DNA from: Absicoccus porci
GTDB taxonomy: Bacteria; Bacillota_I; Bacilli_A; Erysipelotrichales; Erysipelotrichaceae
Reading direction: 5' to 3'
Assembly: GCF_003725415.1 (NCBI RefSeq)
Contig: NZ_RJQC01000003.1
Coordinates: 33,861-97,860, forward strand
DNA length: 64,000 bases
Position numbers and translations under genes: made by a program. This document shows, one piece after another, positions 1-64,000 of this stretch (within the stretch, counting starts at the first letter, position 1; the number at the start of each line of letters is the position of its first letter). The notes under the pieces were generated by a model, which did no database searches, had not been told where the DNA came from, and worked only from the letters and a program-made list of their open reading frames with translations.

Positions 1-1
1 C

Positions 2-419
2 AATGACAACCAAGATGGTGCAAGACCAGACAGTATCACGATCCGATTGATGGCTGATGGCAAAGAAATCCAAAAACAAGAAGTCAAAGCAGATAAAGAT
101 GGCAACTGGACATATGCATTTAATGACTTGCCTAAATATGCGAATGGTCAAGAAATCACATATACTGTCAGTGAAGATGCAGTTAAGAATTACACGACCA
201 CCCAAAAGGGTAATGATTTCACAAATACGCATAAAGTTGGTAAGACCAGCGTAAGTGTCAAGAAGATCTGGAAAGATAATAATAACCAAGATGGTATCCG
301 ACCAGAAAAGATTACTGTAGAGTTATTAGCAAATGGTGAAAAGACCGACAAGACATTGACTCTGGATGAAAAGAACAACTGGAGTGGATCGTTTACGAAT
401 CTAGATGCCAAGAAGAAGG
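2..419 (+). repeat. Cna-B DNA repeat, copy 1
   Basis: This stretch is nearly identical at DNA level to 1121-1538 (spacing 1119 bp). By eye only about seven substitutions separate the copies, several of them silent. It spans one ISGTKTW-type unit (truncated by the window edge) and most of the next unit. Identity ends abruptly near 420/1539 although the protein repeats continue, which fits recent duplication or gene conversion. Confidence 0.85.
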
Positions 420-1789
420 GCAAAGCCATTGCGTACAGTGTTGCGGAAGTATCTGTTCCAAAGGGATATACATCCGAAATCAGTGGCAATGCGACTGAAG
501 GATATATCATCAACAATACGCATAAGACGGAAACGGTAGATATCAGCGGTACGAAGACCTGGAAAGATAACGACAACCAGGATGGCAAACGTCCAGATAA
601 GATCACCGTTACTTTGATGGCTAACGGAGAAGATGTGCAATCCAAAGAAATAGCTGGGGACTGGACATATGCATTTAATAACTTGCCAAAATATGACAAC
701 GGCAAAGAAATAAAATATACCATTAAAGAAGATAAAGTAGCTGGATATACTTCAGAAGTCAAAGGCTATGATCTGATCAATACACATAAGATTGAGAAAA
801 CAAGTGTATCTGTCAAGAAAGAATGGGATGATACAAAGAACCAGGATGGTAAACGACCAACAGAAGTTACCGTACATCTTTATGCAGATGGTAAAGATAC
901 TGGCAAGACTGTTACATTAAGTGCAAAGAATGACTGGAAAGCAAGCTTCAATGATTTGGATGTCAATAAAGATGGCAAAGCCATTGAATACACAGTCAAA
1001 GAAGATGAAGTCAAAGATTATGAAACATCGACAAGTGGCGATGCCAAATCTGGATTTGTATTGACGAATAGTCATAAGACGGAAACAGTAAATATCAGTG
1101 GTACGAAGACATGGGCCGATAATGACAACCAAGATGGTGCAAGACCAGACAGTATCACGATCCGATTGATGGCTGATGGCAAAGAAATCCAAAAACAAGA
1201 AGTCAAAGCAGATAAAGATGGCAACTGGACATATGCATTTAATGACTTGCCTAAATATGCGAATGGTCAAGAAATCACATATACAGTCAGTGAAGATGCA
1301 GTTAAGGATTACACGACCACCCAAAAGGGTAATGATTTCACAAATACGCATAAAGTTGGTAAGACCAGCGTAAGTGTCAAGAAGATCTGGAAAGATAGTA
1401 ATAACCAAGATGGTATCCGACCAGAAAAGATTACTGTAGAGTTATTAGCAAATGGTGAAAAGACCGACAAGACATTGACGCTGGATGAAAAGAACAACTG
1501 GAGTGGATCATTTACGGATCTAGATGCCAAGAAGAAGGGTAAAGATATCCAATACAGTATTGCCGAAGTATCGGTTCCAAAAGGATACAAATCTATCATT
1601 ACAGGAGATGCAATCAAGGGTTATATCGTTACCAATACACATACGACTCATAGAACAACAACGGGTAAGAAAACAAATCATACGAGCGGTACAAATACAG
1701 GAATGGAAACCAATGTACGATTCTATTCATTATCAACTATTGTTTCCTTACTTGCGATTGCATTCTTTAGAAGAAGATTTGTGAAATAA
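2..1789 (+). CDS. Cna-B repeat cell-surface protein, C-terminal part (5' end outside window)
   Basis: The frame is open from base 2, so the start lies upstream of the window. The visible protein is a string of about six Cna-B (collagen-adhesin B-type) domains of 85-95 residues. Two flavours alternate: units beginning ISGTKTW and units beginning TSVSVKK-W. Each has NQDG-RP near its start and ends in N(T/S)H, matching the Lys/Glu/Asn layout of domains with internal isopeptide bonds. After the last repeat comes a Thr-rich linker, the motif SGTNTG, a hydrophobic helix and a terminal RRR-basic tail. This looks like a sortase signal, but no LPxTG is present. Cna-B arrays act as rigid stalks displaying an N-terminal adhesin. 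The binding part is not visible. Family is confident; ligand unknown. Confidence 0.9.
   Translation, partial: NDNQDGARPDSITIRLMADGKEIQKQEVKADKDGNWTYAFNDLPKYANGQEITYTVSEDAVKNYTTTQKGNDFTNTHKVGKTSVSVKKIWKDNNNQDGIRPEKITVELLANGEKTDKTLTLDEKNNWSGSFTNLDAKKKGKAIAYSVAEVSVPKGYTSEISGNATEGYIINNTHKTETVDISGTKTWKDNDNQDGKRPDKITVTLMANGEDVQSKEIAGDWTYAFNNLPKYDNGKEIKYTIKEDKVAGYTSEVKGYDLINTHKIEKTSVSVKKEWDDTKNQDGKRPTEVTVHLYADGKDTGKTVTLSAKNDWKASFNDLDVNKDGKAIEYTVKEDEVKDYETSTSGDAKSGFVLTNSHKTETVNISGTKTWADNDNQDGARPDSITIRLMADGKEIQKQEVKADKDGNWTYAFNDLPKYANGQEITYTVSEDAVKDYTTTQKGNDFTNTHKVGKTSVSVKKIWKDSNNQDGIRPEKITVELLANGEKTDKTLTLDEKNNWSGSFTDLDAKKKGKDIQYSIAEVSVPKGYKSIITGDAIKGYIVTNTHTTHRTTTGKKTNHTSGTNTGMETNVRFYSLSTIVSLLAIAFFRRRFVK
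1121..1538 (+). repeat. Cna-B DNA repeat, copy 2
   Basis: Second copy of the near-identical block at 2-419. The intervening units (about 430-1120) are clearly more diverged, so this pair is younger than the general domain array. Confidence 0.85.
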
Positions 1790-1799
1790 AACTAGATCA

Positions 1800-1824
1800 A
1801 GACTGGGCAACTCCCAGTCTTTTT
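1800..1824 (+). terminator. Rho-independent terminator after the surface protein
   Basis: Stem AGACTGGG (1800-1807) pairs perfectly with CCCAGTCT (1813-1820), followed by a T run. It lies 11 bases after the stop codon. Confidence 0.85.
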
Positions 1825-1852
1825 CGATATAATGAAAACGGAGGAGTGGCCT

Positions 1853-2263
1853 ATGATTAAACCCATCGAAAGAAATATACTTGTTTTAAAACAAAAAGCG
1901 AAACCTGCTACAAAAGAAGATATTTCCATTGCGCGTGATTTAATTGATACTTTACAAGCGCATAGTGAGGAATGTGTAGGTATGGCAGCCAATATGATTG
2001 GTATTCCCAAAGCCATTATTGTTGTGAATGTGGGGCCTTTTCTTATGGCTATGTTCAATCCAAAAATTATTAAGAAAACATCTCCTTTTGAAGCAGAGGA
2101 AGGATGTTTATCTTTAGATGGGGTTCGTAAAACCACGCGCTATCAAACGATTGAAGTAGAGTATCAAGATTTTTCTTTTCATAAAAAGAGACAAGTATTT
2201 CATGGATGGACCGCTCAAATTATTCAGCATGAAATCGATCATTTGGATGGCATTTTGATTTGA
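1853..2263 (+). CDS. def: Peptide deformylase, short 136-aa type
   Basis: Removes the N-formyl group from nascent proteins; cytosolic Fe/Zn hydrolase. All three family motifs are visible: CVGMAANMIG (residues 41-50, the GxGLAAxQ region with Gln replaced by Met), EEGCLSLDG with metal ligand Cys85, and QHEIDH with ligands His126/His130 and catalytic Glu127. Short deformylases with this GMAANMIG variant occur in Clostridia and Bacilli. The ATG at 1853 is preferred over 1832 because GGAGGAG lies 6 bases upstream of it. It is followed by efp, so the two may be translation housekeeping neighbours. A full-length deformylase may exist elsewhere in the genome. Confidence 0.92.
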   Translation: MIKPIERNILVLKQKAKPATKEDISIARDLIDTLQAHSEECVGMAANMIGIPKAIIVVNVGPFLMAMFNPKIIKKTSPFEAEEGCLSLDGVRKTTRYQTIEVEYQDFSFHKKRQVFHGWTAQIIQHEIDHLDGILI

Positions 2264-2335
2264 TTTCCATCTTCTCATTGAATATCCATGGCTTCCTTGG
2301 TAAAATAGTTTGGTAAAAGGTAAAGGTGAGTAAGT

Positions 2336-2893
2336 ATGGCAATTGAAGCTGGAGATTTTAAAACAGGATTAACAGTTATGGTAGATGGCGATCCTTGGCA
2401 AGTATTAGATTTTATGCATGTAAAGCCAGGTAAAGGAGCTGCCATTTTAAAAACAAAGATGAAGAACTTAAAAACGGGTTCTACGCAAGAAAGAAATTTC
2501 AACGCGAATACAAAATTCGAAGCAGCAATCATTGAGAAAAAAGAAGCCCAATATTCTTATGAATCGGGTGGTGTTTATTATTTCATGGATAATGAAACAT
2601 ACGATATGTATGAATTGGATGAAGCACAAGTTGGTTTCAATAAGAACTTCCTAACAGAAGGAATGAATGTTGGTTTGGTTTTCTTTGAAGGGGAATGCTT
2701 AACAATTTCACTTCCTGGAAAAGTAGAAGTGACCATCGTGGAAACAACACCAGCCATCAAAGGGGCTCCATCTACACAATCAAAAGATGCTGTGACCGAT
2801 ACGGGATTAACGATTCGTGTTCCTCAATTTATTGCACAAGGCGAAAAAGTTTTGGTCAACACCGAAGATGGAAAGTATGCAGGAAGAGCTTAG
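2336..2893 (+). CDS. efp: Translation elongation factor P
   Basis: EF-P binds between the ribosomal P and E sites and relieves stalling at polyproline. The 185-aa length and the three-domain arrangement match the family. The N-terminal KOW-like domain carries the loop KPGKG with the tip lysine at about residue 33, the position modified in many bacteria. The C-terminal OB domains include GLTIRVPQFI and end GKYAGRA. The start is supported by AAAGGTGAG upstream. No lysine-modification gene is visible nearby. Confidence 0.97.
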   Translation: MAIEAGDFKTGLTVMVDGDPWQVLDFMHVKPGKGAAILKTKMKNLKTGSTQERNFNANTKFEAAIIEKKEAQYSYESGGVYYFMDNETYDMYELDEAQVGFNKNFLTEGMNVGLVFFEGECLTISLPGKVEVTIVETTPAIKGAPSTQSKDAVTDTGLTIRVPQFIAQGEKVLVNTEDGKYAGRA

Positions 2894-2910
2894 TCATAAG
2901 CTCTTTTTTT
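2885..2910 (+). terminator. Terminator overlapping the efp stop codon
   Basis: AGAGCTTA (2885-2892) pairs with TAAGCTCT (2897-2904), then eight T. The stem includes the efp stop region. The next gene starts five bases after the T run. Confidence 0.85.
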
Positions 2911-2914
2911 CAAT

Positions 2915-3661
2915 ATGAATCAGGTTGTATTAATTACCGGATCAGCCAAAGGAATCGGAAAAGCCATTGCGTTTGAATTGGCTCAAGCTGGATATGCGAT
3001 TGTGATTAATTATCGCTCTTCAAAACAAGAGGCTCTAGCTGTACAAAACCAAATACAAGATATGTATTCTGTACCATGTTTATGTATACAAGCCGATGTA
3101 TCCAAAGAAGCAGAAGTTGATCAAATGGTTTCTTTGATTGATGAAAAACTAGGCGGAGTCGATATTCTTATTAATAATGCAGGGATTGATTTATCCAATC
3201 TCTTTCATTTAAAGACAGCCGATGAATTCCGTAAAACATTGGATGTCAATGTAGTGGGTGCATATAATTGTGCCAAACGCGTTTATCCACATATGTTAAA
3301 ACAAGAATATGGACGAATCATTAATATTTCTTCTACCAATGGTATGAATACCTACTATCCAATGAGTTTTGATTATGATACATCCAAAGCCGCATTGAAT
3401 GCACTAACCCATGATCTAGCCGTGCAATTTGCACCCTATGTACATGTGAATGCGATTGCACCTGGATTTATTGGTACAGAAAGCGAATTAGAAGGCTATG
3501 ATGAAGACTTTCTGCGATCCGAATGTGAAAAGATCCTGGTGAAACGCTATGGAAAACCAGAAGAAGTAGCGCATCTTGTCAAGTTTCTAATCAGTGATCA
3601 AGCCGATTATATCAATAATTCCATTCTTCGTATCGATGGCGGACAAATGGGAAGCATATAA
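2915..3661 (+). CDS. SDR-family NAD(P)-dependent oxidoreductase (FabG-like)
   Basis: Classical short-chain dehydrogenase of 248 aa. The Rossmann motif TGSAKGIG is at residues 8-15, NNAG at 87-90, catalytic Ser near 139-140 and YxxxK (Y154/K158). The C-terminal RIDGGQMG loop is typical. FabG-like members reduce 3-ketoacyl thioesters, but many SDRs act on sugars or sterols. There are no fatty-acid genes around it, so the substrate is open. Odd point: the ATG sits 5 bases after the efp terminator with no Shine-Dalgarno, so expression may depend on terminator read-through or an unrecognised start. Confidence 0.88.
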   Translation: MNQVVLITGSAKGIGKAIAFELAQAGYAIVINYRSSKQEALAVQNQIQDMYSVPCLCIQADVSKEAEVDQMVSLIDEKLGGVDILINNAGIDLSNLFHLKTADEFRKTLDVNVVGAYNCAKRVYPHMLKQEYGRIINISSTNGMNTYYPMSFDYDTSKAALNALTHDLAVQFAPYVHVNAIAPGFIGTESELEGYDEDFLRSECEKILVKRYGKPEEVAHLVKFLISDQADYINNSILRIDGGQMGSI

Positions 3662-3664
3662 AAA

Positions 3665-3689
3665 CCAGTGAATTATTTTTTTTCACTGG
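3665..3689. terminator. Bidirectional terminator between convergent genes
   Basis: CCAGTGAA (3665-3672) and TTCACTGG (3682-3689) pair across a T-rich loop, with T runs on both sides. It serves the SDR on the plus strand and the end of the PLP-lyase gene on the minus strand, whose stop codon lies in the loop. Confidence 0.75.
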
Positions 3690-4938
3690 CTTTTTCAATA
3701 TTGGTCAATGCGAGCAAGATCGATAATTTACCATATTCAAACGATAGACCACCTTGCATATATAAAGTATAAGGAGGAACAACAGGTGCATCGGCACTTA
3801 ATTCAATGGTTGATCCATTGGTGAAACTACCGCTTGCCATGACCTCATCAAAGGGATATCCAGCCATCGGTGCTGGCATGATCCGTACATACGAATCGAT
3901 TGGAGAAGCCGATTGGATGCCTTGCGTAAATTGTACTAGGTTATCCACACTACCTAATTCTACGGTTTGAATGATGTCGGTCCGCTTTTCTTTCCATGTT
4001 GGCGATACATTTTTATATCCTAATTTTTCTAACATATAGGCAGCAAAGACTTGGGTTTTTAACGCATTGCGAACAGCTGTTGGTGCCATGAAAATGCCTT
4101 TGAAGAATGCGTTGTTTTGATTGAAGTTGGCCCCTAGATTCTTACCAATACCAGGCGCTGTTAATCGATCGGCAACCATTTGAATCAAATCTTTTCTTCC
4201 CGCAATGTAGCCCCCACTTGAAGCTACACCACCACCAAGATTCTTCATTAAGGAACCTACGACAACATCTGCACCAACATGACCAGGCTCTAGGGTTTCC
4301 ACTAATTCTCCATAGCAATTATCCACCATGATAATAACATCCGTATTCACTTTTCGAATGGCTTGGATTACATGCGCTATTTGATCAATAGATAAAGAAA
4401 GACGCGAAGAATAGCCACGAGAACGTTGGATTTCTACCAATTTCACATCTTGTTTCTGTAAACGTTTGACGATCTTTGCCTCATCGAATTGATTAGCCAC
4501 TAAATCAATTTGTTCATATTTGACCCCATACGCCTTTAATGATTGAGTCGAATTTCCAATTAATCCAACCATCTCTTGTAACGAATCATATGGCTTTCCC
4601 GATAGGGAAATCATAGTATCTCCATGTTTTAATAAAGCCGAAAATGTTAAGTATAGGGCATTGGTACCACTCATGATCTGTGGACGAACTAAACTATCTT
4701 CACAACCTAATACGCTCGCAAAGATGCGTTCTAATTTATTTCTTCCTTCATCAAATTCGCCATATCCATTCATTTCCGCAAAATCTGTATAGGATACATT
4801 ATTTTCAATAAATGCCGATAAGACGCGATCCGAATTCTTTAAACAGACTTCATCGATTTGTGCATATATATCTTTACAATCCATATCGGCTTGTTTCCCA
4901 AGTTCCAGTAATTTTGTCTCAATTTGATTAATAATCAT
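3673..4938 (-). CDS. PLP-dependent lyase, aluminium-resistance / methionine gamma-lyase-like family
   Basis: 421 aa, fold-type I PLP enzyme of the Alum_res family (YnbB-like), often annotated 'methionine gamma-lyase family protein'. Visible marks are RPQIMSGTNALYL near the N-terminus, IMVDNCYGE for the PLP-ring aspartate, and GSLMKNLGGG with the presumed Schiff-base lysine. GGYIAGR and the conserved C-terminal IELSADAPVVPPY also fit. The in vivo substrate is unproven; cystathionine, methionine or aluminium tolerance have all been suggested for relatives. A good RBS (AGGAGAAAT read on the minus strand) precedes the ATG at 4938. Confidence 0.85.
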   Translation of the reverse strand: MIINQIETKLLELGKQADMDCKDIYAQIDEVCLKNSDRVLSAFIENNVSYTDFAEMNGYGEFDEGRNKLERIFASVLGCEDSLVRPQIMSGTNALYLTFSALLKHGDTMISLSGKPYDSLQEMVGLIGNSTQSLKAYGVKYEQIDLVANQFDEAKIVKRLQKQDVKLVEIQRSRGYSSRLSLSIDQIAHVIQAIRKVNTDVIIMVDNCYGELVETLEPGHVGADVVVGSLMKNLGGGVASSGGYIAGRKDLIQMVADRLTAPGIGKNLGANFNQNNAFFKGIFMAPTAVRNALKTQVFAAYMLEKLGYKNVSPTWKEKRTDIIQTVELGSVDNLVQFTQGIQSASPIDSYVRIMPAPMAGYPFDEVMASGSFTNGSTIELSADAPVVPPYTLYMQGGLSFEYGKLSILLALTNIEKASEKK

Positions 4939-5039
4939 AGATTTCTCCTTTTCGTGCTTATCTATTATGGACTAAACACCATAAAAATTCGAGCAGTTTT
5001 TAGAGAATGCTTTATAATACAAACAAAGGATGTGAAAAA

Positions 5040-5630
5040 ATGGAAGAAAGACTACAAAAGCAATTGGCATTTGCGTTAGAAATTGATAAAGAAAAAAATA
5101 TTTTTCGACAAACCCATTTAACCCATCATGGACGTCGTGAAAACGATGCTGAACATGCTTGGCACATGGCTATCATGGCCTATATCTTACAAGAATATGC
5201 GAATGAGCCTGTTGATATTGGCAAAGTCATGATCATGAGTTTGATTCATGACATTGTGGAAATTGATGCAGGTGATACCTATGCGTATGATCAAGCAGGA
5301 ATAGCTACACAAAAAGCACGCGAAGACGCCGCTAAAGAACGTATTTATTCGTTATTGCCAGATGACCAAAAAAACGAAATGATAGCCTTATTTGATGAAT
5401 TTGAAGCCAATGAAACGGCCGAAGCTCGATTTGCGCATGCGATGGATAATCTCCAACCTTTATTGTTGAATAATAGCAATGATGGTGGCGATTGGAAAGA
5501 ACATCATGTGCATGCCAGTCAAGTCTATGGTAGACAAGTAAAAACCAAGATGGGATCGGAAACACTGTATGCGGTGGTTGATGACATTTTGCAGGAAAAT
5601 ATTAAAAAGGGAAATTTGATCAAGGATTAA
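5040..5630 (+). CDS. HD-domain hydrolase, 5'-deoxynucleotidase-like
   Basis: 196 aa from the ATG at 5040, which has AAAGGA upstream; an in-frame ATG at 5007 has none. HD signatures are HHGRRENDAEHAWHMA (first metal His plus the DAEH motif) and SLIHDIVEIDAGD (the HD dyad). Spacing resembles the YfbR/HDDC2 family, metal-dependent phosphohydrolases that act on nucleoside 5'-monophosphates. Activity on dNMPs is by family analogy. A TATAAT box lies about 23 bases upstream of the ATG. Confidence 0.8.
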   Translation: MEERLQKQLAFALEIDKEKNIFRQTHLTHHGRRENDAEHAWHMAIMAYILQEYANEPVDIGKVMIMSLIHDIVEIDAGDTYAYDQAGIATQKAREDAAKERIYSLLPDDQKNEMIALFDEFEANETAEARFAHAMDNLQPLLLNNSNDGGDWKEHHVHASQVYGRQVKTKMGSETLYAVVDDILQENIKKGNLIKD

Positions 5631-5656
5631 AAAAATATGCATCTGCATATTTTTTT
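5629..5656. terminator. Bidirectional terminator, A/T-flanked
   Basis: Perfect inverted repeat: seven A plus TATGCA, then TGCATA plus seven T, in 5629-5656. It serves the HD gene (+) and the DUF2798 gene (-), which converge here. Confidence 0.85.
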
Positions 5657-6155
5657 AGTTGGGATAGATCTTTTCGAATAGCCAGTGCGTAAACGGTGCC
5701 GCCGCAAACATGTTCCAGAAAAAAGCCATGGGAAAGTTTTTTAAAACCGTACCTACCCAAATAGCAGGTAAGTTATAGATGGCTTGATGGGCTAAGATCA
5801 CATTGAATAGGATCGAAGCAACCATGCTCATGCTTGGACACATAATGGCTACGGTTCCAACTTGACGCATCAATCGACAAAAATAAGGATTATCCTTTTG
5901 TGGATCCACAACTTTTTGGGCAAAGTTGGCACCAAAGCGATTTCCCCATAAATTGGAAATGATAAAGACAAAGACGCCCATATAAAGGGCTTCCAATAAT
6001 GCTTGTAGAAAAACATGATTTGTCATGGTACTAAAACCACCAAGACGTAAAGAAAATCCATCTTTGATGGCGGTATTGTAAACTTCCATACCATAAGCCA
6101 TGGCATAGGACATGATCAAACCAAAAATGATTCCTTGTTTCTTTGTTTTTGGCAT
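5655..6155 (-). CDS. DUF2798-type membrane protein
   Basis: 166 aa from the ATG at 6155, which has a near-perfect RBS (AAGGAGGGAG) just upstream. The start MPKTKKQ and the early YGMEVYN segment are characteristic of DUF2798 proteins. About four hydrophobic segments are visible: IIFGLIMSYAMAYG, FLQALLEALYMGVFVFII, VAIMCPSMSMVASILFNVIL and FPMAFFWNMFAAAP. Function is unknown. The gene is preceded on its own strand by a promoter and a roughly 70-nt leader ending in a terminator hairpin, so it is probably controlled by premature termination. Confidence 0.75.
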   Translation of the reverse strand: MPKTKKQGIIFGLIMSYAMAYGMEVYNTAIKDGFSLRLGGFSTMTNHVFLQALLEALYMGVFVFIISNLWGNRFGANFAQKVVDPQKDNPYFCRLMRQVGTVAIMCPSMSMVASILFNVILAHQAIYNLPAIWVGTVLKNFPMAFFWNMFAAAPFTHWLFEKIYPN

Positions 6156-6173
6156 ACGATTCTCCCTCCTTAA

Positions 6174-6281
6174 AATAAAAAAAGGCAACATGGAGATGTC
6201 TACCAACATCCATGCTACCCGCAGGATCAAACTATTTTTCTGTCCGAGTTGCATTTTATCAAAGATTAAAAGTTATTTCAA
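6174..6281 (-). promoter_or_regulatory. Promoter plus structured leader with terminator upstream of the DUF2798 gene
   Basis: On the minus strand, TTGAAA (6281-6276) and TAAAAT (6258-6253) are 17 bases apart, placing the start near 6246. The short leader contains AGTTTGATCCTG. It ends in a long hairpin, GGTAGCATGGA (6219-6209) pairing with TCCATGTTGCC (6194-6184) with wobbles, followed by a T run. The RBS of the DUF2798 gene comes only after the T run, so the hairpin must be avoided for expression. No known riboswitch class is recognised. Confidence 0.6.
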
Positions 6282-6289
6282 AGAAGAAT

Positions 6290-6317
6290 TTGACAATCCG
6301 AATATATTGCATAAAAT
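6290..6317 (+). promoter_or_regulatory. Promoter of the gpx-marR-CDF group
   Basis: TTGACA (6290-6295), 16 bases, TAAAAT (6312-6317), about 32 bases before the gpx ATG. It is divergent from the DUF2798 promoter. Confidence 0.6.
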
Positions 6318-6349
6318 ATAATAGCACAAAATATAAAAGGAGAACAAAT

Positions 6350-6895
6350 ATGACAAGTTTTTATGATTATAGCGTAACCAATCGTAATCATGAAGAAATT
6401 TCGATGAAAGACTATCAAGGGAAAGTTGTTTTAGTTGTTAATACCGCAACTGGTTGTGGTTTTACTCCACAATATAAAGATTTAGAATCCATGTATGAAG
6501 AATTTCATGATCAAGGATTAGAAATCATTGATATTCCATGTAACCAATTTGCAGGGCAAACACCAGGAACCGATGATGAAGTACATCAATTCTGTACATT
6601 GAAATACAATACACAATTTGACCAAATGACTAAAAGTGATGTGAATGGTGAAAATGAATTGCCATTGTATACATTCTTGAAGTCCCAACAAGGCTTTAAA
6701 GGATTTGGCAAAGGTCCGAAAGCATTGGCTATGTCCGCTATGTTGAAAAAGATCGATAAGGATTATAAAGACAATCCAAATATTAAATGGAATTTCACAA
6801 AATTCTTAATTGATCGAAAGGGAAATGTGGTGGCTCGTTTTGAACCAACAGAAAAGATGGAAACAGTGAAACAAGCTGTTCAGGAATTGATTTAA
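6350..6895 (+). CDS. gpx: Glutathione peroxidase family thiol peroxidase
   Basis: 181 aa; Cys-type peroxidase reducing H2O2 or organic hydroperoxides with thiol or thioredoxin donors. Signatures: NTATGCGFTPQ with peroxidatic Cys36, IPCNQF with the Gln of the active tetrad, and IKWNFTKF with the Trp-Asn pair. The start is chosen at 6350 because AAAGGAG lies upstream; the longer open frame runs back into the leader. It abuts an OhrR-like MarR gene with no gap, suggesting peroxide-responsive regulation. Confidence 0.93.
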   Translation: MTSFYDYSVTNRNHEEISMKDYQGKVVLVVNTATGCGFTPQYKDLESMYEEFHDQGLEIIDIPCNQFAGQTPGTDDEVHQFCTLKYNTQFDQMTKSDVNGENELPLYTFLKSQQGFKGFGKGPKALAMSAMLKKIDKDYKDNPNIKWNFTKFLIDRKGNVVARFEPTEKMETVKQAVQELI

Positions 6896-7330
6896 ATGGA
6901 TGCATTAAAATTAGAAAATCAATTGTGCTTTCCTTTATATGCGGCAGCCCGCAAAGTGGTAGGCTTATATACACCGTATCTAAAACCATTGGGTATTACG
7001 TATACGCAATATATTACTTTTATGGTTCTATGGGAACAAGACGGCATTCCGGTAGGCGATATTGGTAGTCGTTTATTCTTAGATAATGGGACATTGACAC
7101 CATTGCTAAAGAAAATGGAAAAACAAGGATGGATCGAACGAAAACGCAATCCCCAAGATGAGCGACAAGTTTTGATCTATCTAACCGATAAAGGAAAAGC
7201 CATGAAAGAACAAGTCAAAGAAGTTCCTTTGAAAATTGGTTCTTGTATTCCATTAGAAAGAAAGCAAGCCAAAGAACTTTATGATTTATTATATACAATA
7301 CTAGAAGGTGATCTTTATGAATCAAAGTAG
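6896..7330 (+). CDS. MarR-family regulator, OhrR-like
   Basis: 144 aa winged-helix regulator whose ATG directly follows the gpx stop codon. The N-terminal segment ENQLCFPLYAA places a cysteine at residue 11, the position of the peroxide-sensing Cys in OhrR-type repressors. The wing segment is RKRNPQDERQVLIYLTDKG. Known OhrR proteins repress peroxide-defence genes until that Cys is oxidised. Control of the adjacent gpx and CDF genes is an inference from gene order. Confidence 0.88.
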   Translation: MDALKLENQLCFPLYAAARKVVGLYTPYLKPLGITYTQYITFMVLWEQDGIPVGDIGSRLFLDNGTLTPLLKKMEKQGWIERKRNPQDERQVLIYLTDKGKAMKEQVKEVPLKIGSCIPLERKQAKELYDLLYTILEGDLYESK

Positions 7331-8429
7331 ACAAAAAAAGATTATTCAAACCAGTATCATTGGGATTATCACAAATATTGCGTTGGCCATTTTTAAAGCC
7401 ATTGTTGGATTGATTTCCGGATCCATCGCTATCACATTGGATGCGGTCAATAACTTAAGTGATGCCTTGAGCAGTTTGATCACGATCATTGGCACAAAGT
7501 TAGCAGGTAAGGAACCGGATAAAAAACATCCCTTGGGATATGGACGCATTGAATACTTAAGTGCTTCGATTATCTCTGTTATCGTTTTATATGCTGGCAT
7601 TACTTCTCTACAAGAATCCATCAAAAAAATTGTGCATCCGGAAACCGCGACCTATTCCATTGTGACTTTGCTCATTATTTTTGTGGCCATCATTGTAAAG
7701 ATTGTTTTGGGATCGTATGTTAAAAAGGTTGGTCAAACCGTAGATTCCGATGCTTTGGTTGCTTCTGGTCAGGATGCTTTGAACGATTCCATCGTTTCTA
7801 CTTCTACCTTGGTTGCAGCTATCCTATATCTTTTCTGCCATATCAGTATTGAAGCCTGGTTAGGTGTGATCATTGCGATCGTGATCATTAAGTCGGGCTT
7901 TGAAATGTTAAGAGATACGATCAGTGAAATCTTAGGAGAACGAATCGATGCAGATATTTCGCAAAAAGTAAAAGCCAGTATTGAGACATTTGATCGAGTG
8001 CAAGGTGCCTATGATTTGATCATTCATAATTATGGACCCGATCGTTTGATAGGTTCGGTACATATTGAAGTACCATCCAGTATGACGGCCAAAGAACTCG
8101 ATACATTAGAGCGTCATATTGCCGAAAAAACATACAAAGATACAGGTGTCATCTTGACTGGTATCTCGATCTATTCGCAAAATGTCAATGATGAATCATC
8201 CGCGATCATTGAAGCGGATATCCGCCGTATGGTCATGAGTCATCCACATGTTCTGCAAATGCACGGTTTTTATTTGGATAATGGCAAACGACAAATTCGT
8301 TTTGATATCATTATTGATTTTGATGTCGAAGATCGTCATGCACTTTATCAAGAAATTGTGAATGAAGTAAAAAGAAAGTATCCGATTTACTCTTTCTATG
8401 TACAATTGGATGCCGATATTTCCGATTAA
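7317..8429 (+). CDS. Cation diffusion facilitator (metal/proton antiporter)
   Basis: 370 aa from the ATG at 7317 (AAGGTGAT upstream), overlapping marR by 14 bases. Six membrane helices are followed by a cytoplasmic ferredoxin-like domain. The metal-site motifs are LDAVNNLSDA in TM2 and SGQDALNDS in TM5, with the family HPLGYGRIEY loop. CDF proteins export Zn, Mn, Fe or Co. Overlap with an oxidative-stress pair makes Mn or Fe plausible, but the sequence does not decide it. Confidence 0.9.
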   Translation: MNQSRQKKIIQTSIIGIITNIALAIFKAIVGLISGSIAITLDAVNNLSDALSSLITIIGTKLAGKEPDKKHPLGYGRIEYLSASIISVIVLYAGITSLQESIKKIVHPETATYSIVTLLIIFVAIIVKIVLGSYVKKVGQTVDSDALVASGQDALNDSIVSTSTLVAAILYLFCHISIEAWLGVIIAIVIIKSGFEMLRDTISEILGERIDADISQKVKASIETFDRVQGAYDLIIHNYGPDRLIGSVHIEVPSSMTAKELDTLERHIAEKTYKDTGVILTGISIYSQNVNDESSAIIEADIRRMVMSHPHVLQMHGFYLDNGKRQIRFDIIIDFDVEDRHALYQEIVNEVKRKYPIYSFYVQLDADISD

Positions 8430-8443
8430 AGGAGGATTTAGAT

Positions 8444-8833
8444 ATGAATGCAGTTCGATATTATTCTCGTTCCGGTAATACGAAATTAGTGGCTGATGCC
8501 ATAGCACAAGCGATTGGTACGACCGCCATTTCGGTTGATCAGGCCGATGCCAAAATCACCCAATCCATTGATACGTTATTTGTGGGTGGGGCATTATATG
8601 CCTATGGATTAGATAAACATTTAAAAATATATTTAAATGAGCTCGATGCAAAAAACGTGAAGAAAGCCGTTTTATTTTCAACTTCTTGGATCTCGAAACA
8701 TAGCTTGGATCTGATGCGCAAACAACTAGAAGAAAAAGGAATTAAAGTGGTACCAGAGACGTTCTATGTTAAAAATAAAGCCAGCCAAGCTCAATTGGAA
8801 CAAGCAAAGAAATTTGCGAAACAATGTCTATGA
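8444..8833 (+). CDS. Flavodoxin-like protein
   Basis: 129 aa. RYYSRSGNTKLVADAIA is the phosphate-binding loop of flavodoxins (S/T-x-T-G-N-T region) and LFVGGALYAYG matches the second FMN loop. It probably carries electrons via FMN, substituting for ferredoxin in an anaerobe. It overlaps the following acetyltransferase gene by 10 bases. Confidence 0.82.
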   Translation: MNAVRYYSRSGNTKLVADAIAQAIGTTAISVDQADAKITQSIDTLFVGGALYAYGLDKHLKIYLNELDAKNVKKAVLFSTSWISKHSLDLMRKQLEEKGIKVVPETFYVKNKASQAQLEQAKKFAKQCL

Positions 8834-9315
8834 GCATTCGACAGGCAACCATGGCCAATCTAGATGCGATTGCATCAATAGAATCGGCTTGTTTTCCTCA
8901 AGCAGAAGCAGCAACCAAAGACGAATTTGCGAAACGAATTCAATATTATGGGAATCATTTCTGGTTGTTGATCGATGAAAATCAAATTGTGTCCTTTGTG
9001 GATGGATTTGTAACCAATCAAAAAGATCTAAGCGATGAAATGTATGAAAAAGCGAGCTTGCATGATGAAGCTGGACAATGGCAAATGATCTTTGGTGTGA
9101 ATACGTTACCTTCTTATCGAAAAAAAGGTTATGCAGCCAAATTGTTGGAACGAATGATTGATGATGCTCAAAGCCAAAATCGAAAAGGAATTGTATTAAC
9201 TTGTAAAGATGCATTGGTTCCGTATTATGCCAAATTTGGTTTTATCGATGAGGGCATCAGTGAGAAAAGTGTACATGGTGGTGTTCGTTGGCATCAAATG
9301 CGATTGACATTTTAA
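8824..9315 (+). CDS. GNAT-family N-acetyltransferase
   Basis: 163 aa GNAT fold. The acetyl-CoA loop is visible as VNTLPSYRKKGYAAKLLE (motif A, with RKKGYA) and the C-terminal part includes YYAKFGFIDEG. The substrate is unknown; the layout resembles arylalkylamine/polyamine acetyltransferases. Starts at 8824 and 8830 are both possible; the gene is translationally coupled to the flavodoxin through overlap. Confidence 0.85.
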   Translation: MSMSIRQATMANLDAIASIESACFPQAEAATKDEFAKRIQYYGNHFWLLIDENQIVSFVDGFVTNQKDLSDEMYEKASLHDEAGQWQMIFGVNTLPSYRKKGYAAKLLERMIDDAQSQNRKGIVLTCKDALVPYYAKFGFIDEGISEKSVHGGVRWHQMRLTF

Positions 9316-9351
9316 TAGTTAGGCATATACTATTTATAGTTAGATATAACT
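9304..9351 (+). promoter_or_regulatory. gpmA promoter with adjacent palindrome
   Basis: TTGACA (9304-9309), 16 bases, TATACT (9326-9331). The palindrome AGTTA-GATA-TAACT (9338-9351) covers the expected transcription start, with further TAGTTA/TAACTA copies on both sides. This looks like an operator overlapping +1; the binding protein is unknown. Confidence 0.55.
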
Positions 9352-9368
9352 AACTAGGAGATATGTAT

Positions 9369-10121
9369 ATGCAAACAATGAAATTAGTATTAGTACGTCA
9401 TGGTGAAAGCGAATGGAATAGAGCCAATCTTTTTACGGGATGGACTGATGTCGATTTGAGTGAAAAAGGACATCAAGAAGCCATTCAAGCTGGCCAGACA
9501 TTGAAACAAGAAGGTTATGATTTTGATGTATGTTATACATCGTATTTAAAACGAGCAATCCATACATTAAATCATATCTTGGATGAAATGGATCGTAATT
9601 GGTTACCCGTTCATAAAAGCTGGCATCTCAATGAACGGCATTATGGAGCACTGCAAGGCTTGAATAAAGCTGATACAGCTGCGAAATATGGCGAAGATCA
9701 AGTAAAGATTTGGCGTCGTTCTTTTGATGTAAAGCCACCCCTATTGGATGTAAACGATGAACGTAATCCTGCCAATCAAGCGATGTATCGCAATGTGGAT
9801 GCCAAAGCATTGCCCTTGGCAGAAAGCTTAGAAACCACGATCGATCGTGTCATTCCTTATTATGAAGCCAACATAAAAAAAGATATGGAAGCCGGAAAAC
9901 GCGTGTTGATTGCCGCCCATGGCAATTCGATTCGTGCTTTGGTAAAATATTTCGAGAATATGGATAAAGATACCATTGTGGGTGTCAATATTCCAACGGG
10001 TGTTCCTTTGGTTTATGAATTTGATGAAGACTTTCACGTACAGAAAAAGTATTATTTAGGCGATCCAGACGCTATCCAAGCGAAAATGAAAGCAGTTGCC
10101 AATCAAGGCAAAGCTAAGTAA
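9369..10121 (+). CDS. gpmA: 2,3-bisphosphoglycerate-dependent phosphoglycerate mutase
   Basis: Interconverts 3- and 2-phosphoglycerate in glycolysis. About 250 aa, the family's normal size. [10 protein letters not shown] contains the phosphorylated His, and [12 protein letters not shown] and [12 protein letters not shown] carry the second catalytic His and phosphate-binding residues. Start 9369 is preferred because AGGAG lies 8 bases upstream; the ATG at 9363 is too close. Single gene with its own promoter. Confidence 0.96.
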
Positions 10122-10138
10122 AAAGGAAAGGAGTCGTT

Positions 10139-10702
10139 ATGGAAGACATTCAAATCAAGGAGGGAACGTTCTATCAAACGACTCTCGCTAAAGTACATGC
10201 ATTCATTATTGTGGATACTGGTAAGATCACAAAAGGAGCTGTGAAATGGGCCCATCGCAATCATTGTCATGCGTTTGTGGCAAAACCAGATGCGGACATT
10301 TCAGCTTTTGGACGTATCATTAGCTTTTTGCATTCGCAAGGCATTCGTAAGATTGGCATCTTAGAGCTAAGTGAACAATCACACATGGCTTTAGCCGTAG
10401 CAGCCACGCATCCACAAGTTACCTTGACCATAGTATCCAATCCGGATATTACGGATATAAACATTTCATCGATACGAGGATTCTTGATGTGTATTGGAAC
10501 CACACAAGATCCGGTGTTTGCATCCCTCCAACAAGATTGTCGATGTGTGTGCATGCCATTTCAATACGATCAAAAGAAGAATCAACTTTTGCCTCGATCC
10601 ATGTTGCCGATTGGCTATCATTTAGGCGTACATGGCAAAGCTCGTCAAGACATGGATGAACATATGCAAAATATTGTAAAGATTTGGGTAAATCAGCGAT
10701 GA
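10139..10702 (+). CDS. Conserved hypothetical protein, 187 aa
   Basis: Not recognised. It starts 17 bases after gpmA with a strong RBS (GGAAAGGAG), so it is probably co-transcribed. The sequence looks like a soluble alpha/beta protein: alternating hydrophobic strands (VHAFIIVDTG, IRKIGILEL, VTLTIVSN, GFLMCIGT) with glycine turns. It holds several cysteines, including CRCVC near residue 138. No catalytic motif can be assigned. Confidence 0.55.
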   Translation: MEDIQIKEGTFYQTTLAKVHAFIIVDTGKITKGAVKWAHRNHCHAFVAKPDADISAFGRIISFLHSQGIRKIGILELSEQSHMALAVAATHPQVTLTIVSNPDITDINISSIRGFLMCIGTTQDPVFASLQQDCRCVCMPFQYDQKKNQLLPRSMLPIGYHLGVHGKARQDMDEHMQNIVKIWVNQR

Positions 10703-10731
10703 TTTATCCTTTTTTTGATTATAATGAATAT

Positions 10732-11505
10732 ATGGAACTAAGAATTAAACATATCCCTAAGAAAGACAATTTATATCACTACACAAAATGCAGTAGTTTA
10801 AAAAGCATATTAGCCACTAAGATTTTATATGCGACCAAGAGTAGTTTTTTAAATGATACCAATGAAATGGATTATATTACCCATGTCACCAAAGAAGTAA
10901 TTGAAGAGTTGGCAGATTCTGGTTTACAAGAACTGTTATTATCCGAAGTTGTCAATACCATTGAAGAATCCAAACGACACGATACATTTGTCTGTTCGTT
11001 TTCTACCGATAAAGACAGTATTACCCTTTGGTCCGAATTTGGAGATAATACGGGATATAATGTTGCCTTTCGTGCCGATGAATTATTGACACAAATTCGC
11101 AAGAAAAAAGAAATTTTTTATCATGGTCATGTGATTTATTCACGAGAAGTACAAAAACATTTGATCGAAGAATTGTTTGAAGATGTAAAAAAAGAAGATG
11201 ACTTTACCTTATTGAAACGAAAATTAAATACGTATGCTCTCTTCTTTAAACAAGAAGAATTTGCCGCTGAAAAAGAATATCGCATTGTTTTTCGTAATCC
11301 CCATAAACAAAAAATATTATTTCGTGAAAAAGTAGGATTCTTATTGCCATATATTGAGATTCAGTTGGATACATTACCGATTGATTGTGTGACTGTAGCA
11401 CCCAAGAATCATGTGGATCTAGCCAAAAAAGGAATGACACAATACTTAGAATCATTAGGTTATGATGTGGATGTCAATTTATCAAAATTAAAATTGAGGT
11501 ATTGA
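10732..11505 (+). CDS. DUF2971 domain protein
   Basis: 257 aa from 10732. The N-terminal LYHYTKCSSLKSILATK, the FLNDTNEMDY segment and VCSFSTDKDSITLWSEFGDNTGYNVAF are hallmarks of DUF2971. This family of unknown function is often found near defence or mobile genes, though nothing here shows such a role. TATAAT (10720-10725) ends 6 bases before this ATG with no RBS, suggesting a leaderless mRNA. An earlier ATG at 10699, coupled as ATGA to the previous stop, is the alternative. Confidence 0.7.
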   Translation: MELRIKHIPKKDNLYHYTKCSSLKSILATKILYATKSSFLNDTNEMDYITHVTKEVIEELADSGLQELLLSEVVNTIEESKRHDTFVCSFSTDKDSITLWSEFGDNTGYNVAFRADELLTQIRKKKEIFYHGHVIYSREVQKHLIEELFEDVKKEDDFTLLKRKLNTYALFFKQEEFAAEKEYRIVFRNPHKQKILFREKVGFLLPYIEIQLDTLPIDCVTVAPKNHVDLAKKGMTQYLESLGYDVDVNLSKLKLRY

Positions 11506-11506
11506 T

Positions 11507-12622
11507 ATGGAAATATTGGAAAATAAACATATAGAAGATATTAAACCTACTTTTTCACAAGATGCCATTGGCTTTCATCAACAATTGCCAGGATATACCC
11601 CTACACCACTGATTGATTGGCCGGTTTATGCGAGTCAACATCATTTCAAAAATCTCTGTATTAAAGATGAATCGCAACGTTTTGGTTTAAAAGCCTTTAA
11701 AAGTTTGGGTGGTAGCTATGCGATGTTTCGTATCTTATGTAAAAGAAATTATTTGAATCCAAAAACAACCTCTTTTGACCAACTACGATCGATGGATCAT
11801 CACGATGTGACTTTTGTGTGTGCAACCGATGGAAATCATGGCCACGGTGTTTCTTGGGCGGCTTCTTTATTTGGTTGTGCGGCCTATATTTTGATGCCAA
11901 AAGGATCCAGTGAAGCACGACGCAAACGGATGGAAAGAAAAAATGTTCAAGCCGTGATCACAGATCTTTCGTATGATCAAGCGGTCCAAAAGGCAAGCGA
12001 TTTGGCACAAGAAAACCATTGGATCTTGATTCAAGATACCGCATGGGAAGGGTACACTCAAATTCCAACTTGGATCATCGAAGGATACCTAACCATGGCA
12101 CAGGAAATCATTCATCAAATGACTACACCACCAACCCATATTTTTCTACAAGCAGGTGTAGGAGCTATGGCCGGTGGCATGATCGATGCATTTTCTCGCG
12201 TCTATCCAACAACGCAATTCATCATTGTTGAATCGGCGGGAGCTCCTTGTTTATATGCTTCGATGAACCAAGGAAAAAGAACATCCATAGCTTGTGAGCC
12301 AACGATCATGGCAGGACTGAATTGTGGCACGCCTTGTTTGATCACATGGCCAATTATTCAAAAACGTGCCAATTATTTTTGTGTTTGTGAAGATGATGCG
12401 GCCATTCGAGGAATGCACGTATTAAAAACAAATGATATGGTTGCGGGTGAATCGAGTGCAGTGACCATGGGATTATTGGATCGTATCGTTAAATCGGAAA
12501 CATTGCGAAACCAATTTCAGATGCATGAAGATGCCTCTATTTTATTGATCAATACCGAAGGGGATACAGATCCTTTCTTCTACCAAAGTGTAGTAGGGGA
12601 AGATCGTTGTTTGATTATATAG
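11507..12622 (+). CDS. dpaL: Diaminopropionate ammonia-lyase
   Basis: PLP enzyme (fold type II) that splits 2,3-diaminopropionate into pyruvate and ammonia. 371 aa. FGLKAFKSLGGSYA holds the Schiff-base lysine, ATDGNHGHGVSWAA is the Ser/Thr dehydratase-type phosphate loop, and DTAWEGYTQIPTWI is specific to the YgeX/DpaL subgroup. The glycine-rich LQAGVGAMAGG binds the PLP phosphate. It follows the DUF2971 gene by one base. It could serve nitrogen and pyruvate recovery from unusual amino acids. Confidence 0.9.
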   Translation: MEILENKHIEDIKPTFSQDAIGFHQQLPGYTPTPLIDWPVYASQHHFKNLCIKDESQRFGLKAFKSLGGSYAMFRILCKRNYLNPKTTSFDQLRSMDHHDVTFVCATDGNHGHGVSWAASLFGCAAYILMPKGSSEARRKRMERKNVQAVITDLSYDQAVQKASDLAQENHWILIQDTAWEGYTQIPTWIIEGYLTMAQEIIHQMTTPPTHIFLQAGVGAMAGGMIDAFSRVYPTTQFIIVESAGAPCLYASMNQGKRTSIACEPTIMAGLNCGTPCLITWPIIQKRANYFCVCEDDAAIRGMHVLKTNDMVAGESSAVTMGLLDRIVKSETLRNQFQMHEDASILLINTEGDTDPFFYQSVVGEDRCLII

Positions 12623-13047
12623 TTTTATCTTGGATAGCTTTTAGATCTTCTACAAACATGGACCAGCCTTGGTATTTCACCAGATGGTGCATCAAATCGC
12701 TATTGGCAATGGTTTCATACCACATCTCAATGGTTGATTCATTTAAGTCCGGATCCACACCGTGGATTTTGGCCTTTTGTTTATCGATTTTTTTGGAGTA
12801 GTCATCGATCAATTGATCAATCTGATCTTTTTTTCCAATCTTTTTTAATCCTTTTAAACATAATTCTTGGGCTTCCATTTCATAGGTATTCCAAGAAATC
12901 AATGTAGCATAGAAAGGCAAATCTTTAAATTTTTCTTTTTCAATCAACTTATTCAATTTCTTTTGATAATCTTGAATCAATTTCCTTTTTTGTTTGATAG
13001 CCGACTTGTAGTAGGCAATATAGGTCTCGATCTCTCTCTGTTTTCAT
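12615..13047 (-). pseudogene. Small coiled-coil/charged protein gene with a frameshift in a GA tract
   Basis: An open frame from 12980 to 12615 encodes about 121 residues rich in Lys, Glu and Ile, with no recognised domain. Upstream the same frame continues without a standard start codon back to (GA)4 at about 13028-13038. The only good start is the ATG at 13047, 6 bases after TATAGT (13059-13054). It would join the main frame only if the tract were (GA)5. As sequenced, translation from 13047 stops after 37 codons. This is either a disrupted gene, a slippage switch or a sequencing error. Its stop codon overlaps the end of dpaL. Confidence 0.5.
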
Positions 13048-13116
13048 GGGTTTACTATATCATCAAATAAAATGAAATCAGGATTCTTTACAAAGATTTT
13101 AAATGTAATAAAAGCA

Positions 13117-13145
13117 TTGACATGTTAAATGAAATAATTTATATT
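13117..13145 (+). promoter_or_regulatory. Promoter of the flavin/ferredoxin-betaine transporter group
   Basis: TTGACA (13117-13122), 17 bases, TATATT (13140-13145), about 25 bases before the ATG at 13171. The region is AT-rich with partly dyad TAATAT/ATATTA sequence that could bind the Rrf2 regulator encoded downstream. Confidence 0.6.
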
Positions 13146-13170
13146 ACAAATATAGAAATGAGGAAATACT

Positions 13171-13782
13171 ATGAATGCACAAACTTGTCTACAAATATTA
13201 AGAGATATCAAAGATGTTTCGTTTGCGTCGGTTGACGAAAAGGGAATGCCCCATAATCGAATTATTGATGTGATGTTGGTGGAAGATCATAAATTATATT
13301 TTTGTACAGCACGTGGTAAGGATTTTTATAACCAAATTACCAAGAATCCGCACATTGCGATTACGGGACTGAATAGGGATTTTCAAATGGTTCGTTTGCA
13401 TGGAACGGTTAAGCAATTAAAAGAGCAGAAAGTTTGGATCAATCGAATCTTTGCAGCCAATCCAGTGATGAATGATGTCTATCCAGGTGATTCTCGCTAC
13501 ATTTTGGAGCCATTTGTGGTAGATAATGGCCAAATCGAATTTTTTGACTTAAGTAAACATCCAATCCAACGACAAAGTTTCCGTTTGGATCAAGAAGTTC
13601 TACAAGAACATGGATTCTTTATTACCGATTCTTGCATCGGTTGTGGTACATGTCAGCGAAATTGTCCGCAACAATGTATCCAAGCCGGAACGCCTTTTGT
13701 GATTGAACAAGATCATTGTTTGCATTGTGGTTTGTGTTATGAAAATTGTCCTGTACAAGCCATTGTTCGAAGAGGTGAATAG
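13171..13782 (+). CDS. PNPOx-like flavin domain fused to a 2[4Fe-4S] ferredoxin domain
   Basis: 203 aa. Residues 1-130 form a split-barrel FMN-binding domain of the pyridoxamine-phosphate-oxidase-like superfamily. Residues 150-200 hold two CxxCxxCxxxC clusters (CIGCGTCQRNCPQQC and CLHCGLCYENCP). The layout suggests an electron-transfer flavoprotein or small reductase. The next gene starts within its stop codon (GTG at 13782), so it is tightly coupled to a betaine-type importer. A role in reducing the imported substrate or sensing redox state is inference. Confidence 0.85.
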   Translation: MNAQTCLQILRDIKDVSFASVDEKGMPHNRIIDVMLVEDHKLYFCTARGKDFYNQITKNPHIAITGLNRDFQMVRLHGTVKQLKEQKVWINRIFAANPVMNDVYPGDSRYILEPFVVDNGQIEFFDLSKHPIQRQSFRLDQEVLQEHGFFITDSCIGCGTCQRNCPQQCIQAGTPFVIEQDHCLHCGLCYENCPVQAIVRRGE

Positions 13783-15287
13783 TGTTTACTTTATTGATCA
13801 ATCGATGGGATTTTTTTGCGGGATTATTAATTGAGCATATTGAAATTTCTTTGATTGCGATATTGATTGCGATTGTCTTTGGTGGATTGGTCGGTATTTT
13901 GATCAGTGAATTTCAAAAAAGTGCCAAATCGACACTGAATGTGATCAATTTCCTTTACACGATTCCTTCTATTTCGATGCTTGGTTTCTTAATTCCATTT
14001 TCTGGTATTGGCAATGCGACCGCCATCATTGCTTTAACGATTTATGCGTTATTGCCTATGGTTCGAAACACCCATACGGGTCTGACAACCATTGATCCAG
14101 CCATTGTCGAAGCAGCAACTGGTATGGGTTCGACACGATTTCAAACCCTTTGGAAAGTAAAGTTGCCCTTGGCCATGCCTGTGATTTTATCTGGTATTCG
14201 CAATATGGTGACCATGACCATTGCTCTGGGTGGTATTGCTTCTTTTATTGGGGCTGGTGGTTTAGGTGTTGCGATTTATCGTGGTATTACCACCAATAAT
14301 ACGTCCATGACTTTGGCGGGTAGTTTATTGATTGCCTTATTAGCACTTGTTGCCGATGGAATTCTATCCATCGTTGAAAAACGAATGAAACAACATAAGA
14401 AAAACAAACCCCTGTTGATTACTGTTTTGGTGATTTGTGCTATTTTTATCACGCATTTATTTTTCCCATATCAACAAGATACGATTCACATTGCGACCAA
14501 ACCAATGACGGAAGAATATATTATGGGTGAAATGTTAAAAATATTGATTGAAGAGGACACCAACTTGAAAGTAGAAGTCACGACGGGTGTTGGTGGTGGA
14601 ACTTCCAATATTCAACCCGGTATGGAAAAAGGCGAGTTTGATTTATATCCAGAATATACAGGTACAGCTTGGAATATGGTGTTGAAAAAGAAGGGAACCT
14701 ATTCAGAAAAGTTATTTTCTAAATTAGAGAAAGACTATAGCAAAAAATATGATATGTCGTGGGTGGGCATGTATGGTTTTAATAACACCTATGGTCTGGT
14801 CGTCCGAAAAGATCTAGCGCAAAAATATGATTTACATACGTATTCCGATTTGGCGGCGGTATCCAATCAATTAACCTTTGGTGCTGAATATGATTTCTTT
14901 GAACGTGAAGATGGCTATGATGCACTTTGTAATGCTTATGGTTTCCATTTCGCTTCGACCAAAGATATGGATATTGGTTTAAAGTATCAAGCTATCAATA
15001 ATAAACAAATCGATGTCATGAATATTTTTACGACGGATGGTCAACTTTCTCAAGCGGATGTGGTTGTTCTAAAAGATGATAAACAGTTTTATCCTTCGTA
15101 TGAATGTGGCAATGTGGTGCGTAATGAAATGTTGCGAAAACATCCAGAACTACGAACTGTTCTAAAAAAACTGGACAATTCAATCAGTGAAGCCGAAATG
15201 GCAAAAATGAATTATCAAGTGGAAACCCAAAAGAAAGAACCAAAAGCAGTTGCCAAGGCTTTTCTAGAAAGGAAACATATCCAATGA
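13782..15287 (+). CDS. Glycine betaine/choline-type ABC transporter, permease fused to substrate-binding domain
   Basis: 501 aa. Residues 1-200 are an OpuCB-like permease with about five helices and the EAA-type loop EAATGMGSTRFQTLWKVKLPLAMP. A transmembrane linker near residues 205-230 leads to an extracytoplasmic OpuAC-like binding domain (IATKPMTEEYIMGEML ... EYTGTAW). Fusions of this kind occur in Bacillota osmoprotectant importers. The usual start is GTG at 13782 overlapping the previous stop. Aromatic-cage residues for quaternary amines cannot be verified by eye. Confidence 0.9.
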   Translation: MFTLLINRWDFFAGLLIEHIEISLIAILIAIVFGGLVGILISEFQKSAKSTLNVINFLYTIPSISMLGFLIPFSGIGNATAIIALTIYALLPMVRNTHTGLTTIDPAIVEAATGMGSTRFQTLWKVKLPLAMPVILSGIRNMVTMTIALGGIASFIGAGGLGVAIYRGITTNNTSMTLAGSLLIALLALVADGILSIVEKRMKQHKKNKPLLITVLVICAIFITHLFFPYQQDTIHIATKPMTEEYIMGEMLKILIEEDTNLKVEVTTGVGGGTSNIQPGMEKGEFDLYPEYTGTAWNMVLKKKGTYSEKLFSKLEKDYSKKYDMSWVGMYGFNNTYGLVVRKDLAQKYDLHTYSDLAAVSNQLTFGAEYDFFEREDGYDALCNAYGFHFASTKDMDIGLKYQAINNKQIDVMNIFTTDGQLSQADVVVLKDDKQFYPSYECGNVVRNEMLRKHPELRTVLKKLDNSISEAEMAKMNYQVETQKKEPKAVAKAFLERKHIQ

Positions 15288-16018
15288 ATCCAGTCATTGA
15301 AATGAAGCATGTAAAAAAAGCATATGATCAAAATACGATCATTGAGGATTTGAATGTATCCATTGATCCAGGTGAATTTGTGACGATTGTTGGTTCGTCG
15401 GGTTGTGGTAAAACGACGTTCTTAAAAATGATCAATGGCTTGATTTTACCTACGGCGGGTGATATTTTTGTGAATGGAAAAAATCTAAAAGATGTGGATC
15501 TGATTCAATTGCGTCGGAATATTGGCTATGTGATTCAAGGAAGCGTATTGTTTCCACATATGACAGTTCGTGAAAATATTGCTTATGTACCTACGCTTTG
15601 GAACAAGAAAAATAAACAAGCGACCAAAGATGCTGTGCAAAAATGGATGGATATTGTTGGTTTGGATCCATCCATGATGGATCGTTATCCTCATGAATTG
15701 TCTGGTGGTCAACAACAGCGTGTTGGGATTGCTAGAGCACTGGCGGCTAGTCCGGACATCTTATTGATGGATGAACCTTTTGGAGCGGTGGATGCGATCA
15801 CTCGTTCTCAACTTCAAAACGAAATCAAACGAATTCATCAACAAACGGGCATTACAATTTTATTTGTGACCCATGATATCGAAGAAGCTTTAGTATTAGG
15901 AACAAAAGTAATGGTTATGGATCATGGAGAAATCGTTCAATTTGATCGTCCACAAGAATTGATGGATCATCCAACCAATGATTTTGTAGTTTCTTTGGTG
16001 AATCATCATCCATATTAG
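15284..16018 (+). CDS. Betaine-type ABC transporter ATP-binding protein
   Basis: 244 aa ATPase overlapping the permease stop by 4 bases (ATGA). Walker A GSSGCGKTT, Q-loop VIQGSVLFPHMT, signature LSGGQQQRVGIARALA, Walker B ILLMDEPFGAVD and the switch His (VTHDIEEAL) are all present. It energises the fused permease/binding protein. It is shorter than OpuAA/OpuCA proteins and lacks the C-terminal CBS pair that gates those by ionic strength, which argues against a pure osmosensing role. Confidence 0.93.
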   Translation: MNPVIEMKHVKKAYDQNTIIEDLNVSIDPGEFVTIVGSSGCGKTTFLKMINGLILPTAGDIFVNGKNLKDVDLIQLRRNIGYVIQGSVLFPHMTVRENIAYVPTLWNKKNKQATKDAVQKWMDIVGLDPSMMDRYPHELSGGQQQRVGIARALAASPDILLMDEPFGAVDAITRSQLQNEIKRIHQQTGITILFVTHDIEEALVLGTKVMVMDHGEIVQFDRPQELMDHPTNDFVVSLVNHHPY

Positions 16019-16036
16019 TTAAAAAGGAGAATCAAT

Positions 16037-16489
16037 ATGCAGATTACAAGTAAGTTTACCATTGCGATACATATATTAGCCGCTATCGACACATTTCATG
16101 GTCATGTCAATGTAAATAGTAAACTTTTATCGCAGAGTATTGGAGCCAATCCGGTTATCGTACGCGGTGTGATGTCGGATCTAAAAAAAGCCGGTATTAT
16201 TATGAGTCATCGAGGAAAAAATGATGTGACCATTGAAAAGCCATTGGATCAAGTAAGTTTTTATGATATTTACCAAGCTGTCAATGCCAATGACAAGGAT
16301 TTGTTTCATTTTCATGAAAATCCCAATCCGCAATGTCCGGTTGGACGGAATATCCATAAGGTCTTGGATGGACAGTTACAACAAGTGCAACGGGATTTTG
16401 AAGATGAATTAAAATCGTATAAAGTGTCAGATGTGATCCATAATTTACATATTGTGTTAAATCACGAAAAACAGTCTTTACAAGCGTAG
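16037..16489 (+). CDS. Rrf2-family transcriptional regulator
   Basis: 150 aa winged-helix protein. The start MQITSKFTIAIHILAAI and ANPVIVRGVMSDLKKAGII match the Rrf2 DNA-binding domain. Only one cysteine is visible, in PNPQCPVGR, so it lacks the three-Cys Fe-S motif of IscR/NsrR; it resembles the YwnA-type subgroup. It is last in the operon and likely regulates it. Confidence 0.88.
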   Translation: MQITSKFTIAIHILAAIDTFHGHVNVNSKLLSQSIGANPVIVRGVMSDLKKAGIIMSHRGKNDVTIEKPLDQVSFYDIYQAVNANDKDLFHFHENPNPQCPVGRNIHKVLDGQLQQVQRDFEDELKSYKVSDVIHNLHIVLNHEKQSLQA

Positions 16490-16511
16490 CCTTCTATGAA
16501 GGCTATTTTTT
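16487..16511 (+). terminator. Terminator of the betaine transporter operon
   Basis: TAGCCTTC (16487-16494) pairs with GAAGGCTA (16498-16505), loop TAT, then a T run. It overlaps the rrf2 stop codon. Confidence 0.85.
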
Positions 16512-16512
16512 A

Positions 16513-16542
16513 TTGAAATTGATAGAAAGAGATAGGTATAAT
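16513..16542 (+). promoter_or_regulatory. Promoter of the HD-domain/TPR pair
   Basis: TTGAAA (16513-16518), 18 bases, TATAAT (16537-16542). The -10 ends only 6 bases before the ATG at 16549, so the transcript should begin at or next to the start codon. Confidence 0.65.
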
Positions 16543-16548
16543 GAAAAT

Positions 16549-17046
16549 ATGAATGTAGCAGAAATTTTTGAAAAAATGATCAACTATTCAGATCATAATT
16601 TACATGACATTGCCCATTTAACAAAGGTTTGGGCCTATGCCAAAACGATTGGTGAATTGGAACAGGTTGATGAAAATACCCAATTTATTTTGGAGGTAGC
16701 TGCCATTGTGCATGATATTGCCTGTCCTTTATGTCGGGAAAAATATGGCAATACAGCTGGTACCTATCAAGAAAAAGAAGGTATGCCATTAACATATGAA
16801 TTTTTACAAGATACCGATTGTAGTGAACAACAAATCCAGCGTATCGCCTATTTAGTGGGCCATCATCATACATTTACGCATATTGATGGTTTGGATTATC
16901 AAATTCTTGTGGAAGCAGACTTTTTGGTGAATGCCGATGAGAGTCATTATGATGTCAAAACGCGAAATGCTTTTTATCAGAAGGTATTTCGAACAAAAGC
17001 GGGAAAACAATTGTTTAAGGACATGTATGAAAGTGAGAATCAATGA
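16549..17046 (+). CDS. HD-domain phosphohydrolase
   Basis: 165 aa HD protein: HDIAHLTKVWAYA, VAAIVHDIACPLC with the HD dyad, then VGHHHTF and ILVEADFLVNADE. The small size and arrangement fit the general HD superfamily that hydrolyses phosphate esters or nucleotides; substrate unknown. The mRNA is possibly leaderless. The next gene overlaps by 4 bases. Confidence 0.75.
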   Translation: MNVAEIFEKMINYSDHNLHDIAHLTKVWAYAKTIGELEQVDENTQFILEVAAIVHDIACPLCREKYGNTAGTYQEKEGMPLTYEFLQDTDCSEQQIQRIAYLVGHHHTFTHIDGLDYQILVEADFLVNADESHYDVKTRNAFYQKVFRTKAGKQLFKDMYESENQ

Positions 17047-17951
17047 TGTCAAATAATTCAGAAGATGCGATTCGTGCACTGAATGCATGGTTAGATCAAC
17101 ATGAAGATGAAGTGGCCGATGGAGATGTCGATGAAATTTTACAGCAGTTTCTAGCGGAATATAATGCTGTAGAAAGTCTAACGAACAATGAGCAGGCACA
17201 TGCTTTATTCGAACAAGCGATGGAACAGGAAACGGCACCAGAAGCAGAAAAACTGTTAAAAGAAGCGGTTGAATTGGATCCTGATTTTCTCGATGCGAAA
17301 ACGGAATTGGTCCATATTCAATACGATGATCCGATTGATCAGATTCATCAATGGTTGAATCTTTTGCATGAAGAAAAAGAAAAGCTGAAAGCCGATGGTT
17401 ATTTTGATAAAGAAAATATTGGCGATTTTTGGCTGATTATTGAAACGCGTCCTTATATGCGTACGTTATATACGTTAGCTAAACAATATCTCGATATGGA
17501 ATCGTATACGTTAGCGATTGACATTTTAGAAGATATGATCGAATTGGATACGGATGATCATCTGGGTGCTCGATTTGATTTAGCTGGATGTTATATGATG
17601 ATGGAAGATGCGGAAAGTCTCAATCAGCTATTTGATCAATATGAAGGCTCCGGTAGTGTTTCGATGATCTTTTTCCAAGCCATAACAGCGTATCGCATTG
17701 GTGATTATGATTTAGCACGTGCCGACATTTTACGATTGAATGATACAATTCCAGAATTTAGTGTCTTTGTATCCGGTGATTTAAAGGATGAAGATCTGGA
17801 TGAAAATGTTCAATATGGTATCTATGAACCAGGCACCATTGAAGAAATCATGTGTAATATGACACCCTTCTTTCTGGTTTTAGAAAACGAAGCATTGCTT
17901 ATTTTTATGAATCAATGTTTAGATCAAATTGATAATTCACCCTTAAATTAG
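17043..17951 (+). CDS. TPR-like repeat protein
   Basis: 302 aa, acidic. Helical repeats are visible (HALFEQAMEQ ... EAEKLLKEAVELDPDFLDAKTEL ... YTLAIDILEDMIELDTDDHLGARFDLAGCYMMM), typical of tetratricopeptide repeats used for protein contacts. No signal peptide or catalytic motif. Overlaps the HD gene (ATGATG at 17043), suggesting coupled expression. Partner unknown. Confidence 0.7.
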   Translation: MMSNNSEDAIRALNAWLDQHEDEVADGDVDEILQQFLAEYNAVESLTNNEQAHALFEQAMEQETAPEAEKLLKEAVELDPDFLDAKTELVHIQYDDPIDQIHQWLNLLHEEKEKLKADGYFDKENIGDFWLIIETRPYMRTLYTLAKQYLDMESYTLAIDILEDMIELDTDDHLGARFDLAGCYMMMEDAESLNQLFDQYEGSGSVSMIFFQAITAYRIGDYDLARADILRLNDTIPEFSVFVSGDLKDEDLDENVQYGIYEPGTIEEIMCNMTPFFLVLENEALLIFMNQCLDQIDNSPLN

Positions 17952-17952
17952 C

Positions 17953-18039
17953 TTGTAAAATTGTCAGATTTGTATATAATAGTAGACAAATATAAGCAAA
18001 CCAAAGAGGGTATATGGAAAAACCATATACTCTCTTTTT
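17953..18039 (+). promoter_or_regulatory. Promoter and terminator-like hairpin upstream of the first aminotransferase
   Basis: TTGTAA (17953-17958), 16 bases, TATAAT (17975-17980). Then comes a strong stem, AGAGGGTATATGG (18005-18017) with CCATATACTCTCT (18023-18035), ending in five T. The RBS AAGGAGG follows at once. The hairpin lies between promoter and gene, so it looks like an attenuator. No leader peptide is evident. Confidence 0.6.
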
Positions 18040-18062
18040 GCGTTCAAGGAGGATTCTATTTT

Positions 18063-19418
18063 ATGTTAAAAGATGCATTACCAGAAATCAAAACAAGGAC
18101 ATTGCCCGGTCCTAAAGCCCAAGTCATTCTTGATCGTCGCCACAAAGTCGTTCCAGATGCGATTGGATGTCCATATCCATGTGTCATTTCTCGTGGAGAA
18201 GGAGCCATGATCGAAGATGTAGATGGCAACCTGTTCTTAGACTGGGTTGGTGGTGTTGGTGTTCTAAATATTGGATATTCTCAACCAGAAGTCGTCGAAG
18301 CCGTTAAAAATCAAGCGGATAAATATTTCCATTCGATGATGAATGTTACAACGCATGAAGGCTATATTTCTTTAGCTGAAAAATTATGTGAGATTGCTCC
18401 TGTCAAAGGCGAAGAAAAGAAAGCCTATTTTGCGAATTCCGGTGCTGAAGCTGATGAAAATGCTGTAAAGATTGCGAAAGCATTTACGAAACGTCCCAAT
18501 GTGATTGTCTTCTCTGGTGCTTTCCATGGTCGTACATTAATGACTATGGCGATGACTTCAAAGAAAGCCTATGCCGTGGATATGGGACCTTTCCCAGATG
18601 GTGTCTATCGTGCGAAATTCCCTTATTATTATCGTCGTCCAGAAGGTATGCCGGATGAAGCTTTGGTCGATTACTACATGGATTCAATCAAAGATGTATT
18701 TGAACAGTGTGGTGCTGCCAATACGATTGCTGCTATGGTCGTAGAACCACTCCAAGGTGAAGGTGGTTTTATTCCGGCACCATTGGAATGGGTCAAAGCC
18801 GTCCGTCAGATTTGTGATGAAAATGGCATCTTGTTGGTGGCTGATGAAGTACAATCTGGTTTCTGCCGTACGGGAAAAATGTTTGCGAGTGAATATTGGC
18901 AAGAAGTAGGGGTACAGCCAGATATCATTGCGACAGCGAAATCCATTGCGGGTGGGGTACCACTTTCAGCCATCGTTGCCCGTAAAGAAATTATGGATGC
19001 ACCAGCACCAGGCACAATTGGTGGTACTTTCTGTGGAAATGCGTTGGCTTGCGCAGCTGCTTTAAAAGTCATTGAAGTCATGGAACGGGATCATTTAGCG
19101 GATCGTTCAATGGAAATTGGTCAAAAAGTAATGGACCGTTATCATAAAATGCAAGAAAAATATCCTTGTATTGGCGATGTCCGTGGTTTAGGCGGAATGG
19201 TCGGTATCGAATTTGTGAAGGATGGAAAAGAGCCAGATCCAGACTTAACAAAAACAATCATTTCATATTGTGCAAATCATGGCTTGTTAGTGGAAGGAGC
19301 GGGCACATATAGTAATGTCATTCGTTTCTTAGCGCCATTGGTCATGACCGATGCCCAATTGGAAGCAGGACTTGACATTATGGAGCAAGCCATTGCCTAT
19401 GGATTACATCAGTCATAA
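18063..19418 (+). CDS. Class III aminotransferase, GabT-like
   Basis: 451 aa PLP enzyme. Marks: YFANSGAEADENAVKIAK, FSGAFHGRTLMTM, VVEPLQGEGGF, LVADEVQSGFCRTGKM and IATAKSIAGGVPLSA with the PLP lysine, then GGTFCGNALACAAAL. Overall it is closest to 4-aminobutyrate aminotransferases, which convert GABA plus 2-oxoglutarate to succinate semialdehyde and glutamate. Relatives also use putrescine, beta-alanine or 5-aminovalerate. The adjacent PuuR-like regulator and downstream permease and dehydrogenase support amine or omega-amino-acid catabolism. Confidence 0.85.
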   Translation: MLKDALPEIKTRTLPGPKAQVILDRRHKVVPDAIGCPYPCVISRGEGAMIEDVDGNLFLDWVGGVGVLNIGYSQPEVVEAVKNQADKYFHSMMNVTTHEGYISLAEKLCEIAPVKGEEKKAYFANSGAEADENAVKIAKAFTKRPNVIVFSGAFHGRTLMTMAMTSKKAYAVDMGPFPDGVYRAKFPYYYRRPEGMPDEALVDYYMDSIKDVFEQCGAANTIAAMVVEPLQGEGGFIPAPLEWVKAVRQICDENGILLVADEVQSGFCRTGKMFASEYWQEVGVQPDIIATAKSIAGGVPLSAIVARKEIMDAPAPGTIGGTFCGNALACAAALKVIEVMERDHLADRSMEIGQKVMDRYHKMQEKYPCIGDVRGLGGMVGIEFVKDGKEPDPDLTKTIISYCANHGLLVEGAGTYSNVIRFLAPLVMTDAQLEAGLDIMEQAIAYGLHQS

Positions 19419-19953
19419 TATATCGACCAATTTAAAACGAATCCGACAAGCACGCAATTTGAGCCTCGACGTGATCGCGGAACAAACGGGCGTAAGCAAG
19501 AGCATGCTTTCTCAGATTGAGAGGGGAAGTGCTAATCCTTCCATTGGTGTCTTAGCGAAGATTACTAGTGGGATGCGAATTGAATTTGAAGATTTGATTC
19601 GTCCGCCAGCTTATGATACATGTATCGTGCATGTGAAAGATACGGTGCCAACCAAGGATGTAGAAGGACAATACAAAGTTTGGACGTGTTTTCCATTTCA
19701 GGATAATCATCAGATAGAAATATATCGAATCGAAATTTTACCAGGGAATTGTTATGAAGCCGGTAGTCATGGCACACATACTAGAGAATATATTACAATG
19801 TTGGAAGGAAATCTGGAAATAAAGGTAGGTGGAAACGCCTATCAAATGGGCAAGGGTGACGTATTCCGGTTTGAATCGGATCAGTCTCATGTTTATACGA
19901 ACATCGGTAAAGAGACATGTGTGTTTATGTCGTTCTTTGCAGACTATTCATAA
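19399..19953 (+). CDS. XRE-cupin transcriptional regulator, PuuR-like
   Basis: 184 aa. The N-terminal HTH (ISTNLKRIRQARNLSLDVIAEQTGVSKSMLSQIERG split over helices 1-4) is followed by a cupin domain (GSHGTHTREYITMLEGNLEI ... GDVFRFESDQSHVYTN). PuuR of E. coli, with the same architecture, represses putrescine-use genes. The start at 19399 overlaps gabT by 20 bases, so both come from one message. Likely operators are the ACAATATAT repeats upstream of the second aminotransferase. Confidence 0.85.
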   Translation: MDYISHNISTNLKRIRQARNLSLDVIAEQTGVSKSMLSQIERGSANPSIGVLAKITSGMRIEFEDLIRPPAYDTCIVHVKDTVPTKDVEGQYKVWTCFPFQDNHQIEIYRIEILPGNCYEAGSHGTHTREYITMLEGNLEIKVGGNAYQMGKGDVFRFESDQSHVYTNIGKETCVFMSFFADYS

Positions 19954-19975
19954 ATTAAATCCTTTCGTTTGCCAT

Positions 19976-20337
19976 AGGCGGAAACCCACTACCTTCAGAT
20001 GGTGGGGAAGCCTTGTTATGGTATAAAGATATTGAGCCATCTTTAAGAGAAAACCGTTAGTTCCGGCTCAGAACGAGGCACTCTTTGTCCTTTGGAAAGC
20101 ATATATGAGATTTAATGTGTTTGTACTGTATGGTAAGTTTTAGTACCTGACACAAACAATAACTACGAAATCGTAGTTGCAGCAGAGTAAACTTTGCTGC
20201 AAAGGGTGCTGTCAGCCACCCCATGATGTAACGCCACTTTAGATAGTAATATCTATTGGGTCAAAGGTCGGAGACGCAAGTCGTTAGTACGACTGGGCAG
20301 TTACAAGCCCATGACCTTTAGGTCATGGGTAGTTGAC
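19976..20337 (+). ncRNA. ORF-less structured element resembling IS200/IS605 omega-RNA (HEARO-like)
   Basis: About 360 bases without a gene but rich in hairpins. The left side has CCCACTACC-TTCAG-ATGGTGGGG (from 19985). Internal stems include ACTACGA/TCGTAGT and GCAGCA/TGCTGC. The right side has a perfect CCCATGACC (20308-20316)/GGTCATGGG (20321-20329) stem preceded by TTACAAG and followed by TAGTTGAC. Palindromes near both ends and this right-end form are typical of IS200/IS605-type elements carrying omega-RNA for TnpB or IscB. No TnpA, TnpB or IscB frame is present. It could be a non-autonomous copy or a retained RNA. Confidence 0.5.
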
Positions 20338-20340
20338 AAG

Positions 20341-20370
20341 CAGGGAATATCATATTTCCTGTTTTTTTTT
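20341..20370 (+). terminator. Terminator downstream of the structured element
   Basis: CAGGGAATAT (20341-20350) pairs with ATATTTCCTG (20352-20361) with one wobble and a tight loop, then a run of T. It may be the original terminator of the gabT-regulator message, now separated from it by the structured element. Confidence 0.65.
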
Positions 20371-20386
20371 AGCTTTATCTTGAAAC

Positions 20387-20421
20387 ACAATATATGTCTA
20401 TTTTCATGTACAATATATTGT
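20387..20421 (+). promoter_or_regulatory. Candidate operator repeats
   Basis: ACAATATATGT (20387-20397) and the perfect palindrome ACAATATATTGT (20410-20421) share the ACAATATAT core and are about two helical turns apart. They lie upstream of the promoter for the second aminotransferase and are candidates for binding the PuuR-like regulator. Confidence 0.4.
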
Positions 20422-20465
20422 TTGAAAAAGAATGAAAAAATGTAAAAAAATACTGAAAATGGGTA

Positions 20466-20556
20466 TTGAAAATGAAAAAAGCTTATGGTACAGTATGGAT
20501 GTACAAAATAAAAGACAAAGCAAAGGCGCTATTCAAAAGATTGAATAGCGCCTTTT
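20466..20556 (+). promoter_or_regulatory. Promoter and terminator-like hairpin upstream of the second aminotransferase
   Basis: TTGAAA (20466-20471), 17 bases, TACAGT (20489-20494). A perfect 15-bp stem follows: AAAGGCGCTATTCAA (20522-20536), loop AAGA, TTGAATAGCGCCTTT (20541-20555), then T. The RBS AGGAGG lies about 10 bases further. The architecture is the same as upstream of the first aminotransferase. No leader peptide or antiterminator pairing is obvious. Confidence 0.6.
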
Positions 20557-20578
20557 TGCTATTTAGGAGGAGCGAACA

Positions 20579-21808
20579 ATGAAACTAAAAGACACAGGAC
20601 TGACATTTGAAGACATTAAGGCAAAAGTCAACAAGTACATGATTGAAACATATGAACGTTTTGATTTCTTGGCTGAAACTGCCAAAGATCAGTACATGTA
20701 TGATGAAAATGGTACACCATACTTAGACTTCTATGCAGGTATTGCTGTTAACTCAGCAGGTAACTGTAACGAAAAAGTTGTAGCTGCTATCATAGATCAA
20801 TGTCAAGATATCATGCAAACATTCAACTATCCTTACACGATTCCTCAAGCTTTATTGGCTGAAAAAGTTTGTGAAACCATTGGTATGGATAAGATCTTCT
20901 TCCAAAACTCAGGTACAGAAGCAAACGAAGCCATGATCAAGATGGCTCGTAAATATGGTATCGAACATTATGGACCTAACCGTTATCATATCGTAACTGC
21001 AAAGAATGGTTTCCATGGTCGTACATTTGGTGCCATGTCAGCAACTGGACAGCCAGGTAATGCATGTCAAGTTGGATTTGGACCTATGACTTATGGATTC
21101 TCTTATGCGCCATATAATGATTTGGAAGCATTCAAAGATGCATGTAACGAAAATACAATTGCCATCATGGTTGAACCTGTGCAAGGTGAAGGTGGTGTGC
21201 ATCCCGCAACAAAAGAATTCTTAACCGGATTAAGAGAGTTCTGTGATGAAAAAGGCATGTTGTTGTTGATCGATGAAGTACAAACAGGATGGTGCCGTAC
21301 CGGAGCCGTTATGTCTTATATGAATTATGGTGTGAAACCAGATATCGTATCTATGGCAAAAGCCTTAGGAGGTGGAATGCCAATTGGTGCTATCTGTGCT
21401 ACCGAAGAAGTTTCAAAAGCATTTGATATGGGATCACACGGAACAACATTTGGTGGTCACCCAGTATGTTGTGCAGCTGCCTTAGCGGAAGTCAATGAAT
21501 TGTTAGATTGTGACTTAGCTGGCAATGCTAAGAAGATGGGTGATTACATCTGTGCAAAATTAGAAAAATTACCTCACGTTGTAGAAGTAAGACATCAAGG
21601 ATTATTAATTGGTGTTGAATTTGATGAAACAATTGGTAGTACGGATTTAAAGCATGAATGCTTACATCGTCATTTATTGACAACGGCCATTGGCCAACAT
21701 ATTCTTCGATTGATTCCACCACTAATCATCGATGAAAAAGATTGCAACAAAGCTGTCGAAATTATTGAAGAAAGCGTAATCGCTTTAGGCAAAGGAGCCG
21801 CTGATTAA
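20579..21808 (+). CDS. Class III aminotransferase (ArgD/GabT group)
   Basis: 409 aa. FYAGIAVNSAG, FFQNSGTEANEAMIKMAR, KNGFHGRTFGAMSATGQ, EPVQGEGGVHPA, LLLIDEVQTGWCRTG, MAKALGGGMPIGA with the PLP lysine, and GTTFGGHPVCCAAAL are all visible. The length suits acetylornithine/omega-amino-acid aminotransferases. No arginine genes are nearby. The neighbours (PuuR-like regulator, permease, Fe-ADH) suggest transamination of an amine or omega-amino acid to a semialdehyde. Confidence 0.88.
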   Translation: MKLKDTGLTFEDIKAKVNKYMIETYERFDFLAETAKDQYMYDENGTPYLDFYAGIAVNSAGNCNEKVVAAIIDQCQDIMQTFNYPYTIPQALLAEKVCETIGMDKIFFQNSGTEANEAMIKMARKYGIEHYGPNRYHIVTAKNGFHGRTFGAMSATGQPGNACQVGFGPMTYGFSYAPYNDLEAFKDACNENTIAIMVEPVQGEGGVHPATKEFLTGLREFCDEKGMLLLIDEVQTGWCRTGAVMSYMNYGVKPDIVSMAKALGGGMPIGAICATEEVSKAFDMGSHGTTFGGHPVCCAAALAEVNELLDCDLAGNAKKMGDYICAKLEKLPHVVEVRHQGLLIGVEFDETIGSTDLKHECLHRHLLTTAIGQHILRLIPPLIIDEKDCNKAVEIIEESVIALGKGAAD

Positions 21809-21838
21809 TTTCAGCGCTCCTTTGCGTCTTTTTTTTAA
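21797..21838 (+). terminator. Weak terminator after the second aminotransferase
   Basis: GGAG-C-CGCTGA pairs with TCAGCG-CTCC around the stop codon, followed after a short spacer by seven T. The gap to the next gene is short, so read-through is likely. Confidence 0.45.
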
Positions 21839-21853
21839 GAAAGGTGGAATTCT

Positions 21854-22468
21854 ATGGCAAAAAATATCATTATCACCGTTGGATGTGAGTATGGTTCCGG
21901 CGGACCGGAAATCGGTGAGAAAATCAGTAAAGATTTTGGAATCGCTTATTATGATCGTTCCATCATCGATAAGATCATTGAAGAAACCGGTATGTCAACG
22001 ACATTGGTGGAAGCAGCCGAAACCGGTCAAGATATCAAAGGACGAAGTCGTGAATTAGAAAAAAAAGCGAGTCCTACCAAATATCAAGTTTTGACCGATC
22101 GTGTGGTATATATTCAAACACAAATTATTAAGAAACTAGCCGATCGTGGACCTTGTGTATTCGTTGGTCGGTGTGCTGACTATGTATTAAAAGATCGTGA
22201 CAATGTCTTAAATGTGTTTGTGTATGCACCATATGAAGTACGTTTGAAAAAAGTAATCGATACACTGAATATCTCCAAAGAAGCAGCGGAGTATCGTGTA
22301 AAAACACAAGGTGAACAATTGCATGCACGTTATAAACAAATGACGGGTACCTATCGTGGTGATCGTCACAATCGACATTTATTGATTGACAGTTCGGTAC
22401 TTGGTATTGAGGATACCGCATTATTTATTGAAGACTTTGCGAATCGCGTGCTAGAAAAGAGGGATTAA
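21854..22468 (+). CDS. Cytidylate kinase-like family protein
   Basis: 204 aa. IIITVGCEYGSGGPEIGEKISKDFGIAYYDR is the family's P-loop-like N-terminus, and FVGRCADYVLKDR and a Lys/Arg-rich lid (YRVKTQGEQLHARYKQ) follow. These AAK6-type proteins resemble CMP kinases but usually stand apart from true Cmk; their substrates are mostly unknown. One base separates it from the permease gene, implying an operon with amino-acid/amine uptake. Confidence 0.8.
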   Translation: MAKNIIITVGCEYGSGGPEIGEKISKDFGIAYYDRSIIDKIIEETGMSTTLVEAAETGQDIKGRSRELEKKASPTKYQVLTDRVVYIQTQIIKKLADRGPCVFVGRCADYVLKDRDNVLNVFVYAPYEVRLKKVIDTLNISKEAAEYRVKTQGEQLHARYKQMTGTYRGDRHNRHLLIDSSVLGIEDTALFIEDFANRVLEKRD

Positions 22469-22469
22469 T

Positions 22470-24002
22470 ATGGCGAACCAGAAAACATCGGATTTTGATA
22501 AAGTATTAGGTGCTTGGGACATATTAGTTATCGCCTTTGGTGCCATGATTGGTTGGGGCTGGGTTGTCTCAACCGGTGATTGGATTAATACTGGCGGTGT
22601 CATTGGTACCGCTCTTGGCTTTGTTATTGGCGGCATCATGATCTTCTTTGTTGGTTTGACCTATGCCGAATTAACAGCAGCTATGCCACAATGTGGTGGT
22701 GAACATGTCTTTAGTCATAAAGCGATGGGTCCAATTGGATCTTTCATTTGTACCTGGGCCATTGTCTTAGGATATGTCAGTGTTGCTTGTTTCGAAGCTT
22801 GTGCCTTACCAACCATTATCACGTATATTTATCCTCCTTTTTTACAAGGTTATCTATATACAGTGGCTGGTTTTGATGTCTATGCTTCTTGGTTGATTGT
22901 TGCCGTTGTTGTTGCGTTATTGATCATGTGGATCAATATTCGCGGTGTCAAAGCAGCTGCGAATCTACAAACAATCTTAACTGTTATTATTGGTGTTTGT
23001 GGTATTTTGTTGATTGTTGCTTCTGTATTTACTGGTGATTCATCCAATCTACAAGGACATTTATTTAATAATGATATTGGTGTTGTGCAATCGGTATTCC
23101 AAGTTGCCCTTGTTACTCCATTCTTCTTTATTGGATTTGATGTTATTCCACAAGCAGCCGAAGAAATTAATGTAGATTTGAAGAAAATTGGTAAGATCTT
23201 GATCTTATCCATTGTCTTGGCTGTTTGTTTCTATGGCTTAGTTGTCTTAGCTGTAGGTTATGAATTAAATCATAGTGAAATCTTAAAAGCGATGGTAGGT
23301 AATGGTTTGGTTACCGCCGATGCGATGGCCAAAGCTTTCCATAGTACCATCATGGCAAAAGTATTGATCGTTGGTGGAATGTGTGGAATCGTTACCAGTT
23401 GGAACTCTTTCTTAATGGGTGGTTCTCGTGCAATGTATTCCATGGCTGAATCGTATATGATTCCTAAGACATTCGCAAAATTGCATCCAAAATATAAAAC
23501 ACCTGTCAATTCTTTATATTTAATTGGATTATTAACGGTATTAGCACCATTTGCAGGACGTCAAATGTTAGTATGGATCGTCAATGCAGGTAACTTTGGA
23601 TGTTGTTTAGCATACTGCATGGTTTCGGCTTCCTTCTTGATCTTACGTAAAACAAAACCGGATATGCCTCGTCCATACAAAGTAAAACATTATAAATTTA
23701 TAGGTATCATGGCTTGTATCATGTCTGGTTTCATGGTTGCTTGTTATTTGATCCCAGGTACAGGTGCAACGTTGGGCTTGCAAGAATGGTTGATGGCCGG
23801 TGGCTGGGTAGCCTTAGGCGTTGTCTTCTTCATTCAATCAAAAGCAAAATATGGTGAAAAATTTGATTCTTTAATTGAAATCATTTCTGATGAAGATGCA
23901 GCAGCATTACAAGAACCTACAGAAGAATTAGATGAAAAATTAGATCTTGCGATTGAATCAGCTATCGCAAGTGTATTAAATGATAAGGTGGTGAAACTAT
24001 AA
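22470..24002 (+). CDS. APC-family amino acid/amine permease
   Basis: 510 aa with about 12 hydrophobic helices. The N-terminal AFGAMIGWGWVVSTGDWI matches the APC substrate-binding helix 1 break. FIGFDVIPQAAEEIN is the conserved helix 6 region. The acidic C-terminal tail of about 50 residues is cytoplasmic. APC carriers take up amino acids, GABA or polyamines by symport or exchange. Position between two aminotransferases and an alcohol dehydrogenase suggests it imports their substrate. Confidence 0.88.
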   Translation: MANQKTSDFDKVLGAWDILVIAFGAMIGWGWVVSTGDWINTGGVIGTALGFVIGGIMIFFVGLTYAELTAAMPQCGGEHVFSHKAMGPIGSFICTWAIVLGYVSVACFEACALPTIITYIYPPFLQGYLYTVAGFDVYASWLIVAVVVALLIMWINIRGVKAAANLQTILTVIIGVCGILLIVASVFTGDSSNLQGHLFNNDIGVVQSVFQVALVTPFFFIGFDVIPQAAEEINVDLKKIGKILILSIVLAVCFYGLVVLAVGYELNHSEILKAMVGNGLVTADAMAKAFHSTIMAKVLIVGGMCGIVTSWNSFLMGGSRAMYSMAESYMIPKTFAKLHPKYKTPVNSLYLIGLLTVLAPFAGRQMLVWIVNAGNFGCCLAYCMVSASFLILRKTKPDMPRPYKVKHYKFIGIMACIMSGFMVACYLIPGTGATLGLQEWLMAGGWVALGVVFFIQSKAKYGEKFDSLIEIISDEDAAALQEPTEELDEKLDLAIESAIASVLNDKVVKL

Positions 24003-24004
24003 TT

Positions 24005-25117
24005 ATGAATTTTGATTTTTACGAACCAGTACATATTGTGTTTGGGGCAGGAAAAGTAGATACAATTGGTGATTATGCGAAAAAGTATGGTAAGAAGGCG
24101 TTGATCGTAACGGGTCGAAGCTCAGCAAAAAAATCTGGTCTTTATGATCGTGTAAAAGACGCATTAAAGGCAGAAGGTATTGATTCTGTACTCTTTGATG
24201 AAGTACGACAAAATCCTTTGACCACAACAGCACAAAAAGGAGCCGATATGGCGAAAGCCGAAGGCTGTGAATTGGTTGTAGCTTTGGGTGGTGGATCTAT
24301 CATGGATTGTGCCAAATCCATCGCGTTCTTAGCTGTCAATGATGGTGATATCAACGATTATATTTTTGGTCGAAAAGTAAGTGATGAAGCATTACCAATG
24401 ATCTTGGTTCCAACAACTTGTGGAACAGGAAGTGAAGGAAATGGATTTGCCGTATTAACCAATCCCGATACAGGCGATAAGAAAAGTTTACGAACTTCTG
24501 CCATCATTGCGAAAGTATCCATTGTGGATCCACAGTGCATGATGACGATGCCAAAGCATGTCCTAGCTTCCGTTGGTTTTGATGCTTTATGTCATTGTAT
24601 GGAAGCCTATACCGCAAACAATGCCCAACCATTTACGGATGCTCTTTCTTTAATGGGTATTCGCTATATTGTGGAAAGCTTAGTTCCGTTGTATGAAGGA
24701 TCCCAAGATGAAGATTTATGGGATAAGATGACATTGGCTGCCACAATTGGTGGTATGGTCATTGGCCAAGCCGGTGTTACGTTAGCGCATGGTATGGAAC
24801 ACCCGGCTAGTGGTTTAAAAGATATCGTCCATGGACAAGGATTGGCTTGTTTGACTCCATCAGTTATTGAAGCAACGATGTGTCCAAAATATGAAGATAT
24901 TGCAAAAATCTTTGGTACCGATGATTTGGTACAAGCTATCAAAGACTTGATTGCGAAGTTGGAATTGCCAACGAAATTATCTGATTTAGGATTGGAAGAA
25001 AAAGATATCGATTGGATGAGTGAGAACTGTATGAAAGTTTCCGCTGGAAACTTAGTCAATACACCTGTAAAAGTGGACATTGATTTGGTTCGTAAGTTAT
25101 ATCAAAAAGCAATGTAG
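24005..25117 (+). CDS. Iron-containing alcohol dehydrogenase, possible 4-hydroxybutyrate dehydrogenase
   Basis: 370 aa group III (Fe) ADH. VFGAGKVDTIG, LGGGSIMDCAKSIA (NAD phosphate site), PTTCGTGSEG and the metal ligands in GFDALCHCMEAY and HGMEHPASG...HGQG are present. It begins 3 bases after the permease stop. The length and GSEGN segment are compatible with 4-hydroxybutyrate dehydrogenases, which reduce the succinate semialdehyde made by GABA aminotransferase. This pathway is inferred from context, not proven by a diagnostic residue. Confidence 0.82.
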   Translation: MNFDFYEPVHIVFGAGKVDTIGDYAKKYGKKALIVTGRSSAKKSGLYDRVKDALKAEGIDSVLFDEVRQNPLTTTAQKGADMAKAEGCELVVALGGGSIMDCAKSIAFLAVNDGDINDYIFGRKVSDEALPMILVPTTCGTGSEGNGFAVLTNPDTGDKKSLRTSAIIAKVSIVDPQCMMTMPKHVLASVGFDALCHCMEAYTANNAQPFTDALSLMGIRYIVESLVPLYEGSQDEDLWDKMTLAATIGGMVIGQAGVTLAHGMEHPASGLKDIVHGQGLACLTPSVIEATMCPKYEDIAKIFGTDDLVQAIKDLIAKLELPTKLSDLGLEEKDIDWMSENCMKVSAGNLVNTPVKVDIDLVRKLYQKAM

Positions 25118-25129
25118 TAAAAATAAAAG

Positions 25130-25159
25130 AGACCGATGGTCATGAGCATCGGTCTTTCT
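25130..25159. terminator. Bidirectional terminator after the amine catabolic operon
   Basis: AGACCGATG (25130-25138) pairs with CATCGGTCT (25147-25155); T-rich on the plus side and A-rich on the other. It separates convergent genes. Confidence 0.85.
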
Positions 25160-25160
25160 T

Positions 25161-26207
25161 TTATGATGAGATCTTATCTTTTAGTCCATCTTGTTGAAGC
25201 ATGGATTCTAAGACGGATATATCGGCATGAATGTCCATGGAAGCATCTTGACACATATCCTGATAAATATTTAATAGACCTTCATTGAGTTGGTTCAAGG
25301 CACGTTCAATGTCTTGGATGGTTGTATCATTTGTGCCCAAATGGATATGCCCGGCTTCGAGTTCTTGATAATTGCCTAGTAGTTTGATAGCTGTTGGTAA
25401 ATAATATTTCATCATCCGATTGGTTTTGGGTAAAACATCAAAATGGTTGGTGACATAGGTTTCCATATTGGTCAAGATGATGACCATTTTTTTGCATTCC
25501 TGATCAATATCTGTATCCTTAATTTGATTGGATAAAGAAAGAATATGATTTCGATATGCATTCATTTGCTCCATGAAATCTTGGATTTCTTTGGGATATG
25601 CATTTTCAGCATTTTCCTCTTTTGGAGTTGGAGGCAAGCTTGATTTCTGATAGGCACTATAATTTTTATATACAACGTGATGGGATGCATCAAAGTAAAC
25701 TTGTTCAAACAGCCCGTGACTGATCATCGAACGAATATCTGTTTCGGTACTTTCTTTGTTTTGAGCAGCCAATTGCGCAAGTTGTTCAATGGTAAGGAAT
25801 TCGTTATTTTTGAGGGCATTGGCATACAAATAGAAACGATCGATGCGATTTAATTTTTGTTTCTGGTTCCACCATGTCCAACCACCAATGAGCAAAAAGG
25901 CAATGCCAACCATCAACTCTTCGAGATCACCGATATCACCTAAGGCAAGGATCACTCCAATCGCAGTGATAAAGATGCCAAAATTTCGGATATTGGTTGC
26001 TTCCTTTTTGATTTTTTTGATTTTTTTTGGTGAATACACCGGATGAGGAGGTTCTGGCGCCAATGCTTTGGAAATCGAATTGGATACGGATTGGATCGTA
26101 TCGGTTGTTGCTTTTTTGACCGACTGCATGGTATCACTCTGCAAAAAATTATTGAGTTGATTCATTGTTGATTTAATATTTTGTTTAATTTGTTCTTCTG
26201 TACTCAT
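25161..26207 (-). CDS. XpaC-like 5-bromo-4-chloroindolyl phosphate hydrolysis family protein
   Basis: 348 aa from the ATG at 26207. A charged N-terminal region leads to two closely spaced hydrophobic segments (FGIFITAIGVILAL and LMVGIAFLLIGGWTWW), then a WNQKQKLNRIDRFYLYANAL segment and a long helical C-terminal part. This pattern fits XpaC family proteins, linked to toxic-anion resistance TelA neighbours in other Bacillota. Function is uncertain. TATAAT (26219-26214) ends 6 bases before the ATG with an extended TG, and no RBS is present, so the mRNA may be leaderless. Confidence 0.7.
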   Translation of the reverse strand: MSTEEQIKQNIKSTMNQLNNFLQSDTMQSVKKATTDTIQSVSNSISKALAPEPPHPVYSPKKIKKIKKEATNIRNFGIFITAIGVILALGDIGDLEELMVGIAFLLIGGWTWWNQKQKLNRIDRFYLYANALKNNEFLTIEQLAQLAAQNKESTETDIRSMISHGLFEQVYFDASHHVVYKNYSAYQKSSLPPTPKEENAENAYPKEIQDFMEQMNAYRNHILSLSNQIKDTDIDQECKKMVIILTNMETYVTNHFDVLPKTNRMMKYYLPTAIKLLGNYQELEAGHIHLGTNDTTIQDIERALNQLNEGLLNIYQDMCQDASMDIHADISVLESMLQQDGLKDKISS

Positions 26208-26300
26208 ACTGAAATTATAGCATAGACATATCGAAAAAAACATTTTGTGTTCGATACAAACGCTAGTATAATTTATCCTATACATCTAGGGAGGAAACCA

Positions 26301-26870
26301 ATGGAAAAGTTAAAACAACGGATTCTTAAAGATGGTCAAGTACGCAATGGTGAAGTTTTAAAAGTAGATAGTTTTTTAAATCACCAAATGGATATTGATT
26401 TATTGGATGAAATTGGTGCAGAATTTCAACGCTTATTTCAGGATGAAAATATCACCAAAATCTTAACGATTGAGGCAAGTGGAATTGCGATTGCTTGTAT
26501 GACAGCACGACATTTTCATGTACCAGTTGTGTTTGCGAAAAAAGCGAAAAGTTTAAATCTCGATGGAGAACTATACACATCTAAGGTTCATTCCTTTACG
26601 TATGATCGAGATTATGATATAACGGTTTCAAAAAAATTCATCCAATCCGATGATCGAATCTTGATCATAGATGATTTCATGGCCAATGGAAAAGCCATGG
26701 ATGGTCTCATTGATATTTGTCACCAAGCCCATGCACAAGTTGCAGGTATTGGTATATGTATCGAAAAAGGTTTTCAAGGTGGTGGTGATCGTTTACGCAA
26801 GGAAGGATATCGATTGGAAAGCCTTGCTATTGTTGAATCTATGGAACCAGGACATATCGTTTTTCGCTAG
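26301..26870 (+). CDS. xpt: Xanthine phosphoribosyltransferase
   Basis: Converts xanthine plus PRPP to XMP (purine salvage). 189 aa. The opening MEKLKQRILKDGQV, TIEASGIAIA, FAKKAKSLNL and the PRPP loop ILIIDDFMANGKAM are characteristic of Xpt. The RBS GGGAGGAAA precedes the start. No purine riboswitch is recognisable upstream, unlike many Bacilli xpt genes. Confidence 0.93.
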   Translation: MEKLKQRILKDGQVRNGEVLKVDSFLNHQMDIDLLDEIGAEFQRLFQDENITKILTIEASGIAIACMTARHFHVPVVFAKKAKSLNLDGELYTSKVHSFTYDRDYDITVSKKFIQSDDRILIIDDFMANGKAMDGLIDICHQAHAQVAGIGICIEKGFQGGGDRLRKEGYRLESLAIVESMEPGHIVFR

Positions 26871-26934
26871 AATGAGGTTGCAACCCATGGAATAATATGT
26901 TAAAACATATAAAACAGATAGGAAAAGTTGCGTT

Positions 26935-28209
26935 ATGAAAGAACGTATTATTCAAAAATATATTGAACCCTTAAAACGTAAGAAAACAGGTAACGTTGGC
27001 ATTGAATTGGAATTACCCATTGTTCATTTAAAACAACAACCTGTTGATTTTTCCATTGTGCATGCGATTACGAATCAATTTGTACAAACGTTTCATCCAA
27101 TTCTTGTACATACAGATGATAATGGAGATATCGCCAATGTAGAAATGAAAAATGGGGATATTATTTCGTTTGATTGTAGTTATAATACTTTAGAGTTTTC
27201 GTTTGCACCGGAAAGCAATATGTATACGATCAAAAAGCGGTTTGAAACATATTATACCTGGTTCCAAGATCAATTCAAAAAACAAGATCATGCCCTGACC
27301 GGGATGGGAATCAATCCACATCGTGCATTGAATCATAATGTTCCCATTCCGACCGAAAGATATCGTATGCTTTATGCCTATTTACAAGAAAACAATTTTC
27401 CGTACCCAAACTATGGTTTCTTTGCATGTGCTGCTCAAGTTCAATTGGATGCCCATATCGATGATTTTTTGATCACTCTTCAGACTTTTCATAAAATTGA
27501 GCCCTATTTAAGTGTATTGTTTGCGAATTCGATATTGGATGAGTATGTATTGGCTCGAGATTGGTTTTGGGAAGAAAGTATGCATGGCATCAATCCCAAA
27601 AATGTAGGTGATTTTGATGTGGTTCCCGCAACCATGGATGAGATGGTTGATTATATTGCTTCCCAAAGCCTGTATTGTGTGATGAGAGATGGCATATATT
27701 TACATTTTGATCCCATTCCTTTTCGAGAGTATGTCCAGCAAAAACAAATCAAGACGTGTGATTCGAAGGGAAAAGAAGTTATCATTCAACCAACCTTAGA
27801 TGATATTGCCTATCTTCGTACGTTCAAATTGGATGATCTGACTTATCGAGGGACGATTGAACATCGGAGTTTATGTATGCAACCCATTTCTGAAGTCTTT
27901 GGTGCTTTGGCATTTTTAGTCGGTATGGAAACCAATAAAGAAGCACTGATGGATTGGCAGCCTTCCTTGTCTTTTTCCAGAGCGCAAGTCAATAAAAAAG
28001 GTGGTGTACGATCATTGAATCAAGACTTGTTGATCAAAGATTGTAAACACCTCTATCATGTTGCTTATGAAGGTTTATGTAAACGAGGATACCAAGAAGA
28101 AAAATTATTAGAGCGCATTGCTTTTCGATTTGATACAGCAACAAGCCCTGCCTTGGATATCTTAGAAAGTTCGAAATCCATGGAAGATTTTATTTCCATC
28201 TATCAATGA
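26935..28209 (+). CDS. Glutamate-cysteine ligase-like protein
   Basis: 424 aa. GNVGIELELPIVHL is the N-terminal Glu-rich nucleotide/metal site of the GCS2-type ligases. MGINPHRALN and RDGIYLHFDPIPFREY are further family segments, and TYRGTIEHRSLCMQP resembles the later catalytic part. The reaction expected is ATP-dependent ligation of glutamate and cysteine, giving gamma-glutamylcysteine. With the Gpx at 6350 this suggests a thiol-based peroxide defence. Exact product (glutathione precursor or another gamma-glutamyl compound) is not settled. Confidence 0.75.
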   Translation: MKERIIQKYIEPLKRKKTGNVGIELELPIVHLKQQPVDFSIVHAITNQFVQTFHPILVHTDDNGDIANVEMKNGDIISFDCSYNTLEFSFAPESNMYTIKKRFETYYTWFQDQFKKQDHALTGMGINPHRALNHNVPIPTERYRMLYAYLQENNFPYPNYGFFACAAQVQLDAHIDDFLITLQTFHKIEPYLSVLFANSILDEYVLARDWFWEESMHGINPKNVGDFDVVPATMDEMVDYIASQSLYCVMRDGIYLHFDPIPFREYVQQKQIKTCDSKGKEVIIQPTLDDIAYLRTFKLDDLTYRGTIEHRSLCMQPISEVFGALAFLVGMETNKEALMDWQPSLSFSRAQVNKKGGVRSLNQDLLIKDCKHLYHVAYEGLCKRGYQEEKLLERIAFRFDTATSPALDILESSKSMEDFISIYQ

Positions 28210-28236
28210 TCACTTCAAAACGAAGTGATTTTTTTT
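28209..28236. terminator. Terminator between convergent genes
   Basis: ATCACTTC (28209-28216), loop AAAAC, GAAGTGAT (28222-28229), then eight T. It serves the ligase gene (+) and overlaps the end of the Crp-like gene (-). Confidence 0.85.
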
Positions 28237-28845
28237 ATAATCTAACACATTGGCTTTTTTTAACTTGCTCAATTCAGCCGACAAGGCACTGCGATCGACA
28301 CCCAGATAATCCGCTAATTCTTGGCGATTAAAAGGAATATCAAATTGATTGGAACGATGATAGTTAGCACGCGAATGCAAATATGTCATTAGCTTTTCTT
28401 TGGTCGAACGCTTGGACATGATCGTCAGTTTATTATTCAAAACAAGATTTTTAGATGCCAAAGAATTCAATAGATTGGATATCAATTGGGTATCGGTTTG
28501 ATTGGCCAAGATTTCTTTGGGTTGGATAAACATGATATCGACTTCACTCACCGCTTCCACCGAGACGGGGTAGGCTCGAATATTGGCACATGCAAAGGTT
28601 TCACCAAACATTTGTGGTGGTCCCATTTGATCTACGATGGTTCGATTGCCATAAATATCATTACGAATGATACGAACACGTCCTTGCAGGATGATGCCCA
28701 TTTTATTTGCATCATCACCTTCCATCACAATGGTTTCTCCTTTTTCATAGTGTTTCTTAAAAGCATGCACTTCATGCAACGTTTTTTCAATATTGGCTAT
28801 ATCGTGAAAGATATAGCATTGTTTCAATACAGCTACATCACTCAT
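28210..28845 (-). CDS. Crp/Fnr-family regulator, asr-proximal copy 1
   Basis: 211 aa. An N-terminal cyclic-nucleotide-binding-like beta barrel (EKGETIVMEGDDANKMGIILQGRVRII, MFGETFA) is followed by a C-terminal HTH_Crp (PFNRQELADYLGVDRSALSAELSKLKKANVLDY). It has only one cysteine near the N-terminus, so the Fe-S cluster of true Fnr is unlikely. It lies just downstream of asrC. TATAAT (28858-28853) ends 7 bases before the ATG with no RBS; it likely has its own leaderless transcript. It is clearly related to the second copy at 31828. Confidence 0.88.
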   Translation of the reverse strand: MSDVAVLKQCYIFHDIANIEKTLHEVHAFKKHYEKGETIVMEGDDANKMGIILQGRVRIIRNDIYGNRTIVDQMGPPQMFGETFACANIRAYPVSVEAVSEVDIMFIQPKEILANQTDTQLISNLLNSLASKNLVLNNKLTIMSKRSTKEKLMTYLHSRANYHRSNQFDIPFNRQELADYLGVDRSALSAELSKLKKANVLDYKKNHFVLK

Positions 28846-28862
28846 ATGTCTTATTATAAGAA

Positions 28863-28886
28863 AAAACTGGATAGGTATCCAGTTTT
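28863..28886 (-). terminator. Terminator of the asr operon
   Basis: AAAACTGGATA (28863-28873) pairs with TATCCAGTTTT (28876-28886). On the minus strand it overlaps the asrC stop and is followed by more T. The -10 of the downstream Crp-like gene lies directly after it. Confidence 0.8.
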
Positions 28887-29895
28887 AGTCTTCCAAATTA
28901 TGGCTTTTTAAATTGTTCGAAAGATTGTAGTGTTTACCACCCCAATATGGACGTTTATTGACTTCTGCTTTTGGATTCAAGGTAACATCTTTCATGATCC
29001 ATTTATAGAATTCATCAAATCCGGTTCGGTCGACGATATATCCATAATGTTCTTTGCCTTCAACTGCATTTGGATCGATATATTCTTCCACATAGGCATA
29101 GGCATTTTTGATCATCTTTAATAAAGATTCTTCATCACACCATTTGATAAAATCTTCCGCTAAACGTGGATTCTTCTTTCCGGTACGTCCTAATAAAACA
29201 ACACGGAAATAGTGTTCTTTACTACGTGTCCACGCACGAGTTGGACAATAATGAACACAAACACCACAACCAATGCATTTGTCTGGATCACGGACCACTT
29301 TACCGTTTACCATTTTCAAAGCACCAACCGAACGTTTTTCACAATATTTGATACATTGTTTACAAGAAACACAACGATCTTTATTGTATTGAGGTTCCGT
29401 TTGTCCCATGATGCCCCAGTCATTTAAGCGCACATGCGCACAATCATTGGAACAACCGGTAAAGGCAATCTTTGTATGCAGATCATTTGGGAAAATCATG
29501 CGATCTACTTTTTGTGCCAAACCTTTGGTGTCATAACATCCAAAAGGACAGAGACGTGCACCAGGACAAGCTACGATATTACGCGTACCGGATGCATCGT
29601 ATCCAGCTCCTCTTTGGGTTTGATTGACTTTGGTGTTATCGATGATCAATTGTAGTTCTTTATTGACTTTTTCCATATCACGCATAGAAATGGCAGGAAT
29701 TTCAATACCTTGTCGATTGGTAAAGTTGATGGTGCCATTGCCATACGTATTCGCAATTTCAATGACGCGATTTAAGGATTCGGTATCTAACATACCACCA
29801 GGACAACGAACACGACAAGCTGCTTCACCACGTACTTTTGAGACACGATAATTGTTCTTTTTTAATTTTTTTACATTAATATCAAGGGTTGTCAT
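28885..29895 (-). CDS. asrC: Anaerobic sulfite reductase subunit C
   Basis: 336 aa, siroheme sulfite reductase catalytic subunit. The N-terminal ferrite-reductase-like half includes NFTNRQGIEIP. The siroheme/[4Fe-4S] cysteines are seen in NIVACPGARLCPFGCYDT and FTGCSNDCAH. A ferredoxin insert (CVSCKQCIKYCEKR ... CIGCGVCVHYCP) follows. With AsrA and AsrB it reduces sulfite to sulfide using NADH. It is 8 bases downstream of asrB. Confidence 0.95.
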   Translation of the reverse strand: MTTLDINVKKLKKNNYRVSKVRGEAACRVRCPGGMLDTESLNRVIEIANTYGNGTINFTNRQGIEIPAISMRDMEKVNKELQLIIDNTKVNQTQRGAGYDASGTRNIVACPGARLCPFGCYDTKGLAQKVDRMIFPNDLHTKIAFTGCSNDCAHVRLNDWGIMGQTEPQYNKDRCVSCKQCIKYCEKRSVGALKMVNGKVVRDPDKCIGCGVCVHYCPTRAWTRSKEHYFRVVLLGRTGKKNPRLAEDFIKWCDEESLLKMIKNAYAYVEEYIDPNAVEGKEHYGYIVDRTGFDEFYKWIMKDVTLNPKAEVNKRPYWGGKHYNLSNNLKSHNLED

Positions 29896-29903
29896 GGTAC
29901 CTC

Positions 29904-30692
29904 CTAATCAATCATATTCTTGCTTTCCGTATAATTAAATACGGGACCATCCAAACAAACATAGGTACTACCAATGCGACAATGACCGCATTTTCCTAGA
30001 CCACAGCACATCTTTCGTTCATTGGATACCCAAATATTTTCTTCTTTAAAGCCTTTTTCTAAGAATCCCATGATGGAAAAGCGCATCATTGGAGGTGGAC
30101 CAACGACGATGGCTTTAGCCGTAGATACATCTTTTAAAGGAACTTCCGGAATGAATTTAGTAACTAGACCAATATTGCCAGTATATCCTTCTGGTGCACC
30201 ATCAACTGTTAAACAAAGATCCAATTTTTCATCCCATCTTTTCAGATCGTCTCGAAATAACATGTCGTCAGGACTTTTAAAACCAACGATCACATGTTTA
30301 TCTTTTGCATCTGCACTATTGGCAAGAGCATCAATGACACCACGTACTGGAGATACACCGGTACCACCCGCAACAACCAGGGTTTCGCCTTGACTAAATA
30401 GGTTTACATCAAAACCATTACCATATGGGCCACGCATAAAGAAATGATCACCAACATAGCGTTCAAATATTTCATTGGTAACACGTCCTACTTTACGAAT
30501 GGTCAAATCTACATAGTTTGGTCCGATACCAGAAACGGAAATCGGTGCTTCACCGTATTTAGGAACCGAAACTTCAAAGAATTGGCCAGGTTTTACATCG
30601 CCTGTAAATGCCATGCGAAATGTATATTCTTTTTCTGTATGTTTGATAACAGTTAAGATTTCCGAAGGAAATGGTAAATAAGGATTATTCAT
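29904..30692 (-). CDS. asrB: Anaerobic sulfite reductase subunit B
   Basis: 262 aa ferredoxin-NADP reductase-like flavoprotein. An FAD-binding beta barrel (FRMAFTGDVKPGQFFEVSVP), the nucleotide-binding GGTGVSPVRGVI and the C-terminal [2Fe-2S] cysteine cluster CCGLGKCGHCRIGSTYVC are visible. It passes electrons from NADH toward AsrA and AsrC. It overlaps asrA by 8 bases. Confidence 0.95.
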   Translation of the reverse strand: MNNPYLPFPSEILTVIKHTEKEYTFRMAFTGDVKPGQFFEVSVPKYGEAPISVSGIGPNYVDLTIRKVGRVTNEIFERYVGDHFFMRGPYGNGFDVNLFSQGETLVVAGGTGVSPVRGVIDALANSADAKDKHVIVGFKSPDDMLFRDDLKRWDEKLDLCLTVDGAPEGYTGNIGLVTKFIPEVPLKDVSTAKAIVVGPPPMMRFSIMGFLEKGFKEENIWVSNERKMCCGLGKCGHCRIGSTYVCLDGPVFNYTESKNMID

Positions 30693-31704
30693 TTTTTAGT
30701 TCCTCCACTGTCTTATTGAGTTTATTGATGGCGGCTGCCATAGAAATATATTCTGGACACACATTGGTGCATCGACCACAACCGACACACATATCATAGC
30801 CAAATCGTTGACGATGATCATAGACTTTATGTAAGACTTTAAAGCGCATACGCTCACCCTGATCTCTACGATATTGTCCACCACCAGCAACATTTGTGTA
30901 ACCGTCAACCATACAGCTTGCACATACACGACGACGTTCACCTACTTTACCATTATCGGTATAGTAAATATCTTGCATGGTATAACATGTACATGTTGGA
31001 CATACAAAATTACATCGACCACAACCAATGCAACGTGTCTTGTATTCATCCCACATATCGGATTTGTATATCGATAGTGGAATTTCATTTGGGATTGTCA
31101 CATGTACATCATTTTCCGTTACATATTGTGGCGTGACATCTTTTTCTTGACCGGCATATTTTTTAAATACATTGTTAAATGTTTCATCTTTGACATCCGA
31201 ATGAATATTTCCATCTATTATATCAAATGAGAAAACGTATCCATCTTTTGTTTGGTTGGATCCCATATCTACACAGAAACATTCTTGATAACTATGGGAA
31301 CAACCCATCAATACAAAATGGACATGCTGACGCATCTGATCATAAAAATAGTCGCGTTCTTTTCCATTGTGTAGATAGATATCATCTTGACGTTTTAATG
31401 CATGCATATCGCAACTACGCAAGAAAACCAGTACATCTTTGACATCGCGATTGGCTTCTTTCACTTCATCTTCTGTAAAGAAAAATAATGTTTGTGAAAG
31501 TGGCGTTAGAATTTCTTTGAAGGCATAATCGGATTTTTTCTCCCATTCGATTTCTTTCACCCAAGATACAAAATCGTAACGTACGACATCGGTATCGGTA
31601 TGGCGGCCTTCACCTACCTTGTTGACAGGTGCCCAGATTCGATAGGTCGATGATAATTCATCGAGCATCGCATCAAAGCTTTCCTGACTCATAATATAGC
31701 CCAT
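30685..31704 (-). CDS. asrA: Anaerobic sulfite reductase subunit A
   Basis: About 339 aa. The C-terminal half holds two CxxCxxC...C ferredoxin clusters (CIGCGRCNFVCPTC and CVGCGRCTNVCP) plus further cysteines (CASCMVDGY). The start at 31704 is preferred over 31710 because GGAGGGTGA lies just upstream. First gene of asrABC; the message ends at the hairpin 28863-28886. Confidence 0.94.
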   Translation of the reverse strand: MGYIMSQESFDAMLDELSSTYRIWAPVNKVGEGRHTDTDVVRYDFVSWVKEIEWEKKSDYAFKEILTPLSQTLFFFTEDEVKEANRDVKDVLVFLRSCDMHALKRQDDIYLHNGKERDYFYDQMRQHVHFVLMGCSHSYQECFCVDMGSNQTKDGYVFSFDIIDGNIHSDVKDETFNNVFKKYAGQEKDVTPQYVTENDVHVTIPNEIPLSIYKSDMWDEYKTRCIGCGRCNFVCPTCTCYTMQDIYYTDNGKVGERRRVCASCMVDGYTNVAGGGQYRRDQGERMRFKVLHKVYDHRQRFGYDMCVGCGRCTNVCPEYISMAAAINKLNKTVEELKNE

Positions 31705-31771
31705 GTTCACCCTCCATGACCTTTTTCAGTCTTTTCTATCTTCATTTTAATGGACAAAATAGAAATTGAGT

Positions 31772-31785
31772 GTTGCCATTGCAAC
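31772..31785. promoter_or_regulatory. Dyad GTTGC-N4-GCAAC between asrA and the second Crp-like gene
   Basis: GTTGC (31772-31776) and GCAAC (31781-31785) form a dyad in the 123-base divergent intergenic region. A Crp/Fnr dimer site of this size could control both directions. A related GGTTGCAACC palindrome occurs near 26875, so the motif may be used more widely. The binding protein is inferred. Confidence 0.4.
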
Positions 31786-31827
31786 GTTTATGTTAGTTTG
31801 ATAAAATTTTCGCAAGAGGTGACAATC

Positions 31828-32508
31828 ATGCATATCGAACCCTATATGGAACAGATCCGTCGATGTCATTTGTTTGATCATATTGCGACAGAAGATCTGA
31901 TGCGAATGCTTTCTTGTATTGGCTGTAAAGTCATAACATATGCACCAAAGACATATATTTTAGATGAAGAAGACACCATTGAAGATGTAGGCGTTTTATT
32001 AAGTGGTCATATCAATATGGTTAGTGAAGATATCTATGGACATCGGACAACTTTAGTACGCATGGGACCCAATGAACTGTTTGGTGAAAGTTTTGCCTTA
32101 TCTGGCTCCAAACGATCGACTGTTTCCTTTATGACCAATGAACCATGTATCGTTCTTTATATTCCGTTACAAAAAGTCTTACATATATGTTCAAATTCTT
32201 GTCCATTTCATCATCAATTGATTGAAAATATGTTCTATACATTATCTATGAAAAATCAACAATTGATAGAAAAATCAGCCATTATATCAAAACCAACCTT
32301 ACAAGATAAAATCTGGACGTATTTAAATTTAGAAGCCGAACGCCAACAAAAGATATATTTTGAAATCCCTTTGAATCGCAATGAATTAGCGGATTATTTA
32401 TGTGCCAATCAATCGGCACTAACACGGGAATTGAAACATATGAAAGAAAAAGGTTTGATTGATTTTGATAAGAATACTTTTCATTTATTTAAAGAGAGAA
32501 AACAATGA
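31828..32508 (+). CDS. Crp/Fnr-family regulator, asr-proximal copy 2
   Basis: 226 aa from the ATG at 31828, with AGAGGTG upstream. Sensor barrel with LLSGHINMV and LFGESFALSG; C-terminal HTH LNRNELADYLCANQSALTRELKHMKEKGLIDF. The N-terminus has Cys12 and a CIGC pair near residues 30-33, a possible redox or Fe-S site absent from copy 1. It is divergent from asrABC and overlaps the B3/B4 gene by 4 bases. Control of sulfite reduction is inferred from position. Confidence 0.87.
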   Translation: MHIEPYMEQIRRCHLFDHIATEDLMRMLSCIGCKVITYAPKTYILDEEDTIEDVGVLLSGHINMVSEDIYGHRTTLVRMGPNELFGESFALSGSKRSTVSFMTNEPCIVLYIPLQKVLHICSNSCPFHHQLIENMFYTLSMKNQQLIEKSAIISKPTLQDKIWTYLNLEAERQQKIYFEIPLNRNELADYLCANQSALTRELKHMKEKGLIDFDKNTFHLFKERKQ

Positions 32509-33158
32509 AGATTACCAATGCATTAACGATACCCAATCATTTGGGTATTTTAGTCTATGATGTAGATGTAAAAGAAAGTTCAAAAAGATTGCAAGAAGCC
32601 ATGCATGCAGTCATGGCAAAATATGCGAATATGCAAACAAGTGATGTAGCTAAGATGCCTGCTATAGCGGCTACACGAAAAGCGTATTCGACATTAGGAA
32701 AGAGTCCTTCTCGTTATCGTAATGCTGCCGAGGCCATGATTCGTCGCATCGTAAAAAAACAAGGTTTGTATCAAATCAATAATGTCGTGGATCTGAACAA
32801 CCTCATGTCGATTGATTCTGGTATTTCGATTGGATCGTATATTTTGGATTCGATTGAAGGTGATATTATCTATAAACAAGCGGATACCGATGCATACTAT
32901 GCAGGCATTGGCAAAGACCAAATTCATATTGGTTCTTTACCTTGTCTCCATGATAGGAATGGTCCGTTTGGTAATCCGACCAGTGATAGTCAAAAAGCTA
33001 TGGTTACAGAAGGACATCATCGAATCTTAACGGTCTTATATGGTTTTGGAGATACGATTTTACCACTTGATTCTTATGTAGATGCGTTACATACATATTG
33101 TGGAGCAACGAGGATTGAAACAAAGGAGCTAGTTGCATGTGCGGATGTTACTATTTAA
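32505..33158 (+). CDS. B3/B4 (tRNA-editing-like) domain protein
   Basis: 217 aa protein homologous to the B3/B4 domain of phenylalanyl-tRNA synthetase beta chain (KAYSTLGKSPSRYRNAAEAMIRR, LVDLNN-type segment, IGSYILDSIEGDI). Stand-alone members are thought to edit misacylated tRNA or bind tRNA/amino acids, but their role is mostly unproven. Translationally coupled (ATGA) to the Crp-like gene. Confidence 0.8.
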   Translation: MKITNALTIPNHLGILVYDVDVKESSKRLQEAMHAVMAKYANMQTSDVAKMPAIAATRKAYSTLGKSPSRYRNAAEAMIRRIVKKQGLYQINNVVDLNNLMSIDSGISIGSYILDSIEGDIIYKQADTDAYYAGIGKDQIHIGSLPCLHDRNGPFGNPTSDSQKAMVTEGHHRILTVLYGFGDTILPLDSYVDALHTYCGATRIETKELVACADVTI

Positions 33159-33661
33159 GTAAAGAAGGCAAGGCCAATCTAGAACGACGATTTTCGTTTA
33201 TTAGCTTGCATACCAAAACGGGTGACATTTTTCCTGGACAAGATGCATTAATAATCAAACCACAAGGAAAACAATTGATTTGTGTACCATGGCATTGGGG
33301 AAAGGATCGTATCATCAATGCCCGTATGGAAACAATTTTTACCAAGCCTACGTTTAAAGAAGCCATTTTAAAAAATCGATGTGTGATACCAGCTGATGCT
33401 TTTTATGAATGGGATGCTTTGAAACAAAAAGTGAAATTTGATAGTGATAAGATGTTGTATCTTGCTGGTATTTGTATACAAGATGATTTTGTGATCATTA
33501 CCCAAGATGCCAATGAAGTGGTTTCACCCATTCATGATCGGATGCCAGTTTTGGTAGAGGATCTATCTGTATGGTTTTCCGATGATTTTCGAACGATTTT
33601 TTCAAGCCAATCAGTTGCATTAGAATCACATCAGGCGTATTATCAAGAACGATTATTTTAG
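33137..33661 (+). CDS. SRAP/YedK-HMCES-type peptidase
   Basis: 174 aa. The protein begins MCG, so Cys2 becomes the catalytic N-terminal residue after Met removal. Other family marks: PWHWGKDRIINARMET (the NAR-E motif with Met for Ser), NRCVIPADAFYEW, and PIHDRMPV with the catalytic His. YedK/HMCES forms a stable link with abasic sites in single-stranded DNA to shield them. It overlaps the previous gene by 22 bases. Confidence 0.9.
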   Translation: MCGCYYLSKEGKANLERRFSFISLHTKTGDIFPGQDALIIKPQGKQLICVPWHWGKDRIINARMETIFTKPTFKEAILKNRCVIPADAFYEWDALKQKVKFDSDKMLYLAGICIQDDFVIITQDANEVVSPIHDRMPVLVEDLSVWFSDDFRTIFSSQSVALESHQAYYQERLF

Positions 33662-33672
33662 GAGGGATTTCT

Positions 33673-34860
33673 ATGTTGATGCCAGAAGGTTTTGAATCTT
33701 TACCGGTTGCTTTGATTACGGGATATCTAGGTGCTGGAAAAACAACGTTATTGAATCATATTCTTGAAGATCCGAAAGGACATAAAGTAGCCGTTATCGT
33801 CAATGATATTGGGGAAGTTAATATTGATGCGGGATTAATTGAAAAAGGCGGAACGGTTCAACAAGTGGATGACAGTTTAGTTCCACTATCTAATGGATGT
33901 ATTTGTTGTACATTAAAAAATGATTTGATTGATCAATTGGTCAATTTAGCGAAGATGGATCGTTTTGACTACATTATTATTGAGGCTAGTGGTATTTGTG
34001 AACCAATTCCTATTGCGCAAACGATCACGATGATGGAAGAAACGGCAGCAACTCGCGGTATTCCTGAAGTTTGTCATTTGGATAATTTGATTTCGGTTGT
34101 CGATGCCAATCGTTTAGCGTATGAATTTGATTGTGGATTGGATTTTGTTGAAAATAAAGACCAATATGAAGAAGAAGAGGATATTCGTTCTTTATTGATC
34201 CAACAAATGGAATTTGCGAATATCATTGTTTTAAATAAGGTGGAATTGGTCAATGAAGAGCAAAAAGCACAAATCAAAGCAATGATTCTTGCGTTAAATC
34301 CAGGTGCGAAGATCATTGAGGCTTCGTATGGAAAAGTTGATGTGAATGAAATGTTGGATACACATAACTTCAATTTTGAAGATGCCTATTATAACGAAGG
34401 CTGGGTCAAAGCGATGCAAGATGAAGATGATGACGACGAACATGAACATCATCACCACGATGAAGGTGAGCTTTTGGAGTATGGCATTGAGACATTTGTC
34501 TATACTAGTCGAAAACCATTTATGATGGATGCGTTGGAACGCTACACCCAAGAATGGCCAGATTCGATCATTCGTGCCAAAGGGTATCTATGGTACAATG
34601 TAGATCCAAATTATTTGTATGTCTTTGAGCAAGCCGGAAATCAAGTTTCTACGGGACGAGATTCCATGTGGATCGCGGCTTGTGAACCAGAAATTCAGCA
34701 ACGTGAATTTGAACGAGATCCAAGCCTGAAAGATATTTGGGATGAAAAATATGGCGATCGTGAAAATAAGATTGTGTTTATTGGTAAAGATATGGATAAA
34801 CAAGCTATCATCGATGCGATGAATGCATGTCTAACAGATGAATTTGATGAACAACAATAA
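33673..34860 (+). CDS. COG0523 GTP-binding metallochaperone (CobW/ZNG1-like)
   Basis: 395 aa G3E GTPase. Walker A GYLGAGKTTLLNHIL, the metal-binding CICC (GCICCTLKNDL), SGICEPIPIA and NKVEL are visible. A histidine-acidic stretch (DEDDDDEHEHHHHDE) near residue 255 probably binds Zn or another metal. COG0523 proteins deliver metals to client enzymes. The gene lies just downstream of the SRAP gene; client unknown. Confidence 0.9.
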   Translation: MLMPEGFESLPVALITGYLGAGKTTLLNHILEDPKGHKVAVIVNDIGEVNIDAGLIEKGGTVQQVDDSLVPLSNGCICCTLKNDLIDQLVNLAKMDRFDYIIIEASGICEPIPIAQTITMMEETAATRGIPEVCHLDNLISVVDANRLAYEFDCGLDFVENKDQYEEEEDIRSLLIQQMEFANIIVLNKVELVNEEQKAQIKAMILALNPGAKIIEASYGKVDVNEMLDTHNFNFEDAYYNEGWVKAMQDEDDDDEHEHHHHDEGELLEYGIETFVYTSRKPFMMDALERYTQEWPDSIIRAKGYLWYNVDPNYLYVFEQAGNQVSTGRDSMWIAACEPEIQQREFERDPSLKDIWDEKYGDRENKIVFIGKDMDKQAIIDAMNACLTDEFDEQQ

Positions 34861-34870
34861 CAAGGCGCAA

Positions 34871-36338
34871 TGATATGACCCCTGTCAAGTAGACAGTGGA
34901 AATATCCAAAATAACTACCAAGCAGGGTCAATTGAATTTGGCCTTGCTTTTATTGTTGTGCTCGTTCCTGTTGTTTTGCTTTGTTCTTCTCAATCTTTTC
35001 CCAGAATCGTTCTATTCTTCTATTTGGTGCAACGGGATATTGTTCCGGTGTATCGGCAGCCAGTGCTTCCTGTCTTACCTGATACGCAATCTTCCCATGA
35101 AAACGTTTCTGTGGGTATTTGTAGATATAGTATTCATATGTCCTGTAAATGATTTCTGCAGCTTCTTCATACGTATGTGCCTTGCCAAACAAAACTTTGG
35201 CCATATCTTTGATGAATCCCTGAAAAGATTCTACTGGTCCGTTATCGATACAGTGACCAACTCATGACATGGATTGTGTTAGCCCGTCATCTTCAAGCAT
35301 CTGGGAAAATACTTTGCGTGTGTATTGAAATCCTCTGTCGCTGTGTAAAAGCGGAGTGGCACCTTGATTCAAAATAATGACCATGAAGTATGTATCATTG
35401 ACCAATTGAATATCATTTCTTTTGTTTCCTGTGATGTTGATTTCTTGTATGTAGAATGACGTTGGTCAATACGAAAATGAGATTCTATGCCATTGACTGC
35501 CATCGATTATACTTCGTATCACTATTATTATTGAGTGCATAGGTCATGTTTTGATAACCAAATAAACTGTTGTTTTCATCGGCAATGGCCTGTATACGTG
35601 GAAGGATCTCTGCATCTTCGATATCCACCCTGGATGATTTGCGATGGATCCATTTATAATAGGATGTCCTGGATATACCAGCTAATTGGCACAGATACTC
35701 TATGGAACATCGTTCATCATTGCTCGTTTCTTGAATCGATTCATAAATCTGTATCTTCATCTTACGCCGCAATGATGGCTGAGCAATCTTCGGCGCATTC
35801 TCTATCGCCCCCTCCCTGATTCGTTGAGTTTTTTTAAGAACTTGACCTCTATTTCTTTTCGTTTCAGTTCTTCTTTCGTTGTTTTCTTTCTGCCATATAG
35901 ACCTCCGGATGGGGATCATAATCCCTCTGTTCCATATGGTTATTATACCGTTTGATCCATTGAATGATGACTGATCTACTGGAAATGTTGTACTTTGCTG
36001 CTAGTTCTTTATGTGATAATCCATTCTGTATATAGTCCTGAACTACTTGTTCCTTAAATTTTTTTGAATACGATGAATGTTTTTCTTTCGGATTGAGAGC
36101 TTCTGGCCCATTCGCTTTATAGAGATTCGTCCATTCACGTATTCTATCGTCACCACGTTTCCCCATATCTAATTCAAGTGCAATATCAGCTGCTGATTTC
36201 TTTCCGGATTGATAATCCAATACAGCTTGCCGCTTTTGTTCAAATGTATATTTTGCTTTTCGTCTCATAATAAAAGTCCCTAAGGTAAGGCAGTACATTT
36301 TGTGTATTTGTACTGTCTACTTTTAGGGGATCATATCA
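34871..36338 (-). mobile_element. IS3-family insertion sequence, degenerate
   Basis: About 1468 bp. Left end (34871-34897) and right end (36312-36338) are imperfect inverted repeats beginning TGATATGA and ending GTAGACAGT, with about 22 of 27 bases alike. No target duplication is visible: flanks are CAA and ATA. A hairpin near the left end (34920-34950) could be a terminator. The transposase reading frames are broken, so the copy is probably immobile. It sits between the metallochaperone gene and a sulfhydrylase gene. Confidence 0.85.
34950..36268 (-). pseudogene. IS3-family (IS150-like) OrfA-OrfB transposase, decayed
   Basis: OrfA (36268-35864) is intact: MRRKAKYTFEQKRQAVLDYQSG with two HTH modules. 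OrfB follows in the -1 frame (about 35919-35485), as expected for IS3 frameshifting, with SLFGYQNMTYALN. It then breaks near 35490. A later frame resumes with GATPLLHSDRGFQYT but has lost part of the DDE core. A TGA (about 35263) replaces a sense codon just before VGHCIDNGPVESF. The end runs to 34950. Confidence 0.85.
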
Positions 36339-36363
36339 ATATGCCTGGCTTTTTTGATGGCAC

Positions 36364-36391
36364 AAAAAAAGCCCTAAACAGAATTTAGGGC
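36364..36391 (-). terminator. Terminator of the sulfhydrylase gene
   Basis: GCCCTAAA (36371-36378) pairs with TTTAGGGC (36384-36391); seven A at 36364-36370 give the T run on the minus strand. Confidence 0.85.
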
Positions 36392-36397
36392 CAAACA

Positions 36398-37675
36398 TTA
36401 TTGAATGGATGCCAGTGCTTGATTGAGGTCATCGATGATATCATCGACATTTTCAATACCACAACTTAAACGAATCAAATCCGGTGTAACACCACAAGCA
36501 ATCAATTCTTCATCACTTAATTGACGATGAGTAGAACTAGCAGGATGTAAAACACATGTATGTGCATCAGCAACATGGGTAGCAATCATTGCTACTTTTA
36601 AGTGTTTCATAAATTCTTCCGCTGCTTTGCGGCCACCTTTTACACCAAAACTAATGACTCCACAAGAACCATTTGGCATATATTTTTTGGCTCGTTCATA
36701 ATATTTGTTCGATTTTAATCCAGGATAATTGACCCAAGTAACCATTGGATGGTTTTCTAAGAATTCGGCAACTGTTTGGGCGTTTTGGCAATGACGTGGC
36801 ATACGTACGGCTAAGGATTCCAATCCCATATTTAAATAGAAGGCATTTTGTGGGGATTGAATAGGTCCTAGATCGCGCATCAATTGAGCGGTTGCTTTAG
36901 TGATGTATGCACCACCTTGACCAAATTGTTCGGCATAGGTAATGCCATGATAGCTTTCATCCGGTGTCGTTAAGCCAGGGAATTTATCGACATGTGCCAT
37001 CCAGTCAAAATGACCGGAATCTACGATACAGCCACCAACAGCGACATCATGACCATCCATATATTTGGTTGTGGAATGAGTTACGATGTCTGCACCCCAT
37101 TCAAAAGGTCGGCAGTTGATAGGAGTCGCAAAGGTATTATCAATGATCAATGGAACTCCATGGGCATGAGCTGCTTTCGCAAAACGTTCAATGTCGAAAA
37201 CAACCAAAGATGGATTGGCGATCGTTTCACCAAATACACATTTGGTGTTTGGCTTAAAAGCGGCTTCTAATTCTTCATCGGAGCAATCGGGTTCCACAAA
37301 AGTAAAATCAATACCCATTTTTCGCATGGTTACATTGAATAAGTTGAAAGATCCACCATAGATGGCTGAACTAGCGATGACATGATCACCGGCGGTCGCA
37401 ATGTTGAATACAGCAAGGAAGGTGGCGGCTTGACCGGATGATGTTAACATGGCAGCGGATCCGCCTTCTAGATCACAAATCTTTGCGGCGACCATATCAT
37501 TGGTTGGATTTTGTAGACGGGTATAGAAATATCCTTCGGCTTGTAAATCAAATAATTTTCCCATGTCTTCACTGGTATCGTATTTAAAAGTGGTGCTTTG
37601 AATGATAGGAATCATTCGGGATTCACCATTTTTTGGTTGATAACCAGATTGAATGCATTTTGTTTCTTGTTTCAT
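36398..37675 (-). CDS. O-acetylhomoserine sulfhydrylase
   Basis: 425 aa Cys/Met-metabolism PLP enzyme. The start MKQETKCIQSGYQP, the YFYTRLQNPTND cofactor segment, MLTSSGQAA, and THSTTKYMDGHDV with the PLP lysine are typical of OAH sulfhydrylases (MetY). The 425-residue length favours MetY over cystathionine lyases (about 380). It makes homocysteine from O-acetylhomoserine and sulfide, so it could use AsrABC sulfide. The ATG at 37675 has AAGGGAG upstream. No S-box or T-box is recognised. Confidence 0.9.
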   Translation of the reverse strand: MKQETKCIQSGYQPKNGESRMIPIIQSTTFKYDTSEDMGKLFDLQAEGYFYTRLQNPTNDMVAAKICDLEGGSAAMLTSSGQAATFLAVFNIATAGDHVIASSAIYGGSFNLFNVTMRKMGIDFTFVEPDCSDEELEAAFKPNTKCVFGETIANPSLVVFDIERFAKAAHAHGVPLIIDNTFATPINCRPFEWGADIVTHSTTKYMDGHDVAVGGCIVDSGHFDWMAHVDKFPGLTTPDESYHGITYAEQFGQGGAYITKATAQLMRDLGPIQSPQNAFYLNMGLESLAVRMPRHCQNAQTVAEFLENHPMVTWVNYPGLKSNKYYERAKKYMPNGSCGVISFGVKGGRKAAEEFMKHLKVAMIATHVADAHTCVLHPASSTHRQLSDEELIACGVTPDLIRLSCGIENVDDIIDDLNQALASIQ

Positions 37676-37728
37676 GTTGAAAATCTCCCTTTTGAAAATA
37701 ATTGTAGCACATTCCAAAGCAGTGTGTA

Positions 37729-38895
37729 TTATTCAATCGTAGACCCAGCGACAAAACCCGTTGTCCAGGCAATTTGCAGATTGTAGCCACCGGTTTGACC
37801 ATCTACATCAATGATTTCGCCCGCAAATTTTAAGTGTTTGATTTTTTTACTGGACATGGTTTTTCCATCGATGGTTTTTGTAGAAATGCCACCTTGGGTG
37901 ATCATTGCTTGCGTGATGGGCCGTGATTGGATAAGCGTGAAAGGGAAAGCTTGTAGCTTTTCGACAAGACGATGCCGTTCTTTTTTCGTCAAATCATGCA
38001 TCTTTTTTTTCGTATCGATCCCTGCTTGCATACAAACGACTTTCCATAAACGTTTAGGCAACAAGTCCATAGCCGACAAGACATCTTTATTGGGCGCCAC
38101 ATTCATCAAAAGTTTGTCGGTATCCACGGAAGGTAATAGATGCATTGTTAGTGTGGCAGGAAGTTCAATATAACTAGAGGCATTGATGATGGCGGGGCCA
38201 CTTAAGCCAAAATGGGTAAAAAGGATCTCTCCTGTGTTTTTATAGTTTTTCTTCTTTTGTGCAATCGAAAATGCAACGGGAAGGGATATCCCTTGTAAAT
38301 CATAGTGCTCTTTGGTTTCCAAACTAACGAGTCCACCACGAACAGGGGTTGTTGGAATACCGATTTCTTGTGCCATGGTAAATCCATCGCCACATGATCC
38401 TGTTTGAGGAAATGTCATACCTCCGGTTGCAAGGATGATGTTGTCACCATAGTAAGTTTGTTTTTTTGTTTTTATGCCAATGCATGTGTCGTCTTCCAAA
38501 AGCAGGTGTTGGACTGGTTCATTATAATGAATGGAAGTCGTATCCAACAAAGAGGATAGGGTATCAAGGATTGTTTGTGCTTTTTGACTTTTGGGAAACA
38601 TTCGTCCACGATCTTCTTCAATCAAAGGACAATGGTGTTTTTCTAAAAAATGAATCATATCTTGATTGGAAAAGGTATGAAAGGCACTGTATAAAAACTT
38701 CGGGTTGGAAACAATATGAGAAAGAAAATCAGTAGAACGATTGGTTACGTTGCATCGTCCATGTCCTGTCAGTAATAGTTTTTTACCAAGTTGTGCATTT
38801 TTTTCGAAAATATGTACGTTATGATGATTTTTTTGGGCAGCGTAGGCAGCCATCATACCGGCTGGCCCACCACCAATGATCAGTACTGTAGCCAT
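37729..38895 (-). CDS. NAD(P)/FAD-dependent oxidoreductase, HI0933/BaiN family
   Basis: 388 aa. VLIIGGGPAGMMAAYAA is the FAD Rossmann motif; LLLTGHGRCNVTN, DNIILATGGMTFPQTG and the C-terminal GEIIDVDGQTGGYNLQIAWTTG are family signatures. Members include BaiN of bile-acid bacteria and RdsA-like flavoproteins, but most are uncharacterised. TACACT (38907-38902) ends 6 bases before the ATG with no RBS, suggesting a leaderless mRNA. Confidence 0.88.
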   Translation of the reverse strand: MATVLIIGGGPAGMMAAYAAQKNHHNVHIFEKNAQLGKKLLLTGHGRCNVTNRSTDFLSHIVSNPKFLYSAFHTFSNQDMIHFLEKHHCPLIEEDRGRMFPKSQKAQTILDTLSSLLDTTSIHYNEPVQHLLLEDDTCIGIKTKKQTYYGDNIILATGGMTFPQTGSCGDGFTMAQEIGIPTTPVRGGLVSLETKEHYDLQGISLPVAFSIAQKKKNYKNTGEILFTHFGLSGPAIINASSYIELPATLTMHLLPSVDTDKLLMNVAPNKDVLSAMDLLPKRLWKVVCMQAGIDTKKKMHDLTKKERHRLVEKLQAFPFTLIQSRPITQAMITQGGISTKTIDGKTMSSKKIKHLKFAGEIIDVDGQTGGYNLQIAWTTGFVAGSTIE

Positions 38896-38958
38896 AATTT
38901 TAGTGTACTGATTTTTGGAATGTAGTACAATATGAAAAATAGAAATGAGGGAAGGGCA

Positions 38959-39675
38959 ATGAAGAAAAGGACGATATGGACCGTAGTGGGCTTGGTTTTT
39001 TTATCCGCTGTGATCTATGGTATTCAGATTTTTGTTTTTAAAGATATCAAAACAACGGAATTCTATATCTTACAAGATCTTGCATTTGTACCTATTAGTT
39101 TTGCGATTACGACCATTGTTGTCGGGCAAATTATGGATGATCGACAAAAGGCAGAATCTGAACATAAGACTCGCATGTTGACGAGTACTTTTTTTACAGG
39201 TCTGGGTTCTCAATTATTTGAGGAAATCAGCAAAATAGCAACAATGGATATTTCACCCAATGATTTGTTGTGTGAAGATGAAAAAAAGATTCCGGAACAA
39301 TTACGAAGAATTGAAGAAGAAAACATCCAGATTCAAATCAATAAGGAAGGGTTTGAAAATATCGAACAGTTGATTCAATCAGCAAAAATGGAATTAATGG
39401 AATTGGCAAGCAATCCTTTATTATTGGAACAAGAGTGTTTTACTCAGTTATTATGGGGCTTATTTCATTTATTGGATGAATTTCGATTGCGTGGTGTATA
39501 TGATCAATTGAGTGAAGCCGATATTGCCCATTATAATTCCGACATTGAAAAAATGTTTCGTTTGTTGTTGAAAAATTGGGTAAAGAATTCTTATTTTGTA
39601 CATTCAACCTATCCAAATTTCTATGGAGCAGTAAAAGAACGCATCACAAAGGGGGATTTCAATGAAACTAACTGA
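38959..39675 (+). CDS. Two-helix membrane protein of unknown function
   Basis: 238 aa from the ATG at 38959 (GAGGGAAGGG upstream). Two N-terminal helices (IWTVVGLVFLSAVIYGIQIFVF and FVPISFAITTIVVGQIM) are followed by about 170 cytoplasmic, helical, charged residues. No known domain recognised. It overlaps feoB by 14 bases, so it is co-translated with the iron importer and may assist it; that is inference. Confidence 0.6.
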   Translation: MKKRTIWTVVGLVFLSAVIYGIQIFVFKDIKTTEFYILQDLAFVPISFAITTIVVGQIMDDRQKAESEHKTRMLTSTFFTGLGSQLFEEISKIATMDISPNDLLCEDEKKIPEQLRRIEEENIQIQINKEGFENIEQLIQSAKMELMELASNPLLLEQECFTQLLWGLFHLLDEFRLRGVYDQLSEADIAHYNSDIEKMFRLLLKNWVKNSYFVHSTYPNFYGAVKERITKGDFNETN

Positions 39676-42016
39676 GTTATCCATTGGACAAATGGCCACC
39701 ATTACGAGTGTTGGTGGAGAAGGTGCTTTACGGCAACATTTTCTTGATATGGGATTGATTCCTGGGGTGGATGTGTCATTGGTGAAATTTGCTCCGATGG
39801 GAGATCCGATGGAATTGCGCATTTCCACCTATACGTTAACGATTCGTTTAGCCGATGCAGAAAAGATTGAAATCAAAGATCCTCGACCTGCTAAAACAAG
39901 TGTGTATCGCCAACAAAAAGCGGAAAAGGATATTCCTCATCCTCGTTTGGGTGAACAATATGGTACGCATGATTATAAGGTGGAACATAAAGGGCATGAA
40001 GTCAATAAAGGAAAATTGACATTTGCGTTAGTGGGAAATCAAAACTGTGGAAAAACAACATTATTTAATCAATTAACAGGTTCGAATCAACATGTGGGTA
40101 ATTTCCCAGGTGTTACGGTAGAAAGAAAGGTTGGATCCATCAAAGGACATCCACAAACCGAAGTGGTGGATCTTCCTGGTATTTATTCGTTATCACCGTA
40201 CACCAATGAAGAAATTGTTTCCCGAAAATTTGTCTTGGAACAAAAGCCAACGGCTATTATCAATATCGTGGATGCAACCAATATCGAAAGAAACTTATAT
40301 TTGACGATGCAGTTGTTGGAATTGGATGTGCCTGTAATCTTAGCTCTAAACATGATGGATGAAATGACAGGAAATGGTGGTTCGATTCGTATCAATGAAA
40401 TGGAGCGTTGGTTACAAATTCCAGTCGTACCGATTTCAGCCGCTAAAAATCAAGGTATTGAAGAATTGATTGAACATGCCATACATATTGCTCGATACGA
40501 TGAAAAACCGGCTCGGAAAGATTTTTGTGATCCCAATGATCACAATGGAGCAGTGCATCGTGCGATTCATGGCATCATGTCTTTGATTGAAGATCATGCC
40601 GAGTATGCCGGTATTCCTGTTCGATTTGCGGCCAGTAAGTTGATTGAGAATGATAAACTGGTGGAAGAAGCTCTAAATTTGACCGAAAATGAAAAAGAAA
40701 TTGTTGAAAAGATCATTGTACAAATGGAAAGAGAGCGTGGCATGGATCGAGAAGCTGCCATGGCTGATATGCGTTTTTCGTTTATCGATAAACTCTGTCA
40801 GGCAACGGTTGTAACGCCGAGTGAAAGCAAGGAGCATAAGCGTTCTACTTCTTTGGATCGATTCTTTACAGGTAAATGGACAGCAATTCCTGCTTTTATT
40901 GGGGTCATGGGATTGGTGTTTTGGCTGACTTTTAATGTGATTGGTTTATTTTTTCAAAATCTTTTTGCTTCTGGTATTGATCATTTGACCCAAGGAATCG
41001 ACTATTGGTTGACCGTGAATCATGTTTCGGCACCGGTTCATTCACTAATCGTGGATGCCATCTGTAATGGTGTTGGTACGGTTATAAGTTTTATACCCAT
41101 TATCGTTGTTTTGTATTTCTTCTTGTCTTTGTTGGAAGATAGTGGCTATATGGCACGTGTTGCTTTTGTGATGGATAAGATCTTACGTAATTTTGGTCTA
41201 TCTGGACGAAGCATCGTTCCGATGTTGATTGGTTTTGGATGTAGTGTACCAGCGATTCTTTCGGTACGTACCTTACCATCCGATCGAGATCGTAAAATTA
41301 CCCAAATGTTGATTCCTTTTATGTCTTGCTCCGCAAAGATGCCCATTTACGCATTGTTTGTGCATTTGTTCTTTCCAACATATGGAGCACTAGTTATGAT
41401 TGGCTTGTATGTATTGGGAATTGTCATTGCGATATTGATTGCCTTTTTTACCAAAAATCATGTTTTCCAAGGCGAGGCAGTTCCCTTTGTGATGGAGTTG
41501 CCAAACTATCGGATGCCTGGGGCAAAAAGTGTCTTGATGTTGATGTGGGATAAGGCGAAGGATTTCTTACAAAGAGCGTTTACCGTTATCTTTGTGGGTA
41601 CGATCATTGTCTGGTTCTTACAGAATTTTAGTTTTTCTTTGCATATGGTCAATGATTCGAGTCAAAGTATTTTAGCGGCCGTTGCGGGTTTGATTGCGCC
41701 TTTATTTGCACCTCTCGGTTTTGGCAATTGGCGTATGGTTACGGCTTTGATTTCTGGTTTCTTAGCCAAAGAAAGTGTTGTATCGATGTTGACCGTTTTG
41801 TATGGCTCTACTCAGTTGATCCAACAATCGATTACGGGAGTAGCTGCTTTATCTTTCTTGGTGTTCTGCTTATTGTATACACCATGTATTGCAGCCATCG
41901 CCACGGTTAAAAATGAATCTGGAACGAAGAGTGCAGTAGGTATGGTGGCTTTTCAATGTGGTGTTGCCTGGATCGTAGCTTGGATTGTTTATCATATTTG
42001 TTTATTATTGATCTAA
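39662..42016 (+). CDS. feoB: Ferrous iron transporter, FeoA-FeoB fusion
   Basis: 784 aa. Residues 1-75 form a FeoA SH3-like domain (MKLTELSIGQMATI ... LRQHFLDMGLIPG). Residues about 115-290 form the FeoB G domain: P-loop GNQNCGKTTLFNQLTG, switch NFPGVTVERK, VDLPGIYSL. The rest is the membrane channel with two Gate motifs (GFGCSVPAIL and the FVGTIIVWFLQNF region). It imports Fe2+ under anaerobic conditions. FeoA is normally a separate protein; the fusion is a known minority form. Confidence 0.94.
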   Translation: MKLTELSIGQMATITSVGGEGALRQHFLDMGLIPGVDVSLVKFAPMGDPMELRISTYTLTIRLADAEKIEIKDPRPAKTSVYRQQKAEKDIPHPRLGEQYGTHDYKVEHKGHEVNKGKLTFALVGNQNCGKTTLFNQLTGSNQHVGNFPGVTVERKVGSIKGHPQTEVVDLPGIYSLSPYTNEEIVSRKFVLEQKPTAIINIVDATNIERNLYLTMQLLELDVPVILALNMMDEMTGNGGSIRINEMERWLQIPVVPISAAKNQGIEELIEHAIHIARYDEKPARKDFCDPNDHNGAVHRAIHGIMSLIEDHAEYAGIPVRFAASKLIENDKLVEEALNLTENEKEIVEKIIVQMERERGMDREAAMADMRFSFIDKLCQATVVTPSESKEHKRSTSLDRFFTGKWTAIPAFIGVMGLVFWLTFNVIGLFFQNLFASGIDHLTQGIDYWLTVNHVSAPVHSLIVDAICNGVGTVISFIPIIVVLYFFLSLLEDSGYMARVAFVMDKILRNFGLSGRSIVPMLIGFGCSVPAILSVRTLPSDRDRKITQMLIPFMSCSAKMPIYALFVHLFFPTYGALVMIGLYVLGIVIAILIAFFTKNHVFQGEAVPFVMELPNYRMPGAKSVLMLMWDKAKDFLQRAFTVIFVGTIIVWFLQNFSFSLHMVNDSSQSILAAVAGLIAPLFAPLGFGNWRMVTALISGFLAKESVVSMLTVLYGSTQLIQQSITGVAALSFLVFCLLYTPCIAAIATVKNESGTKSAVGMVAFQCGVAWIVAWIVYHICLLLI

Positions 42017-42019
42017 AAA

Positions 42020-42047
42020 AGAGAGTTTAATCAAAACTCTCTTTTTG
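42020..42047. terminator. Bidirectional terminator between feoB and the thioester adhesin gene
   Basis: AGAGAGTTT (42020-42028) pairs with AAACTCTCT (42034-42042), with A and T runs on both sides. Confidence 0.85.
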
Positions 42048-43115
42048 CTTGATGATTGCAACAAATCCTAACAAAGCTATAACAGATAAAAACAAATAAG
42101 GTACAGAGGATTGGGAAGTACCGGTTTGTACACCATATGTAGATTGCTCATATGTATCTTTTGGTTGTATTGTATGCGATACCGTTGGGGAAGTTGGAAC
42201 ATTTGGTGTAACCGGTGTGATTTTTTGTTTATCTGTCATCGTAATCGTTAATGGTACATACCGCACAAAACCAATGAGGTTCTGATAGTATGAATCATCG
42301 GTACGATAGAATTTCAACTGGATGCTGTTAGGTACGGCAAGATCACTGTCTACTAATACATGGTAGATCATATAACTGCCATGGGAACCAGGTGTATCTG
42401 GAATATTGGTTATTTGACCATCGGTGTAATACCATACGGCCACTTGGGTGACTCTTCGGAAGGCAAGATTTGACATGTTATATGTCTTTTGGAGTCCTAA
42501 AGCATCCGAGCCATACCCATAATACAAAACGCGTTTCAAGTTTTCTTGAAATGCCTGCATATTGGTGATGTTGGTCGCAATATATTGTGTAAAAAGTTCA
42601 CTCGTTGCATCGAGTTCCGTATACGTATTATCGTGTGGATAAGTGCGATGTTCATTCAAACAGTAAACAATTTTTCCATCGGCAAGATCTTGATTGGTGG
42701 TACGAACACGGTAGGACCAATCTCCATGAACAACTGAATATTGATAGCCAATCAAACCGGTTCGATTTTCAAGCTGGGGAGCTGTGACAGTAAAGGTAAT
42801 ATCGTCACTTGTTTCATAGCCGGTTGGTGCTTGTTGTTCGTGTAGTGTATAAGTACCCGGTTCTAAACTTGTTTCATGGGTAGTTCCATCGATTGTCCAA
42901 GCTTCTTTGACTTGGTTGTTTTGGTCAATGATTTGTAGATCAGCACCCGAAACTGGCTGATTGTTTTCATCTTGTTTTTGAATATTGACAGCACTGGTTT
43001 CGGTGTATGAATCAGGGCCAGTTTCTTCCGCATGGATCGTATATGCATATCTTTTACATAGAACAATGCTACAAACCAGAAACAGACCAATTTTCCATTT
43101 TTTACTTATTTTCAT
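42027..43115 (-). CDS. Surface protein with Cna-B/SpaA-like and thioester (TQXA) domains
   Basis: 362 aa. A signal peptide (MKISKKWKIGLFLVCSIVL) precedes a SpaA/Cna-B-like domain (residues 40-115: VNIQKQDENNQPVSGADLQI ... YTLHEQQAPTGYETSD). Next is a TQXA thioester domain with Cys in IVYCLNEH and Gln in RVTQVAVWYYTDG. These two residues can form an internal thioester that attaches covalently to host proteins. The tail has YGVQTG, a hydrophobic helix and a charged end: a sorting-like signal without LPxTG. A strong RBS (AAAGGAGAG) precedes it. Confidence 0.85.
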   Translation of the reverse strand: MKISKKWKIGLFLVCSIVLCKRYAYTIHAEETGPDSYTETSAVNIQKQDENNQPVSGADLQIIDQNNQVKEAWTIDGTTHETSLEPGTYTLHEQQAPTGYETSDDITFTVTAPQLENRTGLIGYQYSVVHGDWSYRVRTTNQDLADGKIVYCLNEHRTYPHDNTYTELDATSELFTQYIATNITNMQAFQENLKRVLYYGYGSDALGLQKTYNMSNLAFRRVTQVAVWYYTDGQITNIPDTPGSHGSYMIYHVLVDSDLAVPNSIQLKFYRTDDSYYQNLIGFVRYVPLTITMTDKQKITPVTPNVPTSPTVSHTIQPKDTYEQSTYGVQTGTSQSSVPYLFLSVIALLGFVAIIKQKESFD

Positions 43116-43333
43116 CTTCTCTCCTTTCTATTACACAATGTGTACATTTTTAGTGTAGTGTTTTCAAAATAAGTTAAATGCTTTCGATAACTTACGTTTT
43201 ATTTCGTTTAAATAATTATTCACATGAAATATTAAGATTTATTAGTCATGAATACAGGGAAAATCAAATCCTCTTGTGCACAAATGTTAGGGAATATGAT
43301 AGAATAATGGCGAAATAAAAAAGGAGATATACT

Positions 43334-44995
43334 ATGAAAATTTCACCACTTCAAATGGAACGATTGAAGTATCAACCTAAATTACCAGGTATGCTTCGTA
43401 ATGGAATTGCTGAGATTTCAGTGAAAGAAGGAGAACCTACACAAAGTGTAGCGGATCAAGATAAGATTTCAGCTTTATTCCCTAACACGTATGGTAAAAA
43501 AGAAATCACTTTTGAAAAGGGTACAAATACAGCACCTGCTAAGAAGCAAGTCGTAGGTGTTATCCTGTCTGGTGGTCAAGCACCTGGTGGACATAATGTT
43601 GTTTGTGGTTTATATGATGCCTTAAAAGCTACAAATAAAGAAAATGTATTGTATGGATTCAAGGGTGGTCCTAGTGGATTGACAGATGACAAATATATCG
43701 TATTTGATGATGAATACATCGATCAATTCCGTAATACAGGTGGATTTGATATCATTGGTTCTGGTCGTACAAAATTAGAAACGGAAGAACAATTTGCGCA
43801 AGCTGCTGAAGTTTGTAAGAAACACGGTATCAATGCGATTGTCATGATTGGTGGCGATGACTCCAATACCAATGCGGCTGTTTTAGCTGAATATTTTGCT
43901 GCACATAATACAGGTGTTCAAGTTGTTGGTTGCCCTAAGACCATTGATGGTGACTTGAAAAATGAAGATATTGAATGTTCTTTTGGATTTGATACAGCTA
44001 CAAAGACATATAGTGAATTAATTGGAAACATCGAACGTGATGCGAATTCAGCCAAGAAATATTGGCACTTCATCAAAGTCATGGGTCGTTCGGCTTCTCA
44101 TGTTGCATTGGAATGTGCATTGGAAACACAACCAAACATTTGTTTGATTGGTGAAGAAGTGGCTGCTAAGAAGATGTCACTTTCTCAAATTGCTGATCAG
44201 ATTGCCGATTCAGTAGCTGCTCGTGCTGCCAATGGTGATAACTTCGGTGTAGCGATTATTCCAGAAGGTATCGTTGAATTTGTTCCTGAATTCTCTGTAT
44301 TGATTGCTGAAATCAATGAATTATTAGCTGGTGAAAAAGCTGACAAGTTTAATGCATTAGAAACTTGGACTGAAAAATATGAATTTATCAAGAATGGTTT
44401 GACAGCTGAATCATTTGCCGTATTTGATATTCTTCCAGAAGGTATTCAAAAACAATTATTCTTGGAACGTGATCCTCATGGTAACGTACAAGTTTCTTTG
44501 ATTGAATCCGAACAATTGTTTGCTGAATTAGTCAAAGACAAATTGGAAGAAAGAAGAAAAGCGGGAACATATAATGGTAGCTTTAAGACACAACATCATT
44601 TCTTCGGATACGAAGGTCGTTGTGCATTCCCATCTAACTTTGATGCCGACTACTGCTACTCTTTGGGATACAATGCTTGCATGTTGATCCAATATGGATA
44701 CAATGGTTATTTATCAAAGATTTCCAATTTATCAAAACCAGCTGAAGAATGGGTTGCTGGTGGTATGCCAATTACGAAGATGATGAATATGGAACGTCGT
44801 AATGGTAAAGATAAACCAGTTATCCGCAAGGCTTTAGTTGAATTGGATGGTAAGCCATTCACTTACTTTGCTTCTCATCGTGATGCATGGGCTGTTGAAA
44901 CTGCATATACATATCCAGGTGCTATTCAGTATTATGGACCAAGTGATGTTTGTGATTTAACAACTCGTACATTAGCTTTGGAAAAAGGTGAATAA
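43334..44995 (+). CDS. pfp: Pyrophosphate-fructose 6-phosphate 1-phosphotransferase
   Basis: 553 aa, the long PPi-PFK form. [15 protein letters not shown] and GFKGGPSGL form the N-terminal phosphate region. [12 protein letters not shown] (GGDD, favouring PPi over ATP) and CPKTIDGDL are the catalytic segments; [10 protein letters not shown] follows. It reversibly phosphorylates fructose 6-phosphate with PPi, saving ATP in glycolysis and common in anaerobes. RBS AAGGAG upstream; single gene. Confidence 0.95.
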
Positions 44996-45001
44996 GAATA
45001 C

Positions 45002-45028
45002 AAAGGGCATCCTCGATGCCCTTTTTTT
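45002..45028 (+). terminator. Terminator after the PPi-PFK gene
   Basis: GGGCATC (45005-45011), loop CTC, GATGCCC (45015-45021), extended by A-T pairs, then a T run. Confidence 0.85.
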
Positions 45029-45039
45029 AAGGAGAGAAT

Positions 45040-45519
45040 ATGGAAAAAATCGCAAGTTTTACGGTAAATCATTTAAAGTTATTACCCGGTATTTATGTAT
45101 CGAGAAAAGATCGTGTAGGAAAGGAAATCGTTACAACTTTTGATATTCGCATGACGGCTCCCAATCGAGAACCCGTGATCAATACGGCTGAGATCCATAC
45201 GATTGAACATTTAGGCGCTACTTTCTTACGTAATCATCCTGCATGGAAAGATAAAGTGATTTATTTTGGTCCGATGGGATGCCGTACGGGTTTCTATATG
45301 ATTTTGGCCGGTGATTTGGAATCCAAAGATGTTGTAGATCTAGTAACGGAAATGTTCACTTTCATTTCTGAATATGAAGGAGAAGTTCCAGGTGCAGCTC
45401 CTAGAGATTGTGGAAACTATTTGGATATGAATTTGCCATTGGCGAAAATTGTGGCGAAACGATTCTTAGAAAATACCTTGAAAGACATAGATGAAACACA
45501 TTTGATCTATCCAGAATAG
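45040..45519 (+). CDS. luxS: S-ribosylhomocysteine lyase
   Basis: 159 aa. Splits S-ribosylhomocysteine into homocysteine and DPD, the AI-2 precursor. Metal ligands are in IHTIEHLGATFLRN (HxxEH) and the C-terminal PRDCGNY; GPMGCRTGFY contains the catalytic Cys. It follows the PPi-PFK terminator with its own AAGGAGAG RBS. It recycles homocysteine alongside the O-acetylhomoserine sulfhydrylase at 36398. Confidence 0.96.
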   Translation: MEKIASFTVNHLKLLPGIYVSRKDRVGKEIVTTFDIRMTAPNREPVINTAEIHTIEHLGATFLRNHPAWKDKVIYFGPMGCRTGFYMILAGDLESKDVVDLVTEMFTFISEYEGEVPGAAPRDCGNYLDMNLPLAKIVAKRFLENTLKDIDETHLIYPE

Positions 45520-45583
45520 AAAAAAGTTTCACCTTCATGAAAAATATTAAAATTTATTTAAAAAAATGAAAATATTGCAATTT

Positions 45584-45638
45584 TGTGATATCATAATCAC
45601 AGATGATACAACATGGCTCTGTGGAGGATGGCAGGGCC
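45584..45638 (+). promoter_or_regulatory. CRP-like dyad and leader hairpin before a small gene
   Basis: TGTGA (45584-45588) and TCACA (45597-45601) form a dyad with an 8-base spacer. Just downstream TGGCTCTG and CAGGGCCA form a hairpin (about 45613-45638) without a T run. Both lie within 80 bases of the start at 45662, suggesting regulated expression. Crp/Fnr proteins are encoded elsewhere in the window; binding is inferred. Confidence 0.4.
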
Positions 45639-45661
45639 AAATGATTTAGAAGGTGAGATTT

Positions 45662-45931
45662 ATGTTTCGAGACTTGTTTTTTGATGGATTGAAACAAAAT
45701 AGTGCCTGGGTATTGGAAGACGATAATGGAAATGAATATACGGTGTTTAAAGACCTAACGGTTGTTGCACCGGATAAGACGTACAAATGTAATTCCATCG
45801 ATGAAGTTATGGCCATTCCGACAACATCCTCCGACCAAACAGTTGGCGACTTGATCGATCATTTACGTAGTTTGGATTTCAACCATGTATCGCAGAATAC
45901 CCATCCTACTAGTCGATCCATCCAGGGATAA
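45662..45931 (+). CDS. Small conserved hypothetical protein, 89 aa
   Basis: Not recognised. From the ATG at 45662 (AAGGTGAG upstream). Acidic N-terminal half with aromatic residues (RDLFFDGLKQNSAWVLEDDNGNEYTVF), a likely beta-rich small domain, then a polar tail ending in SRSIQG. It has its own upstream signals and terminator. Confidence 0.55.
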   Translation: MFRDLFFDGLKQNSAWVLEDDNGNEYTVFKDLTVVAPDKTYKCNSIDEVMAIPTTSSDQTVGDLIDHLRSLDFNHVSQNTHPTSRSIQG

Positions 45932-45946
45932 TACCCAAATAATGAT

Positions 45947-45970
45947 AAAAGACGGCATGCCGTCTTTTTT
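45947..45970. terminator. Bidirectional terminator between small gene and exonuclease
   Basis: AAAAGACGGCA (45947-45957) and TGCCGTCTTTT (45958-45968) are perfectly complementary with T and A runs. The two converging genes share it. Confidence 0.8.
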
Positions 45971-45971
45971 T

Positions 45972-46535
45972 TTATTGCCATGGCTTTAAGGTTTTATTCT
46001 GGGCTACATCAAAGGTGCGAATATAATAGTCGGTATTGATTTGTTCATAAAAATTTGTAAATAAAGAAGCACAAGCTTTGGCATCACTTAACGCATTGTG
46101 ATGATTCAAAGGAATACCTAAAGCATCACACATCGTATTGAGACGATGATTTTCGAGTTCTGGATAACAGGCTTTGCCAATACGTACCGTGTCGGCATAA
46201 TCAATATAGGATTTCCATGGAATATGATAGGTTTTTAAACAGAACAGTAAAACATGAATATCAAAAGTGGCATTATGAGCAAGAAGAATTCCTTGATCCA
46301 GATACGTTTCTAATGTAGGCCATGCTTGTTTGAAAGTAGGGGCATGCTTAACTGTTTGTGGACCAATATGCGTTAATTCCATATGGAAGGCATTGAAGTA
46401 TGTTTCCGGATTGATCAAAGTATAAAAGGTATCTGCAATTTGATTTTTTTTGATGACGGCAATCCCAATCGCACTCATTCGGTCATTGCGCGTATTGGGT
46501 GTTTCTACGTCAAACGCAACATATGTATCTATCAT
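45972..46535 (-). CDS. DEDDh 3'-5' exonuclease (DnaQ-like)
   Basis: 187 aa. YVAFDVETPN gives ExoI (DxE), LLAHNATFDIHVL gives ExoII with its Asp, and HNALSDAKACA gives ExoIII with His and Asp. This is the proofreading-exonuclease fold; stand-alone members trim RNA or DNA. TATACT (46548-46543) ends 7 bases before the ATG and no convincing RBS is present (possible leaderless mRNA). Confidence 0.87.
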   Translation of the reverse strand: MIDTYVAFDVETPNTRNDRMSAIGIAVIKKNQIADTFYTLINPETYFNAFHMELTHIGPQTVKHAPTFKQAWPTLETYLDQGILLAHNATFDIHVLLFCLKTYHIPWKSYIDYADTVRIGKACYPELENHRLNTMCDALGIPLNHHNALSDAKACASLFTNFYEQINTDYYIRTFDVAQNKTLKPWQ

Positions 46536-46645
46536 ACTTCTCAGTATAAAACAATTTTTAAAGAAATGAAATTTGCGTTATCTTTATTAGAATGATTTAA
46601 TAGGTGTGCTAAGCGATGGCGATCATCGCTTTTTTGAGGTGAACT

Positions 46646-47290
46646 ATGATCAAGGGAATATTATTTGATTTTGACGATACGATTGGCAATCGCTGTTTAT
46701 ATACGTATCAAACATTTGAAGAATTGTTGGATACCTATTGTACTTTTGCGGATCCCTATCAGAGAGAAACGGTCCTACAGGATTTGATGTTGTGGGATAT
46801 GAAAGGCAATTATCGGAAGAATTTTATTTTGGAGAATTTGAAGAAAAAGTATCATTTACCTTTACCTATTGCCGATTTCAATGAATGGTGGAATAACCAT
46901 CAAAGTAAACATACAATTGCTTTTGACGGCATTGAAGAAGATCTTGCTGCCTTGCATCAAAAATACAAATTGGCACTTTGTACCAATGGAACCAATGAAG
47001 CCCAACGAGATAAGGTGCAAAGAGCCCATTTGGGTGACTACTTTGATGCCATTGTAACAAGTGGGGAATTGGGACACAAAAAGCCAGCACCTGATGTGTA
47101 TGTGGAAGCTTGTAAACAGTTGGGATTAGAAACCAATGAAGTGATCTTTGTGGGTGATACCTTTTCTACGGATATCCTTGGTGCACATCGTTTGGGAATA
47201 CCGGCCATTTGGGTCATTCGTAAGGATTGGCCTTGTTCGTTGGATATTCCACGGATTGAATCGGTACATGAATTATTAGACATTTTATAG
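46646..47290 (+). CDS. HAD-family hydrolase
   Basis: 214 aa. Motif I FDFDDTIGN with the nucleophile Asp, motif II LCTNGTN, motif III Lys in GHKKPAPDVY, motif IV FVGDTFSTDILGA. A helical cap lies between motifs I and II (subclass I). Likely a small-molecule phosphatase of the YjjG/PGP type; substrate unknown. RBS GAGGTGA; a two-to-three-gene run follows closely. Confidence 0.9.
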   Translation: MIKGILFDFDDTIGNRCLYTYQTFEELLDTYCTFADPYQRETVLQDLMLWDMKGNYRKNFILENLKKKYHLPLPIADFNEWWNNHQSKHTIAFDGIEEDLAALHQKYKLALCTNGTNEAQRDKVQRAHLGDYFDAIVTSGELGHKKPAPDVYVEACKQLGLETNEVIFVGDTFSTDILGAHRLGIPAIWVIRKDWPCSLDIPRIESVHELLDIL

Positions 47291-47298
47291 GAGATCAT

Positions 47299-47565
47299 AT
47301 GGGATATACAAATACAGAATTACTACAAGGATGTTTTACCCAAGAAATGGTGGATTTGTTTCTGGATATGCATGGATATACCCAAGAAACTTTCAATCAG
47401 GAAAAGCCTTCGATTGTTAGTCAATTGATCCTATCCATCGTGATGGATGAAAATGCGGATATGGAACAACAACAAGCATTAATGGATATCAAAATGGGCT
47501 TATTACGTATGATCGAGGATCATATTGAAAAACAAGGAGATGAACCCAATCCACGTTATGAATAA
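47299..47565 (+). CDS. Conserved hypothetical protein, 88 aa
   Basis: Not recognised. 8 bases after the HAD gene with RBS TAGGAGATC. Mostly helical, acidic, without Cys or membrane segments (GCFTQEMVDLFLDMHGYTQETF...). It overlaps the next gene by 8 bases, so it is probably co-expressed with the cyclo-ligase. Confidence 0.6.
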   Translation: MGYTNTELLQGCFTQEMVDLFLDMHGYTQETFNQEKPSIVSQLILSIVMDENADMEQQQALMDIKMGLLRMIEDHIEKQGDEPNPRYE

Positions 47566-48118
47566 ACAAGAATTGCGAAAAAGCATCCAGGCGAAACGAA
47601 AAGTATTAAGTGATTCGTATCAAAAGGATGCGAGTCAAAAGATCCTATCGTATATTCTTCAATCGGATGCATATAAAAAGGCACAAACCCTTTTTATTTT
47701 TGTGAGCATGAAGGGTGAAGTCAACACGCACCCTTTGATTGAGAAAGCATGGAAAGATGGTAAAACCGTTGTGGTTCCTCGATGCGAATCCAAGGGCATT
47801 ATGCATGCGTATCAAATTCAAAGCTGGAAGGATGTCCAACCAAGAACATGGGGTATCTTAGAACCAATAGATACAACCACGTATATACCTGTTCATCAAA
47901 TTGATTTAGCTATTGTGCCTTGTTGTACATGTAATGAAAAAGGGCAACGATTGGGATTTGGCGGTGGCTTCTATGATCGTTATTTAGAACATCAATCAAT
48001 GATAAAAATGATGGTCTGTTTCCATGAATTGATGTGTGAAGAAATTCCTGTGGATGATCATGATATTGTTATGGATATGATTGTGTCTGAAATTGGAATA
48101 AATAATAAAAAACAATAA
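47558..48118 (+). CDS. 5-formyltetrahydrofolate cyclo-ligase
   Basis: 186 aa from 47558. N-terminal KQELRKSIQAKRK matches the family opening. VSMKGEVNTHPLIEKAWKDGKTVVVPR and LGFGGGFYDRYL (substrate/ATP loop) are diagnostic. It converts 5-formyl-THF to 5,10-methenyl-THF with ATP, returning folate to the one-carbon pool. The start overlaps the small upstream gene. Confidence 0.93.
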   Translation: MNKQELRKSIQAKRKVLSDSYQKDASQKILSYILQSDAYKKAQTLFIFVSMKGEVNTHPLIEKAWKDGKTVVVPRCESKGIMHAYQIQSWKDVQPRTWGILEPIDTTTYIPVHQIDLAIVPCCTCNEKGQRLGFGGGFYDRYLEHQSMIKMMVCFHELMCEEIPVDDHDIVMDMIVSEIGINNKKQ

Positions 48119-48179
48119 AAATCTATTGCATAACGAGAACAAAGTGATATTATATCTATGTCAGATGGAGGATATACAC

Positions 48180-48857
48180 ATGAAACTATTTATTGATGAT
48201 GCACATTTAGATGAAATTAAACGTTTATATGAATACTATCCAGTGGATGGAGTTACAACTAACCCTTCCATTCTTTCTAAAGTAGACCAAGATCCACGAA
48301 AAACTTTAAAAGAGATTCGTGAATTTATTGGGGAAGATGATATCATTTTCGCACAAGCTGTTGCTTTGGATGCCGATGGAATTGTAGCCGATGCACACAT
48401 GATCGTTGATTTGTTAGGAAAAAATACAGTTGTCAAAGTTCCTTCCGTTCCAGAAGGTTTTAAAGCCATCAAACAATTAACCAAAGAAGGTATTCCAACT
48501 TGTGGAACCGTTGTTTATACACCAATGCAAGCGTATTTAGCTGCCAAAGCAGGTGCAAGTTATGTCGCACCGTATGTAAACCGTATTGATAATATGGGAT
48601 ATGATGGTGTAGAAGTTGTGAAAGAAATCCAAGATATTTTAGATAATAGTGATTTTGATTGTGAAGTATTAGCTGCTTCATTCAAAAATTCACAACAAGT
48701 CATGGAATTGGCTCAGTATGGTGTCGGAAGTGCTACGGCTGCCCCAAGTGTGATTGATGGTTTTGTAAAGAACATGGCCATTGATGGTGCGGTTCAAGAT
48801 TTCGTGAATGATTTTGAAAAATTGACTGGCAAGAAAGCCATGACCGATTTAGACTAA
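48180..48857 (+). CDS. Transaldolase-like fructose-6-phosphate aldolase
   Basis: 225 aa small transaldolase (TalC/FSA group). MKLFIDDAHLDEIK, VDGVTTNPSILSK, and the Schiff-base lysine in NTVVKVPS are visible, followed by APYVNRIDNMGYDG. Small members either transfer dihydroxyacetone units in the pentose phosphate pathway or cleave fructose 6-phosphate; the active-site residue that separates the two cannot be decided by eye. RBS TGGAGG. Confidence 0.9.
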   Translation: MKLFIDDAHLDEIKRLYEYYPVDGVTTNPSILSKVDQDPRKTLKEIREFIGEDDIIFAQAVALDADGIVADAHMIVDLLGKNTVVKVPSVPEGFKAIKQLTKEGIPTCGTVVYTPMQAYLAAKAGASYVAPYVNRIDNMGYDGVEVVKEIQDILDNSDFDCEVLAASFKNSQQVMELAQYGVGSATAAPSVIDGFVKNMAIDGAVQDFVNDFEKLTGKKAMTDLD

Positions 48858-48868
48858 TCCAAAATAAA

Positions 48869-48902
48869 AGTCAGAGATTTTGATGTCTCTGACTTCTTTT
48901 TT
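48869..48902. terminator. Terminator after the transaldolase-like gene
   Basis: AGTCAGAGA (48869-48877) pairs with TCTCTGACT (48886-48894), then C and six T. It separates the gene from the converging activase fragment. Confidence 0.85.
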
Positions 48903-48903
48903 A

Positions 48904-49077
48904 TTAAATTTCTTCTAAACCAATAAGGGCTGCCCCAATGGCACCACATAATTGGGCACTATCATCCACATAAATCTTCGCATTCAAAGCTTGTTCTAAG
49001 CATTGAACAACACCCGCATTTTGGGCAACACCACCCGTCATGATGAATTCTGGTTCCCCTTTGATTCGATGAACCAA
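48904..49077 (-). pseudogene. C-terminal fragment of the 2-hydroxyacyl-CoA dehydratase activase
   Basis: On the minus strand this codes 57 residues beginning LVHRIKGEPEF and including MTGGVAQNAGVV and CGAIGAALIG, then TAA. These are the conserved C-terminal ATP-binding and end segments of the HgdC/BadF-type activase. The matching N-terminal part is 11 kb away at 60255-60854. The mobile element lies exactly between them. Joined at the AA dinucleotide they give about 257 residues. The 16-residue spacing between SVAS and MTGG then equals that in Acidaminococcus HgdC as I recall it. The fragment has no start of its own. Confidence 0.93.
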
Positions 49078-49101
49078 TGCTCATGTACGGTAAGGAAGCA
49101 A
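49076..49101 (+). repeat. Left element end: AA core plus terminal inverted repeat
   Basis: AA (49076-49077) is the presumed crossover dinucleotide. The 24 bases from 49078 read TGCTCATGTACGG then TAAGGAAGCAA. They match the reverse complement of 60229-60252 with five transitions. Confidence 0.88.
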
Positions 49102-49410
49102 GCAACCGAAAACAAGAGATAGACCGCCAGCACTACACTATTCCGAACCAAAGACCAAAAGATAAGCATTGTGGGAAAATCTAAACTTTTGGATTTTCCT
49201 ACAATGCCAACTACGGCGGAATCCCTCCCACTCCTTATATCTTTCTGTATACATTGAATTTGTATTTAGTAAAATGCAGACAACACCACGGATCGGCTTT
49301 TGGTTGGACAATTCCAACCAAACACCACAGCAGACAGCAGAAAACATTCTGAACGCTAGGAAGCCGGTATGATTGTTACATATAAGGGGAAGAAAAATTT
49401 CTTTTAGGTA
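49102..49410 (+). other. Left subterminal region of the element; hairpin and a doubtful tiny ORF
   Basis: No convincing gene. A long hairpin, CATTGTGGGAAAATC (49167-49181) with GATTTTCCTACAATG (49192-49206), has one wobble and a 10-base loop. A 32-codon frame (49274-49372, starting MQTTPRIGFWLDN) ends in ATGA, overlapping a second frame of 12 codons. These look like remnants of genes cut off when tet(W) was acquired. The base composition here is closer to the host than to the rest of the element. Confidence 0.4.
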
Positions 49411-49411
49411 C

Positions 49412-49440
49412 TTGCTTTCCTAAAACTGATGTGATACAAT
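49412..49440 (+). promoter_or_regulatory. tet(W) promoter
   Basis: TTGCTT (49412-49417), 17 bases, TACAAT (49435-49440), near-consensus. It is followed by a leader of about 290 bases before tet(W). Confidence 0.75.
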
Positions 49441-49469
49441 GGATTTAATCCAGAAAAGGAGTAAAAAAT

Positions 49470-49700
49470 ATGCGGCAAGGTATTCTTAAATAAAACTATA
49501 ATCAAATAGTGGGAACAAAGGATTATGATAGCTCCTTTTGTAGGGGCTTAGTTTTTTGTACCCAATTTAAGAATACTTTTGCCTTATCAATTTTGACATA
49601 TCCCCAAAAACAGCAATCACAAACAGGTGTATGCTGTATATGTGTATGTCCGCAACTTATAATCCCCAGTGGTAAAAGTATTTTACTGCTGGGGATTTTT
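49470..49700 (+). promoter_or_regulatory. tet(W) attenuation leader
   Basis: The leader starts with a 7-codon peptide (MRQGILK, 49470-49493), and TATTCTTAAAT there is complementary to ATTTAAGAATA near 49566-49576. A weak hairpin (AGCTCC/GGGGCT, about 49530-49552) is followed by T. A second peptide (49631-49675) runs into the terminator AATCCCCAG (49661-49669)/CTGGGGATT (49689-49697) plus T. This is the layout of tet(M)-type leaders, where ribosome stalling by tetracycline allows read-through. Confidence 0.75.
49631..49675 (+). CDS. tet(W) leader peptide, 14 aa
   Basis: MLYMCMSATYNPQW followed by TAA. Its last codons form the 5' arm of the terminator stem, so ribosome position on this frame can open the hairpin. 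Presumed regulatory in cis only. Confidence 0.65.
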   Translation: MLYMCMSATYNPQW

Positions 49701-49734
49701 ATGCCCTTTGGGGCTGTAAAGGGAGGACAATCAC

Positions 49735-51654
49735 ATGAAAATAATCAATATTGGAATTCTTGCCCATGTAGACGCTGGAAAGACGACCTTGACGGAGAGC
49801 CTGCTATATGCCAGCGGAGCCATTTCAGAACCGGGGAGCGTCGAAAAAGGGACAACGAGGACGGACACCATGTTTTTGGAGCGGCAGCGTGGGATTACCA
49901 TTCAAGCGGCAGTCACTTCCTTCCAGTGGCACAGATGTAAAGTTAACATTGTGGATACGCCCGGCCACATGGATTTTTTGGCGGAGGTGTACCGCTCTTT
50001 GGCTGTTTTAGATGGGGCCATCTTGGTGATCTCCGCTAAAGATGGCGTGCAGGCCCAGACCCGTATTCTGTTCCATGCCCTGCGGAAAATGAACATTCCC
50101 ACCGTTATCTTTATCAACAAGATCGACCAGGCTGGCGTTGATTTGCAGAGCGTGGTTCAGTCTGTTCGGGATAAGCTCTCCGCCGATATTATCATCAAGC
50201 AGACGGTGTCGCTGTCCCCGGAAATAGTCCTGGAGGAAAATACCGACATAGAAGCATGGGATGCGGTCATCGAAAATAACGATGAATTATTGGAAAAGTA
50301 TATCGCAGGAGAACCAATCAGCCGGGAAAAACTTGTGCGGGAGGAACAGCGGCGGGTTCAAGACGCCTCCCTGTTCCCGGTCTATTATGGCAGCGCCAAA
50401 AAGGGCCTTGGCATTCAACCGTTGATGGATGCGGTGACAGGGCTGTTCCAACCGATTGGGGAACAGGGGAGCGCCGCCCTATGCGGCAGCGTTTTCAAGG
50501 TGGAGTATACAGATTGCGGCCAGCGGCGTGTCTATCTACGGCTATACAGCGGAACGCTGCGCCTGCGGGATACGGTGGCCCTGGCCGGGAGAGAAAAGCT
50601 GAAAATCACAGAGATGCGTATTCCATCCAAAGGGGAAATTGTTCGGACAGACACCGCTTATCCGGGTGAAATTGTTATCCTTCCCAGCGACAGCGTGAGG
50701 TTAAACGATGTATTAGGGGACCCAACCCGGCTCCCTCGTAAAAGGTGGCGTGAGGACCCCCTCCCCATGCTGCGGACGTCGATTGCGCCGAAAACGGCAG
50801 CGCAAAGAGAACGGCTGCTGGACGCTCTTACGCAACTTGCGGATACTGACCCGCTTTTGCGCTGCGAGGTGGATTCCATCACCCATGAGATCATTCTTTC
50901 TTTTTTGGGCCGGGTGCAGTTGGAGGTTGTTTCCGCTTTGCTGTCGGAAAAATACAAGCTTGAAACAGTGGTAAAGGAACCCACCGTCATTTATATGGAG
51001 CGGCCGCTCAAAGCAGCCAGCCACACCATCCATATCGAGGTGCCGCCCAACCCGTTTTGGGCATCCATCGGACTGTCTGTTACACCACTCCCGCTTGGCT
51101 CCGGTGTACAATACGAGAGCCGGGTTTCGCTGGGATACTTGAACCAGAGTTTTCAAAACGCTGTCAGGGATGGTATCCGTTACGGGCTGGAGCAGGGCTT
51201 GTTCGGCTGGAACGTAACGGACTGTAAGATTTGCTTTGAATACGGGCTTTATTACAGTCCGGTCAGCACGCCGGCGGACTTCCGCTCATTGGCCCCGATT
51301 GTATTGGAACAGGCATTGAAGGAATCAGGGACGCAACTGCTGGAACCTTATCTCTCCTTCACCCTCTATGCGCCCCAGGAATACCTTTCCAGGGCTTATC
51401 ATGATGCACCGAAATACTGTGCCACCATCGAAACGGCCCAGGTAAAAAAGGATGAAGTTGTCTTTACTGGCGAGATTCCCGCCCGCTGTATACAGGCATA
51501 CCGTACTGATCTGGCCTTTTACACCAACGGGCGGAGCGTATGCCTTACAGAGCTGAAAGGATATCAGGCCGCTGTCGGTCAGCCGGTCATCCAGCCCCGC
51601 CGTCCAAACAGCCGCCTGGACAAGGTGCGCCATATGTTTCAGAAGGTAATGTAA
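49735..51654 (+). CDS. tet(W): Tetracycline resistance ribosomal protection protein Tet(W)
   Basis: 639 aa, full length. EF-G-like GTPase that dislodges tetracycline from the 30S subunit. G1 [15 protein letters not shown]2/G3 RGITIQAA and DTPGHMDF, G4 NKID. The sequence follows Tet(W) as I know it almost throughout, e.g. the start [18 protein letters not shown] and the end [13 protein letters not shown], with scattered substitutions (e.g. [11 protein letters not shown]), so a mosaic allele is not excluded. RBS GGGAGGAC; expression is controlled by the upstream attenuator. Confidence 0.97.
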
Positions 51655-51704
51655 AGATACATAATCGTCAAGACGGCAACAATCAGAAGTTATGGAGGGT
51701 AACA

Positions 51705-52472
51705 ATGGAATATAGTAAGGAAGATTTAATGGAAGCAAAAAAGCAAATTTGGGGAGTGGGAGAGAACATGGGAACAGAGGAAAGTAAAAAAATCTGGGAG
51801 GAGAACGCACAATTTTGGGATAATGCAATGGGTGACGAATCTAATGAATTTCACAGAGAGGTAGTGCGTCCCAAAGTAACGGAACTTCTATCTCCTAATC
51901 CTGCGGATTACATTTTGGATATTGCGTGTGGCAATGGAAATTATTCTTCGTATCTTGCACAAAGAGGCGCTTCGGTTGTCGCTTTTGATTACAGCAAAAA
52001 AATGATAGAATTGGCTAAAAGACGGCAATCACAATATGCAAAACAAATTGAATTTTGTGTGGCGGATGCGACCGATAGAAAAAGTATATTAGAATTAAAA
52101 AGAAATCGAGCCTTTACGAAAGCAGTTTCTAATATGGCAATTATGGATATTACGGATATTGAACCACTTCTTATGGCTGTTTATGAACTGTTGCAGGAAA
52201 GCGGAATTTTTGTCTTTGCAACGCAACACCCTTGTTTTGTCACGTTGACTGAAAAATATATGACACCGCACAGTTACTATGATATAGCGATTGAAGGGCA
52301 ACCGAAAGAGCAGATTTATTATCATCGTTCCATACAAGATATTTTTAACCTTTGTTTTAGAGCTGGATTTGTCATTGATGGATTTTATGAAGAATGTTTT
52401 AAAACCAACAAAGAAATTCCTATGGTAATGATAGTAAGGCTTAAGAAGGTAAAACGTGATAGCTTAAAATAA
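51705..52472 (+). CDS. Class I SAM-dependent methyltransferase downstream of tet(W)
   Basis: 255 aa from the ATG at 51705 (TGGAGGG upstream). The SAM motif I is DYILDIACGNGNYSSYLA; motif II VVAFDYSKKMIELAKRR with its acidic residue; then CVADATDR. It sits 50 bases after tet(W) without a terminator, so it is probably co-transcribed. Its AT-rich codon use contrasts with tet(W) and the mob genes, suggesting separate acquisition. Substrate unknown; there is no sign of rRNA methylase motifs such as those of Erm. Confidence 0.82.
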   Translation: MEYSKEDLMEAKKQIWGVGENMGTEESKKIWEENAQFWDNAMGDESNEFHREVVRPKVTELLSPNPADYILDIACGNGNYSSYLAQRGASVVAFDYSKKMIELAKRRQSQYAKQIEFCVADATDRKSILELKRNRAFTKAVSNMAIMDITDIEPLLMAVYELLQESGIFVFATQHPCFVTLTEKYMTPHSYYDIAIEGQPKEQIYYHRSIQDIFNLCFRAGFVIDGFYEECFKTNKEIPMVMIVRLKKVKRDSLK

Positions 52473-52643
52473 ATTCAAGTTTGTCGGGTAAATAGCAAAC
52501 CCAGCCGAGCCAGTCAACGGTCAAGATGAACGGCGCATATGCGCAGCCGTTGACAGCCCCGCCCGCCTTTGCTGGTAGGCAATCAAGGGGCGACAGCAAG
52601 AAGTGCCACCGCCCCGCACTATTATTCAGAAAGGGGAATTTCC

Positions 52644-53066
52644 ATGACCGACCAGATAGCCTATCAAGAATATATCCAGCGCAGGTACAACGCCTTTTGC
52701 AAGACTGTTATCCGCTGTGCCGCCTTGGACAAGATTTTGAAGCTTAAACGGCAATGGGAACGGCAAGTTTCCCTTGACTATCTGATGAACGAGAAGTTTG
52801 TCCAGTTTGCCGCGTCGGAGCCGGACGAGGAATACCCATTTACCGTCTGCGGTCAGACCGTCCTGCTCTGCAACGCCGCCCTTGCCGACGCGATCTCTGT
52901 TTTGCCGGAGCAGACGCGGGAAGAAATCCTGCGCTATTACTTTCTGCGCCAGCCGCAGCGCGTGATCGGCGCGTGTATTGGCCGGTCACGCAGCACAGCG
53001 GGGCGGCATATCCAGCTTGCCTTGCAGCGGCTACGCGAAGAAATGGGGGTGAGCTGGTATGAGTAG
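52644..53066 (+). CDS. Sigma factor-like protein of mobile elements
   Basis: 140 aa from 52644 (GAAAGGGGAA upstream). The C-terminal half, LPEQTREEILRYYFLRQPQRVIGACIGRSRSTAGRHIQLALQRLREEM read over its helices, resembles sigma-70 region 4. Such small sigma-like proteins recur in Firmicutes conjugative and mobilizable elements upstream of an HTH partner, here overlapping by 8 bases. The 52473-52643 gap holds a hairpin (GTCAACGG/CCGTTGAC) around a TGCGCATATGCGCA palindrome. Confidence 0.75.
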   Translation: MTDQIAYQEYIQRRYNAFCKTVIRCAALDKILKLKRQWERQVSLDYLMNEKFVQFAASEPDEEYPFTVCGQTVLLCNAALADAISVLPEQTREEILRYYFLRQPQRVIGACIGRSRSTAGRHIQLALQRLREEMGVSWYE

Positions 53067-53271
53067 ACTTCTCCCCTATGAAACAATCCTCAAAGCCCGT
53101 GAGGGCGACCCAGAAGCCGTGAACGCTGTCCTGCTCCACTACGCCGGATATATCCGCTATTTCTCAAAAGTGAACGGGCAGGTCAACGCCGAGGTGGAGG
53201 ACTATGTAAAGCAGCGGTTAATTGACTGTCAATTCAAGTTCCGGCTTGACGAACCACCGGACAAGTCATAA
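53059..53271 (+). CDS. Small helix-turn-helix protein
   Basis: 70 aa, overlapping the sigma-like gene. YETILKAREGDPEAVNAVLLHYAGYIRYFS matches the HTH_16-type domain found in mobile-element regulators next to sigma-like genes. Probably regulates element transfer or excision genes; target unknown. Confidence 0.75.
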   Translation: MSRLLPYETILKAREGDPEAVNAVLLHYAGYIRYFSKVNGQVNAEVEDYVKQRLIDCQFKFRLDEPPDKS

Positions 53272-53306
53272 AAACTGAATACCAGCCGCCACCGACGCGG
53301 CCAGCG

Positions 53307-53346
53307 AAAGCAGTAAGTCTTGAAAAAGATTTACTGCTTTTTTTGT
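53307..53346 (+). terminator. Terminator after the sigma-like/HTH pair
   Basis: AAAGCAGTAA (53307-53316) pairs with TTACTGCTTT (53331-53340), with extra inner pairs, then T. Confidence 0.75.
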
Positions 53347-53559
53347 TGTCCGGCTCCGCTCCCGGCCATTTTGCCCCCTGCCGGTTGTAGTAGTAAGCGA
53401 GGAGGGAATTTTTCTGCCCTGGTGTTTGGCATTTGGAGCATTTACCCGTAGTAGAGGGCAAAGAGAAAGGATTTCTCCAACACCGGGTAGAAACCACTGC
53501 GTCCGGTGTCATTTTAGCGAAAGCGGGCAGGAATGCCCTTTACAGGATTAGTAGTAGCA

Positions 53560-53768
53560 GAAAAAGAGAAACAAACTTTTGTGGTTGCAGTTTTCCAAAA
53601 AAGTGGCGGACGGAAGTGAGAGAAAGTTTGCAGTCACGGAGAGCAAGTTTCTACCACGGTGCCAAAATCCGCAATTCTGCAGTTTTGCCCCTCGCGGGAA
53701 ACTTGTTGGGGAGTGCCTTCCCCAAACCCTGCTCATGCGCCCTTACGGGCGAGAAAGGAGGTCACACC
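53560..53768 (+). other. Putative origin of transfer region
   Basis: The 420 bases between the terminator and mobC contain no convincing gene. Near mobC are several inverted repeats: CAAGTTTC and GAAACTTG about 60 bases apart (53644-53705), and TTGGGGA (53706-53712) with TCCCCAA (53719-53725). Position directly upstream of mobC and the relaxase is where oriT lies in Tn4451-like and related mobilizable elements. No nic site can be named from sequence alone. Confidence 0.4.
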
Positions 53769-54167
53769 ATGCGAAAGAAATACAACACGCCCCACCGCAG
53801 CCGCGTTGTGAAAACCCGGCTGTCCGAAGATGAGTATGCCGACTTCACAGCGCGGCTTGCGCCCTATGGTATCAGCCAGTCCGAATTTCTCCGGCAGGCG
53901 ATACGGCGGGCGACCATACGCCCGGTTGTCCATGTGTCGTCGGTCAATGACGAGTTGCTTTCCGCTGTCGGGAAGCTGACAGCCGAGTACGGCAGGATCG
54001 GCGGCAACCTCAATCAGATTGCCCGGTATCTGAACGAATACGGCGTACCCTACAACACCCTTTCCGGCGAGGTACGCGCCGCCATATCCGACCTTGCCGT
54101 CCTCAAGTATGAAGTCCTCAAGAAAGTAGGTGACGCGGTTGGCAACACTCAAGCATATCAACTCTAA
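53769..54167 (+). CDS. mobC: Mobilization relaxosome protein MobC
   Basis: 132 aa from 53769 (AAAGGAGG upstream). A basic N-terminus and ribbon-helix-helix-like VVKTRLSEDEYADFTARLAPYGISQSEFLRQAIRRA precede IGGNLNQIARYLN, the diagnostic MobC motif. It binds near oriT and helps the relaxase. The relaxase reading frame begins inside its 3' end. Confidence 0.9.
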   Translation: MRKKYNTPHRSRVVKTRLSEDEYADFTARLAPYGISQSEFLRQAIRRATIRPVVHVSSVNDELLSAVGKLTAEYGRIGGNLNQIARYLNEYGVPYNTLSGEVRAAISDLAVLKYEVLKKVGDAVGNTQAYQL

Positions 54168-55764
54168 AAACGCCGACTACGGAGCCGCCGAGCAATATCT
54201 TCTCTTTGAGCATGACGAGTTTACCATGAAGCCCGTCCTTGATGAAACCGGCAGGCTTATCCCCCGCGAGGACTACCGGCTGTCCACGCTGAACTGCGAC
54301 GGGGAGGATTTTGCCGTTGCGTGTATGCGGGCCAATCTCCGCTATCAGAAAAACCAGCGGCGGGAAGATGTGAAAAGCCACCACTACATCATCAGCTTTG
54401 ACCCGCGGGACGGGCCGGACAACGGCCTGACCGTAGACCGGGCGCAGGCGTTGGGGGAACAATTCTGTAAAGAGCATTTTCCCGGCCACCAGGCCCTTGT
54501 CTGCACCCACCCGGACGGGCATAACCACAGCGGCAACATTCATGTGCATATCGTCATAAACAGCCTGCGGATTGAGGAAGTGCCGTTCCTGCCCTACATG
54601 GACAGGCCGGCCGATACGAAAGTCGGCTGCAAGCACCGATGTACCGACGCTGCCCTGCGCTACTTCAAATCCGAAGTCATGGAGATGTGCCACCGGGAGG
54701 GGCTTTATCAAATCGACCTCTTGAACGGCAGCAAGAACCGCGTCACCGACCGGGAGTATTGGGCGCAGAAAAAGGGACAGGCCGCGCTGGACAAGCAGAA
54801 CGCCCCCATGATTGCCGATAGTATCGCGCCCCGGCAGACCAAGTTTGAAACGAACAAGGAGAAGCTGCGGCAGACCCTACGGAAAGCCCTTGCCACCGCC
54901 GCCAGCTTTGACGAGTTTTCCTCTCTGTTGCTGCAGGAGGGTGTGACCGTCAAGGAGAGCCGGGGGCGGCTTTCCTACCTCACGCCGGACAGGACAAAGC
55001 CAATTACCGCCCGGAAGCTGGGCGACGATTTTGACCGCGCCGCTGTCTTTGCCGTTTTAGAGCAAAACGCCGCCAGAGCAGCCGAAGCGCCAGCCAGATC
55101 CCCCGATCCCCCACGCACCATAAAAGACCGCTTGCAGGTTGCCAGAGCCGAGATAGCCGCCCCGAAACAGGACGGAGTGCAGCGGCTTGTGGACATTGAG
55201 CAGAAAATGGCCGAGGGCAAAGGCCGGGGCTATGAACGCTGGGCGAAGATACACAATCTGAAGCAGGCCGCCAAAACGCTGTCCGTCTACCAGCAATACG
55301 GCTTTACTTCCCCGGAGCAGTTAGAAGCCGCCGTTGACACCGCCTATCAGAAAATGCGCCAGACCAGCGGCGAACTGAAAGCACTGGAAACGAAGCTGCA
55401 AGGGAAAAAGAAGTTGCAGCGGCAGGTGTTGGCCTACGCCCAGACCAAGGCCGCCCGCGACGGGCTGCGGGCACAGAAATCCGAGAAAGCCCGCGCCGCA
55501 TACCGGCAGGCCCATGAGAGCGATTTTATCATAGCCGACGCAGCAGCCCGGTATTTCAAGGCGCATGGCATTACCAAGCTGCCCGCCCGGAAAGCGTTGC
55601 AGGCCGAGATCGAGCAGCTTATCTCCGAGAAAGACGGCCTGTATAACACCTATCACGAACAGAAACAGCGGTTCAAGGAGTTGCAGACCGTCAAGCGGAA
55701 CATCGACCAGATTTTGCGCCGGGACGAGCCGCACCGCAGAAAGGAGCAGAGCCATGAGCGATAA
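54139..55764 (+). CDS. Relaxase/mobilization nuclease
   Basis: About 541 aa from the TTG at 54139 (GTG at 54130 is an alternative). N-terminal relaxase fold: a Tyr is present in NADYGAAEQYLLFE, and the metal-binding motif is HPDGHNHSGNIHVHIVIN (three-His type). After about residue 260 the protein becomes long, helical and Lys/Gln/Ala rich, likely coiled coil. It nicks and pilots one DNA strand at oriT. It overlaps mobC by 29 bases and the next gene by 11 bases. Confidence 0.9.
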   Translation: MATLKHINSKNADYGAAEQYLLFEHDEFTMKPVLDETGRLIPREDYRLSTLNCDGEDFAVACMRANLRYQKNQRREDVKSHHYIISFDPRDGPDNGLTVDRAQALGEQFCKEHFPGHQALVCTHPDGHNHSGNIHVHIVINSLRIEEVPFLPYMDRPADTKVGCKHRCTDAALRYFKSEVMEMCHREGLYQIDLLNGSKNRVTDREYWAQKKGQAALDKQNAPMIADSIAPRQTKFETNKEKLRQTLRKALATAASFDEFSSLLLQEGVTVKESRGRLSYLTPDRTKPITARKLGDDFDRAAVFAVLEQNAARAAEAPARSPDPPRTIKDRLQVARAEIAAPKQDGVQRLVDIEQKMAEGKGRGYERWAKIHNLKQAAKTLSVYQQYGFTSPEQLEAAVDTAYQKMRQTSGELKALETKLQGKKKLQRQVLAYAQTKAARDGLRAQKSEKARAAYRQAHESDFIIADAAARYFKAHGITKLPARKALQAEIEQLISEKDGLYNTYHEQKQRFKELQTVKRNIDQILRRDEPHRRKEQSHER

Positions 55765-56140
55765 CCTGCCCCACATGGACTACCGCCAGCACCGGCGGGC
55801 GCGGCGGCTGGTACATGAGTGCTGTAACTACGATGAGGGGAACTGCCTGCTATTGGACGACGGGGAGCCTTGCGTGTGCGTCCAGAGCATTTCCTTTTCC
55901 CTCATGTGCCACTGGTTCCGTGTGGCTGTCCTGCCCCTTGACGGGGAGCTGGCCGCAGCCCTCTTGTGCCGGGGAAGCCGGAAACGGTGTGCCGTCTGCG
56001 GGGCGGCCTTTGTCCCCAAATCCAACCGGGGAAAATACTGCCCCGACTGCGCCGGGCGCATGAAGAAAATCAAAGCCGCCGAGAGAAAGCGGAAACAAAG
56101 GCAGAGATGTCACGCTTTAGAGCCTTTCAAACCCGCATAA
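55754..56140 (+). CDS. Cysteine-rich VLP-domain protein
   Basis: 128 aa. MDYRQHRRARRLVHECCNYDEGNCLLLDDGEPCVC opens the protein, and C-terminal CAVCGAAFVPKSNRGKYCPDC forms a zinc-ribbon-like site, followed by a basic tail (KAAERKRKQRQR). This small protein is a common companion of relaxase genes in Firmicutes mobilizable elements. Probable nucleic-acid-binding accessory; function unproven. Confidence 0.8.
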   Translation: MSDNLPHMDYRQHRRARRLVHECCNYDEGNCLLLDDGEPCVCVQSISFSLMCHWFRVAVLPLDGELAAALLCRGSRKRCAVCGAAFVPKSNRGKYCPDCAGRMKKIKAAERKRKQRQRCHALEPFKPA

Positions 56141-56212
56141 ATCAAGGCTTTTTTCGTGGGTGTCAAAGGGTACGCGATACATTTATCCTTTTCCCCCGGA
56201 AACGGCGTTTTA

Positions 56213-57007
56213 ATGCGTGACAATACGCCAAAATCAACCCGAACACAGGGAGGTGATCCTATCGCTGATTATATCAGGGCAGACACGCGGCTGCCCGCCT
56301 ATCTGCCGTATCCCCGTTTCCTGCTGAAAATGGAGATTTCACAGACCGCCAAGCTGCTGTATTCGCTGCTGTTAGACCGTTCCACCCTCTCCCAGAAAAA
56401 CAAGTGGCTGGACGACGAGGGCAGGATTTATATTATCTATCCCATCGCGGAGATAGCAGAAATACTGGATAAAGGCAGCACCACCATCAAGGGGGCGCTT
56501 AATGAACTGGACACGGCGGGGCTGTTGGAACGGGAACGGGGCGGCTTCTCCGCACCGAACCGGCTTTATGTCAAAGTACCGCCAGTGCCACAGGTACAGT
56601 TTTCAGACCAACTGATGGCCGGAAGTCCGCCCCTCATAGAGCCGGAAAACCGTCCTACTGATGGTCAGAAAACCGACCTTATGATGGTCGGAAAACCGTC
56701 CCCTAACCAAACTACTATAAACAACCTTACAGAGAGCCAAACAAAGGGAGTGAGTGGGGGGCCGTCCGCGCCCTATGGCCGATATGGAAATATTTTTCTG
56801 TCACAGACCGAATACGACGAGTTGCAGGCAGAGTACCCTGACAGGCTGGAACGGTTCATCGAGGAAATGAGCCGCTACCTTGCCGCCAACGGGAAAAGCT
56901 ACCAGAACTATGCCGCCGCCCTGCGGATATGGGCGGGGAACGACAAAAAGGAAGCCCCTAAAAAGGGCATACCAGACTACTCATGCAAGGAGGGCGAGAG
57001 TTTATGA
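56213..57007 (+). CDS. Replication initiator A-like protein
   Basis: 264 aa from the ATG at 56213. The N-terminal winged-helix part includes FLLKMEISQTAKLLYSLLLDRSTLSQKNKWLDDEGRIYIIYP and LERERGGF, typical of RepA_N/replisome-organiser-like proteins. A Pro/Asn linker precedes a second helical domain. Start uncertain: an excellent GGGAGGTGAT lies just before an ATC codon at 56261 (reading I-ADYIRADTRLP), where relatives probably start with ATG. Its end overlaps the next ATG (ATGA). Confidence 0.78.
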   Translation: MRDNTPKSTRTQGGDPIADYIRADTRLPAYLPYPRFLLKMEISQTAKLLYSLLLDRSTLSQKNKWLDDEGRIYIIYPIAEIAEILDKGSTTIKGALNELDTAGLLERERGGFSAPNRLYVKVPPVPQVQFSDQLMAGSPPLIEPENRPTDGQKTDLMMVGKPSPNQTTINNLTESQTKGVSGGPSAPYGRYGNIFLSQTEYDELQAEYPDRLERFIEEMSRYLAANGKSYQNYAAALRIWAGNDKKEAPKKGIPDYSCKEGESL

Positions 57008-57846
57008 AGAATGAAATCAACGCGGTTTTGGAGAATATGACGACCACCATCCCGGAGCCGGAGGACTACACCGGCGAGGACGGTTTACTGTACTGCGGCA
57101 AGTGCCGCAAGCCGAAAGAAGCCTATTTTGCGCCGGATAAGGCCGCTATCTTCGGGCGCGACCGCCACCCGGCAGAGTGCGACTGCCAGAGAACCGCCCG
57201 CGAGGAACGGGAAGCCGCCGAAAAGCGGCGCAGACACCTTGACACCGTGGAAGAACTGAAACGCCGGGGCTTTACCGACCCCACCATGCGGGACTGGACT
57301 TTCGAGAACGACAACGGCAGGAACCCGCAGACCGGGCTTGCCCGCCGGTATGTGGAGCATTGGGAAGATATGCGGACAGACAATATCGGCTGCCTGTTCT
57401 GGGGCGGCGTAGGCACCGGCAAAAGCTACCTTGCAGGCTGTATCGCAAACGCCCTCATGGAGAAAGAAATCCCCGTCCGCATGACGAACTTTGCTCTTAT
57501 CCTCAATGACCTTGCCGCCAGCTTTGAGGGGCGCAACGAGTACATTTCCCGCCTTTGTCGTTATCCGCTGCTGATCCTTGACGACTTCGGCATGGAACGC
57601 GGGACGGAATACGGGCTGGAACAGGTGTTCAATGTGATTGACAGCCGTTACCGCAGCGGCAAGCCGCTGATCGTCACGACCAACCTTACGCTGGACGACC
57701 TGCACAACCCGGAGGACACCGCCCATTCCCGGATTTATGACCGCCTGCTTTCCATGTGCGTCCCGGTACGCTTTACCGGCGACAACTTCCGGCAGGAAAC
57801 CGCCAAGCGGAAAATGGAGAGCATGAAGAAACTGATTACCGACTGA
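57004..57846 (+). CDS. IstB/DnaC-like ATP-binding protein
   Basis: 280 aa. A Cys pair segment (LYCGKCRKPKEA ... HPAECDCQ) precedes the AAA+ core: Walker A GGVGTGKSYLAG, Walker B LLILDDFGMERGTEYG, sensor VTTNLT. It probably loads helicase with the RepA-like protein, supporting replication of the excised circle. Overlaps the previous stop by 4 bases. Confidence 0.88.
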   Translation: MKNEINAVLENMTTTIPEPEDYTGEDGLLYCGKCRKPKEAYFAPDKAAIFGRDRHPAECDCQRTAREEREAAEKRRRHLDTVEELKRRGFTDPTMRDWTFENDNGRNPQTGLARRYVEHWEDMRTDNIGCLFWGGVGTGKSYLAGCIANALMEKEIPVRMTNFALILNDLAASFEGRNEYISRLCRYPLLILDDFGMERGTEYGLEQVFNVIDSRYRSGKPLIVTTNLTLDDLHNPEDTAHSRIYDRLLSMCVPVRFTGDNFRQETAKRKMESMKKLITD

Positions 57847-57860
57847 AAGGAGTATTGCCT

Positions 57861-58055
57861 ATGGCAGATAACAAGCAGCACGACACCCGCACCACCCGCC
57901 GCCCTGACTGTGTGACGGAAATCCGCATGGGCAATTCCGTCCTTGTCGTGTCCGGCTATTTCAAGAAAGACACCACAACCACAGCCGCCGACAAAATGGC
58001 GCGGGTACTGGAAGCGGAAGCCGCTGCTACACAGGAGCCGACTTATCCGGCGTGA
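57861..58055 (+). CDS. TnpW-like transposon protein
   Basis: 64 aa. RTTRRPDCVTEIRMGNSVLVV and FKKDTTTTAADKMARVLEAE match the TnpW family described on Tn4451-type elements. Role unknown. It lies between the replication genes and the recombinase, as in that family. RBS AAAGGAG. Confidence 0.8.
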   Translation: MADNKQHDTRTTRRPDCVTEIRMGNSVLVVSGYFKKDTTTTAADKMARVLEAEAAATQEPTYPA

Positions 58056-58119
58056 ACCGGGGCATGGAAAAGCGGCCATGCCAGGGAGCATGACCGCTGG
58101 AACGAAAATCGGAAGTGCT

Positions 58120-58320
58120 TTAGCAATTCTTAATCTCATTCTCTATAAAATAATTTGCAATTTCAAAGGCTTTTATTCTTCTCTTTGCCAATGTGATTTG
58201 TGATTTATAACGCTCGGAATTATCCTTTGATTCAAATGTTTTTACTGTTTCTCTTAGCTTGTGCAGAGTTGAATCAATTTGCCTTTTGGCCGCGGTTAAT
58301 TCATCTATTGTATACTTCAT
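58120..58320 (-). CDS. Small AT-rich gene of unknown function, reverse orientation
   Basis: 66 aa from the ATG at 58320 (AAAGGAG upstream). Highly charged, helical, likely coiled coil (AAKRQIDSTLHKLRETVKTFESK). Codon use is AT-rich, unlike the rest of the element, and it alone reads leftward. It has its own candidate -10 (TATACT, about 58363). It resembles an inserted accessory gene, perhaps a regulator or inhibitor; no family recognised. Confidence 0.55.
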   Translation of the reverse strand: MKYTIDELTAAKRQIDSTLHKLRETVKTFESKDNSERYKSQITLAKRRIKAFEIANYFIENEIKNC

Positions 58321-58486
58321 GTTTTCTCCTTTAACTTCTGATTTTTTTGTTAAATCAGAGTATACCACGGAGTTATGAACTTTTCTACTGCAAATATGGG
58401 ACGACAACCCATACCATAAAAATCGGAAAATTGAAAAGCTGTAAAGAAGCAAATTTAACGCTTTTGCCGCTGTACAGCCCCCGCCG

Positions 58487-58512
58487 TTCCGTGGTACAAT
58501 GAAACCACGGAA
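58487..58512 (+). promoter_or_regulatory. Inverted repeat at the recombinase promoter
   Basis: TTCCGTGGT (58487-58495) and ACCACGGAA (58504-58512) flank TACAAT (58495-58500). A further ACCACGGA copy is near 58366. A repressor bound here would cover the recombinase -10, so this is a likely control site for excision. Confidence 0.5.
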
Positions 58513-58545
58513 TAGTGGGGCTGGCTGTCGGAAACGGAGGATTTT

Positions 58546-60162
58546 ATGTTAAGACAAGCCACCCAAAACCTCATTACCGCCCTTTATCCGAGATTGTCCC
58601 ACGAGGATGAATTGCAAGGCGAGAGTAATTCCATATCGAACCAAAAAAGGATACTCGAAACCTACGCAAAACAGAACGGCTTTACCAATCTGCGCTGGTA
58701 CACCGACGACGGTTTTTCCGGCGCGAACTTCCAGCGGCCCGGATTTCAAGCCATGCTTGCGGACATTGAAGCCGGGAAAGTGGGTACGGTCATCGTCAAG
58801 GACATGAGCCGGTTAGGGCGAAACTACTTGCAGGTAGGGTTTTACACGGAAATGCTGTTCCCTCAAAAGGGTGTGCGTTTTATCGCTGTCAACGATAATG
58901 TGGACAGTGCCAGCGAGGGCATGGACAACGATTTTACCCCGCTGCGAAATCTGTTCAATGAATGGCTGGTGAGAGATACGAGCAAGAAAATCAAGGCAGT
59001 GAAAAAGTCAAAAGGCATGAGCGGCAAGCCTGTTACCAGCAAGCCGGTTTACGGCTATGTGATGGACGAGGACGAGAATTTTATTATAGACGAGGAAGCC
59101 GCCCCGGTGGTGCAGCAGATTTACCAGCTTTGCCTTGCCGGGAACGGCCCGACCAAGATTGCCCGTATGCTGACGGAGCAGCAAATCCCCACGCCGGGGA
59201 CGCTGGAATATCAGCGGACAGGCAGCACCCGCCGTTATCACCCAGGCTATGAGTGCAAATGGGCGACCAACACCGTCGTTCATATCCTCGAAAACCGAGA
59301 GTACACCGGATGTCTGGTGAACTTCAAAACGGAAAAGCCTTCTTATAAGGTCAAGCACAGCATAGAGAACCCCGTCGAGAAGCAGGCCATTTTCGAGAAC
59401 CACCATGAGCCGATCATCGACAAGGAAACATGGGAACGGGTGCAGGAGTTACGCAAACAGCGCAAACGCCCGAACCGCTACGATGAAGTGGGGCTGTTCT
59501 CCGGGATTTTGTTCTGCGCCGACTGCGGCCATGTGCTGTATCAGCAGCGGTATCAGAACAAAGACCGCAAACAGGACTGCTACATCTGCGGCAGCTACAA
59601 GAAGCGCACCCGCAACTGTACGGCGCACTTTATCCGCACCGATCTGTTGACCGCTGGTGTCCTGGCAAATCTCCGGCAAGTGACCGAATACGCAGCCAAG
59701 CATGAGAGCCGGTTTGTGAAACTACTTGTCCAGCAGAACGAGATCGGCGGCAAGCGAAAGACCGCCGCAGCCATCAAGCAGCTTGAACAGGCGCAGGAAC
59801 GCATTTCTGAAATCAGCCGCATTATCAAGCGGCTGTATGAGGACAATGTAAACGGCAAAATCAGCGATGAGCGTTTCATGGAACTGTCGGCTGACTACGA
59901 AGCCGAGCAAGCGGAGCTGAAAAAGAGAGCCGCCGCCCTGCAAGCCGAACTGGACAAGTCACAGGCAGCTACCGTCAACGCCGAGAAATTTATGGGCATT
60001 GTCCGCAAGCACCTTGCCTTTGAAGAACTGACCCCCACTCTCTTGCGGGAAATGATCGAGAAAATTGTGGTGCATGAGTGCAGCTATGATGAGAACGGCA
60101 CCCGCAGGCAGGACATTGAGATTTATTACAGCTTTGTCGGCAAGATTGACTTGCCCGAATAA
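58546..60162 (+). CDS. Large serine recombinase, TnpX-like
   Basis: 538 aa. Resolvase domain with nucleophile Ser near residue 18 (LYPRLSHEDELQGESNS), DGFSGANFQRPGF and VIVKDMSRLGRNY. A Recombinase domain follows (PVYGYVMDED...KIARMLTEQQIP). The zinc ribbon is CADCGH ... CYICGSY...C, and a coiled coil spans residues 400-480. It excises and integrates the element via a two-base staggered cut, here apparently at AA. It is shorter than TnpX (about 700 aa) but has the same domain order. RBS GGAGG. Confidence 0.93.
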   Translation: MLRQATQNLITALYPRLSHEDELQGESNSISNQKRILETYAKQNGFTNLRWYTDDGFSGANFQRPGFQAMLADIEAGKVGTVIVKDMSRLGRNYLQVGFYTEMLFPQKGVRFIAVNDNVDSASEGMDNDFTPLRNLFNEWLVRDTSKKIKAVKKSKGMSGKPVTSKPVYGYVMDEDENFIIDEEAAPVVQQIYQLCLAGNGPTKIARMLTEQQIPTPGTLEYQRTGSTRRYHPGYECKWATNTVVHILENREYTGCLVNFKTEKPSYKVKHSIENPVEKQAIFENHHEPIIDKETWERVQELRKQRKRPNRYDEVGLFSGILFCADCGHVLYQQRYQNKDRKQDCYICGSYKKRTRNCTAHFIRTDLLTAGVLANLRQVTEYAAKHESRFVKLLVQQNEIGGKRKTAAAIKQLEQAQERISEISRIIKRLYEDNVNGKISDERFMELSADYEAEQAELKKRAAALQAELDKSQAATVNAEKFMGIVRKHLAFEELTPTLLREMIEKIVVHECSYDENGTRRQDIEIYYSFVGKIDLPE

Positions 60163-60170
60163 CCGCCCGA

Positions 60171-60203
60171 CCTATCCGACACAATGGCCAAGTGTCGGAT
60201 AGG
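60171..60203. terminator. Strong hairpin after the recombinase
   Basis: CCTATCCGACAC (60171-60182) pairs perfectly with GTGTCGGATAGG (60192-60203). The T run comes 13 bases later. It could end recombinase transcription or protect the element end from host read-through. Confidence 0.6.
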
Positions 60204-60228
60204 AACGGCAAAATTTTTTGCACTTCTA

Positions 60229-60254
60229 TTGCTTCTTTATCACACATAAGCAAA
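60229..60254 (-). repeat. Right element end: terminal inverted repeat plus AA core
   Basis: Read on the minus strand, 60252-60229 begins TGCTTATGTGTGA and ends TAAAGAAGCAA, paired with the left repeat. AA at 60253-60254 is the second copy of the core. Translation of the interrupted activase runs through this end into a stop at 60240. Confidence 0.88.
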
Positions 60255-60854
60255 CGAGGCTGTTTTTGAAGCAACCGATTTATTTAAACCATGGATGATA
60301 TCACTGATGGCAACATTATCGGCCACTAAGGAAATGACTTCACTTTCAGCAAACATGGTACACATACTGGAAATGGTAATATCATTTTTCCAGTTTAATC
60401 CGGTTTTCGATAATTCTTCCAGTGACATATTTAAAGCGCGGGCTTGAGCATCTAAGAAACGACCGGTTCCGGCAGCACATTTATCATTCATGACAAAGTT
60501 CTCTACATTGCCTTGTTCATCAATTCGAATGACTTTTGAATCTTGACCACCAATATCGATGATTGTTTTGGTTTCTGGATGTAAATAATGCGCACCTTTG
60601 GCATGACAAGTAATTTCCGTAACCGAATCCGTATTCTTACCAATATTTTCTCGACCATATCCGGTTGTGACCACATTGGTTAATTGATCTTTGGAAAGAT
60701 GGGCATCTTCCAATGCGATTTGTAAGGCTTTATCCGCACTTTGCGTAGCTCCAATACCGGTTGCTACAATGGATCGACCAATGATATTTGCGTTTTCATC
60801 AATGATAATGGCATCCGTACTTGTGGATCCGGAATCGATTCCCGCAATGTAAAT
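60240..60854 (-). pseudogene. N-terminal fragment of the 2-hydroxyacyl-CoA dehydratase activase
   Basis: HgdC/BadF-type ATPase that injects an ATP-activated electron into the dehydratase. Visible: GIDSGSTSTDA (N-terminal ATP loop), TTGYGR, IDIGGQDSK, NDKCAAGTGRFLD with a cluster Cys, ISSMCTMFAESEVISL with the second, and NKSVASKTAS. Host sequence ends at 60255; the frame then reads five codons of the element and stops at 60240. The C-terminal 57 residues are at 48904-49077. Oddity: no ATG, GTG or TTG precedes the conserved N-terminus; the likely first codon is ATT at 60854 or a frameshift product of the upstream gene. Confidence 0.92.
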
Positions 60855-60868
60855 AGGCTGATCTGTAT

Positions 60869-61723
60869 TTACTTTGCGGGTTTGTTGTTTTTAACACCTA
60901 ATGTTTCAGCAAATGCATCTAAACGAGTTTTTAATTGTCCGCTACTTTGTGGCGTGGCATCGGTTTCAATTTTTAATAAGGGCATATTCACATCTTCTTT
61001 CATATTCATATATTCAAATCCATAATAATCGCAGAATTTCATCGTATGATAAATCGTTCCAACCGGATGTTCATCTTTATTTCGATCTTTAGTATGAAGC
61101 ATTCGCATACAAGGTTTTCTTTGATTGAGGATATGGTTGGCATACACGTGTAAAAAGTTTTCCGCATTGACTTCTTCTTTTTCGACATATCTATTGCCAC
61201 TACAAGTATCATCAATGACTTGAACGGTAGGGAAAGTGTCTTTGATTTTTTCTAGCAACAAACTACCACCATGTGCACCGGTTAATCGAGTATAAGGATC
61301 TTCTCTTTCTGGTTGTTCTGGTTGTGCCAGATAGGCTTGTATCGCTTTATTGATATCAAATGTTTTATGACTATATGCTTGATAAGCTTGAATAAAATCT
61401 TTGATTCGTTGTTCATATAAATCGACTTCTAATTTGCCACCTTTATGAGGTAGTGGTAAGAAATAGACAAAATCAAGATCTTCAAATGTCAATAAAACAT
61501 CATAAATACGTCGCATGACGTCACAACAATCGGTCAAAATGACTTCTTTAATGTTTTGTGTATGAATAGTTTCAATAATAGCTTTCCCAAATCCACAAAG
61601 ATTAGGATGGGTACAGCCATTGGCACAATCAACCGTATCTGGATGTGGATCTAATCGCTGTGTTTCAACATCAAATCCAGCTAAAATTTCTAGGGGTGTG
61701 TATTTACAAGTATAGTACATCAT
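60869..61723 (-). CDS. 2-hydroxyacyl-CoA dehydratase-family subunit, 284 aa
   Basis: D-component-type protein (HgdA/HgdB family, FldB-like). CANGCTHPNLCGFGKA and LTDCCDVMRRIYD hold cysteines for the [4Fe-4S] cluster; FVYFLPLPHKGG and GAHGGSLLLEKI follow. It is shorter than standard HgdA or HgdB subunits (about 380-480 aa). It overlaps the upstream subunit by 4 bases. Without its activase the enzyme should be inactive. Its stop (TAA at 60871-60869) directly precedes the activase frame. Confidence 0.82.
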   Translation of the reverse strand: MMYYTCKYTPLEILAGFDVETQRLDPHPDTVDCANGCTHPNLCGFGKAIIETIHTQNIKEVILTDCCDVMRRIYDVLLTFEDLDFVYFLPLPHKGGKLEVDLYEQRIKDFIQAYQAYSHKTFDINKAIQAYLAQPEQPEREDPYTRLTGAHGGSLLLEKIKDTFPTVQVIDDTCSGNRYVEKEEVNAENFLHVYANHILNQRKPCMRMLHTKDRNKDEHPVGTIYHTMKFCDYYGFEYMNMKEDVNMPLLKIETDATPQSSGQLKTRLDAFAETLGVKNNKPAK

Positions 61724-62994
61724 GCTGCATGGTCCTCCAACATTTCTAAAAAGGCTTCGACTCGAGTTTGAATTTGACCATCCGATGAATTGGCTGGGTC
61801 AACACCATCACCATTTAAGATCAGGGTTGGAATACCTTGTGCTTCCAGATTATTTTTGATCATCGCACTCGCACCACAAGTTTCTTTACAACCCCAATGA
61901 CAGAAACAAATGACGCCATCGGCATCCAATTTTTTGACCATATCGGCAGTAGCTTGAATACGATCTTGGGCATGGCCATTATAGGTGTTATATACCATAC
62001 GTCGTGCTAACGATTCCAATGGTTTTTCGGGGCCAATTTCAATATCTAAGGTTGCAAAACACATATCAGTGGCGATGACTTGCCAATCTTGGGAATAATT
62101 GAAGATATCTTTTAAAGGTTGTTGCCATTGGGGATTGGTGTGCATCCAAACGATTTTTCGTGCATGCGATTTGGGTGCTTGTTTGTATTCTTCCAACAAC
62201 ATTTGTGCAAACTTTAGCGCACCAGGCGTACCTAAAGCCGTATTGATGGCCAATGCTTGGAATAATTCACTGGTTAGGTCATTGGGAACATAACGATTTT
62301 TTCGATATGTATAGGTTTCTTTTATCGTATCAATGGTTTCTTTGGAACGGACCAAATTCTGTTTAAGAACGTTCCAATCCAATTTACAACCCGTTTTTTC
62401 TTCTAACCAAGGAATCAAATCTTCTAATTGTTTGGTTACATATTGAACGGATGTTTCGGATTTTTCAAAGGGAACATCCACATAATAGTGAGGGACGTTT
62501 TCATCTTGTGCTACTTGTCGGAACGTTAAGTTATTCGCATCACAAATGATGGATGTATTGACAATACAAGTTGGTTTTGGCAACACACCAACTAGAGAAG
62601 CACCCATAAGTATTTTATGGTAAGAACAATAGGTTTCGGCAATGCCGGCACCTTCGGCAATTTCACGGAAAGCTCGTGTGGCTTTGGCTCCATTGATATA
62701 GGCAGAAAATTGTTCCGCACATAGGGGATCTAAACCAAAGGCATGAATTAATTCGCTTGGAAAGAAAATACTGGTTAGTACAGAGTTTTCTGGATGAGAA
62801 AAAGGTTTAACGATGGCATCCATCGTTACATTCGCTAAATATTGATTCGCTTTGGATAAATTTTTATTGGGAAAGACTTTTGATTTGAGACCAAAAGCTT
62901 CATAAGCTAGACATAAAATTTTTTGTGCACGTTTCGGATTGTGAAACGTTTCTTTATACATGTAATCACCAAACATCTCATAGATATTGGACAT
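61720..62994 (-). CDS. 2-hydroxyacyl-CoA dehydratase-family subunit, 424 aa
   Basis: 424 aa. VLTSIFFPSELIHAFGLDPLCAEQFSAYINGA and YCSYHKILMG, NTSIICDANNLT and DGVICFCHWGCKETCGASAMIK with its cysteines match the HgdB/YjiM-like subunit family. These enzymes dehydrate (R)-2-hydroxyacyl-CoA made from amino acids (for example glutamate), a key fermentation step, though the YjiM branch is not assigned a substrate. RBS GAGAGGA; first gene of the three-gene locus. Confidence 0.85.
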   Translation of the reverse strand: MSNIYEMFGDYMYKETFHNPKRAQKILCLAYEAFGLKSKVFPNKNLSKANQYLANVTMDAIVKPFSHPENSVLTSIFFPSELIHAFGLDPLCAEQFSAYINGAKATRAFREIAEGAGIAETYCSYHKILMGASLVGVLPKPTCIVNTSIICDANNLTFRQVAQDENVPHYYVDVPFEKSETSVQYVTKQLEDLIPWLEEKTGCKLDWNVLKQNLVRSKETIDTIKETYTYRKNRYVPNDLTSELFQALAINTALGTPGALKFAQMLLEEYKQAPKSHARKIVWMHTNPQWQQPLKDIFNYSQDWQVIATDMCFATLDIEIGPEKPLESLARRMVYNTYNGHAQDRIQATADMVKKLDADGVICFCHWGCKETCGASAMIKNNLEAQGIPTLILNGDGVDPANSSDGQIQTRVEAFLEMLEDHAA

Positions 62995-63082
62995 AGTATC
63001 CTCTCTTTAATTGTTAGATAGAATTAAAATAACACAAGACATCATAGTTGAAAAATAAGTTTAGACAAATGTCTAAAATTGA

Positions 63083-63116
63083 ACAAAAAAAAGAGTTTCT
63101 GTAAAGAAACCCTAAT
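63083..63116 (-). terminator. Terminator of the tRNA-Thr transcript
   Basis: On the minus strand GGGTTTC, loop of about five bases, GAAACTC, then eight T (63094-63083 region). It lies about 10 bases beyond the CCA end. Confidence 0.7.
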
Positions 63117-63122
63117 TTTCAA

Positions 63123-63196
63123 TGGTGCCGATACGCGGAATTGAACCACGAGTTGATCCTTACCATGGATCCGTATTGCCATTATACTATATCGGC
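63123..63196 (-). tRNA. tRNA-Thr (anticodon GGT)
   Basis: Cloverleaf read on the minus strand: acceptor GCCGATA/TATCGGC, U8, D arm GTA/TAC, anticodon stem GATCC/GGATC with loop ATGGTAA (anticodon GGT), four-base variable loop, T arm CGTGG-TTCAATT-CCGCG, discriminator A and an encoded CCA (63125-63123). Decodes ACC/ACT. The short D stem is slightly unusual but acceptable. Confidence 0.93.
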
Positions 63197-63317
63197 ATGC
63201 TTCTATTTTGACAGATAAAATGGTGGTTTGTCAACTACTATAAAAATTTAACTGACATCCACCTACAAGGTAGAATCATTTTTTGATATAATAAGTAAGA
63301 TTATAGGGGGAACAGTA

Positions 63318-64000
63318 GTGACTTATTATCAAATATTGAAACAACGTAGATTAGCTTTACAGCTTTCTATTCAAGATATATCTTCGCAAACGCGATTAGC
63401 ACCACAATACATTGAAGCAATTGAAGAAAATCATTTAGAAGTATTTAATGATGATTATTCCTTTATTCGTTATTTTATTCAATCATATTGTGAAGCCATC
63501 GGTGTCAATTGGCAAGCTATACAACCACAAGTGGAAGCAAACTTATCAGCTTATGAACAAGCTCGCAAGCAACAAATGGCAATGCAAAAACCGAAACCAA
63601 AACCACAGGCAAAGAAACCAAGTTCGGCGCCAAAGAAACAAACGCAACAACGTAAGAAAGCAAAGAAACAGAAGAAAAATAAAAAGAAAGACGATGGTTT
63701 TTTCACTCGAATTCGCAATTGGAATAAACGTATGAATGCATCAAAGTATGCACGAACATATCATATTGTGATCATTGCGATCGTTGTCGTTTTGGTTTTG
63801 TCTTTATTTAATATGGGAGTTAGCTATGCGAATAATCGTCGTTTAGCGGCCGAAGAAGCACAACGACAAGCCGAAATTAAACAAAAAGAAAAGCAAACGG
63901 AACAATTAGCCAAACAAAAAACAATCCAAGAAGAAACGAACAATGAGATCACATTAACAGCAACGGATAAAGACAATAATGCCTATGAAGTATCCAATGT
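63318..64000 (+). CDS. RodZ-like HTH membrane protein (3' end outside window)
   Basis: GTG start at 63318 with GGGGGAA upstream; 227 codons visible. The N-terminal HTH_25 domain (LKQRRLALQLSIQDISSQTRLAPQYIEAIEE, YSFIRYFIQSYC) is followed by a Lys/Gln-rich stretch (residues 95-135), one membrane helix (IVIIAIVVVLVLSLFNMG, near 155) and a charged, Gln/Lys-rich outer linker. RodZ links MreB to the elongasome and sets rod shape. The DUF4115-type outer domain would lie beyond the window. Confidence 0.85.
   Translation, partial: MTYYQILKQRRLALQLSIQDISSQTRLAPQYIEAIEENHLEVFNDDYSFIRYFIQSYCEAIGVNWQAIQPQVEANLSAYEQARKQQMAMQKPKPKPQAKKPSSAPKKQTQQRKKAKKQKKNKKKDDGFFTRIRNWNKRMNASKYARTYHIVIIAIVVVLVLSLFNMGVSYANNRRLAAEEAQRQAEIKQKEKQTEQLAKQKTIQEETNNEITLTATDKDNNAYEVSN

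Follow-up and report, generated by a model that had tools for sequence, protein, structure and literature searches.

Stand-alone omegaRNAs of the IscB type reportedly act in trans, as Altae-Tran et al. are said to have found in 2021. For tnpB-bearing elements, retention by TnpB and the derivation of the guide from the flank are established (PMC11870625), and in the mRNA of AmaTnpB an inhibitory region at nt 825-875 lies within the coding sequence, adjoining RuvC-II (PMC10278001). Derivatives of IS605 elements that carry no transposase have also been described: in the excerpted text of Dyall-Smith et al. (2011, PMC3119063), the PATEs of Haloquadratum walsbyi are such elements and are expected to move in trans.

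Here we analyzed a 64,000-nucleotide stretch of Absicoccus porci contig NZ_RJQC01000003.1 (the window), in which a preliminary description made from the sequence had pointed to a structured, omegaRNA-like block at 19976-20337. The block is very probably an IS605-type element of the PATE or IS605 MITE kind that lacks both tnpB and tnpA and carries a complete TnpB omegaRNA.

Borders and content of the element

The observation at 19976-20337 was confirmed, but its left border was not. The element measures 386 bp and starts further to the left (Table 1), since TTCAT precedes every left end and almost every right end finishes in TAGTTGAC, with one relative ending in TATTTGAC instead. The target motif TTCAT is fixed on the left and there is no target duplication, and the right flanks differ among copies. 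The stem-rich character of the block was borne out by its folding energy, which is −126.9 kcal/mol versus −94.8 ± 5.3 kcal/mol for shuffled sequences (z = −6.1); for positions 20034-20375, z was −6.3 versus shuffles. The palindromes reported close to both ends are present and are akin to the left and right subterminal palindromes of IS605 elements, and the right end has the form TTACAAG-hairpin-TAGTTGAC (20301-20337), as described. An ORF check showed that no TnpA, TnpB, or IscB is encoded in the element, which is too short for a transposase gene.

Table 1. Features of the element and its flanks in the window
Feature	Position	Strand	Basis or remark
PuuR-like regulator (HTH_3 + cupin)	19351..19953	+	Element inserted in its stop codon, between T and AA
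TAM, TTCAT	19947..19951	+	Abuts the left edge of the element; precedes every left end compared, with or without tnpB
Non-autonomous IS605-type element, 386 bp	19952..20337	+	Borders from left and right ends of relatives
Left end with subterminal hairpin (19985-20006)	19952..20015	+	82-93% identity to left ends of tnpB-bearing elements
Weak −10-like box, TGG-TATAAA	20022..20027	+	Relatives have TGnTATAAT here; window copy has no −35
Conserved 5' RNA domain	20032..20087	+	Covariation; invariant AGAGAAAACCGTTRG and AAGGCACTC derive from tnpB codons
P0 (pseudoknot), in 5' domain	20033-20038 with 20065-20070	+	
P1, in 5' domain	20046-20049 with 20081-20084	+	
P2, in 5' domain	20060-20063 with 20071-20074	+	
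P3/P4 remnant	20088..20116	+	Both helices mostly deleted in window copy; alignments with relatives
P5 stem	20117..20157	+	Matches tnpB 3' end (..GTAC..AGTACCTG..); alignment and folding
Inverted repeat AACTACGAAATCGTAGTT	20161..20178	+	Common to C. vitabionis copies
TnpB-type omegaRNA scaffold and right end, 163 bases	20175..20337	+	84-97% identity to right ends after tnpB
3' omegaRNA hairpin / right-end subterminal palindrome	20308..20329	+	Palindrome search, folding, RNAalifold structure
Guide (flank beyond element)	20338..20357	+	Bases directly past right-end border; exact genomic match here alone
Intrinsic terminator of regulator, overlapping guide	20338..20372	+	12-pair stem and T run

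Two further observations concern the left end. In another family of the order, a truncated left end (L010:1492-1548, genome G073) has 57 bases identical to those of the window, including the A before TTCAT, and this identity points to recent transfer of a close relative. Read outward, 29 of 32 left ends carry an RBS-like AAAGGAT 8 to 12 bases before an ATG that the complement of TTCAT provides (window region 19952-19975), and 15 of 31 abut an ATG that opens at least 60 codons, as do 25% of the TTCAT sites used as controls (P = 0.003). The element may target start codons and bring a new RBS with it. The insertion site of the window copy is no start codon.

The omegaRNA and its nuclease-bearing relatives

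A BLAST search against plasmids placed the right 163 bases, at 92% identity, immediately 3' of an annotated tnpB in Finegoldia magna pFMC. The same right end was found at 84 to 92% in several species of the order, and these elements share the left end as well; Amedibacillus and Sharpea are among the relatives. Identity to the right end of the window copy rises to 97% behind a C. vitabionis tnpB, and the full-length relative nearest to the element, at 91% of the aligned bases, likewise comes from Clostridium vitabionis.

The structure of the omegaRNA was explored with RNAalifold on 15 right ends (10 tnpB-bearing, 4 guide-only, and the window copy). This predicted 50 pairs, 26 of which show compensatory changes on both sides, with pairing in 96.5% of cells. 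None of 500 shuffles reached this covariation, a test inflated by sequence relatedness; slid controls, which keep the relatedness, gave a maximum of 0.070 versus 0.296 observed. The scaffold is conserved, and its 3' hairpin stands directly ahead of the guide. Both the existence of nuclease-bearing related copies and a structure kept by covariation support the initial proposal that the block is a non-autonomous IS605-type element carrying an orphan omegaRNA.

The A. porci genome (2.2 Mb, 13 contigs) encodes one TnpB and one Y1 TnpA, both in a single element of contig 9, as uninterrupted frames with full Pfam matches. The TTCAT, GGCGGAAACCCAC, and TTACAAGCCCA signals recur in this element, and its apparently intact proteins could act in trans on the block. 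Its TnpB may not use the RNA of the block, because the two right ends are only 74% identical.

A family with a tnpB-derived 5' domain

Genomes and viral contigs were scanned first for the right end and afterwards for the middle, which gathered about twenty copies without tnpB that share one layout of end hairpins, an extended −10 promoter, a folded 5' domain, and the omegaRNA. Their carriers are gut bacteria, a plasmid, and phages. The copies reside in two phage contigs (L049 and L082), in Butyrivibrio plasmid pCY360 (L080), in C. vitabionis (three copies), and in Faecalimonas, Anaerobutyricum, and other genomes of the Lachnospiraceae set. The middle is absent from the two shortest copies (A. 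hallii, 186 bp, and Faecalimonas L077, 229 bp) and present in the others. In one set of copies, tblastn detected no TnpB in the guide-only loci, and in four guide-only genomes a tnpB-bearing element co-occurs where visible. A size-limited pattern running from left end to right end gave no match in viral contigs.

Near-identical tnpB-less copies occur at different sites of the same genome, three in C. vitabionis (G316) and two in G645; being near-identical with different flanks, they indicate past movement. The multiple copies and the autonomous parent that the preliminary description proposed to look for were encountered elsewhere, as multicopy and nuclease-bearing relatives, while this genome holds one copy. 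Some copies have lost parts of the right end. In L116, at the contig 3 end of G318, a deletion between two GTTACA repeats has removed the omegaRNA core and fused the 5' domain to the right-end hairpin, and in L115 and L018 the 3' hairpin (ACTGGGTAGTTGAC) is lost and the terminal TAGTTGAC kept.

Ahead of the RNA, 18 of the 19 copies other than that of the window have an extended −10 element (TGnTAnnnT), and 13 have TTGnnn 17 bp upstream. The 5' domain was aligned by MAFFT, without fitting to structure, and the P2 counts refer to arms cut by script: P2 pairs in 66 of 68 cells through seven distinct arm pairs, a result reached by 11 of 20,000 arm shuffles, and its first pair accepts G-U (7 of 17). 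The pseudoknot P0, which joins the P2 loop to the upstream strand, occurs in roughly every second copy, with four variants of its sequence. All six pairs of P4 show compensatory changes, P3 and P5 also vary in paired fashion, and P1, a predicted pairing, is invariant in all copies.

By BLAST, the middle is almost unique in the order, and it was considered as an insert absent from autonomous elements. This was overturned by a motif scan, which located the invariant AGAGAAAACCGTTRG and AAGGCACTC within tnpB, at the RENRW and KALV codons and in unchanged order, so that the core derives from tnpB codons. Judged by eye, the guide-only copies resemble the products of a join between two CACTC repeats in tnpB. 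Codons 238 to 254 of tnpB (to 255 in L008:1088-1141) have the top synonymous identity, alongside the 3' end that overlaps the omegaRNA. At these core codons it is 0.88 versus a mean of 0.51 (13 genes), and 0.75 to 0.88 versus 0.41 in pairs less than 70% identical among 33 tnpB genes, many of which came from viral contigs via patterns permitting all codons. The codons CGA GAA AAC CGT TGG ... AAG GCA CTC GTT are almost invariant among tnpB genes (e.g., L008, L081, and L178). The constraint extends to tnpB about 46% identical to the reference protein and fades in the most distant genes (L179 and L181).

Prompted by the complementarity of GGCACUC and GGGUGCU and by the published inhibitory region (PMC10278001), pairing between the tnpB motif and the omegaRNA was considered. 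It is unsupported, because the duplex energies of the motif window are average when ranked against other windows of the same genes (mean rank of 0.48, n = 32) and because the motif is constant although the hairpin of the omegaRNA is variable. That a segment constrained in tnpB persists in elements without the protein points to an uncharacterized RNA or DNA signal. Thus, tnpB appears to hold a nucleotide-level signal that the guide-only transposons have retained.

The window copy itself keeps P0, P1, P2, and P5 and has lost most of P3 and P4. It looks partly decayed, with a deletion in the 5' domain, a weak promoter, and a guide in a terminator hairpin. It may now be inert, because helices are lost, the promoter is weak, and the guide lies within a strong terminator stem; that this copy is still active is rather doubtful. 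Together with its single occurrence in the genome, these features would fit a plain fossil, that is, a functionless deletion remnant of a tnpB element whose structure and similarity are leftovers. This is quite possible for the window copy alone. At the level of the family, the compensatory changes in both the omegaRNA and the 5' domain, the conserved promoter, and the near-identical dispersed copies argue against it, and as a general reading it is possible but falls short of probable.

The conserved middle might also function as DNA, for example, through single-strand folds used in transposition, given that IS605 elements move as single strands and that the constraint within tnpB falls on these very core bases. 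A sigma-70-like promoter just upstream, the acceptance of G-U pairs, and the omegaRNA next on the same strand all favor an RNA instead, and we consider a role as DNA unlikely.

Insertion site, mechanism, and comparison with known systems

As first described, the element sits between a PuuR-like regulator, which has HTH_3 and cupin domains, and its probable terminator, an intrinsic terminator at 20338-20364. The first two bases of the element finish the stop codon of the regulator (19951-19953). The stop codon reads TAA with the element and TAA again on the joined flanks, so the regulator protein is unchanged. Without the element, the joined flanks (empty site) would read GACTATTCAT followed directly by AAGCAGGGAAT; the regulator homologues compared are at most 38% identical, too distant to show an empty site. 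The guide bases form the first arm of the terminator stem.

Two class III aminotransferases (18057-19418 and 20579-21808) flank the regulator; a kinase-like ORF and an amino-acid permease come next, and by its gene content this neighborhood is a putative cluster for amine or amino-acid use. A 15-pair terminator-like hairpin (20522-20555), possibly a leader attenuator, lies immediately ahead of the second aminotransferase gene.

With a PuuR-like regulator on one side and an aminotransferase gene on the other, the position would suit a guide RNA retained by the host, in a TldR-like manner, for regulation of the flanking amine genes, as was also suggested. This is unsupported, because the guide equals its own flank and a search of the genome found no second match with fewer than two mismatches, the next-best matches having two. 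Moreover, the insertion leaves the regulator protein intact and relatives occupy unrelated sites with unrelated guides, which makes this role very improbable. An RNA of the HEARO/IscB kind deserves practically no credence, since the weak HEARO (RF02033) match of the window (19.7 bits; 23.7 bits in one relative) is on the minus strand, the wrong one, and far under the gathering score of 83, and since all nuclease-bearing relatives encode TnpB, so that the omegaRNA assignment stood for the TnpB type and not for the HEARO/IscB affinity. Rfam searches of the window, at gathering score and at E up to 10, and of five relatives, at E up to 1, returned no credible match and hence no support for a group I intron (IStron), another candidate considered.

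We therefore return to a non-autonomous IS605-type element with a TnpB omegaRNA. Its non-autonomous nature is supported by the ends, the TAM, and the relatives, and the mobilization in trans proposed earlier is suggested by this anatomy. The block would have arisen from a tnpB-bearing ancestor by internal deletion, and would be moved in trans, in single-stranded form, by the TnpA of an autonomous element. Transcripts would start at the element's own promoter in most family members and arise by read-through from the regulator in the window copy, and a related TnpB made in trans would load them; both protein steps are ones that we infer. With the guide supplied by the right flank and the TAM by the left, TnpB in trans would cut the empty site after excision, TTCAT joined to the guide, and repair of the cut would restore the element by copying, in the way described for elements that carry tnpB (PMC11870625). 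The 5' domain would be an extra RNA module inherited from the nucleotide-constrained coding segment of tnpB; that it acts on the TnpB-omegaRNA system, in loading, processing, or inhibition, is a guess.

Taken as a whole (identity, descent from tnpB, mobilization and loading in trans, and an inherited 5' module), we regard this explanation with good confidence. Whether the family uses TnpB in trans is, from the sequences, close to an even call. Tentatively, the guide-only transposons of Bacillota and phages might be satellites of autonomous TnpA/TnpB elements, with the tnpB-derived module as a functional RNA controlling TnpB-omegaRNA activity. Should a TnpB use the omegaRNA in trans, an element shorter than 450 bp would gain RNA-guided nuclease retention without encoding the nuclease, with a gene-drive benefit on plasmids, as a minimal parasite of a parasite. 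The constrained tnpB segment is directly testable in the TnpB systems that now serve as editing tools.

As far as we found among open-licence PMC papers, three features are new, without a claim to priority: the retention, throughout a dispersed family, of an omegaRNA that has a promoter to itself; the 5' RNA domain; and the tnpB segment under constraint from which that domain comes. The inhibitory region of AmaTnpB is a functional RNA segment within a tnpB coding sequence, as the constrained tnpB segment may be; the segment described here shows no special complementarity to the omegaRNA. Like the stand-alone IscB omegaRNAs, the block has no nuclease gene alongside, but it is of the TnpB type, has mobile ends on both sides, and belongs to a family dispersed across Bacillota. 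The PATEs are archaeal, and the excerpted account of them (PMC3119063) describes no guide RNA, whereas the block keeps the omegaRNA and the 5' domain and its family keeps the promoter. With the TnpB-bearing IS605 elements (PMC8612924, PMC10278001) the block shares the ends, the omegaRNA fold, the guide from the right flank, and the TAM in the left flank. Unlike them, it lacks tnpB and tnpA and has an extra 5' domain, and most members of its family carry their own promoter ahead of the RNA.
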